From positions 186,001-250,000 of the forward strand of contig NZ_VTRT01000005.1 in assembly GCF_008274585.1 (NCBI RefSeq): 64,000 nt of DNA, given 5' to 3'. How positions within the stretch are numbered: position 1 is the first letter of the stretch; every line of letters begins with the position of its first letter. The notes under the pieces were generated by a model. It was not told the origin of the DNA and ran no database searches. It worked only from the letters and a program-made list of their open reading frames with translations. The translations under genes were made by a program, and so were the position numbers. Shown piece after piece: positions 1 to 64,000 of this stretch. The DNA comes from Pedobacter sp. BS3. Lineage in GTDB: Bacteria; Bacteroidota; Bacteroidia; Sphingobacteriales; Sphingobacteriaceae.

Positions 1-2
1 AA

Positions 3-1454
3 ATTACCAACCGTATCCGTTTTTTAAATGATGTTGGCCTGGGCTATTTAACGCTGAACCGTTTATCCAATACGCTTTCCGGCGGCGAATCGCAGCGCAT
101 TAACCTGGCTACGTCGCTGGGCAGTTCGCTGGTAGGGTCGGTATATGTGCTTGATGAGCCCAGCATCGGCCTGCATCCACGCGATACACAACGGTTAATC
201 GGTGTGCTGAAATCTTTACGGGATGTGGGAAATACCGTGCTGGTAGTAGAGCACGAGGAAGAAATTATGGAAGCGGCAGACCACCTGATTGATATTGGCC
301 CCGAAGCCGGAACACATGGCGGGAACCTGATCTTTACCGGAACCTATCAGCAGATCATCACTGATGAGGATAGTCTCACTGGCCGTTACCTGAGTGGGAA
401 AGATGAGATTGCTGTGCCGGCTTCCCGTCGCAAGTGGAATCATTTTATCGAGATTAAAGGGGCACGCGAAAATAACCTGAAGAATATGGATGTTAAATTC
501 CCGCTCAATGTGCTAACCTGTGTTACCGGTGTTTCCGGGTCCGGGAAAACCAGCCTGGTGAAGCGTATTTTGCAGCCCGCTTTACAGAAGGCGCTGGGCA
601 ATTATTCCGGCGAGCAAACAGGCGCCTACGACAGCCTGGAAGGCGATATTCGGTTAGTGGAGCAGGTAGAGCTTGTGGATCAGAATCCTATCGGGCGTTC
701 ATCACGCTCTAACCCGGTAACCTATGTAAAGGCCTGGGACGAGATCCGCAACCTGTACGCTTCGCAGCCTGCGGCCAAATCTGCCGGGCTGAAGCCCGCG
801 GCCTTTTCGTTCAACGTAGAAGGCGGCCGGTGCGATGTGTGCCAGGGCGAAGGCGAGGTAAAGATTGAGATGCAGTTTATGGCCGATATTTACCTGCCCT
901 GCGAAGCCTGTGGCGGCAAACGCTTTAAGCAGCATGTACTGGATGTTACCTATAAGGATAAAAATGTTGCCGAGGTGCTTGACCTGACCATCGATGAGGC
1001 GCTGGAGTTTTTTAAGGATGAGCATAAGATCATCAATAAATTACAGCCCCTGGTGGATGTTGGCCTGGGATATGTGCATTTGGGGCAATCGTCCAACACG
1101 CTTTCGGGTGGCGAGGCGCAGCGTATTAAGCTGGCCTCTTTCCTGATCAAGGGTAATAACAGCAGCAAAACGCTTTTTATTTTCGATGAGCCTACCACCG
1201 GTTTGCATTTTCACGATATTAAAAAGCTGCTGAAATCATTTAATGCCTTAATTGAGCAGGGCAATACCATTATTGTGATAGAGCATAATATGGATGTGAT
1301 TAAATGTGCCGACTGGATTATTGACATTGGCCCCGAAGGCGGCGATCAGGGTGGTAATATTGTGTTTGAAGGTGTTCCTGAAGATATCATCCGGCAGGAA
1401 ACATCGTACACCGGTAAGTTTTTGAAAGAACGGTTTAGGGGAGGTAGAAGGTAG
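3..1454 (+). CDS. uvrA: Excinuclease ABC subunit UvrA, C-terminal part (5' end outside window)
   Basis: DNA-damage recognition ATPase of nucleotide excision repair. The reading frame is open from base 3, so the gene starts upstream of the window; about 483 residues are visible. Visible in order: the signature LSGGESQRINLA and Walker B YVLDEPSIGLHPRD of the first ATPase, then Walker A GVSGSGKTSL of the second, the motif DQNPIGRSSRSNPVTY, a zinc finger (CDVC ... CEAC around 830-915), a second signature LSGGEAQRIKLA and DEPTTGLHFHD. These are family hallmarks. Bacteroidota often carry two UvrA paralogs, and I cannot say which one this is. No operon partner is visible downstream; about 300 bp of repeat-rich DNA follows. 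Confidence 0.95.
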   Translation: MTNRIRFLNDVGLGYLTLNRLSNTLSGGESQRINLATSLGSSLVGSVYVLDEPSIGLHPRDTQRLIGVLKSLRDVGNTVLVVEHEEEIMEAADHLIDIGPEAGTHGGNLIFTGTYQQIITDEDSLTGRYLSGKDEIAVPASRRKWNHFIEIKGARENNLKNMDVKFPLNVLTCVTGVSGSGKTSLVKRILQPALQKALGNYSGEQTGAYDSLEGDIRLVEQVELVDQNPIGRSSRSNPVTYVKAWDEIRNLYASQPAAKSAGLKPAAFSFNVEGGRCDVCQGEGEVKIEMQFMADIYLPCEACGGKRFKQHVLDVTYKDKNVAEVLDLTIDEALEFFKDEHKIINKLQPLVDVGLGYVHLGQSSNTLSGGEAQRIKLASFLIKGNNSSKTLFIFDEPTTGLHFHDIKKLLKSFNALIEQGNTIIVIEHNMDVIKCADWIIDIGPEGGDQGGNIVFEGVPEDIIRQETSYTGKFLKERFRGGRR

Positions 1455-1761
1455 AAGGTTGAGGGTAGAAGGTTTAAGGCGTAAGGTAGCTAATGGCTTA
1501 TGGTTCATAGTGCATAGTCCGGAAGTCGGTAAAGTCAGAAAAGACAGGAAGTAAGAAGTTGAAAGCAGAAGGCTCAAAGCAAAAACCATGGATAGAACAA
1601 AGTAGCACGGTCCAGCTGCCCTCTCCCTCGGAGATGAGTTGGGTGTGAGGCCAAGCAAGAAACAAGAAGTTGAAAGTTAGTTAAAACACTGATATAACAA
1701 AATAGCATTGCCAAACTCCCTCTCCTTTGGAGAGGGCTGGGGTGAGGCTGAAACACAAACA
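1446..1761. repeat. Repeat-rich intergenic stretch
   Basis: No gene seen here. It contains purine-rich runs built from variants of GTAGAAGGT and AAGTTGAAAG, a GGTTTAAGGCGTAAGGT stretch near 1471 that matches the arm of the hairpin at 50378-50416, and two copies of a dispersed stem-loop. Copy one (about 1617-1652) is degenerate. Copy two has CCCTCTCC-TTT-GGAGAGGG at 1718-1736 followed by CTGGGGTGAGG. The same family recurs at 39497-39600, 53136-53216 and 56566-56640. Copy two ends only about 12 bp before the SMR gene, so it would lie in that gene's 5' leader. Confidence 0.7.
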
Positions 1762-2088
1762 ATGAACTGGATATTACTCATTATTGCCGGCTTATTTGAG
1801 GTTGGTTTTACTACATGCCTTGGAAAGGCAAAAGAGACTACTGGTACCGTAATGGGACTCTGGATAACCGGCTTTTTTATCTCGCTTACCATAAGCATGC
1901 TTCTTCTGTATAAGGCTACGCAAACGTTGCCCATGGGTACCGCTTATGCCGTATGGACCGGTATCGGAGCGGTTGGAACGGTACTGGTGGGTATTATCTT
2001 CTTTAAAGAACCGGCTGATTTCTGGCGATTGTTCTTTATCGTTACACTTATCGCTTCTATCGCCGGGCTGAAACTGGTATCACACTAA
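1762..2088 (+). CDS. SMR-family small exporter, SugE/Gdx-like
   Basis: 108-residue inner-membrane protein with four hydrophobic helices, the usual SMR length. Visible: MNWILLIIAGLFEV at the start with the conserved membrane Glu of helix 1, and the motif GTAYAVWTGIGAVG of helix 3, which is closer to the SugE/Gdx (guanidinium/quaternary cation exporter) branch than to EmrE. The frame is open further upstream to 1708, but that part translates the dispersed stem-loop repeat, so ATG 1762 is chosen as the start. It stands alone on this strand. No guanidine riboswitch fold was recognised in the short leader. Substrate is inferred from the motif only. Confidence 0.88.
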   Translation: MNWILLIIAGLFEVGFTTCLGKAKETTGTVMGLWITGFFISLTISMLLLYKATQTLPMGTAYAVWTGIGAVGTVLVGIIFFKEPADFWRLFFIVTLIASIAGLKLVSH

Positions 2089-2108
2089 AATTTTGTGAAC
2101 TGCAAATA

Positions 2109-2240
2109 GGTGTCTAAAAAGTCAACAAAACCATCAATTTACAGTCACGCTAACCCCGAATTCTCGGGGGAAGCGTCTGTAGCCATGATGAACCAATCCT
2201 TCGACAAGCTCAGAATGACCATAGTTGACTTTTATACACC
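2109..2240. mobile_element. MITE-like element with imperfect terminal inverted repeats
   Basis: The ends form an inverted repeat: GGTGTCTAAAAAGTCAAC at 2109-2126 against GTTGACTTTTATACACC at 2224-2240, including a perfect 10-bp core (AAAAGTCAAC/GTTGACTTTT). Inside is a stem-loop CCCCGA-ATTC-TCGGGG at 2154-2169 and a segment reading TTCGACAAGCTCAGAATGAC, a motif I recall as a common intergenic repeat in Bacteroidota. No transposase lies inside. About 132 bp. Non-autonomous mobility is an inference from structure. Confidence 0.55.
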
Positions 2241-2279
2241 CTCATTGCTATGTACTTGTTTTTATAAAAACCGATTTGT

Positions 2280-2314
2280 AATTTTGGTATACCAATTATT
2301 GGATAACCAAAATT
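2280..2314. promoter_or_regulatory. Two tandem GntR/UxuR-like operator palindromes
   Basis: A perfect 12-bp palindrome TTGGTATACCAA lies at 2284-2295, and a near copy TTGGATAACCAA at 2299-2310, 15 bp centre to centre. The outer edges also pair (AATTTTGGT at 2280 with ACCAAAATT). The first matches the textbook UxuR/ExuR-type GntR operator ATTGGTATACCAAT. The pair ends 14 bp before the ATG of the alginate lyase, where a repressor would block transcription. Control by a uronate-sensing GntR protein is inferred; no such gene is in the window. Confidence 0.6.
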
Positions 2315-2323
2315 AAGCGAATC

Positions 2324-3208
2324 ATGAAAAATAATCTCACTCATGTAGTTCTGCCGCTGGTATGCTTTGTTTTTCTGGCAGCAGCATGTTCTAAACCAAA
2401 ATCAGCAGAAAACCTTATTCCTGTTAATAATACTTCATCTCCGGCAACGGTTAATACCAATCCGTCACCGTATGATGTGTTAAACCTGGGCAGTATATGG
2501 AAATTATCTGTTCCGGTTGATGCCAACGGGGGCAATACAGGAGCGGCAACTACTATCTCTAACACTAAATTGAAAAATGGGTACACTTCCGAATATTTTT
2601 ATACCATTGATTCCCCTTATAATAACGTGGTGCGTTTATGGTGTCCGGTAAACGGAGCGACAACGTCGCCCGGTTCCGGTTCAGATCATCCCCGTACAGA
2701 ATTAATTGAATATCCGTTGCTGTGGTATACCCAGGATCAGAGTGGCATTAGCGGTGAAACTATTGGCGGCCGGCTGGATGCTCAGGTAGCCGTAAAGCAA
2801 TTTTCGTCAACCGGCGATATCATTATCGGGCAGATTCATGGAGGCGGGACAATTGCTTCCAGCTATCCGTTTGTCATGCTGCATGCACGGCATGATACCG
2901 TTATTGTATACGTAAAAGGCGATACGGTAGGAAATGCCGGAACAGTAAAAAATGTGTTGTTGAAAAATGTGGCATTAGGAGCTAAAATTACCTTTTCTAT
3001 AACAGACAGCACAAATAACAAACTTTATTTTAAAGCTTCTGCTCCCGGGGCTACAGGAACCGGTCAGTGGAATACCGATGTGCCTGCAAACTGGCGACAT
3101 GTACAGGTGCGGTTTTCGGCAGGAAACTATTTACAGGATCATGATCCGAATGCTCCGGACTCACAAGGCTCTAAAGTGAACGTTTACAGCCTGAAAATTA
3201 CACATTAG
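2324..3208 (+). CDS. Alginate lyase, polysaccharide lyase family 7, lipoprotein
   Basis: Predicted to cleave alginate by beta-elimination. 294 residues: a lipoprotein signal with the lipobox Cys in FLAAACSKP, an Asn/Thr/Pro-rich linker to about residue 48, then one PL7 jelly-roll domain. The three family motifs are present: RTEL (about residue 124), QIH in IIIGQIHGGG (about 170), and VRFSAGNYLQD near the C terminus in place of the usual YFKAGxYxQ, so the third motif is atypical. The surface-lipoprotein location suggests attack on polymer outside the cell. It stands alone, with no SusCD or other alginate genes next to it, behind tandem GntR-like palindromes. Its 3' end overlaps the convergent Ppx gene by 11 bp. 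Confidence 0.88.
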   Translation: MKNNLTHVVLPLVCFVFLAAACSKPKSAENLIPVNNTSSPATVNTNPSPYDVLNLGSIWKLSVPVDANGGNTGAATTISNTKLKNGYTSEYFYTIDSPYNNVVRLWCPVNGATTSPGSGSDHPRTELIEYPLLWYTQDQSGISGETIGGRLDAQVAVKQFSSTGDIIIGQIHGGGTIASSYPFVMLHARHDTVIVYVKGDTVGNAGTVKNVLLKNVALGAKITFSITDSTNNKLYFKASAPGATGTGQWNTDVPANWRHVQVRFSAGNYLQDHDPNAPDSQGSKVNVYSLKITH

Positions 3209-4133
3209 GGCTATTGGACAGCATATTGTATAAAACACCTTCCTTTAAAGAAAACAGCGAAAGTACAATGTGATTGATATGCCCTGTTTTCAGGATATAG
3301 GAAGTTAACACCGTTGCTACAACGATCATATCAACCCTTACGGGGATGATGTCCTGGTCAGCAGCACGTTGCTGATGATTGGAGCGTATGATGTAGTTTG
3401 CTATCGCATCAAATTCCTGTATGCTAAAGGAATAAGAAGTCGCTTTAACATCCGGCGTCGGGTGCTGAAACTTGCGAATAACTAATGTCGCATAGGTCTC
3501 GAATGTCCCGGCAGAGCCGATAAGGATTTGTGGTTTGTATAAAGTGATTTGCTGTCGCAGATCCTGTAACGTGTTATCCAGAAAATGATGAATGGCGCTG
3601 ATATCCGGTTCAGAAATAGGGTCTGAATGATGGAATGCCGCCATGAGTCTGGCAGCGCCGATAGGATAGCTTTTCTTCCATAAGATCTTATAGGGATTAC
3701 AGATAATAAACTCCACACTTCCGCCGCCAATATCCATAATGAGCGATGTTTGAGTAATGTTGACAGCATGTTTCACTCCATGCCAGATGTATTCAGCTTC
3801 CTGGTCGCCAGTGATGAGTTCTATGCTGATGCCCGTTTTTTGTTTAACGGCGGCTATAAATTCAGCACCGTTGGTCGCAGTCCGCAAAGCGGCTGTTCCA
3901 AAAGCCCGAACCTTGTCTACATTATATTCCGCTATCTTGTCGGCAAAGCCTTCGAGGATACGCAAAGCCCTGTCAAAAGCTGTAGCGTTAATGATTCCTG
4001 CATTAATTCCACCTTCACCGAGACGAGAATCCGCGGAAGTTTTTACCAGTTCCCGGATGCGGTTATCGTTGTCAATCTCAACAATCAGCAGATGGAAAGT
4101 GTTGGTTCCGAGGTCTAATATGGCGGCTCTCAT
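3198..4133 (-). CDS. Ppx/GppA-family phosphatase (exopolyphosphatase-like)
   Basis: 311 residues with the ASKHA phosphatase fold. Visible: the N-terminal phosphate loop DLGTNTFHLL, FGTAALRTATN (about residue 78), the catalytic-region ITGDQEAEY, the second phosphate loop DIGGGSVEF (about 137), and IGSAGTFET. This is the short single-module form, without the C-terminal HD domain of E. coli Ppx. The role would be hydrolysis of polyphosphate or (p)ppGpp-related pppGpp; the sequence cannot separate the two. It is divergent from the ECF sigma gene (113 bp between) and convergent with the lyase. Confidence 0.88.
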   Translation of the reverse strand: MRAAILDLGTNTFHLLIVEIDNDNRIRELVKTSADSRLGEGGINAGIINATAFDRALRILEGFADKIAEYNVDKVRAFGTAALRTATNGAEFIAAVKQKTGISIELITGDQEAEYIWHGVKHAVNITQTSLIMDIGGGSVEFIICNPYKILWKKSYPIGAARLMAAFHHSDPISEPDISAIHHFLDNTLQDLRQQITLYKPQILIGSAGTFETYATLVIRKFQHPTPDVKATSYSFSIQEFDAIANYIIRSNHQQRAADQDIIPVRVDMIVVATVLTSYILKTGHINHIVLSLFSLKEGVLYNMLSNSPNV

Positions 4134-4246
4134 AAAATTAATAACGGTTCGGTAAAAAATAAGGGCTTAAAATAGGCTTTTTAATGTTTTAATAAAAAAA
4201 CGGTCTTTGTTTTAATAAAAGTAGTCTATTATACTGAACAACGCCC

Positions 4247-4846
4247 GTGATTTCTGTGAGTGATAAAGCAAATAAGCAGAAAATAGAGGATTGGAATGTT
4301 TTTGAACGTCTGATAAATGGCGATGGGGGCGCTTTTGATTTACTTTTTAAAAAATTTTATCCAGGTTTGTTGCGTTTTGCAAGGACACTACTGCCTCATC
4401 CAAGCGATGAAGCTGAAGACATAATATCGGATGTTTTTTGCAATCTGTGGGAAAATAGAGCTAAAATAAATATACACTCATCAGTAGCGGGATATTTGTA
4501 CACAGCCACGCGTAACCACATTCTTAATAAACATAAAAAGGCCAAGCTTATACTTTTTGAAATGGAAGACTCGGTAAATGAAATAGCCGATGTAAATTAT
4601 CAACTGCCTGATGATTTAATGACCTATAAAGAAATTGATAAACGCATCCTTGAATTAATAAATTTACTGCCTGAGCGTACGCGGCAGGTATTTATTATGA
4701 ACCGGGATGAAGATTTAACTTATGAGGAAATAGCCTCTGCATTAAATATCTCGATAAATACGGTAAAAACCCACATGTTTCGGGCGCTTCGATTTTTAAA
4801 ATCAGCTTTTTATACCATTTTATTGGCTTTACAGGCATTTTGGTAA
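4247..4846 (+). CDS. ECF RNA polymerase sigma factor (FecI-like)
   Basis: 199 residues. Sigma-70 region 2 spans about residues 28-95 (FYPGLLRFARTLL ... DVFCNLWENR) and region 4 about 130-185 (LPERTRQVFIMNRDEDLTYEEIA, then a helix-turn-helix with INTVKTHMFRAL). No ATG fits the frame, so a GTG at 4247 or 4256 must start it. It is the first gene of the locus and is followed after 86 bp by a FecR anti-sigma gene and an STN-bearing SusC, the standard trans-envelope signalling trio of Bacteroidota. It is expected to activate the downstream genes when SusC engages its substrate. Confidence 0.92.
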   Translation: MISVSDKANKQKIEDWNVFERLINGDGGAFDLLFKKFYPGLLRFARTLLPHPSDEAEDIISDVFCNLWENRAKINIHSSVAGYLYTATRNHILNKHKKAKLILFEMEDSVNEIADVNYQLPDDLMTYKEIDKRILELINLLPERTRQVFIMNRDEDLTYEEIASALNISINTVKTHMFRALRFLKSAFYTILLALQAFW

Positions 4847-4932
4847 AATATTCAGAAAAAAAATAAAAAAGTTGTCACGAGGTTCTTCAAAAGAATTGTC
4901 ATTACAATATACAAGTATTGTATACTGTAAAA

Positions 4933-5910
4933 ATGACAATGGAAGAAAAAGAGATTTTTTTGCTTATTACACGTTACCTGGCTTCACATACCAGCGATGA
5001 AGAAAATAAGGTAATAGAACAATGGATTGAACAATCCGAAGATAACAAGCGTACTTTTCAAGCTATAAACCTCATCTGGAATAAGGGCCGTGTACCTGTT
5101 TCTGCCGAAGAAACGGAACAGGCACTTAAAAAGGTTAGGGCGAGGTTGCGCATTGGTGAGAATAAAAAATCAGCAGTCAGAAAATTGGTTGTATGGTCGC
5201 GGCAAATTGCGGCTGCAATACTTGTTGTAGGTATTGCCTGTTTTATTTATTACCAGCGGCACCGGATTGTATATCTTACCAAGACAACAACCTCAACGAT
5301 AGATTCAGTGCGTTTGAGCGATGGATCAGTTATTTACCTGTCATTGCATAGTAAATTACGTTATCCGGAACATATTACCGGAAAACAGCGGCAAGTATTT
5401 TTAGAGGCAGGTGAAGCTTTTTTTAAGATAGCCAGAGATACTACCCGGCCCTTTTCTGTAGAAATTAATGATTCTAAAGTTACGGTATTAGGTACATCAT
5501 TCAATATCAGGAATATGCCGCAGGATGTTGAACTCAGCGTAAATACAGGAAAAGTACTTTTTGAGCTCTTGAATGATGATAACAGTAAAACATTGCTTAC
5601 CCATGGCATGGCAGTAGCTTATAACAGGGTAACTCATGCTGTCAGGCATTTTTCATCCGTCAATATGAACAATACCTTTTGGATGAATAAAGAGCTGAAC
5701 TTTGAAAATGCCTCGCTTACCGAAGTGTTCAAAAGTCTTGAAAATGCATACAATGTAAAGTTTGTTGTACCAGATTCAATCAGAACATTTAACAAGTTCA
5801 ATGCCGAATTTAAAAATACAAGCTTAGAGAATGTTTTGAAGGTATTACGGAAAGTTTATCCGGTAGATATCAACAGACAGGGAGATGAAATAATAATAAG
5901 GAACAAATAA
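4933..5910 (+). CDS. FecR-family anti-sigma factor
   Basis: 325 residues. A cytoplasmic N-terminal region (about 1-90) binds the sigma factor, one membrane helix follows (IAAAILVVGIACFIYY, about 90-107), then a periplasmic FecR domain (about 120-225, with RLSDGSVIYL, GEAFFKIARD and VLGTSFNIR) and a C-terminal DUF4974-like domain (about 245-322, LNFENASLTEVFKSLENAYN). The frame opens with a TTG at 4918, but ATG 4933 (or 4939) gives a normal N terminus and is preferred. It lies between its cognate sigma gene and susC, as in other Bacteroidota surface-signalling loci. It should hold the sigma factor until SusC signals. Confidence 0.92.
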   Translation: MTMEEKEIFLLITRYLASHTSDEENKVIEQWIEQSEDNKRTFQAINLIWNKGRVPVSAEETEQALKKVRARLRIGENKKSAVRKLVVWSRQIAAAILVVGIACFIYYQRHRIVYLTKTTTSTIDSVRLSDGSVIYLSLHSKLRYPEHITGKQRQVFLEAGEAFFKIARDTTRPFSVEINDSKVTVLGTSFNIRNMPQDVELSVNTGKVLFELLNDDNSKTLLTHGMAVAYNRVTHAVRHFSSVNMNNTFWMNKELNFENASLTEVFKSLENAYNVKFVVPDSIRTFNKFNAEFKNTSLENVLKVLRKVYPVDINRQGDEIIIRNK

Positions 5911-5929
5911 ATACTTACATGATTAAACT

Positions 5930-8900
5930 ATGACTACAAACTGTTCGGGAAACAAAACCAGGCTAAAGGCGCTGGCATTAATGTGTTTTCTCTCATTGTC
6001 GTTTGCTTTAAACTCTGGCCTGGCACAGGCTGGCTCAGGGCGGGTAAGAGAAGAGAAGCTTGTTAATGTGTTAGACATGCTAAAAAAGAAGTATCACAAA
6101 ACATTTGTTTATGAAGCTTCAACTATTGATTTAAGTACTACTGTAAGGTTTAATGAAACTGCAACATCGCTTGAAGAAATATTAAAACAATTTTCTGCTA
6201 TCGGTATAGGGTATGAAATACTTGATAACATCATAGTCTTAAAGAAAATTGCATCCAAAAGTACGGCACCGGTACAAAAAACTATTAAAGGACGCGTGGT
6301 AACTTCCACAAATGGTGAGCAGGAAATCCTGGCGGGGGTAATTGTTACCGAAAAGGGAACGAAGAATACCACCGTAACTAACGCTGCCGGGGAGTTTCGT
6401 ATATCGGTTGGTAGCAATGCCGTGTTGGTTTTTACCATGATTGGCTTCAAACCTAAAGAGGTACCAGCTACCGATAATCTCCTTGTGGTTCTTGAAACAG
6501 ATGTGATCAGCTTGAATGAGATCGTAGTATCGGATGGCTATCAAAGTATTGATAAAAAATTATATACCGGGGCGGCTGCCACTATAAAGGGCTCTACAGT
6601 AAAGCAAGAGGGAATTACAGACATAAGCCGTATGCTTGAGGGACGGGTAGCTGGTTTAAATATTCAGAACGTTTCAGGAACTTTTGGCTCAGCGCCCAAA
6701 ATCAGGATCAGGGGCGTTACCTCAATTTCGGGTGATAATAAGCCACTATGGGTTATTGATGGTGTGATTTTAGAAGATGTGGTGAATGTAACCAATGATC
6801 AGCTTGCCAGTGGTAATGCACTAACATTATTAGGATCATCGGTAGCTGGAATTAATGTGGAAGACATTGAGAGCTTTGACATATTGCAGGATGCCTCGGC
6901 AACAGCTTTATACGGCGCAAGGGCTATGAATGGGGTAGTGGTGATAAACACTAAAAAAGGCCGTCAGGGGAAACCATCTGTATCGTACACAGGAAGTTAT
7001 TCCACTTATCTAAAGCCATCTTACAATAGCCTTAACATAATGAATTCACGCGATCAGATGGCAGTTTATCAAAGCATGCAGGATAAATATTACCTGAAAT
7101 ATGGCCCTGCAAAGAACCAGGCTACCGGGGGAATCTTTACCAAAATGGCCAACCTTATTAGTACGCCAGATGCTAATGGAAATTTTGCTGTAGAAAATAC
7201 GCCCGAGGGCAGAGCGTCATTTCTGCAGCGTTACGCGGAGGCTAATACTGATTGGTTCGACATTCTGTTTAAGAATTCATTGTTACAAAAACATTCATTT
7301 AATGTGCAATCCGGTAATGAAAAGTCAACCAATTACCTCTCTGTTTCATTGACCAATGATGACGGTTGGACAGTAGGCAATAATTTAAAGTTATATACCG
7401 CACGGAACCGATCTACCTATCAATTCTCAAAAAAGGTTTCTCTGGATATGATGCTTAACGGTTCTATACGGAAGCAACGGTCTCCCGGTACTGTAAACCG
7501 GATAACCAACCTGGTGTTAGGAGCATATTCCCGCGATTTTGATATTAACCCGTATAGCTATGCGCTCAGCACCAGCAGAGCTTTAACAGCTTACGATGAG
7601 AATGGCAACCTGGAGTTTTTTACTAAGAATTATGCCCCGTTTAACATCTTGTATGAACTTGATAACAATTATATGAACCTGACCCAGCAGGATGTAAGTG
7701 CTCAGGCAGAAATTTCATATAAAATTATCAAAGGGCTTGAATACAGGATACTTGGTTCGGTACGGCATGTTAAAACCACTAATGAGCATATTATTAAAGA
7801 AAGTGCAAATGCGGCAGAAGCCTATCGGGCAGACTATAACGGCGCTATAAGAAGTGCCAATAAATATTTGTACCGGGATCCTGATGACCCTGAAGCAGTT
7901 GAGCGAACTACTGTATTGCCACAAGGGGGATTTTATGATCGTACAGATGACTATATGATTAATTATTACGGCCGCCAGTTACTTACTTACCGAAAAACTT
8001 TTGCCAATAAGCACATCATAGATGTATTGGCAGGGCAGGAGATCAAATATACCGACAGGCAAAATTCATTTAGTAATGGTTATGGCTATCAATATGATAA
8101 AGGTGGTATTCCCTTTATTGATTACCGCCTGGTTAAAAAGAACCTGGAATCTAACGATTACTATTATGGAATGAGCATGGATTACGATCGCTATGTGGCA
8201 CTATTCTCCAAAGCAACCTATTCATATAACGGTAAATATATTATTAATGGTTCGGCAAGGTATGATGGGTCAAATCGTATGGGGGCGTCACGCACAGCTC
8301 GCTGGTTACCCACCTGGACAGTTGGTGCAGCATGGAACGCGGACGAAGAGCCATTTATAAAAGGAATACCATCTATTAGCTATTTAAAAATCAGGGCCAC
8401 TTACGGCTTAACTGCCAGTGTTGGTAATGCCAGAAATTCTACGGTAAGGTTAGGGTATTCCAATACACCGCGACCGTATGCTGATGTTGAGTCGAGCATC
8501 TATATTGCGGGTTTAGAAAATTCAGATCTAACGTGGGAAAAGCAGCACGAAATGAACCTGGGGTTTGATATTGGCTTATTCAAAAATAAAGTAAACTTTA
8601 CATTAGACCTTTATGATCGAAGCTCCTTTGACCTGATCAGTGCCGTACAAACCTCCGGAATTGGGGGCGAAAGCGTTAAAACAGCAAACTATGCCGATCT
8701 TAAATCACATGGTATTGCGGCTACATTAACCAATAGTTTTATTCGAAATAAAGATGTAAACTGGTCTGCCACCTTAACATTTGCCTATAATGAAAACCGG
8801 ATAAAGAATATGCAAGATAAACCCCGGATCATTGATCTGGTACGACCAGAAGGTGGTGCTCAAAACGGTTATCCTGTAAGCGGGTTATATTCAATTGTAT

Positions 8901-9529
8901 TTGCCGGGCTCGATCATGATACAGGCTTGCCATTGGGTATAGGAACTGACGGAAACCCGACATTGAATATTAATCCGCAAAGTCTCACAACAACGTATCT
9001 TAAATATGAAGGACCCACAGATCCTACCATTACCGGTGGTTTCTCAAGCAGCATACGTTATAAAGAATTGTCGCTGGCGTTTCTGATCTCCTACCAGGCC
9101 GGAAACAGGATAAGACTGGCTAACGCCTTTAGTGGAACCTATAATGATTTCAGCGCAATGCCTAATGAGTTTTTGAACCGTTGGCAAATGCCTGGCGATG
9201 AGGCTTATACCAATATACCCGCTATAGTAGACGATCGCACGTATTCTACTGTAAACGGCTATCCTTATTCTTCTTATAATTATACGGATATAAGAACCGT
9301 GGATGGTGGCTTTGTAAGGTTAAAAAATGTCTCTGTTGAATATGCACCTGCCAAGTTGGGAAGTCGTATTGGACTGAAAAATTTTGCTGTCGCATTAAAT
9401 GCAACAAACCTGTGGCTCATTTATGCAGATAAACGATTACATGGCCAGGATCCGGAATTTTACAACTCGGGCGGTGTAGCCTCACCCCTGGCACAACAGT
9501 TTACACTCTCTTTAAAAGTTGGTATCTAA
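5930..9529 (+). CDS. SusC/RagA-family TonB-dependent receptor with STN signalling domain
   Basis: 1199-residue outer-membrane importer. Order: signal peptide (about 1-36), STN domain (about 38-107, EEKLVNVLDMLKKKYHKTFV), carboxypeptidase-regulatory-like beta domain (about 118-185), plug with RIRGVTSISGDNKPLWVIDG and the SusC signature DASATALYGARAMNGVV (about 320-335), then a 22-strand barrel to the terminus (QQFTLSLKVGI). The STN domain links the receptor to the FecR protein encoded just upstream. Paired SusD follows at once. The imported substrate is unknown; neighbours point to peptides rather than glycans. Confidence 0.95.
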   Translation: MTTNCSGNKTRLKALALMCFLSLSFALNSGLAQAGSGRVREEKLVNVLDMLKKKYHKTFVYEASTIDLSTTVRFNETATSLEEILKQFSAIGIGYEILDNIIVLKKIASKSTAPVQKTIKGRVVTSTNGEQEILAGVIVTEKGTKNTTVTNAAGEFRISVGSNAVLVFTMIGFKPKEVPATDNLLVVLETDVISLNEIVVSDGYQSIDKKLYTGAAATIKGSTVKQEGITDISRMLEGRVAGLNIQNVSGTFGSAPKIRIRGVTSISGDNKPLWVIDGVILEDVVNVTNDQLASGNALTLLGSSVAGINVEDIESFDILQDASATALYGARAMNGVVVINTKKGRQGKPSVSYTGSYSTYLKPSYNSLNIMNSRDQMAVYQSMQDKYYLKYGPAKNQATGGIFTKMANLISTPDANGNFAVENTPEGRASFLQRYAEANTDWFDILFKNSLLQKHSFNVQSGNEKSTNYLSVSLTNDDGWTVGNNLKLYTARNRSTYQFSKKVSLDMMLNGSIRKQRSPGTVNRITNLVLGAYSRDFDINPYSYALSTSRALTAYDENGNLEFFTKNYAPFNILYELDNNYMNLTQQDVSAQAEISYKIIKGLEYRILGSVRHVKTTNEHIIKESANAAEAYRADYNGAIRSANKYLYRDPDDPEAVERTTVLPQGGFYDRTDDYMINYYGRQLLTYRKTFANKHIIDVLAGQEIKYTDRQNSFSNGYGYQYDKGGIPFIDYRLVKKNLESNDYYYGMSMDYDRYVALFSKATYSYNGKYIINGSARYDGSNRMGASRTARWLPTWTVGAAWNADEEPFIKGIPSISYLKIRATYGLTASVGNARNSTVRLGYSNTPRPYADVESSIYIAGLENSDLTWEKQHEMNLGFDIGLFKNKVNFTLDLYDRSSFDLISAVQTSGIGGESVKTANYADLKSHGIAATLTNSFIRNKDVNWSATLTFAYNENRIKNMQDKPRIIDLVRPEGGAQNGYPVSGLYSIVFAGLDHDTGLPLGIGTDGNPTLNINPQSLTTTYLKYEGPTDPTITGGFSSSIRYKELSLAFLISYQAGNRIRLANAFSGTYNDFSAMPNEFLNRWQMPGDEAYTNIPAIVDDRTYSTVNGYPYSSYNYTDIRTVDGGFVRLKNVSVEYAPAKLGSRIGLKNFAVALNATNLWLIYADKRLHGQDPEFYNSGGVASPLAQQFTLSLKVGI

Positions 9530-9539
9530 TATGGGAATA

Positions 9540-11003
9540 ATGAAAAAACTACTTATTTATACAACCAGTACGTTTGTATTATTAAGCACGGGTTGCGAAA
9601 AGTACCTTTCAACGATACCCGATCAAAGGGCTTCGCTTACAACTCCCGAATCTGTTTCAGAGCTATTGGTAAATGCGTACCCGCACGCCAATTACATGCC
9701 TACCTGCGAGGCTATGTCAGATAATGTATCTGAAAATACAGAAATAGCACCTTCACTTTCTAATCTAACAGCCTACAAATGGGAACCCGTAGAAGCTACA
9801 GGCATTGATTGGCAGATTAATTACTGGAATGCATGTTATGAAGCTATTGCGGTCGCTAATCAAGCCCTGGAAACTATTTCGCAGGCAAATGATCCGCAGG
9901 CATACGCGGCACAAAAGGGAGAGGCCCTACTCGCACGTGCATATGCACATTTTATGTTGGTGAACCTTTGGTGTAAGCCATATAATAAAACTACATCAGA
10001 GAGTGATCCTGGTATACCTTACGTTTTGGAGCCCGAAAAGGTAGTGATGAAACGCTATGAACGTAAAACAGTAGCGTATGTATATGAACATATAGAAAAA
10101 GATCTGCTTGAAGGTTTGCCGCTGATAAATGATGCTTCTTACAAAAAGCCTGCGTTCCATTTTAATAAACGTGCGGCTTATGCATTTGCTACCCGCTTTT
10201 ATTTGTTTAAGCAGGACTATGAAAAAACTATTCAGTATGCAGAGTTCGTGTTTCCCAACAATAGCCGGCTTAGTTATCTGCGTGATTGGGTTGCGTATGC
10301 TTCATATACCACTTCTGTAAGAACCAGGTTGTATAATAGCTCATCAGAAAAGACTAACCTCTTATTAGTTGAAGAAATAAGCAGCTGGAGTTTCAATTAT
10401 GGTTCAACTTACAGGTTTAGTGTTTTGCCTCAAACCATGTATTCTTTAACCCTTAAATCGTATAATAACCTGGTTGGCACAGATCTGGCCTACGTTACGG
10501 TAAATAGTAATGGCAGTATATACGTATCAAAGTTTTTTGCCAACTTCATAAGTCCGCTCAATTCTAACTTAGGTAACTATTACCTGTCATTGCCCCTGCT
10601 AACAGCAGATGAAGTAGTATTTAATGAAGCAGAAGCGTATGCTATGCAAGATCAATACACCGAAGCCCTTGATCTGTTAAATACTATTCTCAGCAAAAAA
10701 ATTAAATCATATAACCCGGCTACTCATAATCTTACCCTGCAAAAGGTAAGAAGCCATTATCCGGGTCAGGATGATAGAACGGCTATGGTAAATGCAGTGC
10801 TTGAGCTTAAACGAATTGAGTTTATGCATGAGGGGCTTAGGTGGTTTGATATTTTGCGCAAGGGAATAACTGTTGTGCATCCTGTTGCCGATATGAGTAT
10901 AACCGGCAATTTTAATACCGTTCTGGGGCCTGACGACCCCCGCAGGCAAATTCAGCTGCCTCCTTTAACCGTACTTGCAGGTTTAGAACCCAATCCAAGA
11001 TAA
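9540..11003 (+). CDS. SusD/RagB-family substrate-binding lipoprotein
   Basis: About 487 residues. Lipoprotein signal MKKLLIYTTSTFVLLSTGC with the acylated Cys at 19; SusD-like TPR helices through the body (NYWNACYEAIAVANQALE, GEALLARAYAHFMLVNLWC) and the C-terminal RagB/SusD motif MHEGLRWFDILRKG. It forms the surface lid over the SusC barrel and selects substrate. Start: ATG 9540 gives a clean lipoprotein signal 10 bp after the susC stop; ATG 9531 in the same frame (adding MGI) is also possible. It is translated with susC in one operon. Confidence 0.95.
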   Translation: MKKLLIYTTSTFVLLSTGCEKYLSTIPDQRASLTTPESVSELLVNAYPHANYMPTCEAMSDNVSENTEIAPSLSNLTAYKWEPVEATGIDWQINYWNACYEAIAVANQALETISQANDPQAYAAQKGEALLARAYAHFMLVNLWCKPYNKTTSESDPGIPYVLEPEKVVMKRYERKTVAYVYEHIEKDLLEGLPLINDASYKKPAFHFNKRAAYAFATRFYLFKQDYEKTIQYAEFVFPNNSRLSYLRDWVAYASYTTSVRTRLYNSSSEKTNLLLVEEISSWSFNYGSTYRFSVLPQTMYSLTLKSYNNLVGTDLAYVTVNSNGSIYVSKFFANFISPLNSNLGNYYLSLPLLTADEVVFNEAEAYAMQDQYTEALDLLNTILSKKIKSYNPATHNLTLQKVRSHYPGQDDRTAMVNAVLELKRIEFMHEGLRWFDILRKGITVVHPVADMSITGNFNTVLGPDDPRRQIQLPPLTVLAGLEPNPR

Positions 11004-11011
11004 TTATAATT

Positions 11012-11887
11012 ATGAAAAAGATTTATTTATATGCATTAATTGGGACGCTCGCCATAAGCGTATTGAACAGTTGTTCAGATAATAAAGAAGATTTAAGCAA
11101 GCCAATTTATGGTTTGGGAGGCGTTAGTGTTCCGCGGACTCATGTTGATTCTCTAATTTATGAAACCTATACCAAGCCGTATAATATTGATGTGAAATAT
11201 CGTTGGGATGCAGGAGCTATGGGATATACCACGGTACTGGTACCAGCCGATGAGTCAAAAGTATTACCTGTAATGAACATTCTGAAAAAAGGATGGATAG
11301 AGCCCTTCTCAGAAGTGGTAGGCGAAGATTTCGTTAAAAGATATATACCCAAGCAATATGTATTGATTGGAAGCTACGCTTACACAAGTAGCGGTAATAT
11401 TGTATTGGGCTCCGCGGATCAGGGTTTAGTGGTTAATATTTTTGGTGTTAACCAGTTAAACCTGAAAGGCAAAGGAGATATCTCCCAGATATTAGGTACT
11501 ATTCATCATGAGCTGGCCCACGTATTGCACCAAAATATAATGTATCCTGCAGAATTTGAGCAGGTATGTGCCGGATCGTATAATTCTAACGGATTAAGTG
11601 TATCTACCGCAGATGCCCGGAAGCTTGGGTTCGCGGGAGGATACGGTATGACAGCCCCTAATGAAGATTTTGCCACAATGGTTTCAACCATGCTTAGTAA
11701 TAGCAAAGAAGAGTTTGATGCTATACTGGCTTCAATTCCGGATGATCCGGATGGTACGAATATCGGTCGTGATCGTCTCCGGCAGAAAGAGAATATCATT
11801 ATATCCTATTTTTTGCAGGCTTGGAACATAGATTTTCGTGAGCTTCAGGCAAAAACCTCGGCAGCAAAAGCCGCACTTACTCAATAA
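11012..11887 (+). CDS. Putative zinc-binding metallopeptidase lipoprotein (Peptidase_Mx1-like)
   Basis: 291 residues. Lipoprotein signal with Cys about residue 21 (SVLNSCSDN). Zincin motif HHELAHVLHQN (HExxH, about residue 167), with a downstream acidic helix NEDFATMVSTML that probably gives the third metal ligand. The length and motif match the SusD-linked zinc-binding metallopeptidase family of Bacteroidota. It starts 8 bp after susD and is followed after 13 bp by the DUF4302 gene; those three are a frequent trio. Probably a surface-exposed protease that feeds peptides to SusCD. Substrate unknown. Confidence 0.85.
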   Translation: MKKIYLYALIGTLAISVLNSCSDNKEDLSKPIYGLGGVSVPRTHVDSLIYETYTKPYNIDVKYRWDAGAMGYTTVLVPADESKVLPVMNILKKGWIEPFSEVVGEDFVKRYIPKQYVLIGSYAYTSSGNIVLGSADQGLVVNIFGVNQLNLKGKGDISQILGTIHHELAHVLHQNIMYPAEFEQVCAGSYNSNGLSVSTADARKLGFAGGYGMTAPNEDFATMVSTMLSNSKEEFDAILASIPDDPDGTNIGRDRLRQKENIIISYFLQAWNIDFRELQAKTSAAKAALTQ

Positions 11888-11900
11888 TCTTTAACTCATT

Positions 11901-13226
11901 ATGAAAAAGATTCTCTCTTACATTATCCCGATTATATTGTTAGGTCTGGTTTCGTGCCAGAAACATGATATAGACTTAATATTCGGTGAACCTAATCAGC
12001 GGATTGAAGATACACTCAACATCCGTAATAAAGCATTGCTGGCATCGCCTTATGGTTGGAAAACTATCTTCTCTCCTAAAGGAGGTGGAACATATTTATT
12101 TTATATGCAGTTTCAGGCTGATAATCGTGTATTAATGGTATCAGATCTTAATTCAAATACCACTGTACCAGATACAAGCTCGTATGTCCTAAGAGCTACA
12201 GGTCAGCCTTCGCTGATATTTGATACCTATAATTACCTGCATATTCTATCACATCCTTATAATCCCATAAGTGGTGGCACTGGTGGCCAGGGACGACAAT
12301 CTGACTATGAATTTTATTTTAAGTCTGTTTCTGCAGATAGCATTGTGCTTATAGGGGTTAAGAATCAAAATGTAATGATCCTGAAAAAGGCTACAGAAGA
12401 GGAGGCTGATTTTTATAAAAATGGTGGAATATCAAAAACCATATCCGAAGCGACAAGTGCCTTAAACCGTGCCAGATTATATGTAGATGAAAATGGCAGC
12501 CAGGTTAGTGTTGACCTAAGCTTTGCGCTTAAAACCTTTAGCTTAACACGTACAGATGCTAATAACAATGAGGTAATATCAAGTTCGGCATTTACGTTTG
12601 CTGCCGATGGTCTTGATCTGGTATCACCATTGTTATATAATAATACGCCTTTTAGCAAAGTATACTGGGATAGCACAAATAAGCAATTTTACCTGATGAT
12701 AAATGGCGCAAAGGTGCCTGTTATTGCTGTTGCTCCACCACCCTTACATACATTACTGGATCAGCCTGAATACAAATATTTGGCTGTGGATCCGCCAACC
12801 ATGCCCCAGTATGGTAAGTTTAATGATCTGTTACAGGCAGATATACAGGCTACTACAGATGCAGGGCGGACCTATAATCATTTCTATTTTAACTTTCAAC
12901 CAGGATTATCAAATGGCGCTAATGTAGTGTTTGGCGTTACAACCGCGAGTTCATCCTATTGGATAGAATACAATTATTATAAAATGGAGTATGTTGATGA
13001 AGATGTAGGGATAGTACGTTTTACCTTTATTGGGAATAATGGATCGATTCCGGCAACTCTTCGTTATTCTAAAACACTTCGGGCCTATTTTGAAAGCCAT
13101 ACATTTAAAATAGACTACAGCGATGAGCCAAGTCCTACCGGAAAAATAATGGGTGGGATGACCTGTGTTGAAGAACCCGATGTTTCCTTTTATGGAAGAT
13201 TTGAAGCTGTGTGGAGTAATTGGTAG
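11901..13226 (+). CDS. DUF4302 domain lipoprotein
   Basis: 441 residues. Lipoprotein signal (LLGLVSCQK, Cys about 20), then the DUF4302 opening RIEDTLNIRNKALLASPYGW, beta-rich throughout. Residues about 290-430 end with YYKMEYVDEDVGIVRFTF and LRAYFESHTFKIDY. This C-terminal stretch resembles the C terminus of the next protein (13266-14450). No catalytic motif is visible. DUF4302 proteins commonly sit beside SusCD and Mx1-type zincins; a surface binding or accessory role is plausible but unproven. Confidence 0.82.
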   Translation: MKKILSYIIPIILLGLVSCQKHDIDLIFGEPNQRIEDTLNIRNKALLASPYGWKTIFSPKGGGTYLFYMQFQADNRVLMVSDLNSNTTVPDTSSYVLRATGQPSLIFDTYNYLHILSHPYNPISGGTGGQGRQSDYEFYFKSVSADSIVLIGVKNQNVMILKKATEEEADFYKNGGISKTISEATSALNRARLYVDENGSQVSVDLSFALKTFSLTRTDANNNEVISSSAFTFAADGLDLVSPLLYNNTPFSKVYWDSTNKQFYLMINGAKVPVIAVAPPPLHTLLDQPEYKYLAVDPPTMPQYGKFNDLLQADIQATTDAGRTYNHFYFNFQPGLSNGANVVFGVTTASSSYWIEYNYYKMEYVDEDVGIVRFTFIGNNGSIPATLRYSKTLRAYFESHTFKIDYSDEPSPTGKIMGGMTCVEEPDVSFYGRFEAVWSNW

Positions 13227-13265
13227 TGTCAATTTATTCAATCATTCATATTTAAACTTAAACAG

Positions 13266-14450
13266 ATGAAAAAGCCAAAGAAAACAAGTTATGGGAAGCT
13301 GTTTTTATCCATAATTGGAATTGTGTCTGTATGCCTGATATGGGCATGTCAGAAACATTTTATTGAAAACACCGAGGTTGATACAGGTGCCTCCACAAAG
13401 CCTGGGCCGGCCAGGGTGTTGGATCACAAAACCATGCGCTTCAACCTGATCGAATTTGAAAGTGTAATTCCAAATTTTGCGGATAGCGCCGACAAAGCTC
13501 TGGATATTGTAGCCGATGTTTTTTCTTCGCAGGAGTTTAAAGATTCTATTTATAAATATGATTTTCATAGCACGAATGCCTGGAGCTTATATACGCAGCA
13601 ACACTCTTGCCAGGTCTCAGGTTATGGAAACCGTATTCTTAATAAAATTGATTCGGTAACCGGACGGGTTCTGGGTTCAACCGTTTACGCGGATTTAATG
13701 GCAGATAGTGTGGCAGATATACGGCTACACATCTTAGCATCCAGCGGAAGCAGCGGTTACGGTTCAGCAGTGCCTTGTGGGTATATTGTATCGTACGACT
13801 GGTTTTTGCAGGGTACTGATGCTGTTTATCAATACGCGTTGAACATATCCCATGAGTTTTGCCATACATTGGGCTATATGCACGATTCTACCCGCCCGGC
13901 TGGTGAAATTGATGTGGCATATACCGTTGCCGGTATCGTAAAAAATATTCTTCAGCGCAGAAAGAATGAAGAACTGATCAATGGTCGCTCATTTTTACAA
14001 TGTTTACGTACAACCGGGTTTAACTATATGTATGTTAAACCTAACCAACTGGCCGGTCTTTCTCCGGCCTTTATGACGGCGTATGATACGGTTGCCAATC
14101 AATATACCGCTTCTGGTCAGTCATTAAAATATATCTACTTAAAGTTTGAGCCAGGCAACAAGGTTAAGCTCAACTTTTATGTAATAAACTCATCAGGAGC
14201 CTATTATATCCTCAATTTCGAGTATAATATGACAATTAATAATAATGTAGTAACGTTTACATATACTGGCAGCACGAATGCAAATTCGGCTAATGTTACA
14301 AAAACCACGGCGCTAAGAAATTACTTTACAGGTACAAGTTTTACTGCTGATTTTATGACGAATGTTTCAGCGCCGGCCAGCTCAATTATTGGCTCTTTTA
14401 CAGATGTAGCCAACTCTTCCTCGTTTGTTTACGGTGTAATGGCAGATTAA
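13266..14450 (+). CDS. Metzincin-like lipoprotein with DUF4302-like C-terminal domain
   Basis: 394 residues. Lipoprotein signal (CLIWACQKH). Residues about 55-245 hold a zincin domain with HEFCHTLGYMHD, fitting the metzincin pattern HExxHxxGxxH, followed by DVAYTVAGIVKNIL. Residues about 255-390 resemble the DUF4302 C terminus of the upstream gene: KYIYLKFEPG against NHFYFNFQPG, EYNMTINNNVVTFTYTG against EYVDEDVGIVRFTFIG, LRNYFTGTSFTADF against LRAYFESHTFKIDY. The N-terminal half is paralogous to the next gene, which begins at the base after this stop. Likely a surface protease; the family is not one I can name. Confidence 0.72.
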   Translation: MKKPKKTSYGKLFLSIIGIVSVCLIWACQKHFIENTEVDTGASTKPGPARVLDHKTMRFNLIEFESVIPNFADSADKALDIVADVFSSQEFKDSIYKYDFHSTNAWSLYTQQHSCQVSGYGNRILNKIDSVTGRVLGSTVYADLMADSVADIRLHILASSGSSGYGSAVPCGYIVSYDWFLQGTDAVYQYALNISHEFCHTLGYMHDSTRPAGEIDVAYTVAGIVKNILQRRKNEELINGRSFLQCLRTTGFNYMYVKPNQLAGLSPAFMTAYDTVANQYTASGQSLKYIYLKFEPGNKVKLNFYVINSSGAYYILNFEYNMTINNNVVTFTYTGSTNANSANVTKTTALRNYFTGTSFTADFMTNVSAPASSIIGSFTDVANSSSFVYGVMAD

Positions 14451-15128
14451 ATGAAGATCCTCATTGTTTTTTTCCTTCTTGTTGTTACGTGTTTTGCAGA
14501 TATCCGGGGTAAAAGCATTTATCATTATGCTCCCGGACTATCTGTAAATACTAAAGATCGTGCTGTTAAACACAAAAAAGTGAAGTTTAAATTGGGCGAA
14601 TATTCCAGCGAGCTTGATAATTTTCGTGATACGGCAATAAAAGCGCTTCACTTAATGTCTAAAGTTTTTTCTTCAGAGGAGTTCAGAGATTCACTCGATA
14701 AGTATGATTTTCCTTGTTCTAATGGCTGGTATAAACCCTGTAAAACACCCGGTAATCAAATTATAAATAAATGCGATTCTACGGATCATCGGGTTCATGG
14801 TAATACAGTTTATAAAGATCTGTTAATGGAAAAGGTAGTTACACTTAATCTGGCAATTAAACATCCCAAAGGAAAAACCGGAAGCTATGGCTGGTCTGAT
14901 GCCTGTATCTATAAAATAAGCTCGTATTCCTGGTGGCTTAAAAATAACCGGCGGCAACCGCTCTCAGAAGAATATGCCATTCATCTGGCACATGAATACT
15001 GCCACATAGTAGGTTACTATCACAGTCGTGAACATTCACGATCTAATGATGTGGCTTACCGTGTGGGTGGAATTGTGCGTAATATACTGTGGCGATGGTC
15101 GCACTCTAAAGAAAACCCTAATAGTTGA
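14451..15128 (+). CDS. Small metzincin-like protein, paralog of the preceding gene
   Basis: 225 residues with an N-terminal signal (MKILIVFFLLVVTC). It matches the zincin half of the preceding protein: VFSSEEFRDSLDKYDF against VFSSQEFKDSIYKYDF, GNTVYKDLL against GSTVYADLM, and HEYCHIVGYYH (HExxHxxGxxH) followed by NDVAYRVGGIVRNIL. It has no DUF4302-like tail and no convincing lipobox (VVTC), so it is probably periplasmic or secreted rather than anchored. The ATG directly follows the upstream stop codon, which suggests translational coupling. A strong terminator-like hairpin follows at 15134-15173. Confidence 0.72.
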   Translation: MKILIVFFLLVVTCFADIRGKSIYHYAPGLSVNTKDRAVKHKKVKFKLGEYSSELDNFRDTAIKALHLMSKVFSSEEFRDSLDKYDFPCSNGWYKPCKTPGNQIINKCDSTDHRVHGNTVYKDLLMEKVVTLNLAIKHPKGKTGSYGWSDACIYKISSYSWWLKNNRRQPLSEEYAIHLAHEYCHIVGYYHSREHSRSNDVAYRVGGIVRNILWRWSHSKENPNS

Positions 15129-15133
15129 TTACG

Positions 15134-15173
15134 AAAGCAGATCATGAGTATGAATAACCCATGACTGCTTTTT
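15134..15173 (+). terminator. Rho-independent terminator or attenuator inside the protease locus
   Basis: Arms AAAGCAG(A)TCATG and CATGACTGCTTT pair with one bulged base and are followed by a short T run. It separates the small metzincin from the T9SS protein gene (76-bp gap), so the last two genes may be expressed at a lower level or from their own promoter. Confidence 0.6.
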
Positions 15174-15204
15174 ATAACATTAAACATTAAAACTGAATTT
15201 AAAG

Positions 15205-16815
15205 ATGAAAAGAACATTACTAATTATCGTTATGCTGTTAATAACAGCCTTTTTAAGAGCTCAGGATGTTGTGATCAATAAACTACATAATGTGAGCAAT
15301 AGCAATGGCGTAAACGATGCTATTGAACTATTAGTAATAAAAGATAAGATGGATATGCGGAATCTTTATATAAAAGAATATACCGCAAGTAATTATACTG
15401 ATCATGCCCCATCCAGCCTTTTTCAGTTTAATAATATTGAATTCTGGAGTAGTTTAGCTTCTGGAACTACCATAGAGATTAGGCGAACCGGCGCTGCTTC
15501 TACAGATATCGATCCCTCAGATAAAATTTTATCTATCTCATTTGATGACCCGGTATACATAACAAGATTATCCGGAACAACCACCATAAATTTAACTAAC
15601 AATGATTTAGTTGTATTAACCCGTTCCGGAGATGACGTTAATTATGCTACACAGGCAATCCATGCTTTTGGCGTAGGCATGAGTAATACGGCGCCGCCTG
15701 CTGTATTTACAAATATTACATCACCTAAGATTCGTACCTCTTTATTATTGTATGGAAATGGGGGATACGTATACCCGTCTTTACCTAATTTCAATAGCAC
15801 TAACCCTGGTTTATCTGATTTTAATAGCTCAGATGATGTGTATGTAACGAATGTTAGAGTAGGGGGAGGAACGGGTGTGCCACCAACATTCGGTACCGGC
15901 GAGCCTGGCAATAATGCAGGTTTTATTACGTATCTGCGAACCCCACTTACTGTTGAAACGGCACCCTCGGCTATTAATTCTTCTACCGAAGTGGTATTTA
16001 AAGCAAAGTTTACAAAAAATGTTACCGGCGTAGATGCCTCCGATTTTGAGGTGTTTGCTACAGGGACGGGCTCAGGAAGTATTTCGGGAGTAACAAAAAT
16101 TGCTGATAATGAATATGATGTTACGGTCTCATCCATTTCGGGTGCAGGAACCTTGCGCCTTGATAAAAAAGCCAGCACTGGCATTACAGATATATTAAGC
16201 GGAATGGCAGATGAAACAGCTTATACTGAAGGTGAGCCGTTTACTATTGGTCAGACATCGCTTCCGGTTACCTTTCTCTCATTTAAAGCAACTGCAGATA
16301 AAGCAGGTTATGTTTTGCTGACCTGGAAAACTGCAGCAGAGAGAAATAATGATTATTTTATCCTGGAAAAATCATCAGATGGCTATAATTTCCAGTTTCT
16401 CACAAAAGCCAATGGCGCAGGCAGTACAGATAAAGAAAGTGCATATTCTTTTATAGACCGTACACCCTTTGCCGGAACTACCTATTACAGGTTAAGCCAG
16501 GTTGATAAAGATGGCCATAAAGAAATACTGGCGATTGCCGAACAGGCAAGTAGTTTCAATACAGGCGATGCCGTTGTAATTTATCCGGTTCCTTCTAATG
16601 AGCAGCTTAATATAAAATTTAATGCTCAGGGCGATAATACTGCCAGCATTAAAATTCTGGATCTGAGTGGAAAAGTAGTGTTGAATAATAATTATAAGAT
16701 CAATAATCAGTTGGTATCGCTTTCGTTGGGACAGCAGTTAAATTCTGGAACTTACCTGGCAGTTATAGAACGCGATAAAAGCATTGTTACCAAAACATTT
16801 ACAGTTGTTAAATAA
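15205..16815 (+). CDS. Secreted T9SS type A sorting-domain protein
   Basis: 536 residues. Signal peptide (MKRTLLIIVMLLITAFLRA), an N-terminal beta domain (about 20-250) opening VVINKLHNVSNSNGVNDAIELLVIK in lamin-tail style, an Ig-like domain about 255-345, a linker domain LPVTFLSFKATADKAGYVLL about 350-440, and a C-terminal sorting domain (YPVPSNEQLNIKF ... SGTYLAVIERDKSIVTKTFTV) typical of type IX secretion cargo. No enzyme motif is visible; a substrate-binding or adhesive role is inferred. The M28 peptidase gene follows 5 bp downstream. Confidence 0.85.
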   Translation: MKRTLLIIVMLLITAFLRAQDVVINKLHNVSNSNGVNDAIELLVIKDKMDMRNLYIKEYTASNYTDHAPSSLFQFNNIEFWSSLASGTTIEIRRTGAASTDIDPSDKILSISFDDPVYITRLSGTTTINLTNNDLVVLTRSGDDVNYATQAIHAFGVGMSNTAPPAVFTNITSPKIRTSLLLYGNGGYVYPSLPNFNSTNPGLSDFNSSDDVYVTNVRVGGGTGVPPTFGTGEPGNNAGFITYLRTPLTVETAPSAINSSTEVVFKAKFTKNVTGVDASDFEVFATGTGSGSISGVTKIADNEYDVTVSSISGAGTLRLDKKASTGITDILSGMADETAYTEGEPFTIGQTSLPVTFLSFKATADKAGYVLLTWKTAAERNNDYFILEKSSDGYNFQFLTKANGAGSTDKESAYSFIDRTPFAGTTYYRLSQVDKDGHKEILAIAEQASSFNTGDAVVIYPVPSNEQLNIKFNAQGDNTASIKILDLSGKVVLNNNYKINNQLVSLSLGQQLNSGTYLAVIERDKSIVTKTFTVVK

Positions 16816-16820
16816 TAGGC

Positions 16821-18326
16821 ATGTTTAGAAAAATAATCAGATATTTTGTATTACTTGGTTGTTGCGGAACAATCCATGGGCTTTGTGCTCAGACAACAGA
16901 TTCGCTCATTGTTCAAAAAATAAAGGCCGAAGGCATGCTCCATTCTAAGGTAATGGAGCATGCTTTTTATTTAACTGATGTTAACGGGCCCCGGCTCACT
17001 AATTCGCCGGGATTGAAAAAAGCGGAAGAATGGGCCGTTCAAACACTAAAACAATGGGGCCTGAAAAATGTGAATCTTGAACCTTTTGGAGACTATGGAT
17101 ATGGTTGGCAGATCAGGCGTTCATATATTGCCATGACTGCACCATATTATCATGCTCTTATCGGAGTGCCAAGAGCCTGGTCGGGAAGCACTGAAGGGCT
17201 TACTCAATCAGATGTAGTATTGATATCACCAGATTCCTCGGAAATAAAGAAATATAAAGATAAACTACGGGATAAAGCCATTATTTTCGATACTAATGAT
17301 ACCTTATCAACAAGTTTTACACCGGATGCATATCGTTTAACAGCTGCTGATATAGCGGCAATGGATACGCCACTGGTTGTACATCATATTACCTCAAAAG
17401 GACGAATAACATGGGCGGATAAAAAACGTATCGATGATCTGTTATTTGAAACAGGTGCCAGTATTGTTTTAAGAAAAGCCTGGGGAAAGCATGGAACCGT
17501 GTTTACAGGCTGGAGTGCAGATTATGCCGTTGATGCGCATCCTGTTTTACCTGATATGGAAGTTTCCGGAGAGGATTATTTACGGATGGTCAGATTACTT
17601 AAAGCCGGTCATAAGGTGACAGTAGAGGCGGACATACAGACCAGTTTAAATAAAGAAACAAGCACCGGGTATAATGTTATAGCAGAAATACCAGGTACAG
17701 ATCCAAAGCTTAAGCACGAAGTTGTTATGCTGGGAGCGCATATTGATTCATGGCATGGCGCCACAGGTGCTACAGATAATGCAGCCGGCGTAGCTGTAGT
17801 TATGGAGGCTATGCGCATTTTGAAAAAGCTTGATATTGCTCCGAAACGTACTATCAGGCTGGCATTGTGGAGCGGGGAAGAAGAAGGTCTTTGGGGCTCT
17901 AAAGGATATGTTGCTAACCATTTTGGAGATAAAGATCATCCAAAGCCAGAATATTATTCTATTTCAGCCTACTACAACCTTGATAATGGTGCTGGCAAAA
18001 TAAGAGGAATATATATGCAGGCGAACCCTGCAGTTAAACCTATTTTTGAGAAATGGCTTGAGCCATTTCATGATCTGGGTGCTGTTACTGTTGCTAACCG
18101 TATTGCTATATCAACAGACCATATTCCATTTGATGCTGTAGGTATTCCCGGATTTCAGTTTGTACAGGATAAGCTGGAATACTTTCCTCGCACCCATCAT
18201 TCAAACCAGGATACGTATGACCGGCTGATAGCAGATGATCTGCGGCAAGCCTCTGTGGTATTGGCAGCGTTTGTATTTAACACGGCTCAATATCCGGTTA
18301 AAATACCCCGTAAAAAAATGGAATAG
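16821..18326 (+). CDS. M28-family zinc aminopeptidase/carboxypeptidase
   Basis: 501 residues. Signal peptide to about residue 24, a PA-like inserted domain about 110-260, and the M28 catalytic domain about 285-490. Metal and catalytic residues visible: GAHIDSWHGATGATDNAAG (His and bridging Asp), SGEEEGLWGSKGY (Glu pair), Asp in YYNLDNGAG, and a late His in RTHHSNQDTYD. It would trim peptides to free amino acids in the periplasm or outside. It is the last gene of the sigma/FecR/SusCD locus and fits a pathway from secreted endoproteases to exopeptidase. Confidence 0.92.
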   Translation: MFRKIIRYFVLLGCCGTIHGLCAQTTDSLIVQKIKAEGMLHSKVMEHAFYLTDVNGPRLTNSPGLKKAEEWAVQTLKQWGLKNVNLEPFGDYGYGWQIRRSYIAMTAPYYHALIGVPRAWSGSTEGLTQSDVVLISPDSSEIKKYKDKLRDKAIIFDTNDTLSTSFTPDAYRLTAADIAAMDTPLVVHHITSKGRITWADKKRIDDLLFETGASIVLRKAWGKHGTVFTGWSADYAVDAHPVLPDMEVSGEDYLRMVRLLKAGHKVTVEADIQTSLNKETSTGYNVIAEIPGTDPKLKHEVVMLGAHIDSWHGATGATDNAAGVAVVMEAMRILKKLDIAPKRTIRLALWSGEEEGLWGSKGYVANHFGDKDHPKPEYYSISAYYNLDNGAGKIRGIYMQANPAVKPIFEKWLEPFHDLGAVTVANRIAISTDHIPFDAVGIPGFQFVQDKLEYFPRTHHSNQDTYDRLIADDLRQASVVLAAFVFNTAQYPVKIPRKKME

Positions 18327-18395
18327 TAGAGAGAGGCAGAGGCCTCATGACAAATTCAGTAATTAAACAATACAACAATTATTGCAATACGCAGC

Positions 18396-19709
18396 TCACT
18401 CCCTATACATAAACCATTTAACCAGTTCCTTATAGCTGGAGCGTTTCCCATACATCAGTATGCCCACGCGGTATATGCGGGAAGCTACCCAAGTGGTGAA
18501 TACGAAACCGGCTACCAGTAAACCGATGGATAATGTGAGTTGCCAGGCCGGTACACCAAATGGCAGCCGTACCATCATGGCAACCGGCGATGTAAACGGG
18601 ATGATGCTGAGCCAGAATGACAAGGTACTATCGGGGTTATTCACAATAAAACTGAAAGCCATAATGTAGGTAAACAGCAGCGGCAATGTAATAGGAAGCA
18701 TAAATTGCTGCGTTTCCGTTTCGCTATCCACAGCGGAGCCTACAGCAGCGAACAAAGCGCTGTAAAGCATAAATCCGCCGAGAAAGTAAACCAGGAACAT
18801 AGTTAAAATGTATTTAAAGTCAATGGTATCCATTGCTTTAAAAATGGTGGCAACGGGACTTTCACCTGCCGGAGGAATAGCAACCCGGGCGCTTTTTTTA
18901 TCCTGTTGGGTTAGCTGTACCTGCTCCGGTGCTGCAACGGTCATGGTCTGGCTGGTGATGGTAGAAAGCGTGGTGGACAGTACAATCCACAACATAAACT
19001 GGGTAAGTCCGACCAGACCAATACCAATGATTTTCCCCATCATGAGCTGAAATGGCTTTACCGACGAGATGACCACTTCGATAATGCGACTGGTTTTCTC
19101 CTCAATTACGCCACGCATCACCTGTGCGCCATAAATAAATAAGGCCAGGTAAATCAGTATCGCGGCAGCAAAACTTACACCATACGCGGCCCCGGCGCTA
19201 CTGTCTTTTTCACCTTCCGCCGTCAGCTCTTTCGATTCTATGCTTAGGTTCGGATTAATTTGGTTCAGCATTTCGGGGTCGATGCCGGCATCTTTTAATT
19301 GCTTAGTACGCAGGATATCGTTCATCTGATCTTCAATGGCGCTGATAGTGAGCATACCGGCCTTTTTCCGGGAATACAGCTCGATATTACCGCCTTGTTC
19401 AATGTTTTTGGGAATAATGAGCAGAAATCCGCCATTCTCTTTAGCGGCCAGCTGTTTTTCCTGCGCAAGCGGTAAGGCGGCTGTTTGGAATTCAACGCTT
19501 TTGGTATTTTTGAATTTTCCCGCGAAAATGCCGCTTTCATCCAGCACCCGGATGCTGGTTTGTTTATCACCTCCACGGATGGATAGTGCAATAATGAGCG
19601 CATACATGCCTATAATAAGCGCAGGAACCAGGAAAGTCATTACCAGGAATGATTTTTTTCGCACCCGGCTCAGGTATTCACGTTTAATAATCAGCAGAAC
19701 TTTGCGCAT
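18396..19709 (-). CDS. ABC-2 type exporter permease (NatB-like)
   Basis: 437 residues. One N-terminal membrane helix (FLVMTFLVPALIIGMYALII), a large extracytoplasmic domain about 45-175, then five or six C-terminal helices including the ABC-2 segment GVIEEKTSRIIEVVISSVKPFQLMMGK. Pairs with the ATPase gene just upstream on the same strand (65 bp). The NatAB branch exports Na+ or unknown substrates; substrate here is not deducible. Confidence 0.9.
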   Translation of the reverse strand: MRKVLLIIKREYLSRVRKKSFLVMTFLVPALIIGMYALIIALSIRGGDKQTSIRVLDESGIFAGKFKNTKSVEFQTAALPLAQEKQLAAKENGGFLLIIPKNIEQGGNIELYSRKKAGMLTISAIEDQMNDILRTKQLKDAGIDPEMLNQINPNLSIESKELTAEGEKDSSAGAAYGVSFAAAILIYLALFIYGAQVMRGVIEEKTSRIIEVVISSVKPFQLMMGKIIGIGLVGLTQFMLWIVLSTTLSTITSQTMTVAAPEQVQLTQQDKKSARVAIPPAGESPVATIFKAMDTIDFKYILTMFLVYFLGGFMLYSALFAAVGSAVDSETETQQFMLPITLPLLFTYIMAFSFIVNNPDSTLSFWLSIIPFTSPVAMMVRLPFGVPAWQLTLSIGLLVAGFVFTTWVASRIYRVGILMYGKRSSYKELVKWFMYRE

Positions 19710-19717
19710 GGTTTATA

Positions 19718-19763
19718 AAGTCAAAAGTTGAACATAGTGAAATCCCGACTATTCGGGATTAAA
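19718..19763. repeat. Dispersed stem-loop repeat (AATCCCGA-CTAT-TCGGGATT)
   Basis: The perfect 8-bp stem AATCCCGA/TCGGGATT with loop CTAT (19742-19761) is preceded by AAAAGTTGAACATAGTGA. A second copy with nearly the same preceding sequence and loop is at 28617-28680. Here it sits between the two genes of the ABC exporter operon. Confidence 0.65.
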
Positions 19764-19774
19764 ATTCAAAAACA

Positions 19775-20713
19775 TTAATTGGGGCCTATGTTATTAGTCT
19801 CCGCTTGCGGATCCAGGTTTTTTACTTTCCGGATGAAAATATCGTTAATAGTTGGAATAACTTCGTGGAGCTCATGAATAGTAACCCGTGGTATAAAGTA
19901 AGAAAGCAACTGGTTGGGAGTGACTCCCTCATTCAGCTTAACGGTTATTTTGCCTCCGTTATCATCAACCTGCTGTGATTTTACTTCAAAAAGCGGCGTA
20001 TCGGTTACATCGTTGAGCACTCCGGAATATTCCAGGCTGAACGTTTGACTGCGGTATGAATCGCGTATCGCTTTAAGCGGCCCGTCCAGTATTTTCCGCG
20101 ATTGGTTGATCAGCGCAATGTGGTCGCAAAGTTGTTCAACCGATTCCATACGATGCGTGGAAAAAATAATGGTAGCGCCCTGTCGGTTAAGCTCCAGGAT
20201 TTCGTCTTTAATGAGTGCCGCATTAACCGGGTCAAATCCCGAAAAGGGCTCATCCAGGATAATTAATTCAGGCTGATGTACAACGGTTGCAATAAACTGG
20301 ATCTTTTGCTGCATCCCTTTGCTCAGGTCTTCCACTTTTTTCTTCCACCAGCTTTCAACTCCTAATCGCTCAAACCAGTACCTTACCCGTTTTACAGCCT
20401 CATGGCGCGACAGGCCTTTAAGCTGAGCCAGGTAGAGTATCTGTTCGCCAATCTCCATTTTTTTGTACAGACCGCGTTCTTCGGGCAGATAACCTATCCG
20501 GTTAATGTGCGAAGCGTTCAGCTTTTCATTGTTAAAATAAATCTCGCCCGAATCGGGAGCGGTGATCTGGTTAATGATGCGGATCAAGGATGTTTTTCCG
20601 GCCCCGTTAGGCCCCAGCAAGCCAAAAATACTGCCTTTACTGATTTCAAGACTGACATCATCCAGCGCCGTATGATTGGCATATTGCTTTACGATATGAC
20701 GGATACTGAGCAT
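19775..20713 (-). CDS. ABC transporter ATP-binding protein (NatA-like)
   Basis: 312 residues. Walker A GPNGAGKTSLI (about 34), signature LSKGMQQKIQF (about 131), Walker B LIILDEPFSGFDP (about 150), H-loop STHRME. A C-terminal DUF4162-like domain (about 215-300) is typical of the NatA/EcsA exporters. It forms an operon with the permease downstream; a stem-loop repeat lies between them. Confidence 0.93.
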   Translation of the reverse strand: MLSIRHIVKQYANHTALDDVSLEISKGSIFGLLGPNGAGKTSLIRIINQITAPDSGEIYFNNEKLNASHINRIGYLPEERGLYKKMEIGEQILYLAQLKGLSRHEAVKRVRYWFERLGVESWWKKKVEDLSKGMQQKIQFIATVVHQPELIILDEPFSGFDPVNAALIKDEILELNRQGATIIFSTHRMESVEQLCDHIALINQSRKILDGPLKAIRDSYRSQTFSLEYSGVLNDVTDTPLFEVKSQQVDDNGGKITVKLNEGVTPNQLLSYFIPRVTIHELHEVIPTINDIFIRKVKNLDPQAETNNIGPN

Positions 20714-20803
20714 ATTTATCCCTTTATTTACTTGGATAGGTAACAGCGCCCTAAGTTACAAAGTATAACAGGCAAAAAGGTAGATGATTAAAACTAAACA
20801 GAA

Positions 20804-21613
20804 TTACAACGGCACTTTCCGGTTAGGCCGGAAGGTAAATAATGCTTTATCAATGGTTTTTGGAGTGTATGGGTAAAACTCGTAAGCTTTTTTAAGGGTC
20901 CGGCCTGTAGCTTTATAATTTTTTAGTATTTGGTATGCCCGTGGATTTTTATCTTTCGTTTTACTTAGGGCAAGCTGATTTAACATTTGAGCCTGAGATT
21001 CGCTTATAACATTAATCATTGTAATTTTTCGAATCAGAAAGTCTTTTTCAGATATCCATATCGTAGCTTTTCCTCCGTTTGACACTCCTGAAAGCTTGTA
21101 GCAAGCTAATCCGTTTAATGCCTCTGTGGTTACAGCGACAGAATCTAATGATTGGTAAATATTTTTTGTGCTTGTAAAAGGCTCCTTTAAGAGTAATAGA
21201 GGAATCATTCTGGAGGATAAATGAGAAACCCCGGCAGCAGCGTTGAGAGGTTCGGTTATTTTAGTGTGAGATTTGATTTTATTAGTAACTCCCCACCAGG
21301 ATTTAATATCATTCCCTGTACGATTAATAACATACAATGAATTTGATTTTCCGGGCGCATAAAACTCGAAGTTAAAGTTGCCCGTGTTGGAATAGGCCGT
21401 TTTAAAATAGATCACTGATTTGTTGGGAAATTTAGAATCACTATGGTCAGAGATTACTTTCCCCGAATCAAGATAGAATTTAAGATTCTTATATGCCTCC
21501 TCAGATTTGCTAATGATTTCTGAAGCACTTAATTGTGCAGGATGGTTAGTTTTTGTTTGAGCAAAAGCGGTAAATGTTATCAGCATTGCTATAATTAAAC
21601 TGCTGTGTTTCAT
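20804..21613 (-). CDS. LolA-like outer-membrane lipoprotein-sorting superfamily protein
   Basis: 269 residues from ATG 21613 (MKHSSLIIAMLITFTAFAQ signal peptide); the frame is open 12 codons further upstream but with no signal-like start. The body is beta-rich, with ASEIISKSEEAYKNLKFYLDSG at the N terminus and ACYKLSGVSNGGKATIWISE ... RKITM in the centre, the pattern of LolA/LolB-like or DUF2092-like single-domain proteins. A role in binding lipid or lipoprotein is inferred from fold resemblance only. Stands alone. Confidence 0.55.
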   Translation of the reverse strand: MKHSSLIIAMLITFTAFAQTKTNHPAQLSASEIISKSEEAYKNLKFYLDSGKVISDHSDSKFPNKSVIYFKTAYSNTGNFNFEFYAPGKSNSLYVINRTGNDIKSWWGVTNKIKSHTKITEPLNAAAGVSHLSSRMIPLLLLKEPFTSTKNIYQSLDSVAVTTEALNGLACYKLSGVSNGGKATIWISEKDFLIRKITMINVISESQAQMLNQLALSKTKDKNPRAYQILKNYKATGRTLKKAYEFYPYTPKTIDKALFTFRPNRKVPL

Positions 21614-21698
21614 GTAACTAATATAGTATAAATTGAAAGTAAATGTCAATTATATCAAACTCCTTATATTTAGCGGTACAATATCAAATTGAAGAACT

Positions 21699-22073
21699 AT
21701 GAAAATTCCGGATGGACATCAGGCAATTATGCCTTACCTGATTGTAGAGAATGCAGAAAAATTGATTGATTTTGCACAGCAGGTATTTAATGCGAATTTA
21801 AATTCAAAACATTTAAGAGACAATGGTAAAACCATTATGCATGCCGAACTGCAAATTAGCGGCAGTACAGTGATGCTTGCCGAAGCTACGGAGCAATGGA
21901 AAGAACATACGGCTACGCTGTTTATCTACGTGGATAATGCGGACGAGACGTTTAATAAAGCTATTGAGGCTGGCGCTGAGGTGATACTGGAACTCCGGAA
22001 TCAGGAATATGGCAGAAGCGGTGGTGTTGCAGATCCATGCGGAAATATCTGGTGGATAACTTCCATACAATAG
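21699..22073 (+). CDS. VOC-family (glyoxalase/PhnB-like) protein
   Basis: 124 residues, one vicinal-oxygen-chelate fold made of two beta-alpha-beta-beta-beta halves: IMPYLIVENAEKLIDFAQQVFNA, then LFIYVDNADETFNKAIEAGAE, ending VADPCGNIWWI. Length and ending match PhnB/YdcJ-like proteins. Substrate unknown. Immediately downstream is a decayed phosphodiesterase fragment. Confidence 0.85.
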   Translation: MKIPDGHQAIMPYLIVENAEKLIDFAQQVFNANLNSKHLRDNGKTIMHAELQISGSTVMLAEATEQWKEHTATLFIYVDNADETFNKAIEAGAEVILELRNQEYGRSGGVADPCGNIWWITSIQ

Positions 22074-22100
22074 CCATTGTTTGAATTTAACCAGTTATGA

Positions 22101-22217
22101 GAAGGAAACCTGAAAGACAGCTGGGACTGGATTATCAGTAAAGGTGTAAACATCATCCAAACCGACCGGCCCCATGAACTGCTCGAATATCTCCGGAAAC
22201 GCCAGCTACATCGCTAA
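22101..22217 (+). pseudogene. Relic of a glycerophosphodiester phosphodiesterase C terminus
   Basis: Between the VOC gene and the GH2 gene, one frame reads SWDWIISKGVNIIQTDRP followed by HELLEYLRKRQLHR and a stop (codons from about 22110 to TAA 22215-22217). IIQTDRP and the following helix are the hallmark C-terminal end of GDPD-family enzymes. There is an in-frame stop at 22098 and no catalytic core upstream, so only about 35 codons remain. Too short for a gene; a deletion relic. Confidence 0.65.
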
Positions 22218-22230
22218 TCGTTATTCTGCT

Positions 22231-25083
22231 TTACTCAACCAGCGCCTTGATCCGTTGTAAGTCTACTTGTGCTGCCGGGTTAAATTGCCCGCCTGCCATA
22301 TAATTTTTCAGGCTGTAAAGCAGTTGCCGGGCTTCGGGACGGTTTTCCGCATCCGTTAGCAGATCGATACCCGATACCAGGAGCTTGCCTTTGCCTATCC
22401 TGCATTCAAAGATTAAGCCCAGGGGTTTGGCGGTAAACCAATCGTCTATCACGCGGACAATAGGTTGCAGATCAGGTGAAACTTCGTCGAGCTTTATAGT
22501 GCTGGCGTGGGTAACGGCATCCCACCATTGCCAGTTGCTGTGATATTGAGTCGGGAAATTGCGGAGTGCCGGATGTTTTGGATTACATAAAATTCCGAGT
22601 GTAGTAGGTCCCTGTCCGCGTGTCCAGGCCGTATTCCAGAAGATACTGGAGAACCCAAGTTTCACATTGCCGCCTTTATCCGGTTTAACCGAGCCTTTTT
22701 TAAGCGTGAGCAGCACATTGCCGCCCCGGTTTAGTGTTGCAATGGCTTTGTCATCCAGTTGCTGGGTAATCAGGATATTGCCTTTGGTTTCGGGAAGGGC
22801 CGATGGATACACGAAAATATCCCAGCTGTTTTCATATTTACCTACAGAAACGGTAACCAATAGCTGTGTCGCCTGTTTAATGGCGCTAAGCGATTGCCTG
22901 ATTTCGCCAAGCGGAATAGTATTGCCTAAGGGTATATCTGTTTTGGGCAATTTGCCTTCAGATAATACTTTTCCCGACGCGTCTTTTATGGTCCATGTGG
23001 GAACAACATCCTTTAATGACATTACCCCAAAATGGGCGATTTCTACCGGAACAGCCAGTTCTTCATTGTTTTGATAAATCATTTTCGGGAACAAGGCCAG
23101 CGGTACAGTCGAATTGCAGAAACGGCTGTATTCAGCTCCGGTAACATAGCCTTTATCATCCCAAAACGGATCAAGAACACCCACTAACGCGGTTCCCTGT
23201 CCGGGGAAATCATGCAAATCAAGCAACTGAAAACCGCCGAAGCCCGGTGTGCGCAAAGCAGCCTCAATGTCTGCTTTATAACATAAAACCTGTAATTTGC
23301 CCGATGCCAGCAGGAAGCTGTCTGCCAGGCTGGCCATGCCGTGCTCATTCAGCTTGTCGCGGAAAATCTCAAAGTTTTTCGCTTTCAATACGCCGTCATA
23401 CCTGGTAATTTCTTTAAAGTTGGGATACACGCACCATTGACCAATTTCATGACTAACGGTAGGATGTTGCCATTTTGAAATAATATTACGCCAGTCGTAA
23501 TCGCTGCGGGGTGGCTGAGCATTAATAATGCTTTTCAGCTCCTCGCCCCAGCGTTGTATGCGGGGATTGGGTGTGCTGTTATAGTTGCTTTCCGGAACTA
23601 TCGGCCAGCCGGCTCCCGTAGTGTACAACCTTCTGGAGTCTTTCTTCTCCCAAAAGGTGACAAAATCTGTCAGATATTTTTTATGGTTTTTGCCCGCGGG
23701 CTCGTTGCCATAAGCCATCATGCAAAACGAAGGGTGATTGCCATACGTTTTAACTACCCGTTCACTTTCATCATAAATATATTGATCCAATGGTTTTCCA
23801 TCGCCAATAGTAGCGCCCTGGTTTGCCCACGAGCTGTTTTCTATCTGCAGGTAAAAACCGGAGCGGTCTGCGGCTTCAAAAGCAGCTTCGGGCGGCGTCC
23901 ATGAATGGAAACGCATGTGGTTCAATCCGTACGAGCGGCAAATTCTGAAAATACGCATCCAGGAATCCACATCAGTTGGCGGATAGCCCGTTTTAGGAAA
24001 AATAGCGCATTCTAACGTGCCCCGCAAAAAAGTAAGATTTCCGTTAATGGTAAATTGCGTTCCCCGGGTTGAAAACTCACGCATACCGAACGTTGTTGCA
24101 CGTGTTTCATTGCCCTGTTTGCTGTTTAACTCCACCTGCAGCGTATACAGGTTGGGATGAAATTCATCCCATAATAATGGCTGCTTACCCATCGGGTAAA
24201 CCAGTTCAGTCTCCAGGCCGTTTTCGCCGATGTTAACCGGTTGGTTTACTGCCTGTAGTTTTTCAGCCTTAGCATCAGACGACAGGGCCAATAGCCGGAG
24301 GTTTGCCGTAGTGGCCCGGTGTGTGAGATTATTGATTTTTAGTTTCACCCGAACCTGTTTGTTCCTGATATCCGGGTACACCTGAATATCATCCACGTAT
24401 AAAGCAGGACGAGCGGTAATGAACAGTTTACCGATCATGCCGTTCCAGTTACTTTGCGTATGGTCTGAAATGCTGTGCGAGTTTTGCCCTACGTTAATAT
24501 CTTTAACACGGTTGTCAACCCGTATGGTTAGCCGGTGGGTACCTGGGCTCAGGGTTTCCGGTAAGCTGAAAATATGCGGCGTACCGAGGCTGTTTCGCAT
24601 GCCAACCGGTTTATTATCTATCCACACGCTGGTTTCCCAATGACTGCGTTCAATAAACAATTCTATGTATTTACCTTTCCAGTCGGCCGGAATAGTTACT
24701 GTTTTCTGGTACCAGGCCGCTCCCTTATAATATTTTACCGGTTGCAGCCAGAACGGAACTTTAATGTTACCGGGCTGACGGTATTTGGCATATTCCGGTT
24801 TATAAAACCAGGACGAATCGACAATTCCACCCGTCCACGGTGTATGTAATGTAATGTCATTGCCCTTTCCGTTGGTGGTCATTGAGCCCGGAAGCTGTAT
24901 GTTATCCGGTAATGTTTTGCTGAACCACTGCTCAGAAACACCCTTATCCAGCGAATCGATTTGAAATGACCACTTTCCCGAAAGGTCTATCTGGTTTCCG
25001 GCAGGCCGGTTTTTGGTAAGCTGGGCATAAGCGGTATGTAACAATAAAACAATGAGCGCTGTTAACAGGATACGGCTTTTCAT
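22231..25083 (-). CDS. Glycoside hydrolase family 2, secreted
   Basis: 950 residues. Signal peptide (LLTALIVLLLHTAYA), N-terminal sugar-binding jelly roll (about 35-225, IDLSGKWSFQID), Ig-like domain (about 228-335), TIM barrel (about 340-640) and a long C-terminal extension. Putative acid/base Glu461 in MAYGNEP and nucleophile Glu546 in SHEIGQW fit GH2. The HEIGQW context and RFHSWTPPEAAFEAAD resemble the branch acting on plant cell-wall side chains rather than LacZ, but specificity cannot be read. The AraC regulator on the same strand, beyond a TA remnant, may control it. Confidence 0.88.
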   Translation of the reverse strand: MKSRILLTALIVLLLHTAYAQLTKNRPAGNQIDLSGKWSFQIDSLDKGVSEQWFSKTLPDNIQLPGSMTTNGKGNDITLHTPWTGGIVDSSWFYKPEYAKYRQPGNIKVPFWLQPVKYYKGAAWYQKTVTIPADWKGKYIELFIERSHWETSVWIDNKPVGMRNSLGTPHIFSLPETLSPGTHRLTIRVDNRVKDINVGQNSHSISDHTQSNWNGMIGKLFITARPALYVDDIQVYPDIRNKQVRVKLKINNLTHRATTANLRLLALSSDAKAEKLQAVNQPVNIGENGLETELVYPMGKQPLLWDEFHPNLYTLQVELNSKQGNETRATTFGMREFSTRGTQFTINGNLTFLRGTLECAIFPKTGYPPTDVDSWMRIFRICRSYGLNHMRFHSWTPPEAAFEAADRSGFYLQIENSSWANQGATIGDGKPLDQYIYDESERVVKTYGNHPSFCMMAYGNEPAGKNHKKYLTDFVTFWEKKDSRRLYTTGAGWPIVPESNYNSTPNPRIQRWGEELKSIINAQPPRSDYDWRNIISKWQHPTVSHEIGQWCVYPNFKEITRYDGVLKAKNFEIFRDKLNEHGMASLADSFLLASGKLQVLCYKADIEAALRTPGFGGFQLLDLHDFPGQGTALVGVLDPFWDDKGYVTGAEYSRFCNSTVPLALFPKMIYQNNEELAVPVEIAHFGVMSLKDVVPTWTIKDASGKVLSEGKLPKTDIPLGNTIPLGEIRQSLSAIKQATQLLVTVSVGKYENSWDIFVYPSALPETKGNILITQQLDDKAIATLNRGGNVLLTLKKGSVKPDKGGNVKLGFSSIFWNTAWTRGQGPTTLGILCNPKHPALRNFPTQYHSNWQWWDAVTHASTIKLDEVSPDLQPIVRVIDDWFTAKPLGLIFECRIGKGKLLVSGIDLLTDAENRPEARQLLYSLKNYMAGGQFNPAAQVDLQRIKALVE

Positions 25084-25236
25084 ACTATAAGGACAATAAT
25101 TGGTTTACAAACTTGATTGCCTCAAAAGTGTGGCATAATATTCATTTTTTGAATGAACATTTTTACGAAAAAGATGCACAATATGAGAATGGGTTGTTAA
25201 AAGTTAGGATAGACGATTTACATCACTATGAGTAAA

Positions 25237-25563
25237 TTAAAACATTACCTGAAAAAGGGACTCCAACTCTTTGTCTGTAATAGTACTTTTTTCTGATTTA
25301 TCGTAAATAGAAGCTAAAAAAACGGTAGTAGCTGTAACTTTTACATAGGTGATTACTCGTGCACCTCTGATTTTCCTTTCCCTTTGGATGCAATAGCCAC
25401 GCGGATTTTATAAAACCCATTACCGAGGGCTTTACCTTGTTTCCGGGCTATGAGAAAGGCTTTTTGCGAGCTCCCCTAACTCTTTTTTTAGAGATGGATA
25501 TTTTCTGACCAGTCTTTTGGCTTGTTTATCAAAAAGTGGGATAGAGGAGATATTATAATTCAT
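25237..25563 (-). pseudogene. RelE/ParE-type toxin, disrupted by two single-base frameshifts
   Basis: Overlaps the 3' end of the antitoxin gene by 11 bp. From ATG 25563 the frame reads MNYNISSIPLFDKQAKRL then KYPSLKKELGELAKSLSHSPE and stops. The family sequence continues in a second frame (QGKALGNGFYKIRVAIASKG) and, after another shift, in the first frame again (RVITYVKVTATTVFLASIYD ... ELESLFQVMF). The first shift is an extra A in GGAAACAAGG; the second a missing G before GAGGTGCACG. Total length fits 108 residues, normal for RelE. Toxin inactive unless both shifts are errors. Confidence 0.8.
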
Positions 25564-25789
25564 CCAGCAACGCTTGTATTGGCCGGGCCTTTAGTTTACC
25601 CTGTTCAATTAATTTGAGTTCCCTGATAGCTTCCTTAAGTTCTTGTAATAACTGATCTTTCTCAATTGGTACCTCTGCCTCAAGATCCCCGAGAACCTTA
25701 TATTGCCTTTTCAACTCCTTCCATTCATTGATAGGGATATAAACACCTGTAGCTTTACCTTTACTATCCTGTATGATTTGTAATTTCAT
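25553..25789 (-). CDS. Type II antitoxin (partner of the decayed RelE-like toxin)
   Basis: 78 residues: a short beta/ribbon N terminus (MKLQIIQDSKGKATGVYIP) and a long charged helix (EKDQLLQELKEAIRELKLIEQGK). Order, size and 11-bp overlap with the toxin gene are those of a type II toxin-antitoxin operon. The reading frame is intact. Family not recognised beyond this. It would normally bind its own promoter and the toxin. Confidence 0.7.
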   Translation of the reverse strand: MKLQIIQDSKGKATGVYIPINEWKELKRQYKVLGDLEAEVPIEKDQLLQELKEAIRELKLIEQGKLKARPIQALLDEL

Positions 25790-25879
25790 ATTAATGCCGG
25801 CTTACTTAGCTGATAAAGCAAATTTAATCAAAAAGCCTCATAGTTGTAAACTATAATATGAATGCCCCCGGTTTTAAAA

Positions 25880-26779
25880 TCACCGCATCTTATAAACATT
25901 TCTGTATTTAGCCGGCGACATGCCCATGACCTTCTTAAACATCCGCGAAAAATAATACGGATCGTCAAAACCAACGCGGCTGCATATTTCCTTAATATTC
26001 ATATCCGTAAAATACAGGTACTGGCACGATTGACGGATTTTAAGCTGGTTGAAATAATGAATAGGAGAGAAGCCCGTTTTCTTCTTAAACAGGTCGGAAT
26101 AATGCGAAACCGAATAATTAAGCCGGGCCGCCAGCTCGCCGATAGTATAACAGCGGTCCATGTTTTTCTTCATGAACTCAATCGACTGGCTTATCTGGTT
26201 AACCGCATAGTATGAAGGGTACATCTCTTCATGATAAATAAAAGACGATAAAAACTGCAGCAGCTTTATATTGGCCAGTTCCATATTCCGTGTGCTGAAG
26301 CTGCTTTCAAGCGCAGAAAATATCAGGTTGAACAGCACAATACGCTGCTCATCGTACGGTACGGCATATACTGCAGGGCCAACCTCCCGGGTGTATCGCG
26401 AATAAAGAACATCGGCCAGATCGCCGGTAAAATGTACCCAGTAAATGCTCCAGGGCTCGGCAACGTCACTGTTATAATGGTGAGCCACATTTTTAGGAAT
26501 AATAAACCAGGTATTGGGTGTCAGCGTATAACGTTGTTTTGAAACCTCAACCTCGCCCTTTCCCTCAATACAATATAAAAGAATGTATTGCGGACTTCCC
26601 GATTTACGCTCACGATCATGTAAACTGGCTTTCGGGTAATACCCAATGGCGGTAAGATACAGACCCTGGGTAAGTGGGTTTCTAACCACATGCTTTTTAA
26701 TATCCGGCGGCAGCACAATCATCTGCTGCCCTACAAAACCTTCCTTTATTTTTTTGCGTTCGGTTGTAATATTGTCCAT
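25880..26779 (-). CDS. AraC-family transcriptional regulator
   Basis: 299 residues. N-terminal cupin-like ligand domain (about 45-130, YILLYCIEGKGEVEVSKQRYTL ... WFIIPKNVAHHYNSD) and C-terminal double helix-turn-helix (about 200-296: YTIGELAARLNYSVSHYSDLF and MNIKEICSRVGFDDPYYFSRMF, GMSPAKYR). Typical of sugar-responsive activators in Bacteroidota. It faces the same way as the GH2 gene, separated by the toxin-antitoxin remnant, and is divergent from sucC. GH2 control is inferred from proximity. Confidence 0.9.
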   Translation of the reverse strand: MDNITTERKKIKEGFVGQQMIVLPPDIKKHVVRNPLTQGLYLTAIGYYPKASLHDRERKSGSPQYILLYCIEGKGEVEVSKQRYTLTPNTWFIIPKNVAHHYNSDVAEPWSIYWVHFTGDLADVLYSRYTREVGPAVYAVPYDEQRIVLFNLIFSALESSFSTRNMELANIKLLQFLSSFIYHEEMYPSYYAVNQISQSIEFMKKNMDRCYTIGELAARLNYSVSHYSDLFKKKTGFSPIHYFNQLKIRQSCQYLYFTDMNIKEICSRVGFDDPYYFSRMFKKVMGMSPAKYRNVYKMR

Positions 26780-26904
26780 CAGGATATAAAAATAAAAAAT
26801 CCTTTGAATACATAGAGGCTAAAATCAGCATAAATATTTGTTTTGTTACTAATTTGTATCGTAAAAAAATCTATTATAGATAATTGTAAAGCAATGGCCG
26901 TGGT

Positions 26905-27003
26905 TTCAATGCCGGTGTAGTCCCGTCATCCGCTATAGCCCTCATTGCATTCGGGGCTGCCGCTGCTACCGGGTTTATGTTTCAGGGCCGGTGCCTGCTT
27001 TAA
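26905..27003. other. GC-rich island in the AraC-sucC intergenic region
   Basis: The 322 bp between AraC and sucC are AT-rich except for this patch, which contains GCTGCCGCTGCTACCGGG and GGGCCGGTGCC and, on the minus strand, TATAGCGGATGACGGGACTA. It looks like another dispersed intergenic repeat rather than a gene; the short frames across it are not coding. The remaining bases hold the sucC promoter. Confidence 0.3.
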
Positions 27004-27051
27004 AGTAATTTTTATCCCTCTGTATTGTTTTTGTCTTAAATCCACAAAATG

Positions 27052-27082
27052 TTTCAGAAATAGAAGCAAATTGGTAGTTTTA
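27052..27082 (+). promoter_or_regulatory. Candidate Bacteroidota-type promoter of sucC
   Basis: A -33-like TTTC at 27052-27055 and a -7-like TAGTTTTA at 27075-27082 (consensus TAnnTTTG, 7 of 8) are 19 bp apart, the expected spacing. A transcript would start near 27089, about 13 bp before the ATG. Confidence 0.4.
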
Positions 27083-27101
27083 CGGCCAAATAAAAAAAGC
27101 A

Positions 27102-28292
27102 ATGAACATTCACGAATATCAAGGTAAAGCCATTCTAAAAAGTTACGGCGTACGCGTTCAGGAGGGCATTGTTGCCGATACGCCTGAACAGGCAGTAGAA
27201 GCCGCAAAAAAAATGAAAGAAGAGTTTAATTCCGACTGGGTTGTGGTGAAAGCACAGATCCATGCCGGCGGCCGCGGAAAAGGCGGTGGTGTTAAACTGG
27301 CAAAAAACCTGGGTGAAGTGAAAGAGAAAGCAAGCCAGATACTTGGCATGCAGCTGATAACGCCGCAAACCGGCCCTGAAGGTAAAAAAGTAAATAAAGT
27401 GCTTATTGCCCAGGACGTGTATTATCCCGGCGAAAGCGAAACCAAAGAGTTCTACATGAGCGTGCTGTTAGACCGTGCAAGAGGTCGCAATATTGTAATG
27501 TACTCTACCGAGGGCGGTATGGACATTGAAGAAGTAGCGGCACATACACCGCACCTCATATTTAAAGAAGAGATCGATCCCAAAGTTGGCCTGCGCCCTT
27601 TCCAGGCAAATAAAATAGCCTTTAACTTAGGTTTAAGCGGTCCGGCGCTCAAAGAAATGACCAAGTTCGTTGCCGCTTTATACAAAGCTTACGAAGGTAC
27701 AGACTCGTCGATGTTTGAAATTAACCCTGTTTTAAAAACATCCGACAATAAAATACTGGCAGTCGATGCCAAGGTAAACCTGGATGATAACGGTTTATTC
27801 CGTCACCCGGATTATGCCGCCTTACGCGATACTTCCGAAGAAGACCCTACCGAAGTAGAAGCCAGCGAATCAAACCTGAACTACGTAAAGCTCGACGGAA
27901 ACGTAGGCTGTATGGTTAATGGTGCAGGTCTGGCCATGGCAACAATGGATATCATCAAACTTGCCGGTGGTGAGCCCGCTAACTTCCTGGATGTAGGAGG
28001 TACAGCCAACGCACAAACCGTAAAAGCCGCGTTTAATATCATCCTTAAAGACCCGAACGTAAAAGCAATCCTCATTAACATTTTTGGCGGTATTGTACGT
28101 TGCGACAGGGTGGCGCAGGGCGTTATTGACGCGTATAAAGAAATCGGCAATATTCCTGTTCCTATCATTGTACGTTTACAAGGTACCAATGCCGAAGAAG
28201 CTAAAAAACTGATAGATGAATCAGGCTTACAGGTATATTCAGCCATTCTGCTTAAAGAAGCCGCCGACCTGGTATCTAAAGTATTAAAATAG
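27102..28292 (+). CDS. sucC: Succinate-CoA ligase, ADP-forming, beta subunit
   Basis: 396 residues, full length. TCA-cycle enzyme converting succinyl-CoA to succinate with nucleotide triphosphate formation. N-terminal ATP-grasp domain ([34 protein letters not shown]) and C-terminal CoA-ligase domain ([35 protein letters not shown]). The alpha subunit gene is not adjacent, a common arrangement in Bacteroidota. Own candidate promoter upstream and an intrinsic terminator 18 bp after the stop, so probably monocistronic. Confidence 0.97.
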
Positions 28293-28307
28293 ATCGGTTT
28301 TCTTTTG

Positions 28308-28345
28308 ATAAAAAGGGCCTTCTGAAAAGAGGGCCTTTTTTATTT
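28308..28345 (+). terminator. Intrinsic terminator of sucC
   Basis: AAAAAGGGCC and AGGGCCTTTTTT flank a TTCTGAAAAG loop, with a T run at the 3' end. The stem has one mismatch. Directly after the sucC stop. Confidence 0.75.
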
Positions 28346-28518
28346 AGAAACCTGTTTAATTTTTACCAATAAAATTTTTTATTGCTCTATGGCCGTGGAC
28401 GGTGTGTTACCAGCACTGGATAAGCGCTTGTCCCCCGGACAACAAACGTTCTGTAAGAAAATTAAGAGGTATCGTTAAAATTAGCAGAGACCGGGTTCAT
28501 TTTTGCAGTGCCGTTGTT

Positions 28519-28603
28519 TGCGTTAGGGATTGCAGTGAAAATCCTTTTGCGAGGTACGAGCAAAAGATTGAAACGGAAAGCCCGACCCGCAGGGGAACGC
28601 CCA
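28519..28603 (+). repeat. Structured intergenic element (possible ncRNA or REP-like repeat)
   Basis: The outer stem GCGTT (28520-28524) pairs with AACGC (28596-28600); the inner perfect stem CTTTTGC (28544-28550) pairs with GCAAAAG (28560-28566); direct sub-repeats ATTGCAGTGAAAATCC and ATTGAAACGGAAAGCCC lie on either side. A -7-like CATTTTTG is at 28498-28505. I recall similar GCGTTAGGGATTG elements between genes in related genomes. No coding content. The rest of the 28346-28775 gap holds the stem-loop repeat at 28617-28680 and nothing else recognised. Confidence 0.45.
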
Positions 28604-28616
28604 AATGCTTATAAGT

Positions 28617-28680
28617 TCAAAGTGAAAAGTTGAAAGTAAAAAGTTGAGCACAGCGAAATTCCGACTATTCGGGATTGAGT
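28617..28680. repeat. Second copy of the AATCCCGA-CTAT-TCGGGATT stem-loop repeat
   Basis: AATTCCGA-CTAT-TCGGGATT at 28657-28676 is preceded by AAAGTAAAAAGTTGAGCACAG, closely matching 19718-19763. One mismatch in the stem. It lies in the sucC-LapA intergenic gap. Confidence 0.6.
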
Positions 28681-28775
28681 CTTGTGCCTGCGGAAGTCCC
28701 TTTCCGGGTAATTCGGGATGAAGTATTAGACGGTTAAAGTAACCTAAAATAAATTAACGAAGCGGATGACACCAA

Positions 28776-29060
28776 TTAGTTAATATAATCCCGGTCTTCG
28801 TCGCTTAATGTTGGTTTAGGAGGGTTTTGAACAGCAGTTTCATCTTCCTCATCGTAATGTTTTACAATCTGTACTTTCTTGCGTGGACGTACCGCCAGTG
28901 CGCCTACAATAAATCCTAAGGCAAACATTACGCCTAATATGGCCAGCTTGGGGATATTGGCTTCGCCGAAAATCCAGAACTGTACCTCGTCGGTGTTTTT
29001 CATTAAAATAATGGTCACCAACACACTCACTACGATGATGAAAATGCTTTTTGCGCTCAT
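28776..29060 (-). CDS. LapA/DUF1049-like small membrane protein
   Basis: 94 residues with two membrane helices (IFIIVVSVLVTIILMKN and LAILGVMFALGFIVGAL) separated by TDEVQFWIFGEANIP, the LapA-domain pattern, and a charged cytoplasmic tail (KHYDEEDETAVQ). LapA-domain proteins of other bacteria work in lipopolysaccharide assembly control; function here is inferred from domain only. It starts 6 bp after the stop-side of the large outer-membrane gene on the same strand, so the two may be co-transcribed. Confidence 0.75.
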   Translation of the reverse strand: MSAKSIFIIVVSVLVTIILMKNTDEVQFWIFGEANIPKLAILGVMFALGFIVGALAVRPRKKVQIVKHYDEEDETAVQNPPKPTLSDEDRDYIN

Positions 29061-29066
29061 GGTAAA

Positions 29067-31919
29067 TTAAAAACTATAGGTTACATTGGCCTCTAATATC
29101 GGGTTTTGGTGCGATTTATCATTAACGAAAATTAATTTTCCGCCCACATCAAAGTTGGGCAGGTAAAACCGGAGCAGGTTCATGTCGGCAGAGAGCTGCA
29201 ATCCGTAGGTTTTAGGGGCAAAGGCATTACCATAGCCAATGTTCTCGAAATCGGCGAATAAGCTGCCTTTAAACCGCTTGATATAAGCCAGCGGACCTAA
29301 TTCCCAGTCGGGATAAAAAAGCGGGAAACTGTAGGCGGTGAGCAGCGTGTTTTTCAAATTAACCGTGGGCATACTGAGGTTGGAGTAGCCACTCACTTTG
29401 GGAATATCCACCGTCCCGATAAAATCGCCGGCCGCGTCCTGGTAATTGAACGATGCCCTGAACGAATGGTTCAAGGCGAAGCCCGGGAAATAAAATGTGG
29501 ATTTTAATACCAGTATATTTCCGTCAAGGTTTTTCTCAAAAGGTACATCCTGGTAAGACAGCAGCAGGTTTTGCCCCCATCTGGGCGCCAGCTGGCGGGG
29601 GCTTCGTGAGCTATTCCGGCTGAAATACACTTCGTAAAGCATCGGAAAATCAAGGTGCGATACCAGGTTGCTCATATTGGAATTGTACCGTGAAACATAG
29701 CTGGTGCTGATTCGCGTACCGGTGCTGTACGTATAATTTAAGCGATTGAAGGTAAAGGGAATTTCGGCTTTGGCTTCCCACACGTTTTCACGCCATGAAA
29801 CCGGCTGATAGCCCGTCATGGTTTTCTGGTAATACAGCCGGGCCTGGTTTTGATAGTTAAGGCTTAAAACGGGATAAAAACGGCTGTAGGTTATACCGCC
29901 GAAATATTCGCTCTTTCTCAGGGCATTGTTAAACCGGTAGCCCGCGTAAAAGCTCATGGTGTTCAGCTTATTGTCTGATTGGAGCTGTAAGCCGTAATTG
30001 TAATCGTCGTAAAATTCGTTCTCTTCAATTACCGGGTAAACGCTGTGAAAGTAAAAGAGATGTTCCAGTTCCCGGTAGGGTTTTGAGGCGTAATGCCGGT
30101 TGCTGATGCTGTCGAAAACGCTGGAATTACCTTCCTGCCGGGTTATGGGAGCAATATAATGGATGGACGTATTTTTTACCTGTTGTATGGGTATTGCTGT
30201 TCGGGGCATGGTTAGCGATGTGATTTCATTGCCGTTAAACTGGTAATTGTTAAACAGCATGCGGTGCGATGATTCATCGTACGAAGGGTTATAAGCGCCG
30301 AATTTAACAGATGTGATTTGTTCGGTTTGCCGGGTTTGTGTGTTAAGCCGGTATAAATTATCGATACCGTTAAAGTGGGCCTTGAACACTACCTGGTTTT
30401 CGCTGGTGTAAACCGGGTTGGCAATCAGCTGCGGCTGATACGGCAGAAGCCGGGTAAATTGCCCGGTTGTTATGTTCAGTTCAAGCAGTGTTGTTCCCTG
30501 CTGACTTACACCGGTTACAATAATTTTATCTGCACGGGGATTATAACGTGGTTTTTGTAACATGATATTGTCCGGCGAAGCAAACTCCCGGATGGTTTTA
30601 CCGTTTGTCGCGTCAAGCTCCAGGAGCGAAATCTGGTTGGTGTATGAAATCTGTACGGCGATGATTTTAGTGCCATCGGGAGAAAGGGCAGGAGCAAAGA
30701 GGCGGGTTTTATGGGTAAGTTGCCTGTAATTCCCGGTGGATAGCTCATAAACGTTGATGACATTGAATGAGCGTTTTTGATAGCGTTTGTCATACCTGAA
30801 CTCATCCCAGGTGATTTTGCCAGCCGCGTAATTGAAAGAAGGGTCTTCCTGTAAACCGATTTTGAGCACCGTTTTTTCGTTTCCGGAGGAATCTATCCGG
30901 ACAATTTTAGGAACGGATGTTTTCCCGGTTTTCAAGGCCAGGATTTCGGTAGGTGAGATGGCTGCGGGATACAAATAATCTGCCGGACCTTTATTGTTTT
31001 GATGCGGTAATAACGGGTAATCTTTTGCCCCCGCATCGGCCAGTTGTTTGCTCCATTTTGTGCGTAATTCTGCAACGGTAGAATCGTGCAGTTTGCGGGT
31101 ACTTAAACCGGTGAATTTCTTTAAGGAATTGCTAAGATTATACGGTCTCACCGGGTTATGCGAAATACGTGTCAGCAGGCTATCCATGATGCCACTTCCA
31201 TAATCGCGGCGAAGTTTCGAGGTCATGTAAAATCCCATCTGGTAATAGCCGGGTGTGATGTTCTTTACCGAACCCATGATGTCTTTTGAATAGCTGAATG
31301 TGGAATGACTTAGTGTATTTGTCCTTAATGTAACATCCCATTCCGGCAGCCTGCCCCGGCCTGCCGGAGATAAGGCGGTTTCTATGGTAACGGCATCGCC
31401 TTCATAAAACCAGGGCGGAAGGGTGATGCCGAAAATTGCCAGGGCCAATTCTTCGAATACCGGCTGTCGAAGATAGCCTGTCAATTTGTCAAACTGGACT
31501 ACATGTCGCAGCTCATGTACCGCCAGACTATTTAACCAATCCTGGTAATCAAAATCCTGGGGTGGGGTAGAAAAGAACTCGACCCGGCGTGGGGCCAACT
31601 GCACAAAACCGTTAGAGGAGGTGCCCTGGTTTTGCAGGATAACAGTGATTTTACGAGGCTTGATTTTATACGAAAAACTTACACGACTGATGATGGAGCT
31701 TAACGTGTTTGCCATTCGCTGCGCTTCGTTTTCAAAGCCGGAAGGGTAGAGCACCTGGAAATTTTCGGTGCTAATTTGCCGCCATTTTAGTGATGGAGGG
31801 TTCTGTGCAGCATCAAAAATCTGAGCAAAAATCAATTGTGCATTTACAGTTGATATAAGTGCTATTAAAAAACTGATTTTTAGAATCTTGTTGTATATTT
31901 TTTGTTCTCTGTAAAGCAT
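29067..31919 (-). CDS. Outer-membrane protein with zincin-like, beta-propeller and barrel regions
   Basis: 950 residues. Signal sequence to about residue 32; a zincin-like domain (about 45-290) with HELRHVVQFDKL (HExxH about residue 138) and WFYEGDAVTIE, where Glu could be the third ligand; a TolB/WD40-like propeller (about 300-580, LSPDGTKIIAVQISYTNQ, NPRADKIIVTGVS); and a C-terminal Omp85/BamA-like barrel (about 620-950) ending NPILEANVTYSF, with an aromatic terminal residue. Known as an unnamed family in Bacteroidota. A surface-facing peptidase-like sensor or assembly factor is possible; function unknown. Confidence 0.75.
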   Translation of the reverse strand: MLYREQKIYNKILKISFLIALISTVNAQLIFAQIFDAAQNPPSLKWRQISTENFQVLYPSGFENEAQRMANTLSSIISRVSFSYKIKPRKITVILQNQGTSSNGFVQLAPRRVEFFSTPPQDFDYQDWLNSLAVHELRHVVQFDKLTGYLRQPVFEELALAIFGITLPPWFYEGDAVTIETALSPAGRGRLPEWDVTLRTNTLSHSTFSYSKDIMGSVKNITPGYYQMGFYMTSKLRRDYGSGIMDSLLTRISHNPVRPYNLSNSLKKFTGLSTRKLHDSTVAELRTKWSKQLADAGAKDYPLLPHQNNKGPADYLYPAAISPTEILALKTGKTSVPKIVRIDSSGNEKTVLKIGLQEDPSFNYAAGKITWDEFRYDKRYQKRSFNVINVYELSTGNYRQLTHKTRLFAPALSPDGTKIIAVQISYTNQISLLELDATNGKTIREFASPDNIMLQKPRYNPRADKIIVTGVSQQGTTLLELNITTGQFTRLLPYQPQLIANPVYTSENQVVFKAHFNGIDNLYRLNTQTRQTEQITSVKFGAYNPSYDESSHRMLFNNYQFNGNEITSLTMPRTAIPIQQVKNTSIHYIAPITRQEGNSSVFDSISNRHYASKPYRELEHLFYFHSVYPVIEENEFYDDYNYGLQLQSDNKLNTMSFYAGYRFNNALRKSEYFGGITYSRFYPVLSLNYQNQARLYYQKTMTGYQPVSWRENVWEAKAEIPFTFNRLNYTYSTGTRISTSYVSRYNSNMSNLVSHLDFPMLYEVYFSRNSSRSPRQLAPRWGQNLLLSYQDVPFEKNLDGNILVLKSTFYFPGFALNHSFRASFNYQDAAGDFIGTVDIPKVSGYSNLSMPTVNLKNTLLTAYSFPLFYPDWELGPLAYIKRFKGSLFADFENIGYGNAFAPKTYGLQLSADMNLLRFYLPNFDVGGKLIFVNDKSHQNPILEANVTYSF

Positions 31920-32578
31920 TTGCTAAAAATGTTGGTATTTTGAATTGCCGGATTTTTATTTTATTTAAATATATGTGTCAATTAAATTTTGTAAAAAATT
32001 GGCTTTAAGTTTTTTATGTTAAAATATTATTGACCGAAATGTTTATATAATATGGTGAAAATACGTAAAAAATATGATATAATTCAGTATGGCGAAGATT
32101 TCTGCGTTGTGATTTTTTACTAATTATACCGGCATCACTTTTAATCTGACTATGGCTCTTAGGAAGCCTGAAAAAAGTTGATGAAAATTCTAAGGGCTGT
32201 ATATAGAATTCGGCGCTCCGCTCCTGCTGACTCAGGATGTACTGCTGCCAATTTTTTACAGGAGCTAAGTGTTTGACAACACTTCTTTTTCGGGTTTTGA
32301 TTTTGACTGGCTGTTGCCGATAGTAGGATTCTGGTTCTGGATGTTTGGCAATTTTCTTTGGGGAAAACCAGCTCTCAATTTATACTGTCATTTTTGCAGT
32401 ATTTAGATTTTAAGCAGCTCTCAAAAAACAATGCTTCGGTTGGGAAATCTGAATCCGGTTTGCCTTCGTAATAGAACGTGAGTATGAGAATGAGCGCAGA
32501 GAAATGGTATCCGGCTATTTTGTAGAATGATTTGAAGATGTAGATTTTTAGATAAACTTAGTGTATTTATTACTCGAT
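31920..32578. other. 659-bp gap without a convincing gene
   Basis: AT-rich. It contains only tiny frames, the longest being about 45 codons from GTG 32269 to TAG 32404 (hydrophobic, FDFDWLLPIVGFWFWMFG), which I cannot link to any family. A decayed membrane-protein gene is possible. It probably holds the promoter of the 29067-31919 gene near its left end. Confidence 0.4.
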
Positions 32579-33490
32579 TTATCCTAAAGGGATTCGCTTT
32601 TGTATTTTTCTTTTTTCTACTTTATTCCTGATAACCGGGTACATGAAAATTGCCGATAACACAATGACGGCCCCGGCGTAAAACCCGGATGTCAGCTGCT
32701 TCTGTTCGCCAAAAAACAAGAAGGCTAAAAGTATCCCGTAAACGGGTTCAAGGTTGGTTATCAATGCTACCCGGAACGCTGATATTTCTTTCATTACAGA
32801 TACCCCTGCAACGTATGCTACAGCCGTACAAATAACGCCCAAAAGCAGCAGATATAACGTGTCTGTAAATTGCAGGTTCAGGCCTTGATTAAAACCGTTG
32901 GTGAAAGCCATATACAGGCTTATCCAGACCCAGGCTCCCAATAGCTCGTAAAAGCTTATTATGGGGGCGGCGTGACGTTTTATTTGCCTGGAATTAATGA
33001 TTGAAAAGAGACTGGCGCATAAAGCGCTTACCAGACCGGATATAATGCCCAATGTGTATTTTGTTTCAAATTTAAAGATGAGATAAATGCCAAAAACAAT
33101 AATCAGCCCTACCAATATCTCAATAAGGGCTATTTTCTGGCGTTTGATAAGCGGTTCTAAGAAGGCCGTAAACAGTGTCATGGACGAGAGGCAAACCAGT
33201 GTTACCGAAACGGTGGAAAGCTTTATGGATTGGAAGAATAGTATCCAGTGAAGCCCGACAATAGCGCCTGTAAAGAATAATTTCGCGAAATCCTGCCACG
33301 ACATGCGTATGGGTGTTTTTACTATCTTAAAATAAATAAACAGGGTAGTAAAAGCGATGAGCACCCTGTACCAGACCAGGTGAACCGCAGATATCGATAT
33401 TAATGCGCCTAGGATGCCGGTAAATCCCCAGATAAATACCGTAAAATGCAGGATAAATAAGTTGCGTTTCAGCGAATGATGTTGTGTCAT
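32579..33490 (-). CDS. EamA-family (DMT) transporter
   Basis: 303 residues from ATG 33490 (MTQHHSLKRNLFILHF); the frame is open 19 codons upstream (to 33547) but those are poor sequence. Ten hydrophobic helices in two EamA repeats, with FIWGFTGILGALI at the first helix, LHWILFFQSIKLSTVSVT in repeat one and LEPVYGILLAFLFFGEQ at the end of repeat two, the usual DMT signature. Likely exporter of an amino acid or metabolite; substrate unknown. Confidence 0.9.
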   Translation of the reverse strand: MTQHHSLKRNLFILHFTVFIWGFTGILGALISISAVHLVWYRVLIAFTTLFIYFKIVKTPIRMSWQDFAKLFFTGAIVGLHWILFFQSIKLSTVSVTLVCLSSMTLFTAFLEPLIKRQKIALIEILVGLIIVFGIYLIFKFETKYTLGIISGLVSALCASLFSIINSRQIKRHAAPIISFYELLGAWVWISLYMAFTNGFNQGLNLQFTDTLYLLLLGVICTAVAYVAGVSVMKEISAFRVALITNLEPVYGILLAFLFFGEQKQLTSGFYAGAVIVLSAIFMYPVIRNKVEKRKIQKRIPLG

Positions 33491-33576
33491 GAAGAGAAGT
33501 AAAGCACAAAAATACAAGGATTTAAGCCTCGCCGGTTGGCGTTGCAAATCATTTTACACCGGGCTTATAATCAGCC

Positions 33577-34674
33577 TTATTTAGGTGCTTTACGTGTGAG
33601 GTAAATGCTCAATATCCCAAAGGCGACATTCGGAATAAATACGGCAATGAGCGGCGGGAGTCCACCCTTTAACGAGAACATGGTAGAGAACTGGATGAAC
33701 AGGATATAGGTAAAGCTCAAAAAAATACCGGCCCCTAATGATAATCCCACGCCTCCGCGTACCTTTTTTGACGAGAGGGCTACACCCATCAAGGTAAGCA
33801 CAAAGGTGGAAAGCGGGTAGACAAAGCGCTTATATTTTTCTAATAGCAGATTGACCATAACACCCGTTCCGCGTATTTTTTCCTTCTCAATATGGGTGTT
33901 CAACTCATGCATGTTCATTGCCGTATAAATGTTGTCGTACACCTCAAAATCCTGGGGACGCATATCTAAAATAGTATCTTTTTCAGTGCCCGACGCCATT
34001 TTTTCTTTGAGTCCGTTTACTGTGCGTATAGAATAATTCCTGATTTTCCATTGATGTTTAACCGAATCCCAGGCAATCTGGTCGGCAATGAGACGTGATT
34101 TCAATACATCGCCATTGAATTTTTCCAGATAGAATTTATAGCCTGTTTTCAGGTTGTTGTCAAAATTCTGCACATACACATAGGTGTTTTTATCCAGCTG
34201 CATGTGCGTTTCCTGTTTGGAGTTATCCGATTTCGGGTCAATGTATGTATTCTCGAAATTGATTTTTAGCTGGTTGGTTTCGGGGATAATGAAAATATTA
34301 AATACCAGCGTGACAATGAAAATAATGAATGACGATATAAAGTAAGGATATAAAAATCGCGTAAAGCTAACGCCACCGCTCAGGATAGGTACAATTTCAG
34401 TTTGGTCGGCCATTTTTGCCGTAAAAAATATAACCGCAATAAAATTGATAAGCGGTGATAAAAAGTTGAGATAGAATGGAATAAAACCGGCATAATACTC
34501 AAAAACAATTTTGGAAAGTGGGGCATTGTGCTTTAAAAAGTCGTCCAATTTTTCTGATATATCAAAGATGACGATTACCACCGTAAACACGGCCATGGTA
34601 AATATGAACGTGCCCAGGTATTTTTTGATAATATACCAGTCGATAGTTTTTATATGCCAGTCAAAATTGCTCAT
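33577..34674 (-). CDS. lptG: LptF/LptG-family permease of the LPS transport complex
   Basis: 365 residues. N-terminal helix after the amphipathic IKTIDWYIIKKYLGTFIFT, six membrane helices in total with a periplasmic beta-jellyroll about 125-255, and a C-terminal VGLSLGAGIFLSFTYILF. With LptB it drives lipopolysaccharide from the inner membrane to the bridge. LptG is preferred over LptF by the opening DWYIIKKYLGT; paralogs are close, so the symbol is tentative. It runs in the same direction as tgt with 128 bp of repeat DNA between. Confidence 0.85.
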   Translation of the reverse strand: MSNFDWHIKTIDWYIIKKYLGTFIFTMAVFTVVIVIFDISEKLDDFLKHNAPLSKIVFEYYAGFIPFYLNFLSPLINFIAVIFFTAKMADQTEIVPILSGGVSFTRFLYPYFISSFIIFIVTLVFNIFIIPETNQLKINFENTYIDPKSDNSKQETHMQLDKNTYVYVQNFDNNLKTGYKFYLEKFNGDVLKSRLIADQIAWDSVKHQWKIRNYSIRTVNGLKEKMASGTEKDTILDMRPQDFEVYDNIYTAMNMHELNTHIEKEKIRGTGVMVNLLLEKYKRFVYPLSTFVLTLMGVALSSKKVRGGVGLSLGAGIFLSFTYILFIQFSTMFSLKGGLPPLIAVFIPNVAFGILSIYLTRKAPK

Positions 34675-34680
34675 CCCTGC

Positions 34681-34800
34681 GTTAAGTTAAAAGTCAAAAG
34701 TAAAAAGTTTATGCAAGACTGGTTCATGTTATTACTCTTTGGCAATCATTCATTCGGTTGTGCAGTTTTTGATTTTTGACTTTTAATTTTGAAATTTTCA
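34681..34800. repeat. Intergenic AAAGTCAAAAG / GACTTTT tract repeat
   Basis: GTTAAAAGTCAAAAGTAAAAAG near 34685 faces TTTTTGACTTTTAATTTTGAA near 34770 as an inverted pair flanking about 60 bp. Similar tracts occur at 46256-46285, 48600-48640 and 62689-62718. Probably a family of simple dispersed repeats; could form a weak hairpin. Confidence 0.5.
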
Positions 34801-34802
34801 CG

Positions 34803-35933
34803 CTACAACCGTTGCGCCAATTGTCTTACCATTTTATTTTTCCATTCATAAAAATCGCCGGCAATAATCTGGCTACGGGCTTCGGTAACCAGCCACAGGT
34901 AAAAGTGCAGGTTGTGAAGCGTTGCAATCTGCGCCCCCAGAATTTCTTTAGCGTGTACCAGGTGACGTAAATATGCCTTACTATATTCGCGGTCAGCAAA
35001 CAAATCGCTGTCTTTCTCTATGGGCGAAAAATCATTTTTCCATTTTTCGTTGCGGATATTGATAATGCCATTTTTGGTAAACAACATGCCGTTCCGGGCA
35101 TTCCGGGTGGGCATTACACAATCGAACATATCAATACCCAAGGCGATATTTTCGAGAATGTTTACCGGTGTGCCTACACCCATCAGATAACGCGGTTTAT
35201 TTTCGGGTAGTATCGAGCAAACTACTTCGGTCATGGCATACATTTCTTCGGCAGGTTCGCCGACAGACAGGCCGCCAATTGCATTTCCATCACGTTCAAA
35301 CGAGGCAATGGTCTCGGCAGACTTTATTCGCAGGTCTTTGTAAACCGAACCTTGTACAATAGGGAAGAGGCTTTGCTCATAACCATATTTCGGTGCCGTG
35401 GTATCAAAGCGTTCGCAACAGCGTTTTAACCAACGGTGCGTCATATCAACTGAGCGGCGGGCGTATTGATAATCGCAGGGGTAAGGTGTACATTCATCAA
35501 AAGCCATAATGATATCGGCTCCAATAGTGCGCTGAATATCCATGGCGTTTTCGGGCGTGAATAAGTGCTTTGAGCCGTCAATATGTGAGCGAAATGTGAC
35601 ACCTTCTTCGCGAATTTTGCGTACCTCGGTTAATGAATACACCTGGTAGCCGCCGCTATCGGTAAGAATAGGTTTATTCCAGCCATTAAAACGGTGTAAT
35701 CCACCGGCCTGTTCCAAAACATCCAGCCCGGGCCTGAGATACAAGTGATAGGTATTACCCAGGATAATCTGCGCCTTGATATCATCCCTTAATTCACGCT
35801 GATGAACCGCTTTGACTGACCCGGCTGTGCCTACAGGCATAAAAATAGGGGTATTAATGGTGCCATGCCCGGTAATGATTTCGCCGGCACGGGCTTTACT
35901 GAATTTATCTGTGGCCTGTAGTGTAAACTTCAT
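34803..35933 (-). CDS. tgt: tRNA-guanine(34) transglycosylase (queuosine pathway)
   Basis: 376 residues. Exchanges guanine 34 for preQ1 in GUN anticodons. Visible: GTVKAVHQREL, the substrate-pocket ILTDSGGYQVYSL, AFDECTPYPC and GVGTPVNILENIALGIDMFDCVMPTRNARNG, the catalytic region. Odd: at the usual zinc site (CxCxxC ... H) the sequence reads IEKDSDLFADREYSKAYLRH, so the three zinc cysteines are missing, while the helix and LHNLHFYL are kept. I recall that Bacteroidota enzymes often lack them, which would mean a zinc-free fold. Confidence 0.93.
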   Translation of the reverse strand: MKFTLQATDKFSKARAGEIITGHGTINTPIFMPVGTAGSVKAVHQRELRDDIKAQIILGNTYHLYLRPGLDVLEQAGGLHRFNGWNKPILTDSGGYQVYSLTEVRKIREEGVTFRSHIDGSKHLFTPENAMDIQRTIGADIIMAFDECTPYPCDYQYARRSVDMTHRWLKRCCERFDTTAPKYGYEQSLFPIVQGSVYKDLRIKSAETIASFERDGNAIGGLSVGEPAEEMYAMTEVVCSILPENKPRYLMGVGTPVNILENIALGIDMFDCVMPTRNARNGMLFTKNGIINIRNEKWKNDFSPIEKDSDLFADREYSKAYLRHLVHAKEILGAQIATLHNLHFYLWLVTEARSQIIAGDFYEWKNKMVRQLAQRL

Positions 35934-36065
35934 GTATAAACGCTAACCGCGATAGCGGCCTGCAAAAATATGAAAAATATGGGCGGCGGGCATGTTTATA
36001 TTTTTTCAACATCGCTGAATGTTTCGTTAAAAATCAGAAATTTGCCGTCTTAATCTCACAACGCT

Positions 36066-37184
36066 TTGACAGAGTATAGCTATATTGTTGTTTTCATTTT
36101 ATTCCAGCTTTGTTTCCTGATTCAATTGTATTTTATTGTGGTTGTGCAGTCAAAACTGGCGGCGTACAAACCGGCGGAGCAAGCGGTTACGGTGTTTAAT
36201 CCCGTGTCGGTTATTATCTGTGCCCGTAACGAGGAGCATAACCTGCAACGCTATTTGCCGTCGGTATTGGAACAAAATTATCCTGATTTTGAAGTTATTG
36301 TAGTAAATGATTGTTCGTCAGATAGTTCTGATGAGACTCTTCGCAAGTTATCACAATGCTATCCGCATCTTAAAACCGTCACTATCACGGAGCATGCCCG
36401 GTTTAAGCATGGTAAAAAATTCGCGGTTACACTGGGCATTAAAGCCGCTAAAAACGAGATACTATTGTTTACTGATGCCGATTGCGAACCCGTATCGCCC
36501 AACTGGATTGCCAAAATGCAGCGCAATTTTAGAGACAACACGGAAATTGTGCTCGGCTATTCGCCATATCGTAGAGCCAAGGGCTTACTAAATGCCATCA
36601 TCCGTTACGAGACATTTATTACGGCACTAAACTATTTATCATTTGCCCTGTCCGGAAACCCGTACATGGGAGTTGGGCGGAATATGGCTTACCGCAAATC
36701 CTTATTTTTCAGAAATAAAGGCTTTGCTGCACACATGCATATCCCTTCGGGCGATGATGATTTGTTTGTCAATCAGAATGCCAATGCCGGCAATACCGCG
36801 GTTGAAACCGAAGAAGAAGCCTTTGTTTACAGCGATGCCAAGACATTATATTCGGCTTACTTTAAACAAAAAATCAGACACCAGGGAGCTGGCAAAGCCT
36901 ATCGTACCGAACATAAACGCATTTTGACACTCCAGGTATTATCAGCAGTATTTTTCTATATATTCCTGGTCATTTTAATTATTTTAAGAGCTCAATGGTG
37001 GGTTCTGCTGGGCATATTCCTCATCCGGTTTATCAGCCAGCTTGTTATTTACGGGAAGGCGCTGAAACAGCTGCATTATAAAGATTTAGTTTATGGATTG
37101 TTGTTTTTAGACATCATTTACTATTTTTATGTCCTTACTCTCGGTATTGTTTCGGTATTTAAGAAGAAAGTTCAATGGAAGTAA
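36066..37184 (+). CDS. Glycosyltransferase family 2, membrane-associated
   Basis: 372 residues. One N-terminal membrane helix, GT-A domain about 50-270 with VSVIICARNEEHNLQRYLPS, FEVIVVNDCSSDSSDE, LFTDADCEPVSPNW (DxD-type) and SGDDDLFVNQNANAG, and two C-terminal helices. No ATG fits; a TTG at 36066 is the only good start. Its last 10 bp overlap the sigma gene, so the genes are translationally linked. Probably makes a surface or membrane glycan; acceptor unknown. Confidence 0.88.
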   Translation: MTEYSYIVVFILFQLCFLIQLYFIVVVQSKLAAYKPAEQAVTVFNPVSVIICARNEEHNLQRYLPSVLEQNYPDFEVIVVNDCSSDSSDETLRKLSQCYPHLKTVTITEHARFKHGKKFAVTLGIKAAKNEILLFTDADCEPVSPNWIAKMQRNFRDNTEIVLGYSPYRRAKGLLNAIIRYETFITALNYLSFALSGNPYMGVGRNMAYRKSLFFRNKGFAAHMHIPSGDDDLFVNQNANAGNTAVETEEEAFVYSDAKTLYSAYFKQKIRHQGAGKAYRTEHKRILTLQVLSAVFFYIFLVILIILRAQWWVLLGIFLIRFISQLVIYGKALKQLHYKDLVYGLLFLDIIYYFYVLTLGIVSVFKKKVQWK

Positions 37185-37786
37185 ACCCCGGTTTTTCGTC
37201 TAACGCGAAAAATGATTTTAATTTGGTACAAAAGGCCCGGGAAGGAGACCAGAAAGCGTATGCAGAGCTTATGCAGCGCTACAAAGACGCTATTTATTTT
37301 ATGGCGCTTAAAATGGTTAACAATCGCGATGATGCTATGGACCTTACCGTTGAAACGTTTGGCAAAGCCTTTGAAAATATTGATAAATATAAACCTGATT
37401 TTGCATTCAGCACCTGGCTCTTTAAAGTAGCTACCAATAATTGTATCGATTTTTTACGGAAGAAAAAGCTTCATCTGGTATCGATTGATGCACAAACCGA
37501 TGACTCTGATTTTGTTCCGGTACAAATTAAAACCAATGACCTGAATCCGGAAGAACATTCTATCCGGAAGCAGCAGGCTGAGCAGTTAAAGCTGATTATT
37601 GATAAATTGCCTACCCGTTACCGGCTGCTTATTACATTGCGTTATTACGATGAATTATCGTATGAGGCTATAGCAAAGGAATTAGATTTGCCTTTAGGGA
37701 CCGTCAAGGCGCAACTTTTCAGAGCCAGAGACCTGTTATTTAATATATTGAACCGTAAAAAGAAGAACCCGCGAAGTGACTTCTGA
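37175..37786 (+). CDS. ECF RNA polymerase sigma factor (RpoE-like)
   Basis: 203 residues. Region 2 about 20-90 (ELMQRYKDAIYFMALKMV, AFSTWLFKVATNNCIDFLRKKK) and region 4 about 135-190 (LPTRYRLLITLRYYDELSYEEIA-like helix, LPLGTVKAQLFRARDLL). No anti-sigma gene is next to it. It overlaps the glycosyltransferase by 10 bp and rsmG by 11 bp, so it sits in a translationally coupled operon of four genes. It is distinct from the SusC-linked sigma factor at 4247. Confidence 0.9.
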   Translation: MEVNPGFSSNAKNDFNLVQKAREGDQKAYAELMQRYKDAIYFMALKMVNNRDDAMDLTVETFGKAFENIDKYKPDFAFSTWLFKVATNNCIDFLRKKKLHLVSIDAQTDDSDFVPVQIKTNDLNPEEHSIRKQQAEQLKLIIDKLPTRYRLLITLRYYDELSYEAIAKELDLPLGTVKAQLFRARDLLFNILNRKKKNPRSDF

Positions 37787-38405
37787 ACTGATAGCTCATT
37801 ATTTTCCGCATCTCACAGAAACCCAAAAAGCACAGTTTGCACAACTGGATGAATTATACCGTTTCTGGAATGCCCGTATTAATGTCATATCCCGCAAAGA
37901 TATGGACAGCTTATACCTGCATCATATTCTGCACTCGCTGGCCATTGCAAAATTCGTATCGTTTTTTCCCGGTGAAAAAGTACTGGATGTAGGTACAGGC
38001 GGCGGTTTTCCCGGTATTCCGCTGGCCATTCTTTTCCCCGAAACCCGTTTTCATCTGGTAGATTCTATCGGGAAAAAAATTAAGGTAGTGCAGGAAGTAA
38101 TCTCTGGGGCCGGAATTAAAAATGTCGAAGCCTCCCATTCCCGGGCCGAACAGGTAAACGATAAATTCAACTTCATTGTATCGCGGGCGGTAACGCGACT
38201 TAACGATTTTTACCCCTGGATTCAGCATAAATTCAGCAAAGAATCTAAAAATGCTATTCCTAACGGGATATTATACCTGAAAGGGGGAGACTTGCAGGAA
38301 GAAATCGCCGAGAGTGGGCTGAAAGCACAGCTGATTCCACTTTCTGATTATTTTAGCGAAGATTTTTTTGATACCAAATATATTGTTTACATCCCCCGTT
38401 ACTGA
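37776..38405 (+). CDS. rsmG: 16S rRNA (guanine527-N7)-methyltransferase
   Basis: 209 residues, usual length. SAM-binding motif VLDVGTGGGFPGIPLAILFP (about 68-87), FHLVDSIGKKIKVVQEV, SRAEQ and SRAVTRL. Start is a GTG at 37776 inside the sigma gene. Its stop overlaps the next ATG by one base (TGATG). Housekeeping ribosome modification; loss gives low-level streptomycin resistance in other bacteria. Confidence 0.95.
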   Translation: MTSELIAHYFPHLTETQKAQFAQLDELYRFWNARINVISRKDMDSLYLHHILHSLAIAKFVSFFPGEKVLDVGTGGGFPGIPLAILFPETRFHLVDSIGKKIKVVQEVISGAGIKNVEASHSRAEQVNDKFNFIVSRAVTRLNDFYPWIQHKFSKESKNAIPNGILYLKGGDLQEEIAESGLKAQLIPLSDYFSEDFFDTKYIVYIPRY

Positions 38406-39496
38406 TGTCGTTGCTTCACCAAATAGCATTAACCGGTTTGCCGGGCTGTGGCGCTGTTACCGCAAGGCTGCTCGTGGAGCGATTTGGTAATGCCGAAGCG
38501 ATTTTTAATACGCCAAAGGCAGATTTGCTGGATGCCGGAATACGGAAACCACTGGCCGAGGCCATTGTGCAAAAAGAAGGTTTTTCCCGTGCCGAAGAAG
38601 AGGTAGCTTTTGTCGAGAAGAACGGTATCAAGACCCTTTTTTATGCTGATAAAGCATTTCCGCAGCGTTTGCGGATGTGTTATGATACGCCCGTTTTGCT
38701 TTATTACAAGGGCGATGTGGATTTTAATGCCAAGCACATTATAAGCGTAGTCGGAACCCGTAATGCCACGGCTTACGGTCGCGAAATCTGTGATAAGCTG
38801 ATTGAAGATTTACAGCGATTTAATGTTTTGATAATTAGTGGATTAGCGCATGGAATTGACAGCCTGGCACACCGGGCCTGCATCAAACATCATGTACAAA
38901 CGGCAGCGGTTTTAGGTCATGGGCTCGACCGCATTTACCCGGCAGTAAATCGTGATTTAGCTGTAAAAATGCTTGAAAATGGCGCATTGCTTACCGAATT
39001 TATGTCGGGTACAAATCCCGACAGGGAAAATTTCCCCAAGCGAAACCGGATTATTGCCGGTCTGGCCGATGCCACCATCGTGGTGGAAGCCGCTTTGAAA
39101 GGCGGAGCGTTGATTACCGCCGAATTGGCTAATTCGTACAATCGCGATGTATTCGCGTTTCCCGGCGATGTCTATCATGAATATTCTGCCGGGTGCAATT
39201 ACCTGATTAAAACCAACCGGGCTGCGCTCATTTCGGGGATAAAAGACCTGGAATATATTTTAGGTTGGACACTGCCGGAACAAAAACCTGAGCCGAAACC
39301 AGTACTGAATCTAAACCTGTCAGGCGACGAGCAAACCATTGTCGATTGTATCGAAGCCAGTGGGTTGATCGGTATTGATGATTTGGCGCTAAAAACCAAT
39401 ATCCCTCAAAACAAGCTGGCCATGCTTATCCTGGAACTTGAAATGCAGGAAATTATCATTGCCATGCCCGGTAAAATTTATCGCCTGGCGAACTGA
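38405..39496 (+). CDS. dprA: DNA-processing protein DprA
   Basis: 363 residues. N-terminal helix-hairpin-helix region (LTGLPGCGAVTARLLVERFG), central Rossmann domain (about 115-285) with VVGTRNATAYGREI, ISGLAHGIDSLAHRACIKH and RNRIIAGLADATIVVEAA, and a C-terminal winged helix (about 300-360, EASGLIGIDDLALKTNI). Loads RecA on incoming single-stranded DNA during transformation. Last gene of the overlapping operon; its stop overlaps no further gene and is followed by repeats. Confidence 0.95.
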   Translation: MSLLHQIALTGLPGCGAVTARLLVERFGNAEAIFNTPKADLLDAGIRKPLAEAIVQKEGFSRAEEEVAFVEKNGIKTLFYADKAFPQRLRMCYDTPVLLYYKGDVDFNAKHIISVVGTRNATAYGREICDKLIEDLQRFNVLIISGLAHGIDSLAHRACIKHHVQTAAVLGHGLDRIYPAVNRDLAVKMLENGALLTEFMSGTNPDRENFPKRNRIIAGLADATIVVEAALKGGALITAELANSYNRDVFAFPGDVYHEYSAGCNYLIKTNRAALISGIKDLEYILGWTLPEQKPEPKPVLNLNLSGDEQTIVDCIEASGLIGIDDLALKTNIPQNKLAMLILELEMQEIIIAMPGKIYRLAN

Positions 39497-39600
39497 CGGG
39501 AGATAGAAGCAGGAACAAAGAGACAAGAAACAAGACGATAGTATAGGTACTAACTCTCTCCCTTTATCCAAAAGACTCCTGTGGAGGAGAGGAGTGGCGC
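39497..39600. repeat. Composite dispersed repeat, copy near dprA
   Basis: AGATAGAAGCAGGAACAAAG then AGACAAGAAACAAGACGATAG (39501-39540) and a degenerate CTCTCTCC ... GGAGAGGAG stem (39554-39596). The reverse strand reads TCTTGTTTCTTGTCTC, as at 53182 and 56611. The 330 bp between dprA and the PIN remnant contain only this and the following repeat. Confidence 0.6.
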
Positions 39601-39700
39601 TGGTTCCTATGCTATTATTTCTTTAGAAAAGCAGGGTTCTGTAATTGTTGATACCGGTAGTCCGGCTGTACGCTCATACGCCTGCAAGGCCTTAGTCGCA

Positions 39701-39790
39701 GGCCGGTATCCGCTCCATCCGGTTTAAATGGCAGGGACAGTGCTGTAAACTGTCGGTACAACACAGACAGCGTTCAGAACGCTGTCTGTG
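39701..39790. repeat. Repeat with 13-bp perfect inverted repeat
   Basis: GGCCGGTATCCGCTCCATCC followed by GGTTTAAATGGCAGGGACAG (39701-39740) recurs at 41216-41265 with few changes. After it, CACAGACAGCGTT (39762-39774), spacer CAG, AACGCTGTCTGTG (39778-39790) is a perfect hairpin and may terminate transcripts from either side. Confidence 0.6.
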
Positions 39791-39826
39791 CGGTAATGAC
39801 CTATAAACCTAAGCCGGAGCTTAGCG

Positions 39827-40311
39827 CTACCGGGCGGGATAGCATAGTTTTACCGGAAGCAGGAACTTACTTCTTTGTTTTTTGTAAAGCCTACGCTTCA
39901 GTTGTGCAGTGGTTACGCAGATGTTATATCCTTTGGCTTTAAGGCCGAGGACAAGTTTTGTGTCTCCTATCCATATTTTGTGTTTTTTGTAGAAATGGAA
40001 TGCTACGAAGAAAACGTCATCAGGGTCAATATCTTTTACAATGTCTTCGGCTAATCTGATGTATTCATTGGGAATTGCTGATATTTCAATTATTTTAACT
40101 CCATTCAAAAGTTTTTTAAACATCGCTGAAACTTCTTTTGGCGTTTTGCCGATAGCGCTTGTAAGTCTTTCTGTATGTTCTTTAATTTCGTCGATAAGGT
40201 GACTCGGTGCAATAAACTGTATGGTGCGTCCTTCCAACAATACTTCTGCTACTGCGCCTTTGGGTGTGATTAACGCACTGTAAAAATATTACTGTCCGTT
40301 ATTACTATCAT
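39827..40311 (-). pseudogene. PIN-domain toxin, disrupted by a single-base frameshift
   Basis: ATG 40311 overlaps the antitoxin 3' end and reads MIVITDSNIF, where Asp in TDSN is the first PIN metal ligand, then TVR and stop. In the next frame the domain continues YSALITPKGAVAEVLLEGRT, APSHLIDEIKEH, DPDDVFFVAFHFYKKHKIWIGD and on to 39827. Adding one T to the T5 run at 40282-40286 would restore a 161-residue PIN protein. The downstream fragment alone lacks the first Asp. RNase toxin, presumably inactive. Confidence 0.8.
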
Positions 40312-40537
40312 CAGGATAGGGCATTCCGTGTTCGGCGTAAAGGCGCTTTGTTAAGTTGCGGTTGGTTTCTTGCGAAAGTTGTTTTATCAGCTTTTGTTTT
40401 TGATAATAGGTTAGTTTTTTAGGCGTTTTTTCCTTGTTTTCCTCTGAAACAGAAACTTCTAACCCTAATCTCCGGGCTTCGTTCAGCAAGGCATCAACAC
40501 CTTGTTTTGTGCCTTTTGTAATGGTTATTGTTGTCAT
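40289..40537 (-). CDS. Type II antitoxin (partner of the PIN remnant)
   Basis: 82 residues: MTTITITKGTKQGVDALLNE at the N terminus (ribbon-like), then a charged helical C terminus with LTYYQKQKLIKQLSQETNRN, ending MPYPDDSNNGQ. Its last 23 bp overlap the PIN start codon region in another frame, the usual antitoxin-first arrangement. Frame intact. The 40538-40690 stretch upstream should carry its promoter and has no gene. Confidence 0.7.
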   Translation of the reverse strand: MTTITITKGTKQGVDALLNEARRLGLEVSVSEENKEKTPKKLTYYQKQKLIKQLSQETNRNLTKRLYAEHGMPYPDDSNNGQ

Positions 40538-40691
40538 AATACGGCTGTTATTTTTTTTACACCCGATAAATCTGTGAACAGAAAATTTGTTCCTGTCTCG
40601 TAAATATACAATTTTTCTTTCAGGAAAATAAGAAATAGCAGTCTTTAAGAATTTCCTCGAAGTATAAATAAAGAGCCTTGATAATCCTTAG

Positions 40692-41208
40692 GTAAGCAGG
40701 TATCTATAAGGTTTTTAACGGCAAGGCCCCTCAATTTTACCTTGTAAAAAAAAGAAACCAACCAAAATTATTATGCGCTCACAAGTTCATTATGCAGCAG
40801 CATAATATCGCCTGTGTGAAGAGTGAGCATAGAAATGGTTTTGCCGTTGTTGTCAGAAAATTCCACTTCAAAATCTGTATCGCCAGGCCAAGCTTCGTGT
40901 CTTCACGGAGCTTTCTTTCCGGTTCGTGAAGACACGAACCGGGGCATTGGGTAAGCAGGTATCTATAAGGTTTTTAACGGCAAGGCCCCTCAATTTTACC
41001 TTTTAAAAAAAAGAAACCAACCAAAATTATTATGCGCTCACAAGCTCATTATGCAGCAGCATAATATCGCCTGTGTGAAGAGTGAGCATAGAAATAGTTT
41101 TACCATTGTTATCAGAAAACTCTACTTCAAAGTCTGTATCGCCAAGCCAAGCTTCGTGTCTTCACGGAGCTTTCTTTCCGGTTCGTGAAGACACGAACCG
41201 GGGCATTG
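40692..41208. repeat. Two tandem 259-bp units with truncated DUF4926 3' ends and a long hairpin
   Basis: Unit 1 is 40692-40950, unit 2 is 40951-41208. Each has, left to right, GTAAGCAGGTATCTATAAGG with a 45-bp tail, the minus-strand 3' end of a DUF4926 gene (stops at 40771 and 41030; homology breaks off after TCTGTATCGC near 40884 and 41143), and a 66-bp segment with a perfect 14-bp stem (TTCGTGTCTTCACG 40894-40907 with CGTGAAGACACGAA 40925-40938; the same at 41153 and 41184). Neither fragment has a start codon in frame. The intact gene is 41332-41550. Unit 1 is closer to the intact gene in the coding part, unit 2 diverges by several synonymous-looking changes. Confidence 0.85.
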
Positions 41209-41215
41209 GTCACAA

Positions 41216-41265
41216 GGCCGGTATCCGCTACCATTCGGTTTAAATGGCAGTGGCAGTGCTATAAT
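41216..41265. repeat. Second copy of the GGCCGGTATCCGCT repeat
   Basis: GGCCGGTATCCGCTACCATT then CGGTTTAAATGGCAGTGGCA matches 39701-39740. It directly follows the second tandem unit and ends before the tail of the intact DUF4926 gene. Confidence 0.6.
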
Positions 41266-41331
41266 TAGATTTTGTGGAGACTATGAGGTTTTTAAACGAT
41301 TTACCTTTAAAAAAGAAACCAACCAAAATTA

Positions 41332-41550
41332 TTATGCGCTCACAAGCTCATTATGCAGCAGCATAATATCGCCTGTGTTAAGAGTGAGCATAAAAATGGT
41401 TTTGCCGTTGTTGTCAGAAAATTCCACTTCAAAATCTGTATCGCTGTAGCGTTCTACTACAGTACCTATTTGCCCACGCAATAATTTTTCATTGGGCAAA
41501 TCTTTTAATAGGGCGACTATATCCAATATTTTTATTGTCTCGTCTTTCAT
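41332..41550 (-). CDS. DUF4926 domain protein
   Basis: 72 residues, intact. IKILDIVALLKDLPNEKLLR, GQIGTVVE, VEFSDNNGKT, and the ending LNTGDIMLLHNELVSA match DUF4926. It begins with an ATGA overlap of the upstream DUF6883 stop (41547-41550), so the two are translationally coupled. The pair recurs in other bacteria; a toxin-immunity or antitoxin role is possible but I do not know of proof. Two truncated copies of its 3' half lie downstream. Confidence 0.8.
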   Translation of the reverse strand: MKDETIKILDIVALLKDLPNEKLLRGQIGTVVERYSDTDFEVEFSDNNGKTIFMLTLNTGDIMLLHNELVSA

Positions 41551-41888
41551 TTTTTATCTGCATAACAGGTTAAGAATCGTGGTATTAAGCTATTGTTTTC
41601 AACAATCCGTGCTGTTATTATTTCGGCTTCTTTATCAAATATAGAAATTTTTAACGGTACAGTGTATATTACGCCAAAGCTGTTTTTTCGAATAGCTGTT
41701 ACTTCAAACTTACCCAATTGAGCGAATATTGCCATTTTTAAAAGTTCGCCATGTTCAATGGTAATGCCGAAAACCTGCCTAAATATTTTTGCTTTATGTT
41801 GCCCTCTTTCGTGGTAAGGGTTTAAACAATGATCATAAATTTTTTCATCAGGTATTTCGGCTAATTCGTAATTCGGTAATAAGCTCAT
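41547..41888 (-). CDS. DUF6883 domain protein
   Basis: 113 residues from ATG 41888 (MSLLPNYELAEIPDEKIYDH); a TTG two codons upstream is less likely. CLNPYHERGQHKAKIFRQVFG and the C-terminal ITARIVENNSLIPRFLTCY match DUF6883. Coupled by a 4-bp overlap to the DUF4926 gene. Often found next to DUF4926; function unproven. Part of the accessory island between dprA and sixA. Confidence 0.75.
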   Translation of the reverse strand: MSLLPNYELAEIPDEKIYDHCLNPYHERGQHKAKIFRQVFGITIEHGELLKMAIFAQLGKFEVTAIRKNSFGVIYTVPLKISIFDKEAEIITARIVENNSLIPRFLTCYADKK

Positions 41889-41911
41889 TCTCAAATTTAA
41901 AAACTATTCTG

Positions 41912-41975
41912 TTTAATAAGAGACTATGAGATTTTTAACGGCGAAGCCCTCAATTTTACCTTTTAAAAAACGACT
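41912..41975. repeat. Fourth copy of the 45-bp tail motif
   Basis: GAGACTATGAGATTTTTAAC then GGCGAAGCCCTCAATTTTAC, closely related to the tails at 40701, 40960 and, degraded, 41275. It marks the boundary between the island and sixA. Confidence 0.5.
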
Positions 41976-41986
41976 CAATCAGGCCT

Positions 41987-42481
41987 TTACCCATTACTCT
42001 TCGGAAAATCAAACCAAAGCAAGTCGCCCGTATTGCCGCTGATGTATTCCCATTCATCAAAAGGAAATTCAATGAGCGCCATGCTACATGTAGGCATATT
42101 GTATACCTGCTTGCCCGATAAATGGTAAACCAGGTTGGTTACCGCGGGGTTATGACCAAACAACGCGATAAAATCAAACCGGTTATCAAACGTGTTAATC
42201 AGGTTAAGCAAGATTGTGAATGAAGCCTCATAAATGGCCTTTTCCTGCTGAATTTCTTCCGGGTTGATACCCAAAATATCCGCAAAGTAGCGGGCGGTAC
42301 TAATGGCCCGTAGCGCCGGACTACTCACCAGGTGCTGCGGAATAATATGCTTTTTGAGTAACCGTTGAGCCATTTCGGGAGCGTTTTTCTCACCACGATG
42401 ATTGAGCGGACGGTCAAAGTCAGATAATTCCATGTTATCCCAGTCGGATTTAGCATGACGTATAATGAGAAGTTTTTTCAT
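41987..42481 (-). CDS. Histidine phosphatase (SixA-like)
   Basis: 164 residues. The phosphohistidine motif IIRHAKSDWDN at residues 6-16, Arg in RPLNHRG, SSPALRAISTA and the second catalytic His in FGHNPAVTN. SixA removes phosphate from phosphohistidine on signalling proteins; family function only. It precedes GT9 on the same strand with an 8-bp gap. Confidence 0.88.
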   Translation of the reverse strand: MKKLLIIRHAKSDWDNMELSDFDRPLNHRGEKNAPEMAQRLLKKHIIPQHLVSSPALRAISTARYFADILGINPEEIQQEKAIYEASFTILLNLINTFDNRFDFIALFGHNPAVTNLVYHLSGKQVYNMPTCSMALIEFPFDEWEYISGNTGDLLWFDFPKSNG

Positions 42482-42489
42482 AATCAGAG

Positions 42490-43476
42490 TTATAAAGAAG
42501 CAGGATTAACTGTAGTGGTTACAAAATTTATGATGTTTTTTTCGTCTATCTGCCACATGCACTTAAAATGTCCTTTGGGGCATTTCGCTAAGCCAAATTT
42601 AGAACAGGGGCGACAGGGCAATGTAACACCAGCTTCCAAAACACGATCAACTTTATAGGGTTGTACGCCCAATAATTCGGGTACGGTACTGCCCCAGATG
42701 GAAACAATGGGCTTATTAAAAGCTTCGGCTATGTGCGTTAACCCGGTATCAAAACCAATAACAGTGCTTGCTTGGGAAACGAGGAATACAGATTCATCCA
42801 ATGTTAGTGTGCCGCATGCGTTAAAAATGGAAGCAGTACTCTTTTCTTCGATTTCACGGGCATTATGCACAACATCTTTTCCTCCCAACAGCACAATAGG
42901 ATAATTTAGCCGGTTACAAATTGAAATCACTTTTTCGTTAGGCATCCTTTTGGTGAAATGAGTTGCCCCAATGATAAAAGCTATATAACCGTTTGAAAAA
43001 GCCGGGGGAAGCAGTGTTGAAAGGTTATGCTCCTGTTTGAAAAAATAATCAATCGGTTTATTGTCGTTTATAATGCCTAAGGGAGCTACAGCCTTAAAAT
43101 ACCTGTCAACTAAATGCACCGGTGGAACCAGGTTTTTTTTGAATTTCAGGCTAAGCCACTTTAGCAGTGATTGTTTATTATACGTGCTTGAAGGAATACG
43201 TGTTTGCAGTTTAATGATACTTGTCCGGAGGTTCCGGTGCAAATCGACCAGGTAATCATAATGCTCGCTTTTAATTTCTTCAATCGTTTCCTTTAGGGAT
43301 GGTTTCAGCAGAAGCAGCTTATCAACATAAGGATTGTTATCGTACAGGTAACTGAAAGCAGGCTTGGTAAGAAAGTGAACTTCGGCATTGGGTAGCTGCT
43401 TTTTAAGGCAACGCACTATGGGGGTGGTGTAAATAATATCTCCCATAGAACTTAGACGTATCACCAATATCTTCAT
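42490..43476 (-). CDS. Glycosyltransferase family 9 (heptosyltransferase-like)
   Basis: 328 residues from ATG 43476; an in-frame GTG one codon earlier (43479) is possible. Two Rossmann domains: KILVIRLSSMGDIIYTTPIV and GATHFTKRMPNEKVISIC, VIGFDTGLTHIAEAFNKPIV, IWGSTVPELLG. A Cys-rich end (CRPCSKFGLAKC, then CPKGHFKCM) is frequent in Bacteroidota GT9 enzymes. Probably adds a heptose-like sugar to LPS core. Gene order sixA-GT9-polX on one strand with gaps of 8 and 5 bp suggests an operon. Confidence 0.9.
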   Translation of the reverse strand: MKILVIRLSSMGDIIYTTPIVRCLKKQLPNAEVHFLTKPAFSYLYDNNPYVDKLLLLKPSLKETIEEIKSEHYDYLVDLHRNLRTSIIKLQTRIPSSTYNKQSLLKWLSLKFKKNLVPPVHLVDRYFKAVAPLGIINDNKPIDYFFKQEHNLSTLLPPAFSNGYIAFIIGATHFTKRMPNEKVISICNRLNYPIVLLGGKDVVHNAREIEEKSTASIFNACGTLTLDESVFLVSQASTVIGFDTGLTHIAEAFNKPIVSIWGSTVPELLGVQPYKVDRVLEAGVTLPCRPCSKFGLAKCPKGHFKCMWQIDEKNIINFVTTTVNPASL

Positions 43477-43481
43477 CACTT

Positions 43482-45134
43482 CTAACGATTGAAAAACGCC
43501 GTTATCTTATCCAACGAAAATGCGTTTAAACAGTTTGATGCACTAACACCACCCTTTCGGGCAGCCAGAATACCATAGTGCATGTCATAAAATCCGCTGG
43601 TACGGTGAGCATCAGGATTTATCGATAATAATACACCTTTTTCTGTCGCGTAGCGATGCCAGCGCCAGTCCAGGTCAAGGCGAAGCGGATTCGCGTTAAT
43701 CTCCATAACTACGCCATTAGCGGCACAAGCGTCTATTACCTTTTTGTAATCAATGCTGTATCCGCTACGGCTCAATAAAAGTCTTCCGGTAGGATGCCCT
43801 AAAATGGTAATAAATGGGTTCTCAATAGCTTTAATCAGGCGACTGGTAGCTTTTTCCTCGTTCATTTTCAATACAGAATGTACTGATGCCACCACAAAAT
43901 CAAAGGTAGCCAGGATTTCATCCGGGTAATCCAGCGAACCGTCAAATAAAATATCAGATTCTATACCCTTAAATATCCTGAACGGGGCAAGTTCACGGTT
44001 TAGTTCGTCAATTTCTTTCTGCTGGGCCAGTACGCGTTCTTCGGTTAAGCCGTTTGCGTAAAACGCCGATTTGGAGTGGTCTGATATGCCCAGGTAATGT
44101 AATTTTAATTCATCACGACAGAACAGCGCCATTTCTTTAATGGTATTCACACCATCACTCCAGGTACTGTGATTGTGCAAGGTTCCCTGCAAATCGGCAA
44201 ATGTAATTAGCTGCGGTAACGTGCCGTTTTCGGCTTCGCGGATTTCGGTTAGTCCTTCGCGTAGCTCAGGCTCAATATATGCCAGCCCCCCGGCTTTATA
44301 GATTTCAGCTTCGCTCAACAACTGTACAGGCGTACTGATGCGTTTTAAAACTTCCTGTACATGCTCTTCACTGCCCGTTTGTACAAAAAGCTGGTATTTG
44401 AACTCGTTGGCCGGACAGGTTCTGATACAGGTATTTAGCCCTGAAATAGTTGTTATCTGCAATTCGGTATCGCCTTTCAGACTAATTTCAGCATCGGGAA
44501 ACAGGTCATCAATAGCAGGCATTTCTGTACCGGCAATAAGTATATCCAGCGAGGTGATTACCTCACAACAACGCCTGAACTGCCCGGTGAATGCAACCTG
44601 TTCGGTATTTAGCCTGGCTTTCAGTGCTTGCAGTAAATCGGTTGCGTAAGCTTCAATTTGTGCATATAAAAAGCAGCCGTTGCTGGCAATTTTAAATTCG
44701 ATGGCGTTTTTTATCTCGAGCTGGGTTTTCAGTCCAAAGCCTTTAGCTTCAATAAGCCGGTTCTCGTTACAGGCGTACAGCAGTTCGCCCAGCGATTCAA
44801 TGCCCAGCTCTTTCCAGATAATTTTTACCTTTTTGGGGCCTAAGCCTTTTACAGACATAATCTCCAGCACACCTTCGGGGGTTTGGTCGAGCAGGAATTG
44901 TAACTCGGCAATTGTTCCATCACTGAGTAGCTCCTGTATTTTCCCGGCCGTGCTTTTGCCGATACCGTCAATCACTGCCATTTCGTCGGGAGATTTTTGG
45001 GCGATGGCAAAAGGTAATTTGTCGATTTTGAAGGCCGCGTTAGCCATAGAACGTACTTTGAACGGGTTTTCGTCGTATAGTTCCATTAGTTGGCTAAACA
45101 AGCGGAAGGTTCTGGCAATAGTTTTGTTTTCCAT
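43482..45134 (-). CDS. polX: PolX-type protein with PHP domain; polymerase site degenerate
   Basis: 550 residues. N-terminal HhH/lyase-like region about 1-150, polymerase-X palm about 170-300, PHP phosphoesterase about 315-545. PHP metal motifs are intact: LHNHSTWSDG (His320, His322), GISDHS, GIESDIL, ASVHSV, GHPTGR, INPDAHR. The palm reads EVITSLDILIAG at 191-202 where active enzymes have a DxD pair, so the first Asp is Ser195; the third acidic residue also cannot be found (the region reads GLNTCIRTCPANEFK). Likely a 3'-5' exonuclease or phosphoesterase without polymerase activity. Confidence 0.9.
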   Translation of the reverse strand: MENKTIARTFRLFSQLMELYDENPFKVRSMANAAFKIDKLPFAIAQKSPDEMAVIDGIGKSTAGKIQELLSDGTIAELQFLLDQTPEGVLEIMSVKGLGPKKVKIIWKELGIESLGELLYACNENRLIEAKGFGLKTQLEIKNAIEFKIASNGCFLYAQIEAYATDLLQALKARLNTEQVAFTGQFRRCCEVITSLDILIAGTEMPAIDDLFPDAEISLKGDTELQITTISGLNTCIRTCPANEFKYQLFVQTGSEEHVQEVLKRISTPVQLLSEAEIYKAGGLAYIEPELREGLTEIREAENGTLPQLITFADLQGTLHNHSTWSDGVNTIKEMALFCRDELKLHYLGISDHSKSAFYANGLTEERVLAQQKEIDELNRELAPFRIFKGIESDILFDGSLDYPDEILATFDFVVASVHSVLKMNEEKATSRLIKAIENPFITILGHPTGRLLLSRSGYSIDYKKVIDACAANGVVMEINANPLRLDLDWRWHRYATEKGVLLSINPDAHRTSGFYDMHYGILAARKGGVSASNCLNAFSLDKITAFFNR

Positions 45135-45191
45135 TCAGGAATCAAAAGTAGTAAAATCTGCTGCGTGATGCTATTTAAAGGAGAAAAGTAA

Positions 45192-46019
45192 ATGTCTCAA
45201 TGGAATGATTTCAAAAAACTAACCCGCGATTTGCCCGTTCAGGAGCAATTGATGCCGGTGTTATTTATCGGCCATGGTTCGCCCATGAATGGGATAGAAG
45301 ATAATGAATTCAGCCGAACCTGGTCGGCTATGGCAAAACAAATACTGGTTCCTCAGGCTGTGCTGGTTATTTCGGCACACTGGTTTACCCGTGGAACGCA
45401 CATAACTGCTATGGATTTTCCGCCAACTATCCATGATTTTTATGGGTTTCCGCTGGCATTGTTTAATGTAACCTATCCGGCTCCCGGCGATGCTGAGCTT
45501 GCAAAAAAAACAGCAGGGTTAATTCATAGCACTCCTGTCGGCTTAGACCACGATTGGGGACTTGACCACGGCGCCTGGACAGTAGTAAAGCACATGTACC
45601 CGGAAGCGAATATCCCGGTATTACAGCTCAGTATAGATTATACTAAACCACCGAAGTTTCATTACGAACTGGCAAAGGAAATTTATGCTTTACGTAAAAA
45701 AGGCGTGCTGATTTTAGGCAGCGGGAACATGGTGCATAATTTACGTATCATGGACTGGAAAATGATTCATGGCGGTGGCTATGACTGGGCGCTGGAAATG
45801 AATACTGTATTCAAAAACCTTATTGCGAATAATGAGCATCAGAAGCTGGTTAATTATGAGTCCCTGGGCAGAGAGGCATCGCTTGCCATACCTACACCGG
45901 AGCATTATTTGCCGTTGTTATATACCTTAGGAGTAAAAGGAGAGCGGGAACCGGTTTCGTTTTTTAACGATAAAGCAGTGGGAGGCTCCTTAACCATGAC
46001 CTCGGTAAAAGTGGGATAG
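45192..46019 (+). CDS. ygiD: Extradiol dioxygenase, 4,5-DOPA dioxygenase family
   Basis: 275 residues. LigB-type motifs: PVLFIGHGSPMNGIEDNEF, LVISAHWFTRGTH, LDHDWGLDHGAWTVVKHM and ILGSGNMVHNLRIMDW. His residues of GHG, SAHW and DHGAW bind the Fe or Zn. This protein family opens catechol-like rings; the natural substrate in bacteria is often unknown. Divergent from polX. Confidence 0.9.
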   Translation: MSQWNDFKKLTRDLPVQEQLMPVLFIGHGSPMNGIEDNEFSRTWSAMAKQILVPQAVLVISAHWFTRGTHITAMDFPPTIHDFYGFPLALFNVTYPAPGDAELAKKTAGLIHSTPVGLDHDWGLDHGAWTVVKHMYPEANIPVLQLSIDYTKPPKFHYELAKEIYALRKKGVLILGSGNMVHNLRIMDWKMIHGGGYDWALEMNTVFKNLIANNEHQKLVNYESLGREASLAIPTPEHYLPLLYTLGVKGEREPVSFFNDKAVGGSLTMTSVKVG

Positions 46020-46044
46020 CAGTTATTCTTTGTACTATTTTGTG

Positions 46045-46052
46045 TATATTTG
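46045..46052 (+). promoter_or_regulatory. Perfect -7 box TATATTTG before the small gene
   Basis: TATATTTG matches TAnnTTTG exactly and lies 4 bp before ATG 46057, so the transcript would be leaderless or nearly so. No clear TTTG at the -33 position. Confidence 0.35.
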
Positions 46053-46056
46053 AATA

Positions 46057-46254
46057 ATGGGCAGGTTAAAAATATACGATACATCCATCCCGCTTGAACA
46101 TATTGTCAATGAGCGTGAGGGTCAGTATCTCAGTCGTTCCGGCGAGGGTAAACTGAAAGCCCTGCTTCATCTTAATCACGTTGCCGTACAATTGAACGGT
46201 GGTAAGCCGCTTAAATATCCGCAGGGCAGGGGCATCATTATTCGTAAACCTTAA
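46057..46254 (+). CDS. Small conserved-looking hypothetical protein
   Basis: 65 residues, basic: MGRLKIYDTSIPLEHIVNER, then KLKALLHLNHVAVQLNGGKP. No domain recognised. A perfect -7 box stands just upstream, and the gene lies directly ahead of a nucleotidyltransferase remnant, which suggests a two-gene module, possibly a partner of the nucleotidyltransferase. Function unknown. Confidence 0.5.
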   Translation: MGRLKIYDTSIPLEHIVNEREGQYLSRSGEGKLKALLHLNHVAVQLNGGKPLKYPQGRGIIIRKP

Positions 46255-46292
46255 TTTTAAACTTTCGACTTTAAACTTTCAACTCCACCATC

Positions 46293-46769
46293 GTGTCTTT
46301 TGATAGTGAAAATTCCGAAATGCTGCAACTGGTTAGCACCTTCCGGCATTAGGTAAGGTATTTAATTGTGGGTGGCTTTGCGGTAAACCAATATGGCTAT
46401 AATCGCACAACAGGTGATTTGGATATTTACCTGAAGGATACACCGGAAAACAGGAAAAACTTAATTAACGCGTTAAGCGATATGGGCTACGGTCAGTACG
46501 ATATGTTGATGGAAGTGCCTATTATTGCCGGTTACTGTGAGGTACTGATGGATGATGGCCTGTATGTAGATTTAATGACCGATATTCCGGGGCTGGATAA
46601 AGCCAGGTTCGATGAATACGACGAAATGGCAACCATAACCCTTGTTGGCGATATTGAGCTGCATTTTTTGCATTACAATCACCTGATAGCTAATAAAAAA
46701 GCAACTAACCGGTTAAAAGACCAGCTTGACATTGCCGAGCTGGAACGCATCAATAAAAACCGGGAATAA
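46293..46769 (+). pseudogene. Nucleotidyltransferase (MNT/AbiEii-like) with an internal amber codon
   Basis: Frame from GTG 46293 reads SFDSENSEMLQLVSTFRH, then TAG at 46350-46352, then VRYLIVGGFAVNQYGYNR and TTGDLDIYL, where GG and DLD are the nucleotidyltransferase site. Homologs have a Gln or similar here (HQVRYLIVGG), so CAG to TAG is likely. The part after the stop could restart at GTG 46368 (133 residues), retaining DLD. Convergent with sppA, 5 bp apart. Confidence 0.65.
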
Positions 46770-46774
46770 TTTCT

Positions 46775-48532
46775 CTAATTAATAGTAATATAATACGGCA
46801 AGCGAGCCTGTATACCGGTAGAACGTAAAGCTTCCTGCACTTGTCCATAATATTTATACTGGTCGCCGAGCTGTAACTTGGTAAAATAATCTTTGAGCTT
46901 ATCGCCGGAATTATCTAGCAGTGATTGCAGCGGACTTTTAATGGCCGGATAGCTTACAATTTTATAATCTGATATTTTAGCCATTTTAGCGGCCGATTTT
47001 ACAGCGTCATCAATATTGCCTAAGCGGTCAACCAGGCCGTTTTTTACCGCCTGGGCGCCGGTCCAGACACGTCCCTGGCCAATACTGTTAATATAAGCCT
47101 GCTCTTTTTTACGTCCTTCGGCTACGTGTTTGGTAAAGCCATTATAAATGCGGTTAACTTCGTTCTGTATAATAACTTTTTCGGCATCGGTAAGCGGACG
47201 GGTGATATTGCCTAAATCTGAAAATTTGCCGGTTTTTACACCATCAAAGGTAATCCCCAGCTTATGGTTAAAGAATTTCTGCATATTCGGAATGATACCG
47301 AATACGCCAATGGAGCCGGTTATGGTATTCGGTTCGGCAAAAATGGAATCGGCTGCACAGGAGATATAGTAGCCGCCGGAAGCCGCCAAATCGCCCATAG
47401 ATACGATAACCGGTTTTACCTTTTTGGTTAGCACTACTTCACGCCAAATCACATCCGAAGCCAGTGCGCTGCCTCCCGGCGAATTCACCCGCAAAACCAC
47501 AGCTTTTACCTTTTTGTCGGTACGTGCCTTACGAATTGCCCTTGAAATACGTTCTGAACCCATTGTTTCATCGTTACCTTCGCCGCCGGTAATCTCGCCG
47601 GAAGCGTAGACTACGGCAATACGCTTGTCATTATCGCCGCCTGAACCGGAATCTTTCGCGTCATTATAATCGGTAAGAGAAACCGATTTAATGTCGGCAT
47701 CCTTATCAATATCCAGTCGCTTTCTCAGGTCTGCCAGAACCTCATCTTTATAGGCTAAGGCATCGGCTAATTTATATTGCACTGCTTCAGATGCATTCTG
47801 TACTTTCAGGTCGTTGGCTATCGCGAAAAGCGAATCTTTCACAATGCCGCGGCTTGAAGCTATCTGGGTAAGGAAATGGTCGTACATGGAACCAACAAAC
47901 GAAGTAACCTGCAAGCGGTTCGCGTCGCTCATCTTATCTAAAATAAAGGGCTCAACCGCACTCTTAAATGTCCCTACACGAATTACCTGTGGTTCAATTT
48001 CTAACTTATCAAGCGTGCCTTTAAAGAAGGTAAGCTCAGCGCCAAATCCCTTAAATTCAAGCAGCCCTTCGGGGTTAAGATAAACTTTATCGGCAACAGA
48101 AGCCAGGTAATAGGCGCCCTGGGTATAGACTTCGCTGTAAGCGACAATGAATTTTTTTGACTTTTTAAACTCAAGCAAAGCATTACGGATTTCCTCTACA
48201 GTAGCCATTCCTGCCTGAACGCTGGATAAATCGAGATAAATACCTTTTATCCGGGAATCGGAAGCTGCTTTTTTAATGCTGGACAGGATGTCATTCAATC
48301 CCAGGCTCTTATCTTCGTTTATCCCCATATAGGTGAGCGGATTTTTAACGGTACGTTCCTTTATAGGATAAGCCAGGTCGATATGCAAAACAGAGTTGTT
48401 GGCCACGTCGGTATTTTTTTCTGCGGAACTAATGACTACGCTTATGGCAATAAGCGCAATAACGAACAGTATAAAGGCAGAGAGGATAAATCCTACGACT
48501 GAGGCAAGTACAAATTTGAAGAACTGTTTCAT
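46775..48532 (-). CDS. sppA: Signal peptide peptidase SppA, 67-kDa type
   Basis: 585 residues. One N-terminal membrane helix, then two tandem S49 domains (about 50-300 and 300-560). The catalytic Ser lies in MGDLAASGGYYISCA (about residue 388), and the Lys base in the first half (VAYSEVYTQGAYYLASVADK). Digests signal peptides left in the membrane. The second half matches the catalytic motif best. Faces the nucleotidyltransferase remnant; no operon partner. Confidence 0.93.
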   Translation of the reverse strand: MKQFFKFVLASVVGFILSAFILFVIALIAISVVISSAEKNTDVANNSVLHIDLAYPIKERTVKNPLTYMGINEDKSLGLNDILSSIKKAASDSRIKGIYLDLSSVQAGMATVEEIRNALLEFKKSKKFIVAYSEVYTQGAYYLASVADKVYLNPEGLLEFKGFGAELTFFKGTLDKLEIEPQVIRVGTFKSAVEPFILDKMSDANRLQVTSFVGSMYDHFLTQIASSRGIVKDSLFAIANDLKVQNASEAVQYKLADALAYKDEVLADLRKRLDIDKDADIKSVSLTDYNDAKDSGSGGDNDKRIAVVYASGEITGGEGNDETMGSERISRAIRKARTDKKVKAVVLRVNSPGGSALASDVIWREVVLTKKVKPVIVSMGDLAASGGYYISCAADSIFAEPNTITGSIGVFGIIPNMQKFFNHKLGITFDGVKTGKFSDLGNITRPLTDAEKVIIQNEVNRIYNGFTKHVAEGRKKEQAYINSIGQGRVWTGAQAVKNGLVDRLGNIDDAVKSAAKMAKISDYKIVSYPAIKSPLQSLLDNSGDKLKDYFTKLQLGDQYKYYGQVQEALRSTGIQARLPYYITIN

Positions 48533-48599
48533 ATCAGATTTCTATTATAACTGCTGGAATTATTTGAATGTTTATAAAACATTCAATGGTTCTTTGCAA

Positions 48600-48640
48600 T
48601 TTTTTGACTTTTTAATTTTGACTTTTAACTTTTTACTTAG
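48600..48640. repeat. GACTTTT tract repeat
   Basis: TTTTTTGACTTTTTAATTTT then GACTTTTAACTTTTTAC. Same family as 34681-34800 and 62689-62718. Confidence 0.45.
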
Positions 48641-48717
48641 CACCACAAGTATACAAAAATAGAGTGGTTGACCGCTTATATGTTACAATCTAACGCCGGA
48701 AAATTTACTTTTGTTGG

Positions 48718-49203
48718 ATGAACAGAGTTTTTTTGCTGCTGGGTAGTAATCTGGGCGACAGGTTCAGCTATCTGAAGCAAGCTATAACGTTGATTAGCAG
48801 ACATATCGGTCAGGTAGTGCGTCAGTCGGCCGTGTACGAAACAGCCTCGTGGGGTAATGAGCAGCAGCCCGATTACCTGAACCAGGTGCTGGAGATTGAA
48901 ACTAAATTATCGCCGGAAGATTTACTAAGCCAAGTGCTGAAGATAGAGAAAACGATGGGCCGTATCCGCCATGAAAAGTGGGGGGCACGTATTATTGATA
49001 TTGATATTTTATTTTATGATAACCGGATAGTTGATGAGAGCGATCTTATTATCCCGCACCCGTACTTGCACCAGCGACGTTTTACGCTGGTACCTTTGGT
49101 AGAGTTGGCGCCTGACTTTATGCACCCGAAGCTGAAACAACCGCTCAAAGAGTTGCTCGAAGCATTAACAGATAACCTTGAAGTGCGAAAAGTTATTGGA
49201 TAG
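48718..49203 (+). CDS. folK: 2-amino-4-hydroxy-6-hydroxymethyldihydropteridine pyrophosphokinase
   Basis: 161 residues, normal length. Folate biosynthesis: transfers pyrophosphate from ATP to hydroxymethyl-dihydropterin. LLLGSNLGDRFSYLKQAI, VYETASWGNEQQPDYLNQV, IEKTMGRIRHEKWGARIID and IDILFYDN with the HPYLHQRRF ending are diagnostic. A TACTTTTG (perfect -7 type) at 48706-48713 lies just before the ATG. Confidence 0.95.
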   Translation: MNRVFLLLGSNLGDRFSYLKQAITLISRHIGQVVRQSAVYETASWGNEQQPDYLNQVLEIETKLSPEDLLSQVLKIEKTMGRIRHEKWGARIIDIDILFYDNRIVDESDLIIPHPYLHQRRFTLVPLVELAPDFMHPKLKQPLKELLEALTDNLEVRKVIG

Positions 49204-49292
49204 CCTGCTGCTGTTTAAACAGAATGGTGTGGATGATTAATCGGCAGAATTTTTAATTTTAACCTGTAAATTTAAAACCTAAACTATTTATT

Positions 49293-49658
49293 ATGTCAGA
49301 AAATACGCAACTGTGGAATATGTCCTATCTCAACGAGATTACCGGTGGCAGCAAAGAATTTATTATTGAAATGATTGATGTGTTTTTAATGCAAACACCC
49401 GGTTATTTTGAGGAATTGCTTGAGGCTGTTCAGAATGCCGATTGGAAAACGGTAGGAGATGTAGCCCATAAAATAAAACCTACGCTGGCATTTATGGGTG
49501 CAGATCAGGCCAGGGAAGATATGCAAACCGTGGAGCGGAATGCCCGCAATCTGGAGAACCTGGATGGCTTGCCGTCAAAAGTTAATGCCCTTCATGAAAT
49601 CTGTACATTGCTGTTTGCACAGTTAAAGGAGTATAAGGCGCAGCTTGAAGCAGAGTAA
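49293..49658 (+). CDS. Hpt-domain phosphotransfer protein
   Basis: 121 residues, a single histidine-phosphotransfer helix bundle. The phosphorylatable His59 is in VAHKIKPTLAFMG; the surrounding helices (EFIIEMIDVFLMQTPGYFEE) fit. A free-standing Hpt normally relays phosphate between a hybrid kinase and a response regulator, neither of which is in the window. Convergent with pssA, 4 bp apart. Confidence 0.85.
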   Translation: MSENTQLWNMSYLNEITGGSKEFIIEMIDVFLMQTPGYFEELLEAVQNADWKTVGDVAHKIKPTLAFMGADQAREDMQTVERNARNLENLDGLPSKVNALHEICTLLFAQLKEYKAQLEAE

Positions 49659-49662
49659 AATC

Positions 49663-50355
49663 TCACACCCTTGCTTGTATAACCGACAGGATAATATATC
49701 CAAAAATAATGACGGGAATAGCGGCGAATTGAGCGATAATGATCAATGCCAGGCTTGCCGCAACCAAAATGTACCGGAAAAGATTCTCTTTGATTCCCAG
49801 TGATTTAAATTTGAGCGAGAACAACGGAATTTCAGCTACCAGCAACAGGCTCATTCCCAGGCTGAAGATGAGCAGGAAATAAGGATTGTGGATAAAGTCG
49901 GCTAAAAAGGTATTATCGCCCGCTACAATAAACGGGAGCGAAGCAATCAGCATGGCGTTTGCCGGTGTGGGCAAACCAATAAAATTTTCGGTTTGGCGTT
50001 CATCGATATTGAATTTGGCCAATCGCAGTGCTGAAAATATAGCAATCAGAAAAGCCGAATAATTAAGATACGGACTTACGTCTGCCAGTTGCGGTGCTTC
50101 TAAAAACAACTGGTAAATAATTATTGCCGGCAACAATCCAAAACTGATCACATCCGCCAGCGAATCCAGTTGCTTGCCAATTTCTGAATAAGCTTTCAGT
50201 AAACGGGCGAGCATCCCGTCCAGGAAATCAAAGATGGCGGCAATAAAGATGGCATATCCGGCGCTCTTTAAATCGCCGTTAAAGGCAAATACAATACCTA
50301 CGCATCCGCTAAACAGGTTTAAGCAAGTTACCGTGTTTGGAATATGCTTTTTCAT
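49663..50355 (-). CDS. pssA: CDP-diacylglycerol--serine O-phosphatidyltransferase
   Basis: 230 residues. The CDP-alcohol phosphotransferase motif DG(x2)AR(x8)G(x3)D(x3)D is present as DGMLARLLKAYSEIGKQLDS (about 47-66) continuing LAD. Six or so membrane helices. Makes phosphatidylserine, precursor of phosphatidylethanolamine. Divides from rho by a short gap containing a strong hairpin. Confidence 0.93.
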   Translation of the reverse strand: MKKHIPNTVTCLNLFSGCVGIVFAFNGDLKSAGYAIFIAAIFDFLDGMLARLLKAYSEIGKQLDSLADVISFGLLPAIIIYQLFLEAPQLADVSPYLNYSAFLIAIFSALRLAKFNIDERQTENFIGLPTPANAMLIASLPFIVAGDNTFLADFIHNPYFLLIFSLGMSLLLVAEIPLFSLKFKSLGIKENLFRYILVAASLALIIIAQFAAIPVIIFGYIILSVIQARV

Positions 50356-50377
50356 AGCTGCGCAAGACTTAAGTGGA

Positions 50378-50416
50378 GGGTTTAAGGTGTAAGGTAAAAC
50401 CTTATACCTTAAACCT
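50378..50416. repeat. Long near-perfect hairpin between pssA and rho
   Basis: GGGTTTAAGGTGTAAGGT (50378-50395), loop AAA, ACCTTATACCTTAAACCT (50399-50416): 17-18 bp paired. The arm sequence GGTTTAAGGYGTAAGGT also occurs near 1471. It could terminate rho transcripts but has no T run. Confidence 0.6.
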
Positions 50417-50434
50417 CATGCCTTCAACCTTTAG

Positions 50435-52045
50435 TTATCCGTTCATAGATACTAAAAACTCTTCGTTGGTTTTAGTTCCTCTGATCTGTGTTTGTAAGAA
50501 CTCCATAGCTTCCTGTGAGTTCATATCAGCCAGGTGATTCCGCAATATCCATACACGTTGCAGGGTTTCGCGGTCATGCAGCAAATCGTCGCGGCGTGTG
50601 CTGGATGCTGTAAGGTCGATAGCCGGGAAAATACGTTTGTTGGAAAGCTTGCGATCCAACTGCAATTCCATATTTCCGGTTCCTTTAAACTCTTCAAAAA
50701 TTACTTCATCCATTTTTGAACCAGTATCGATCAGCGCTGTGGCCAATATGGTAAGTGAGCCGCCATCTTCAATGTTACGGGCAGCACCAAAGAAACGTTT
50801 AGGTTTGTGTAACGCGTTGGCATCAACACCACCCGAAAGTATTTTACCCGATGCCGGTGCAACAGTGTTGTATGCCCGTGCCAGGCGGGTAATAGAGTCA
50901 AGCAGGATAACCACATCATGACCACATTCAACCATACGTTTGGCCTTTTCGAGTACGATATTAGCTATTTTAACATGGCGGTCTGCCGGCTCGTCGAAGG
51001 TAGACGATACCACTTCGGCACGTACGCTACGGGCCATATCGGTTACTTCTTCGGGGCGTTCATCAATCAGTAAGATGATCAGGTAAACCTCCGGATGATT
51101 TTTTGCGATGGCATTGGCAACATCCTTTAACAGGATGGTTTTACCGGTTTTTGGTTGGGCCACAATCAACCCCCGCTGACCTTTACCAATTGGCGTAAAC
51201 AAATCCATGATGCGGGTTGAGTAATTTCCGGCATCGGTAAACAGGTTAAGCCGTTCTGACGGGAACAGGGGCGTAAGGTAATCAAACGGAACACGGTCGC
51301 GAACCTCGGCAGGAATGCGGCCATTGATAGCCTCTACACGTACCAGCGGGAAATATTTTTCGCCTTCTTTAGGCGGACGAATACTTCCACGAACGGTATC
51401 GCCGGTTTTTAAGCCGAATAATTTTATTTGTGATTGCGAAACATAGATATCGTCAGGCGAGGTGAGGTAGTTGTAATCTGAAGACCGCAAAAAGCCGTAA
51501 CCGTCGGGCATGATTTCCAGCACACCTTCGTTTACAATTACATTATCAAAATCCAGGTTAGTAGCTAAGTGCTCGTTGATCTTATCCTGAGCTTTAGCTT
51601 GTGGCGCCTGGTTATCTTTATTTTGTTTGTCAGCTTTTTTAGGCTGATTGTTAATTGCTTTTTCTTCTTCCTGTGCAGGCTCCGAAATTTTTGAAGGTGC
51701 AGTTGCTGCCGAAGCAGTATCCGCCTGGTCAAATAAGGTTTGGTCTGCTGCCGGTTGATCGCTTTTGCGCATCTTGGTAACAGGAACTGCCTGTTTTGTT
51801 ACGGTACGGGTACGTTTGGCACGCGGTTTTACTTCCTGATCAGGTTCAGCTATAGGGCTTTCATTTGAATGATCGGCAGCCTGTGCAGCGCTTTCTTTAG
51901 CAGCTTGTATCAACTGCTCCTGTTCTCTGATCTGGTTAATAAGTTCTTGTTTCCGTAAGCCTTCTACATTGGCTAACCCATAGGTTTTTGCAATTTCACG
52001 AAGCTCAGATACGAGCTTGTCGCTCAAATCGGTGGTATTTAACAT
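50435..52045 (-). CDS. rho: Transcription termination factor Rho with long N-terminal insertion
   Basis: 536 residues against about 420 in E. coli. SAP-like Rho-N helix about 5-45 ([20 protein letters not shown]), a charged, Ala/Gln/Lys-rich low-complexity insertion about 48-160, cold-shock RNA-binding domain about 165-235 ([15 protein letters not shown]), then the RecA-like ATPase with Walker [30 protein letters not shown] and the Q/R loops. The insertion is typical of Bacteroidota Rho and probably disordered; in Bacteroides a region of this kind has been linked to condensate formation (recalled). Confidence 0.96.
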
Positions 52046-52299
52046 TAAGATTTTATTATAAATTTTTTTGGATACTTTGTTGCGTTAACAGAATTTATCC
52101 ATCGGGTACAACATCAACACTGTCAGTATAAACTTTATTGTTTCAAGAAGTTTAATGATTTCCTGATACGCAGGATAAATTTTTCGAGATAACTGCGCAA
52201 TGTTAATGCATTAATTTCAAATAACAAAAAGTTTGGAAAAATATTTTTTCGGGTCGGGCCCAATTTTGGTTATTTTCGCGTCAAATTTTTCTTCCGTAC

Positions 52300-53133
52300 A
52301 TGACCCGCAACCAGCTAATTGAGCAGATAAAGCTAAAACGTTCATTTTTATGTGTAGGCTTAGATACCGATATCAACAAAATTCCGTCGTTTTTGCTTGA
52401 AAAAAGTGATCCTGTTTTTGAATTTAATAAACAGATCATCGCGGCCACGCAGGATATCTGTGTGGCTTATAAACCGAACGCTGCATTTTATGAATCGCGG
52501 GGAATACAAGGCTGGCAAAGTTTAGTTAAAACCTGGCAGCATATACCTTCCCACTGCTTAAGTATAATTGATGCCAAGCGTGGCGATATTGGTAACACTT
52601 CGACCATGTACGCCAAAGCCTTTTTTGATAAGGAAGCATCGGGAATGAGCTTTGATGCCATTACCATTGCACCATATATGGGCGCTGATTCGGTAACGCC
52701 TTTTCTCCAGTTTCAGGATAAATGGGTAATTCTGCTGGCGCTAACATCCAATGACGGAAGTAAGGATTTCCAGTTTCTTCCTGTTAATAATTCTGAAGAA
52801 GCCTTATTCGAAGAAGTGCTCAAAAAGGCGGTTACGTGGGGCAGCGGGGATAATCTGATGTTTGTAGTAGGTGCTACCCGCGGCGAAAATTTTCTGACCA
52901 TCCGCAAGCATGCACCTGATCATTTTTTACTGGTTCCCGGCGTTGGCGCACAAGGTGGCAGCCTGGAAGATGTATGCCGTTATGGTATGAATGCCGATTG
53001 CGGCTTACTGGTTAATGCTTCCCGTTCCATACTTTATGCTTCTAATGGCGAAGATTTTGCCGAGAAAGCCCGCGAAGAAGCGTTGAAAATACAGCAGCAA
53101 ATGGCCTTGGAATTAGATAAGCTGGGGATTTAA
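52300..53133 (+). CDS. pyrF: Orotidine 5'-phosphate decarboxylase, type 2
   Basis: 277 residues, the longer type-2 form. The active-site motif [15 protein letters not shown] (about residue 88) and [16 protein letters not shown] at the N terminus. Last step of UMP synthesis. Divergent from rho across a 254-bp gap with no gene. A stem-loop repeat follows the stop and may act as terminator. Confidence 0.95.
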
Positions 53134-53135
53134 GG

Positions 53136-53216
53136 CCCACCCCGACCCTCCCAAAGGGAGGGAGCAGGATTGTGCTCCTTATCTTGTTTCTTGCCTCTAT
53201 GTTCTTGCTTCTATCT
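53136..53216. repeat. Composite dispersed repeat, copy after pyrF
   Basis: GGCCCACCCCGACCCTCCC-AAA-GGGAGGG (perfect 7-bp stem 53146-53162) then, about 20 bp on, ATCTTGTTTCTTGCCTCTAT then GTTCTTGCTTCTATC. Same two-part design as 56566-56640 and, reversed, 39497-39600. Confidence 0.65.
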
Positions 53217-53280
53217 GTGGCTTCTGCACTTTTCTGACTTCCCACTTGCGGACTATAAGCCGTTTTTCTAATTTTATGAA

Positions 53281-54564
53281 ATGGATTTCTCTGAAGATTT
53301 GCTCCATTTTGTCTGGAAATTCAGGTTGTTTGATACTGCCGGCCTGGAAACAACGCAGGGCGATAGGATGGAGATCATATCGCCGGGTATACATAATACC
53401 AATTCGGGGCCGGACTTTGAGCAGGCGAAAATTCGTATTAACGATACCTTATGGGCCGGAAATGTTGAAATGCATCTTCGATCATCCGATTGGTTTAAAC
53501 ATTCCCATCAGCAGGATAAAGCTTACGACAACGTAATTCTGCATGTAGTGTTTGTTGATGACATGCCGGCGGTACGCAGTGACGGGACAGCTATTGCAAC
53601 ACTGGTTTTACAGCATCGTATCTCACCGGATGTAATTAGCCGTTATTCCGGGTTAATGCAGAATATGAACTGGATACCTTGTGAGCACAGCATTCGGCAG
53701 GTAGACGATTTTTACATCAGCACCTGGCTTTCGCGGGTGCTGATCGAGCGGTTTGAGCATCGCTCTGAACAGGTTCTAAATCTTGTAAATGAATATAAGG
53801 GCAGTTGGGACGATGCTTTTTATATCACACTGGCCCGTAACTTTGGCTTTAAAACCAATGCGTTGCCTTTTGAGCTTCTGGCACGGTCGTTACCACAACA
53901 AATACTTGCCCGGTATAAAAACAGTGATCTGCAGATAGAAGCTCTGGTTTTTGGTCAGGCGGGCTTACTGGAAAATGATTTTGCAGACGGATATGGTAAT
54001 TTATTGAAAACAGAATACCGTTTTCTGGCTGCAAAACACCAGCTTTCGCCCATAGATGGCTACTTATGGAAGTTTATGCGCTTACGCCCGCAGAATTTTC
54101 CGACTATCCGCCTGGCACAGTTTGCGGCGTTGGTGCTAAAATCTAATCACCTGTTTTCAAAGATTATTGAGATTACTGACGTTAAAACCATCCGTAGCTT
54201 ATTTACTGATTTGCCGGTTAACGCCTATTGGGAAACGCATTATCGTTTTGATAAGGAGAGCAAAACACATCATATACAATTAGGAGCAGATTCTATTGAT
54301 AATATTCTGTTAAATACGGTAGCCTTGTTTTTATTCAGCTATGGACGGTATATCGGTAAGGAGCGTTTTGTGAACCGGGCAATTGCCTTGCTTGAAGATC
54401 TGCCTTCTGAAATAAATCATATAGTTAATCGTTTTTATGCTATAGGAGTTAAGCAGGGCAGGGCCGACCGGTCGCAGGCCTTATTGCAATTAAAAAAACA
54501 GTATTGCGATCAAAAAAAATGCTTAACTTGCGGGGTTGGTGTTAAGTTAATCCATACAAACTGA
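53281..54564 (+). CDS. DUF2851 family protein
   Basis: 427 residues. The opening DFSEDLLHFVWKFRLFDTAG, the conserved NTNSGPDFEQAKIRI, NVEMHLRSSDWFKHSH and the Cys-rich end KKQYCDQKKCLTCGVGVKLI fit DUF2851. Known in Bacteroidota, function unknown; the N-terminal VE.H and DW..H pattern looks nuclease-like but this is only an impression. Its TGA overlaps the PspC ATG. Confidence 0.85.
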   Translation: MDFSEDLLHFVWKFRLFDTAGLETTQGDRMEIISPGIHNTNSGPDFEQAKIRINDTLWAGNVEMHLRSSDWFKHSHQQDKAYDNVILHVVFVDDMPAVRSDGTAIATLVLQHRISPDVISRYSGLMQNMNWIPCEHSIRQVDDFYISTWLSRVLIERFEHRSEQVLNLVNEYKGSWDDAFYITLARNFGFKTNALPFELLARSLPQQILARYKNSDLQIEALVFGQAGLLENDFADGYGNLLKTEYRFLAAKHQLSPIDGYLWKFMRLRPQNFPTIRLAQFAALVLKSNHLFSKIIEITDVKTIRSLFTDLPVNAYWETHYRFDKESKTHHIQLGADSIDNILLNTVALFLFSYGRYIGKERFVNRAIALLEDLPSEINHIVNRFYAIGVKQGRADRSQALLQLKKQYCDQKKCLTCGVGVKLIHTN

Positions 54565-54785
54565 TGTTTCGGCGTATATTAACTTATTTTGAAAAGCAAT
54601 CGTTTGGCGTTTGTACGTACTTGGGCGAGCGGTTAAATATTTCCATATCCAAAATACGTTTGTTTTTTATTTATACTTCTTTTCTGGCTGCCGGTTTCCC
54701 GATCATTGTTTACCTGCTGGCCGCCTTTTTCTTAGATATCCGCAATTACGTTAAACGTATCCGTACCCGGATTTGGGATTTTTAA
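54564..54785 (+). CDS. PspC-domain small membrane protein
   Basis: 73 residues: SFGVCTYLGERLNISISKIR then one membrane helix (FIYTSFLAAGFPIIVYLLAA) and a basic tail. The PspC domain normally belongs to the phage-shock envelope-stress system; no other psp gene is near. It overlaps the DUF2851 stop by one base. Confidence 0.8.
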   Translation: MFRRILTYFEKQSFGVCTYLGERLNISISKIRLFFIYTSFLAAGFPIIVYLLAAFFLDIRNYVKRIRTRIWDF

Positions 54786-54904
54786 GACTGATTGTTCTTG
54801 CGAAGTTCGCCAAAGGAAATCAATGGATAATATACTTTAGAATTTCCCTGACCTGTATAAATATAAGCCGAAGCTTATGTATGGTTATTGTAAGGAATAT
54901 TGTA

Positions 54905-54912
54905 TAATTTTG
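54905..54912 (+). promoter_or_regulatory. -7 box TAATTTTG of the YoeB-type TA operon
   Basis: TAATTTTG matches TAnnTTTG perfectly. A start near 54919 makes TTG 54927 a more likely initiation codon for the antitoxin than TTG 54900. Confidence 0.4.
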
Positions 54913-54926
54913 TAATTACGGAGACA

Positions 54927-55163
54927 TTGATTGTTGAACCTCAAAATAAAAAGCAACTGATTGCCATTAAAGCTGTCCTAAGGGCTTTAAATGTCAGTTT
55001 CAGAAAAGAAGGCGAAAGTTCAATCAATCCTTCGCCAAGTGGAGATGCCTGGTTCTCAGACCCTAAGAATATCCAAATTGTTGAAGAAGGCGTGGCAAAA
55101 GCTAAAACCGGACCTTGTGTCATTTTGGATGACGCCTTAAAGAAAGAACTTTTCGGAGAATGA
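54927..55163 (+). CDS. Type II antitoxin (partner of the YoeB-like remnant)
   Basis: 78 residues from TTG 54927 (IVEPQNKKQLIAIKAVLRAL); TTG 54900 would add nine residues but lies over the promoter. The C-terminal part has SGDAWFSDPKNIQIVEEGVA and ILDDALKKELFGE. Frame intact. ATGA overlap with the toxin gene shows coupling. It should bind YoeB-type toxin and its own promoter. Family not recognised further. Confidence 0.65.
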   Translation: MIVEPQNKKQLIAIKAVLRALNVSFRKEGESSINPSPSGDAWFSDPKNIQIVEEGVAKAKTGPCVILDDALKKELFGE

Positions 55164-55425
55164 ATTTTAAAATCTCGCTTGGCCCTTAGCGCTGGAACAC
55201 ATTCAGGCTTTGAAAAAAGCGGGAGAGAAGGTTGCTTTAAAAAAGATTGCTATACTTGTTGATGAGCTAACAAAACACCCTTTTACAGGAACAGGAAAAC
55301 CAGAGCCATTAAGGCATAATCTTTCAGGTTTGTGGTCAAGGCGCATCAATCAAAAACACAGGCTTATTTACCGGGTCGAAGAAGATATCGTGTACATTCA
55401 GTCAGTTAAAGGACATTATTCGTAG
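55160..55425 (+). pseudogene. YoeB/Txe-type toxin, disrupted by a single-base frameshift
   Basis: ATG 55160 gives MNFKISLGP then TAG (55187). The remainder of the domain is in another frame: ALEHIQALKKAGEKVALKKI, GTGKPEPLRHNLSGLWSRRI, NQKHRLIYRVEEDIVYIQSV, GHYS. LSGLWSRRIN ... HRLIYRV ... GHYS is the YoeB signature. Span of 266 bp is one short of 89 codons, so one base is missing about 55178-55186. The track from TTG 55210 lacks the first 16 residues. Endoribonuclease presumably inactive. Confidence 0.8.
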
Positions 55426-55587
55426 TATCAGGTTTCTTTTCGATGGTTGTTTCACGAGAAGTTCGCAAAAGTTTAAGCAAAGCTCTCACAGGGGCAAGTT
55501 TTGCACATGCGGCATGATTTAGTTTAGTGCTCTTAGCGTGGGATAATTTCATGGTATCTCACACTCCCCTCAATCTTAATCTTAACC

Positions 55588-56544
55588 TCAATAAACGCTT
55601 GCCTGGTTAAGCAAATTAAGCTGTTGCGAGCTTAGTTGTAAGTCCACAGACGCGGTTAGATCGTTGAGTTGTTCCAATGTAGTTGCGCTGGCAATGGGAG
55701 CGCAGATGCCGGGTTGCGCTAACAACCATGCTAAAGAAACTTGTGCCGGCTTGCTATTGGTTTGAGCAGCAACTTCGTCCAATGCTTTTAATATCCGGAA
55801 GCCACGTTCATTTAGATATTGTTTAATACCTCCGCCACGCTGACTTTTATTTAAATCAGCTTCTGAACGGTATTTCCCGGTTAAGAAACCGCTTGCCAGC
55901 GAATAATAGGTAATTACGCTGATATTATTCTCCACACAGATACGCTGCGTACCGGTTTCAAACTCTTTACGGCTATATAGGTTATAGCCCGGCTGGAATG
56001 TCTGGTAACGGGGTAACTCGGATCGCTCGCTTGCATCAAGTGAATCCTGGAGTCTCTTAGGCGATAAATTAGATGCCCCGATAATCCGGACTTTGCCTTG
56101 CTGTATCAATTGGGCATAGGCTTCGAGTGTTTCTTCAACCGGGGTAATGTTATCATCCCAATGCGTTTGGTATAAGTCGATATAGTCGGTTTGAAGACGT
56201 TTTAGCGAACCTTCAACTTCCCTTAAAATGGCAGCTCGGGAAATGTCTTTGATGTCGCTGGTACTGTTCATGGCCGAGCCAACTTTGGTAGCAATAATTA
56301 CCTTATCACGATTGTTGCGTGATTTTACCCAGTTGCCAATAATGGTTTCAGATTCGCCGCCTTTATTTCCGGGAACCCAGCGGGAATAAGAGTTAGCAGT
56401 ATCAATGAAGTTGAAGCCCTGTTCAACAAATGCATCCAATAAGGTAAATGATTGCTGTTCATCTACCGTCCATCCAAAAACATTGCCGCCAAATGCCAGC
56501 GGCGCTACGGTAATATCCGAGTTTCCGAGAGTACGTTTTATCAT
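55588..56544 (-). CDS. Aldo/keto reductase
   Basis: 318 residues, TIM barrel. Catalytic motif DTANSYSRW (Asp, Tyr), IATKVGSAM (Lys), YQTHWDD (His) and the NADPH-site SNLSPKRLQDS, SLASGFLTGKY, SATTLEQLNDL. Reduces carbonyls with NADPH; substrate unknown. Downstream of it is a stem-loop repeat before mlaD. Confidence 0.93.
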   Translation of the reverse strand: MIKRTLGNSDITVAPLAFGGNVFGWTVDEQQSFTLLDAFVEQGFNFIDTANSYSRWVPGNKGGESETIIGNWVKSRNNRDKVIIATKVGSAMNSTSDIKDISRAAILREVEGSLKRLQTDYIDLYQTHWDDNITPVEETLEAYAQLIQQGKVRIIGASNLSPKRLQDSLDASERSELPRYQTFQPGYNLYSRKEFETGTQRICVENNISVITYYSLASGFLTGKYRSEADLNKSQRGGGIKQYLNERGFRILKALDEVAAQTNSKPAQVSLAWLLAQPGICAPIASATTLEQLNDLTASVDLQLSSQQLNLLNQASVY

Positions 56545-56565
56545 TGGTATTGTGAATTATGAAGC

Positions 56566-56640
56566 CCACCCCGGTCTCCCAAAGGGAGAAGTTGGGACTA
56601 ATACTATTCGTCTTGTTTCTTGTCTCTATATTCTTGTTTC
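56566..56640. repeat. Composite dispersed repeat, copy before mlaD
   Basis: GCCCACCCCGGTCTCCC-AAA-GGGAGA (stem 56575-56589) then TCTTGTTTCTTGTCTCTATA (56611-56630) and TTCTTGTTTCTTAC. Same design as 53136-53216. Confidence 0.65.
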
Positions 56641-56644
56641 TTAC

Positions 56645-57613
56645 TTATTTCGCTGCCTTTTCCTGTTTTCTGAAATAACCCCTGAATAGAAAATTATGTT
56701 TTAAGGCCTCCATATTTTCATCGAGCTTTTTTGTGCTCGACTCCAGGTTTTTGATAGTGTTTTTTAATTCGTCCGATACCTGCTTGTCATTAAGCAGCGT
56801 GCCAACGGCATTATCATTACTGTTGAATTTCGCGGTAGCTTTATCGAGGTTTTGCGTAATCTGTGAAGCAGATTCGGTAGTTTTTTGAAGCTCCGCTACA
56901 GAAGTTTTCAACCGGGCAAACACAACCGTATCGGTTAACAACTGGTTCGCCAGGCCGGATTTATTGTTCAGTTTGTTTGTAAAAACGGATAGCGATTGTG
57001 TAATCTCGTTAGTATTGGCCGATGCTTTTTGCAGGTTGGCCATTACAGCCTTAAAATTATCAGCCATCTGTTTATCGGTTAACAGGGAACCGATAGTGCC
57101 TTCGCCTTTCGCTAATTTAGCCGATAATACTTTGAAATTATTGGTTATTTCTACCAGGTTCTTGTTGTTTTCCTGGAACGTATTCATGATGTCATCGGTA
57201 CTGGTGGTTTTAGCAACCTGCAACGTACTGCCGTCATCTACGGAAGGAGCGTTTGATGTGCCGCCGTAAATCACCACAATTTTATTGCCTATCATTCCTT
57301 CAGAGCCAATTTTTACAAACGCATCTTTATGAATGTATTTCTGCGACTGCTCTTCCACTTTCATGATAACTTCTACTACCGAATTACCTCTCAGGTTAAT
57401 GGCTTTTACAGTTCCAACCTTTACGCCCGAAAACCAAATGTTGTTACCAGGCTTTAATCCCGAAACATCGTCAAAAACAGCTTTAAGCGTGATGCTGCTT
57501 ACAAAGGTTTTTTGTTTTGAACCGAGCGTAAGCACGGCAACAATAAAAATAACAATGCCAATGGCTATAAAAATGCCAACTATAACTGAACGCTTATTTT
57601 CCTGCTTGCTCAT
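56645..57613 (-). CDS. mlaD: MlaD-family (MCE) substrate-binding protein
   Basis: 322 residues. N-terminal helix (VIVGIFIAIGIVIFIVAVLTLG), MCE domain about 35-115 (VFDDVSGLKPGNNIWFSGVK, VGTVKAINLRGN), then a long coiled-coil C-terminal part with repeated Asn/Gln-rich segments. In the periplasm it forms a lipid-passing ring with MlaFE. Its start overlaps the MlaF stop by 4 bp (ATGA). Confidence 0.9.
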   Translation of the reverse strand: MSKQENKRSVIVGIFIAIGIVIFIVAVLTLGSKQKTFVSSITLKAVFDDVSGLKPGNNIWFSGVKVGTVKAINLRGNSVVEVIMKVEEQSQKYIHKDAFVKIGSEGMIGNKIVVIYGGTSNAPSVDDGSTLQVAKTTSTDDIMNTFQENNKNLVEITNNFKVLSAKLAKGEGTIGSLLTDKQMADNFKAVMANLQKASANTNEITQSLSVFTNKLNNKSGLANQLLTDTVVFARLKTSVAELQKTTESASQITQNLDKATAKFNSNDNAVGTLLNDKQVSDELKNTIKNLESSTKKLDENMEALKHNFLFRGYFRKQEKAAK

Positions 57614-58386
57614 TGGTTTAAAAAGTTATAATCATAAAATGTTTTTACCCGTTCATCATCCGTATCAAAAACCTCCTCAAATGATCCCTGGCGTTTAAAT
57701 TGTCCGTCAAGTAACATGACGATCCTGTCGCCGGTTTGTTTGGCACAAGCAAGATCGTGGGTGATGATGATAGACGATGTATTATAGCGCTGCTGAACTT
57801 CGTTGATCAGGTTGTTGATGTCAATACAGGTGATAGGGTCGAGGCCGGCTGTAGGTTCATCGTACAGCATAATTTCGGGACGCAGGATCAGGGTGCGGGC
57901 AATGCCTACACGTTTGCGCTGTCCGCCCGAGAGCTCTGCCGGCATCTGGTTAATGGTATGCAGCAGGCCAACCGCATCCAGAACCTGCTCTACCGAGCGG
58001 TTTATTTCCTTCCGGGTCAGGTTCCGCAGGTTTCTTACCAATGGAAATTCCAGGTTTTTGCGAATGGTCATACTATCGTATAGGGCACTGTTCTGAAATG
58101 AAAACCCGATTTTTAACCGTAATTTATCCAAATCGCGGGTATTTAGCAGGGGCACTTCCTCGCCCAATACGTTAACCAGGCCACTGTCGGGCTTTAATAA
58201 ACCCGATATGATTTTGATGAGCACAGATTTTCCGGTTCCCGACCGGCCTAATACAACCAGGTTTTCCCGATTATACAGGTCAAGGTCAATGCCTCTCAAT
58301 ACATGCAGGTCGCCAAAGGATTTAACGAGATTGCGAATGTGTATCACCACCTTGTCTTTATCAATATGTACTTTCGGTTTTTGCAT
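57610..58386 (-). CDS. mlaF: MlaF-family ABC ATPase (phospholipid transport)
   Basis: 258 residues. Walker A LGRSGTGKSVLIKII, signature LSGGQRKRVGIARTL, Walker B IMLYDEPTAGLDP and H-loop ITHDLA. Drives lipid movement by MlaE. Overlaps mlaE by one base and mlaD by four, so the three genes are a translationally coupled operon. MlaB and MlaC genes are absent, as commonly seen in Bacteroidota. Confidence 0.93.
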   Translation of the reverse strand: MQKPKVHIDKDKVVIHIRNLVKSFGDLHVLRGIDLDLYNRENLVVLGRSGTGKSVLIKIISGLLKPDSGLVNVLGEEVPLLNTRDLDKLRLKIGFSFQNSALYDSMTIRKNLEFPLVRNLRNLTRKEINRSVEQVLDAVGLLHTINQMPAELSGGQRKRVGIARTLILRPEIMLYDEPTAGLDPITCIDINNLINEVQQRYNTSSIIITHDLACAKQTGDRIVMLLDGQFKRQGSFEEVFDTDDERVKTFYDYNFLNQ

Positions 58387-59195
58387 TACCTGAGTGCCGC
58401 GACAATTTGAACAACAATGGTTTCTTCAATAAAAATCAGGAACATGGCGATAACTACCGCGGCATTGGCTGCCCGGCCAACGCCTTCTGTTCCTTTGGAT
58501 GAGTTGTATCCCTGGTAACAGCCTACCATGCCGATGGTGAAGCCGAATAAGATAGCTTTGATGAGGGATGAAAACAGGTCTAAAAAGCTGATGCTTTCAA
58601 ATGCGCCTTCAAAAAATGTTGCCAGGCTGGTTTCTTCGTTCTGGTGAACATTTAAATAAGAGCCCATCAAGCCCACAAAGCCGGTGTACATGGCTAAAAT
58701 AGGTATGGTGAACGTGGTTGCCAGCACACGGGTAACTACCAGGAATTTAAACGGGTTGGTAGCCGATACTTCCATGGCGTCAATCTGTTCGGTAACCCGC
58801 ATGGAGCCTAACTCAGCGCCAATGTTCGAACCTACTTTTCCGGCAGCTATCAGCGCTGTTACCAGTGGAGCCAGCGCACGTACAATAGCTATCGAAATCA
58901 GGCTGGGTAACCAGGAAGTAGCGCCGAAATCTTCCAATGAAGGCCGCGACTGTTTGGTAAACACCATACCGGTAATGAATCCTGTAAGGGTAATCAGACC
59001 TAATGACCGGTAGCCAACCTGGTAACACTGCCTGACCGTTTCCTTAAATTCAATGGGAGGTGAAAATGCTTCTTTGAAAAAACGTACCACAAAGTTCGAT
59101 ACATCATACAATGTAAAGAACATATTGTCTAACCGCCTGGTAAGTACGGGTTTGTCTGCTTCTTCGTTATCAACGGGACTTTTTCCAGCGTTCAT
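58386..59195 (-). CDS. mlaE: MlaE-family ABC permease
   Basis: 269 residues from ATG 59195; a TTG one codon earlier (59198) is less likely. Permease motif GTTSWLPSLISIAIVRALAP-like (FGATSWLPSLISIAIVRALA), AAGKVGSNIGAELGSMRVTEQ, EVSATNPFKFLVVTRVLA. Five membrane helices. First gene of the mlaEFD operon; a bidirectional terminator lies between it and the RND operon. Confidence 0.92.
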   Translation of the reverse strand: MNAGKSPVDNEEADKPVLTRRLDNMFFTLYDVSNFVVRFFKEAFSPPIEFKETVRQCYQVGYRSLGLITLTGFITGMVFTKQSRPSLEDFGATSWLPSLISIAIVRALAPLVTALIAAGKVGSNIGAELGSMRVTEQIDAMEVSATNPFKFLVVTRVLATTFTIPILAMYTGFVGLMGSYLNVHQNEETSLATFFEGAFESISFLDLFSSLIKAILFGFTIGMVGCYQGYNSSKGTEGVGRAANAAVVIAMFLIFIEETIVVQIVAALR

Positions 59196-59299
59196 CAATT
59201 ACTATTATCGTGATGCTTCTGCATTAACGAGCGTACTTAAAAACAAGGTGAAGATAAGGATAACTCGGTAAATGTTATTTATTTTTTCCAGAAAACAGG

Positions 59300-59343
59300 A
59301 AAACGCCTGCTAAGTTTTATATTTTTTTAAGCAGGTGTTTTTC
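59300..59343. terminator. Terminator hairpin between mlaE and the RND operon
   Basis: AAAACGCCTGCT and AGCAGGTGTTTT pair over 12 bp with one G-T step around an AT-rich loop, with T runs on the right and A runs on the left. It can end RND transcripts from the right (minus strand) and possibly read-through from the other side. Confidence 0.65.
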
Positions 59344-59364
59344 TGTAGGATATCTCATCCTCAC

Positions 59365-62300
59365 TTAATAATTACCTTCATCGCCATCATCATCCGCATG
59401 GAGCGTATCCGCATGCTCTTCGGGATGATAGTTTGCCTGCAATTCAGCCAGCTTGGCTTTACCGTAAGCCAGTCGGGTGATGAGTACGAACAATATCGGC
59501 ACAATGAATATGGCCAGCAAGGTAGCCGCCAGCATACCGCCAATAACGGTCCAGCCGATGGTTGTACGGGCTACAGCGCCTGCACCTGTCGCGAATGCCA
59601 GCGGAAGTACGCCTAATATAAATGCGAAGGAGGTCATTATAATGGGGCGTAAACGTAGCTTTACAGCTTCTATGGTTGCCGCTATCAGCTCCATTCCCCA
59701 GTCTACACGCTCTTTGGCGAACTCCACAATCAGGATAGCGTTTTTAGCCGATAACCCAATGAGCGTGATTAAACCGATTTGCGCATACACGTTGTTGGTG
59801 AGACTGGGCAGCAGGGTAAGGGCCAGTATCGCCCCGAAGGCGCCTAATGGTACCGCCATTAAAATAGAGAACGGAACCGACCAGCTTTCGTACAATGCTG
59901 CCAGCAACAGGAACACGAAAACAATGGACAAACTGAAAATAACTACCGTGCTGTTTCCCGAATTGATTTCCTCACGGCTTAGGCCCGAAAAGTCATATCC
60001 GTATCCGGCAGGAAGCACCTGTGCGGCAACTTCTTTTAAGGCTTCAATGGCTTGTCCGCTGCTGTAGCCTGGCGCCGCATTGCCGTTAAATTCCGCCGAC
60101 CTGAACAGGTTATAATGCGAAATCAACGGAGCGCTTTCTACTACCTTGTAGCTGATTAGTGTACTCAACGGAATTTGTACGCCCTGCTGGTTAGTGACAT
60201 AGTAATTGCCGATATCCTTAATATCCTGCCGGTACATGGTGTCGGCCTGGGCAACCACCCTGAAATTACGCCCGTAGCGTGTAAAATCGTTAATGTATGA
60301 GCTACCCATATAAGTTGATATGGTGCTGAACACCGAAGTGAGCGATACGCCCAGTTTCTTGGCTTTTTCGCGGTCAACTGTAATCTGGTAACCCGGAGTT
60401 TTGGCCGTAAAGAACGTATAGGCTTTGCCTATTTCGGGGCGCTGATTGGCGGCCATCATAAATTTCATGCAAACCTGTTCAAACTCCTTGATATCGCCCG
60501 CCTGACGTTGTTCCAGCATAAAGCTGAATCCGCCGGTATTACCCAGACCGGGTATGGCCGGCGGTGGTACCACCACGATATTAGCACCCTTAATGCCCGA
60601 AAACTCTTTCTGCAACTGGGCAATAATGGCATAAAGCTGCTGCGAGGCGTCTTTACGGTCTTCCCAGGATTTAAGCTGGATAAAGAACGTACCGCTGCTG
60701 GGTTTGAACGAAAAGTTTAACGCGTTAAGACCGGAAATGGCTGTGGCATTGTTAATGGCCGGTACTTTTTTACTGATAATATCCGACATCTGGTCTAAGA
60801 TGGCTTTTGTCCGCTGACTTGATGCGCCCTGCGGAAGCTCCACCGAAATAAATAACCGTCCTTCATCTTCGGTAGGGATAAAGCCCGTTGGTTTGGCTTT
60901 AAACAATCCGAATGTTCCCACATAAATACAAATCAGGATGATGAACATTAACGGCGCCGCTTTGATGGTTTTTCGTACACCTTCCGTGTACCGGTTTGTG
61001 GTGCGGTGAAACCAAACGTTGAACTTGAAGAAGAATTTATTCAACCCGTGCGAATCCTTGTTCAGGTTCATGGGTTTTAGCAGCAGCGAGCATAAGGCCG
61101 GTGTTAGCGACAGGGCTACAAACGCCGAAAGAATTACTGATATAGCAATGGTGATGGCGAACTGCTGGTACAAGCGGCCTACGATACCGGGGATAAAGCC
61201 TACCGGGATAAACACCGCTGCAAGAATAAGCGCAATGGCAATAACCGGGGCGGTAATATCTTTCATAGCCCGGCGGGTGGCTTCTTTTGCCGACAGCTTT
61301 TCGTGGTCGATATAATGCTGTACGGCTTCGACCACCACAATGGCATCGTCTACCACAATACCGATGGCCAATACAAATCCAAATAAGGTTAATGTATTAA
61401 TGGTAAATCCTAATGGGATGAACAGGATGAATGTTCCGATAATGGACACCGGAATAGCCAGTATGGGGATAAGTGTTGCACGCCAGCTTTGCAGGAATAA
61501 AAATACCACGATAGTTACCAGGATAAGCGCTTCTACCAGGGTATGGATTACCTCTTTGATGGATACCTGAACCACCGATACGGTTTCGAAGGCTACCTTA
61601 TAATCGATATCCTTAGGGAAACTTTTCCTGAGGTCGCTCATGGTTTTGTACACGCCGTCGGCAGTTTCAATGGCATTACTTCCCGGCGACTGGTTTACCA
61701 GCAAAATGGTGGTTGGATTACCGTTTATGGTCGATGAACGCCCGTAGCTGAACTGTCCCAGCTCTACGCGGGCAACATCCTTCAGGTAAACAACCGAGCC
61801 ATCTTCGGGCTTAGTCCGGATAATGATGTCGTTGAACTGGTCTTCGGTAGTCAGGCGCCCGTTTACATAAATAGAGTATTCAAATGCCTGTGACGAATAT
61901 TGCGGGGTAGAACCCACAGAACCGGCTGCAACCTGCATATTCTGTTCTTTCAGGGCGTTCATTACATCGTTGGGAGTCAGCCCCAGTTGAGTAAGCTTAT
62001 CCGGCTTCAGCCATACCCGCATACTAAAATCCTGACCGATGGCGGTCACATCACCAACACCTTTTACACGCAATAAGGCATCACGTACGTAAATATTGGT
62101 ATAATTATCAATGAACTTAATGTCATGCGTTCTGTTAGGCGAATACATGGCCAAAACCATCATGATGGTCGGATTCCGCTTTTTTACGGTAAGCCCGAGG
62201 CGTTTTACTTCATCCGGCAGGGTAGGCTCGGCTACGCTTACACGGTTTTGTACGTCCAGTGTGGCAATATCAATGTTGGTTCCAATGTCAAACACCACGT

Positions 62301-62574
62301 TGGTTGACATACGGCCATCACTGGTTGCGTTAGATTGCAGGTAGGCCATGCCGGGTGTACCGTTAATCTGTGTCTCTACCGGTGTTATTACCGTTTGTTC
62401 TACGGTTTGTGCATCAGCGCCGGTGTAAACGCCCGAAACCTGAACGGTTGGCGGGGTTATATCCGGGTACTGGCTTATGGGCAGCGACCGTATGGCCAGA
62501 ATACCTACTAAAACAATTACAATAGATATTACAATGGAGGTTACCGGTCTTCTTATAAATACTTCAGATATCAT
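59365..62574 (-). CDS. RND multidrug efflux inner-membrane pump (HAE1/AcrB-like)
   Basis: 1069 residues, 12 helices in two repeats. RND motifs SEVFIRRPVTSIVISIVIVL at the start, IGIVVDDAIVVVEAVQHY (proton-relay Asp pair), the porter loops and GLSAKNAILIVEFAKERV in the second half. Exports drugs, detergents or signals with the adaptor and TolC-type channel encoded upstream on the same strand. A 128-bp gap with a GACTTTT tract separates it from the adaptor gene. Confidence 0.95.
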   Translation of the reverse strand: MISEVFIRRPVTSIVISIVIVLVGILAIRSLPISQYPDITPPTVQVSGVYTGADAQTVEQTVITPVETQINGTPGMAYLQSNATSDGRMSTNVVFDIGTNIDIATLDVQNRVSVAEPTLPDEVKRLGLTVKKRNPTIMMVLAMYSPNRTHDIKFIDNYTNIYVRDALLRVKGVGDVTAIGQDFSMRVWLKPDKLTQLGLTPNDVMNALKEQNMQVAAGSVGSTPQYSSQAFEYSIYVNGRLTTEDQFNDIIIRTKPEDGSVVYLKDVARVELGQFSYGRSSTINGNPTTILLVNQSPGSNAIETADGVYKTMSDLRKSFPKDIDYKVAFETVSVVQVSIKEVIHTLVEALILVTIVVFLFLQSWRATLIPILAIPVSIIGTFILFIPLGFTINTLTLFGFVLAIGIVVDDAIVVVEAVQHYIDHEKLSAKEATRRAMKDITAPVIAIALILAAVFIPVGFIPGIVGRLYQQFAITIAISVILSAFVALSLTPALCSLLLKPMNLNKDSHGLNKFFFKFNVWFHRTTNRYTEGVRKTIKAAPLMFIILICIYVGTFGLFKAKPTGFIPTEDEGRLFISVELPQGASSQRTKAILDQMSDIISKKVPAINNATAISGLNALNFSFKPSSGTFFIQLKSWEDRKDASQQLYAIIAQLQKEFSGIKGANIVVVPPPAIPGLGNTGGFSFMLEQRQAGDIKEFEQVCMKFMMAANQRPEIGKAYTFFTAKTPGYQITVDREKAKKLGVSLTSVFSTISTYMGSSYINDFTRYGRNFRVVAQADTMYRQDIKDIGNYYVTNQQGVQIPLSTLISYKVVESAPLISHYNLFRSAEFNGNAAPGYSSGQAIEALKEVAAQVLPAGYGYDFSGLSREEINSGNSTVVIFSLSIVFVFLLLAALYESWSVPFSILMAVPLGAFGAILALTLLPSLTNNVYAQIGLITLIGLSAKNAILIVEFAKERVDWGMELIAATIEAVKLRLRPIIMTSFAFILGVLPLAFATGAGAVARTTIGWTVIGGMLAATLLAIFIVPILFVLITRLAYGKAKLAELQANYHPEEHADTLHADDDGDEGNY

Positions 62575-62688
62575 GTTGAATCAGTTATGACTTAACAAAA
62601 ACAGGAATGCTGCTGATATTAAGCTTTTAATTATTGATGTATTTTCGTTTTAACTAAGGCATCAATGAGCCCGCCAAATGGTGGGTTT

Positions 62689-62718
62689 TGACTTTTAACT
62701 TTTTATTTTTGACTTTGC
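62689..62718. repeat. GACTTTT tract repeat
   Basis: TTTTGACTTTTAACTTTTTA then TTTTTGACTTT, same family as 34681-34800 and 48600-48640. It overlaps the last codons of the adaptor gene. Confidence 0.4.
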
Positions 62719-63827
62719 TTGTTGGCGTCGCCTTCTGTTATCTTGCTGCCGTCACGCAGGTTTTGGATGCCGTCAACAACAATGGTTTCGCCTTCTTTCA
62801 ACCCCTCACGTACTACAATCTTATCAGCCGAACGGCTGCCCAGCTTAACGTTCCGCTGGCTAACCACGTTGTTGTTTACCACAAATACATAATATTCGCC
62901 CATTTGCTCCGTAACCGCCTTGTACGGAATAACTACCTGCTCGCCGGTATCATTATTTAATACGCGTACGTTAGCGGTCATGCCGGCACGCAAGGCATGC
63001 TGCGGGTTCGGAAAGCTAAGCCGTATCTTGATGGTTCCGGTTTGCGGGTCAACGGCTCGGTCTATGGTGTAAATGCTTCCGCTATAGCGATAAATGCTTT
63101 GGTCTGAAAATGCCAGTGTAAACAACGAATCGGTTTTGGCCGTTCTTAACCGGTTAAACCGTGGAATTTCATCCTGCCCGATGGCTATATCCGCGGCAAT
63201 GGGATTATCGCTTGAAATGGTATTTAGCAGGGTAGAGCCGGGAGTAATCAGGGCGCCGAGCTTTACCTGCGAGATACCGATAGTTCCGGCAAACGGCGCT
63301 ACAATAATGGATTTATTCAGGTCTACACGGGCATTATCGGCCTGGGCTTGTGCCGCTGCCAGCTGCGATTTGGCATTGTTCAAGTCGGTGAGCGCATAAT
63401 CTACCCGTTGTTTGGCAATAGCGTCCTGTTGCGCCAGCTTGTTATAGCGGTCTGCATCTTTCTGGGCTTTATCCAGATTAGCTTTCGCGATAGCTACGTT
63501 GGCTGATGCCTGGTTATATGCCGCCTGGTATTTGCTGCGGTCTATTTCGTACAGCTTCTGACCTTTGTTTACCTGCTGTCCGTCTTTAATAAATATTGCT
63601 GTGATATATCCGCCAACTTCACCACGCAATTCTACTTCATTGATAGGTACTATGGTTGCGGGATAAGTGTCAATACCGGTAATGTGTTCTTTGCTTACCT
63701 GAGTTGTAACCACCGGAACCGCCATATCTGCCGGATTCTGTTGGGCCTGTTTTGCCGAATTGCCACATGAGGCTAATACCACTGATGCGGTAATGAATGA
63801 TGCGGTCCAAAATAAATGCTTGTTCAT
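62703..63827 (-). CDS. RND efflux periplasmic adaptor (MFP family)
   Basis: 374 residues. Lipoprotein signal (ASVVLASCGNSAK), biotinyl-lipoyl-like domain (GEVGGYITAIFIKDGQQVNK), long helical hairpin about 100-165 (AIAKANLDKAQKDADRYNKL), beta-barrel and membrane-proximal domains (IVPINEVELRGE, VVIPYKAVTEQM). Bridges the pump and the outer-membrane channel. It starts about 12 bp after the TolC-like stop. Confidence 0.93.
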   Translation of the reverse strand: MNKHLFWTASFITASVVLASCGNSAKQAQQNPADMAVPVVTTQVSKEHITGIDTYPATIVPINEVELRGEVGGYITAIFIKDGQQVNKGQKLYEIDRSKYQAAYNQASANVAIAKANLDKAQKDADRYNKLAQQDAIAKQRVDYALTDLNNAKSQLAAAQAQADNARVDLNKSIIVAPFAGTIGISQVKLGALITPGSTLLNTISSDNPIAADIAIGQDEIPRFNRLRTAKTDSLFTLAFSDQSIYRYSGSIYTIDRAVDPQTGTIKIRLSFPNPQHALRAGMTANVRVLNNDTGEQVVIPYKAVTEQMGEYYVFVVNNNVVSQRNVKLGSRSADKIVVREGLKEGETIVVDGIQNLRDGSKITEGDANKQSQK

Positions 63828-63838
63828 TGTTGTCGATA

Positions 63839-64000
63839 TTATGGGTTGACGGTTATGTTTCCTAATGCCTGCTGTACATCCAGCTTGCTTGATAATAAAC
63901 TGTATAGTGCGTTTAAGTAGTTGATTTCTGCGCTGCGAAGGTCGGTTTCTGCCGTGGTAACTTCCAGGTAGCTTTTTATACCTTCGTTGTATTGCAGCTT
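63839..64000 (-). CDS. TolC-family outer-membrane channel, C-terminal end (5' end outside window)
   Basis: Frame open to the window edge: 53 residues plus stop. YNEGIKSYLEVTTAETDLRS and AEINYLNALYSLLSSKLDVQ followed by QALG match the last helix and end of TolC-family efflux proteins. It is the first gene of the tripartite RND operon, which continues beyond 64000. Confidence 0.85.
   Translation of the reverse strand, partial: KLQYNEGIKSYLEVTTAETDLRSAEINYLNALYSLLSSKLDVQQALGNITVNP

Follow-up and report, generated by a model that had tools for sequence, protein, structure and literature searches.

A gene on the forward strand (13266-14450) of the 64-kb stretch of DNA analyzed here, which we call the window, appears to encode a secreted and probably lipid-anchored zinc-protease-like protein fused to a C-terminal binding module. 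We propose that this module, hereafter the tail, is a barrel that has moved among the lipoproteins of SusCD operons, and we give this reading a probability of about 0.6. It includes the proposal that the tail is a standard part of lipoproteins encoded beside SusC and SusD in Sphingobacteriaceae and related Bacteroidota.

Surface machines composed of SusCD and lipoproteins are known (“utilisomes”). Hundreds of SusCD operons encode extra lipoproteins that bear DUF names and have no assigned function. One mobile barrel on DUF4302, Mx1, zincin, and DUF4843-like proteins would offer a single experimental handle on all of them, and the ligand of this 150-residue barrel, once found, would give several families a role together. 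The analysis further delineates a small family of zincins and a fusion, neither of which has a name in current family libraries. A literature search of open-access texts found no paper on the tail domain or on the zincin family.

Organization of the operon and of the fusion gene

The fusion gene resides in an operon whose genes all lie on the forward strand. The order begins with a SusC-like TonB-dependent transporter (5930-9529; Pfam Plug, 9.6e-14; CarbopepD_reg_2, 2.2e-12) and a SusD-like lipoprotein (9519-11003; Pfam SusD-like_3, 4.3e-37). These are followed by a 291-aa zinc lipoprotein of the Peptidase_Mx1/TIGR04549 type (11012-11887; PF15890, 9.3e-73; TIGR04549, 6.1e-76), a 441-aa DUF4302 lipoprotein (11901-13226; PF14135, 2.2e-45 over residues 30-257), the 394-aa open reading frame of the zincin-tail fusion, and a 225-aa tail-less zincin paralog (14451-15128). 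A gap of 39 bases separates the DUF4302 stop codon from the start of the fusion gene, and the tail-less zincin gene begins immediately 3′ of the fusion gene's stop codon. Directly downstream from the operon, the gene at 15205-16815 carries a type IX sorting domain recognized by both Pfam and NCBIfam, and a gene for an M28 peptidase (Pfam) is located farther downstream in the window.

Three regions can be distinguished in the fusion protein: an N-terminal signal-like stretch (residues 1-28; 13266-13349), evident from its sequence and modeled as a helix over residues 9-28; a zincin domain (residues 50-240; 13413-13985); and the tail (residues 241-394; 13986-14447), which is supported by homology and is predicted to be a lipocalin-like barrel. 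The N-terminal stretch ends in the lipobox-like sequence LIWAC, in which the W before the A departs at one position from the consensus [LVI][ASTVI][GAS]C given in PMC7857515. The protein matched 0 Pfam families and 0 NCBIfam models at E<=1. Assignment to DUF4302 or to Mx1 was rejected because no match to PF14135, PF15890, or TIGR04549 was observed at this threshold.

A small family of zincins

The front domain is similar to the product of the next gene (43% identity over 187 alignment columns; E 2e-44). Within it is the zinc-binding motif HEFCHTLGYMH (residues 196-206; 13851-13883). Of 38 gathered relatives, 36 retain HExxHxxG, and the third ligand among these is H in 34 and D in two. The form common to the relatives is HE[FYW]xHxxG[FY]xH, with a D/VPYxxG-like segment after it.

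The initial annotation had called this domain a metzincin. The HExxHxxGxxH zinc motif agrees with that name, but the conserved Met-turn residue does not appear: it was looked for downstream of the motif in 36 relatives and none was found. In 16 of the 36, the domain has a Met of any kind among the 60 residues that follow the motif, at varying positions, and the fusion protein itself has none in this interval of its sequence. Judged from these sequence patterns, the front domain is a zincin with a metzincin-like motif.

This domain belongs to a small family of zincins that falls outside the models of Pfam and NCBIfam. When 26 zincins were compared with Pfam at E<=0.1, no family matched more than three of them (Astacin matched three, Reprolysin_5 two, and SprT-like one), and NCBIfam models gave isolated weak matches to zincin members. 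The zincin half of the fusion is poorly modeled by AlphaFold (block pLDDT 38-81 over residues 61-250), so the case for catalysis rests on the motif.

The family is sparsely distributed. A search with the zincin alignment matched eight of 295 genomes from the class, including the window's own, and 46 of 400 from the order. Ten of these 46 fall below E 1e-40, among them the window's own genome and G599, a genome from the same family but a different genus; many of the remaining matches are weak and lie on the motif region of longer zincins. A full-length match to the fusion protein was observed in its own genome alone when this genome and 150 relatives were searched, and in G599 alone among 145 genomes of its genus. 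Likewise, tailed zincins were encountered in two genomes among the zincin loci read, those of the window and G599.

Two further zincin settings were observed. In a locus elsewhere in the window's own genome (L018 4897-6262; C12:472908-474228), two tandem tail-less zincins adjoin another SusC/SusD pair and are followed by N-formylglutamate-amidohydrolase-like, M14 carboxypeptidase, M28-peptidase-like, and gamma-glutamyltranspeptidase-like genes; this is likely to be a second locus for peptide use. Several other loci (L008, L199, L200, L202, L204, and L028) encode small zincins of 163-172 aa that have no obvious signal sequence and that keep the HExxHxxGxxH and VPYxxG pattern. The setting of L008 is unlike that of SusCD operons.

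Homology of the two tails

The initial annotation proposed that the C terminus of the fusion protein resembles that of the neighboring DUF4302 protein, and this is confirmed. BLASTP aligned residues 281-390 of the fusion protein with residues 319-432 of the DUF4302 protein at 28% identity over 115 positions, with 43.5 bits and an E value of 5e-9 for the single comparison. A Smith-Waterman alignment of the two window tails scored 116. Shuffled sequences gave a mean score of 34.0 (sd 6.0, maximum 70), and none of 2000 shuffles reached the score of the tails, which rules out chance similarity.

Profile methods agree with these pairwise results. A profile of 105 DUF4302 tails matched residues 249-393 of the fusion protein (E 7.7e-23) and a profile of 79 Mx1 tails matched residues 249-394 (E 5.7e-22), both at Z 5000 and both with the window and G599 sequences left out. 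Besides the fusion, the DUF4302 protein alone was listed at E<=1 when the 73 open reading frames of the window were compared with the two profiles. In addition, hhalign paired the single fusion tail with each profile at 98.9% probability. Because the tails behind both profiles came from an iterated search whose seed alignment included the window tails, the shuffle test and BLASTP serve as the independent evidence. The secondary structure predicted for the two tails also has its elements in a common order (one helix, then four strands, a pair of short helices, and three strands), and the AlphaFold models of the two proteins were built from different alignments.

On this basis, we regard residues 241-394 of the fusion protein as homologous to residues 284-441 of the DUF4302 protein (12750-13223). 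The shared part extends over about 150 residues, somewhat more than the roughly 130 originally estimated. The domain lies outside PF14135 (residues 30-257), and the name “DUF4302 tail” is too narrow because in the loci analyzed the domain is just as frequent on Mx1 proteins.

Predicted fold of the tail

The tail is modeled with confidence in the fusion protein (block pLDDT 82-98 over residues 251-394). The model of the DUF4302 protein (ma16c2a3f1293) has a mean pLDDT of 85.8, with values of 63-92 over residues 281-440 of its tail region and 47 at the last residue. A Foldseek search with the fusion model returned plant fibrillin 5 (9jwr) as the best match (E 3.1e-4), followed by periplasmic domains of ToxS and by lipocalins. 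Via realignment, fibrillin 5 reached Z 10.4 over 131 residues (3.0 A, 12% sequence identity), and realignment on residues 241-394 gave Z 9.0 for 4qrl, 8.1 for 4zgf, 8.0 for 5byp, and 7.8 for 4i95; a Z of 7-8 is common as a best score without kinship, and the best tail scores (10.4 and 9.0) are modestly above this level. These matches suggest that the tail is a lipocalin-like barrel.

Matches to the Protein Data Bank for the DUF4302 model span three ranges, residues 37-170, 176-279, and 284-435. The last of these, the tail, matched ToxS (8.1), 4qrl (7.3), and 5byp (6.8), and the N-terminal part (window 11901-12740) is modeled as two barrel-like units that precede it. Thus, DUF4302 proteins may consist of three barrels in a row, with the last being the mobile one. 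Sliding clamps were the top low-probability Foldseek rows for this model and were taken as a chance stacking of barrels. Matches to cytochrome c oxidase (E 0.0014) from a sequence-based search of solved structures were likewise set aside as chance, since they were not repeated with a 14-row profile.

Host range and mobility of the tail

Proteins with different front domains carry the tail. The distinct proteins in the analyzed loci included 107 with the architecture DUF4302-tail, 77 Mx1-tail, three zincin-tail, two Mx1-tail-tail, and four tail-tail, together with 52 Mx1, 37 DUF4302, and 15 zincin proteins in which no tail was detected; these counts come from a biased set, in which many loci were fetched via tail or DUF4302 matches and some proteins are cut at locus ends. 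Six more proteins consist of the tail only; four are truncated by the end of a locus and two are real (L077 and L078). The DUF4302 proteins in which no tail was detected are similar in length (421-464 aa), and their tails may merely have diverged. Mx1 proteins that end in the same tail are encoded by a second such operon in the window's own genome (C22) and by G016, G060, G052, and G012. The window's own Mx1 lipoprotein gave no match to the tail profiles and stops where the tail would start.

Tandem tails occur as well. In L071-L074, two tails come after an N-terminal region 127-192 aa in length; among these tail-tail proteins, one matches DUF4843 weakly (E 1.1e-5, short of the cut-off) and another gives no such match. 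The tandem-tail genes of L071 and L072 are located after a SusD-like gene. Two Peptidase_Mx1 proteins also bear two consecutive tails (L075 5108-7123 and L076 2393-4378).

Among whole genomes, the tail profile matched 73 of 251 from the window's family and three in a sample of 295 from the class; these three also belong to the window's family. Tails are present in Chitinophagaceae and other families, which means that the profile misses distant tails. A search of PHROGs gave no match below E 0.1, and a search of viral contigs returned one short locus (L229).

In a tree of 99 tails (53 from DUF4302 proteins, 37 from Mx1 proteins, three from zincins, and six others), the host types are interleaved. 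The tree requires at least nine host changes for DUF4302 and at least 11 for Mx1; the starred branches by themselves demand four and six, respectively. It has long branches and a bootstrap that is not fully settled. This interleaving supports repeated movement of the tail, as read from sequence, among the hosts of SusCD operons, namely DUF4302, Peptidase_Mx1, zincin, and DUF4843-like proteins. The idea that the tail is a portable domain, also put forward in the initial annotation, is therefore borne out by its presence on these hosts and on short lipoproteins. In one operon of another genome (G501; L098 14676-17427), the Mx1 and DUF4302 tails form a sister pair in this tree (97/52), which perhaps represents another exchange within an operon.

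Sharing of tails within an operon

The G599 genome has an operon orthologous to that of the window. The two share 69% identity for SusC, 68% for SusD, 72% for Mx1, 60% for DUF4302, and 71% for the tail-less last zincin, and the Mx1 protein of G599 also lacks the tail. Its zincin genes number three, two with a tail and one without, and a gene for gamma-glutamyltranspeptidase follows them.

The tails of the two G599 zincins share 63% and 64% identity with the DUF4302 tail of their own operon and 54% with each other, and the zincin domains to which they are joined share 36%. Slow evolution of the tail does not explain these values, because the N domains and tails of the orthologous DUF4302 proteins of the window and G599 have diverged about equally (59% and 61% identity). 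The comparison thus directly supports the view that the zincin tails of G599 were copied or homogenized after the zincin genes had diverged.

The tail of the window's zincin presents a different picture. It is 28% identical to the tail of its DUF4302 neighbor and 24-27% identical to the tails of G599, and in BLAST it scores highest (55 bits) against tails from other operons, on both DUF4302 and Mx1 proteins, vs. 44 with that of its neighbor. Because the two window tails are only 28% identical and tails from other operons score as well or better, the event in the window is older or involved another route or source. The initial suggestion that duplication or recombination spread the tail inside the operon is supported directly in G599.

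On the tail tree, the three zincin tails form one group (97/83) together with the tails of two DUF4302 proteins, those from the window and G599, and a long-branched Mx1 tail, L181. A single clade of the three tailed zincins is not the best tree but is not rejected (p-AU 0.09), so that the tail may have been captured once or twice.

Proposed role and alternative explanations

If the fusion protein functions as its parts suggest, the N-terminal signal, read from the sequence, would export it, and the protein would probably be held at the surface by a lipid anchor despite the departure of LIWAC from the lipobox consensus. The zincin domain, whose peptidase activity is deduced from its motif, would then act at the cell surface and cleave peptides or proteins there. 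The tail would keep the zincin at its work site through affinity for the substrate or for a partner in the SusCD complex. A surface-binding domain is plausible given the lipocalin-like barrel predicted for the tail and its SusC/SusD surroundings.

The diet of the operon would be peptides or proteins, as indicated by neighboring peptidase-type genes: the M28 gene in the window, the gamma-glutamyltranspeptidase gene in G599, and, in the vicinity of other zincins, genes for an M14 carboxypeptidase and for an N-formylglutamate-amidohydrolase-like protein. In iron-related tables for B. thetaiotaomicron (PMC10434189), the DUF4302 protein BT3961 and BT3958-59 have a negative fold change.

The tail could instead serve as a docking domain that binds no substrate and plugs different lipoproteins onto one SusCD transporter as subunits of a machine. 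Hosts with different front domains carry the tail within one operon, and in the loci read it occurs almost only beside SusC/SusD genes, both of which favor this reading; however, L077 and L078 carry it away from any SusCD pair within the 6 kb read. A second DUF4302 or zincin-tail gene is also present in 11 of 46 operons with a short Mx1 vs. none of 37 with a long Mx1 (Fisher p 0.0009), but this contrast is not independent of descent, and with one independent pair a sign test cannot reach significance. The link between a tail-less Mx1 and an extra tail carrier does not survive correction for descent and was accordingly retained solely for the broader proposal that follows. We consider a docking role unlikely, although less so than the export and convergence readings below.

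A broader version of this idea is equally tentative. The tail may be a universal adaptor of peptide-utilizing SusCD machines, a docking or capture barrel handed on among subunits, whose number an operon keeps while its catalytic heads (Mx1, the present zincin, or a second DUF4302) are exchanged. If this speculation is true, the operons of the window and G599, where Mx1 has no tail and new zincins have one, would represent an exchange caught after the fact. Loss of the tail by Mx1 in the window's lineage was also considered and not retained. The Mx1 proteins of the window and G599 fall among long, tailed Mx1 proteins (87/86, unstarred), and a tree that places all long Mx1 proteins together is not rejected (p-AU 0.12).

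The initial annotation had offered export as another role for the tail, which would make it a sorting signal like the C-terminal domains of type IX secretion. The tail is indeed C-terminal, and one gene in the window (15205-16815) encodes a type IX sorting domain. The scans that recognize this domain, though, gave no Por_Secre_tail, TIGR04183, or CHU_C match in either the fusion or the DUF4302 protein, and the tail measures about 150 aa and is barrel-like by prediction. Moreover, each tailed zincin begins with a signal-like stretch of its own, zincins that lack the tail appear no less secreted, and tails that occur in tandem are also internal in such proteins. An export function is for these reasons very improbable.

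The weakest alternative, that two beta-barrels converged on their similarity rather than inheriting it, can draw on the low identity of the window tails (28%) and on the chance alignments possible between beta-rich domains, but it is scarcely credible given that 0 of 2000 shuffles reach the tail-tail score, that profiles built without window and G599 sequences still match at 7.7e-23 and 5.7e-22, and that the zincin and DUF4302 tails of G599 are 63-64% identical. A zinc-protease-like protein with a mobile binding barrel remains the preferred reading of the fusion.

Comparison with known systems

Among solved structures, the predicted fold of the tail resembles the Bacteroides lipocalin-like proteins 4qrl (BACUNI_01346; 102 of 110 residues, 7% sequence identity), 4i95 (4%), and 4zgf (DUF4847; 7%). 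Unlike the tail, these proteins and fibrillin 5 (9jwr) are single-domain proteins or are found in another context. For the front domain, the profile of 26 zincins matches HomA (PDB 9tpy) at E 4.8e-4 over 142 positions and other metzincins at E 0.03 or worse. The zincin family differs from HomA and other HExxHxxGxxH peptidases in having no conserved Met-turn residue and in being much shorter.

Within SusCD operons, DUF4302 (PF14135) proteins share with the fusion protein the C-terminal domain of about 150 aa, the same operon, and a lipoprotein-like signal, but the fusion protein does not have their N-terminal Pfam domain. The Peptidase_Mx1/TIGR04549 proteins are zinc-motif lipoproteins of SusCD operons. 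They differ in that their zincin family is a separate one and in that the window's own Mx1 has no tail. In many relatives they end with the same tail, and this combination of a zinc enzyme with the tail is the closest architecture to that of the fusion protein.
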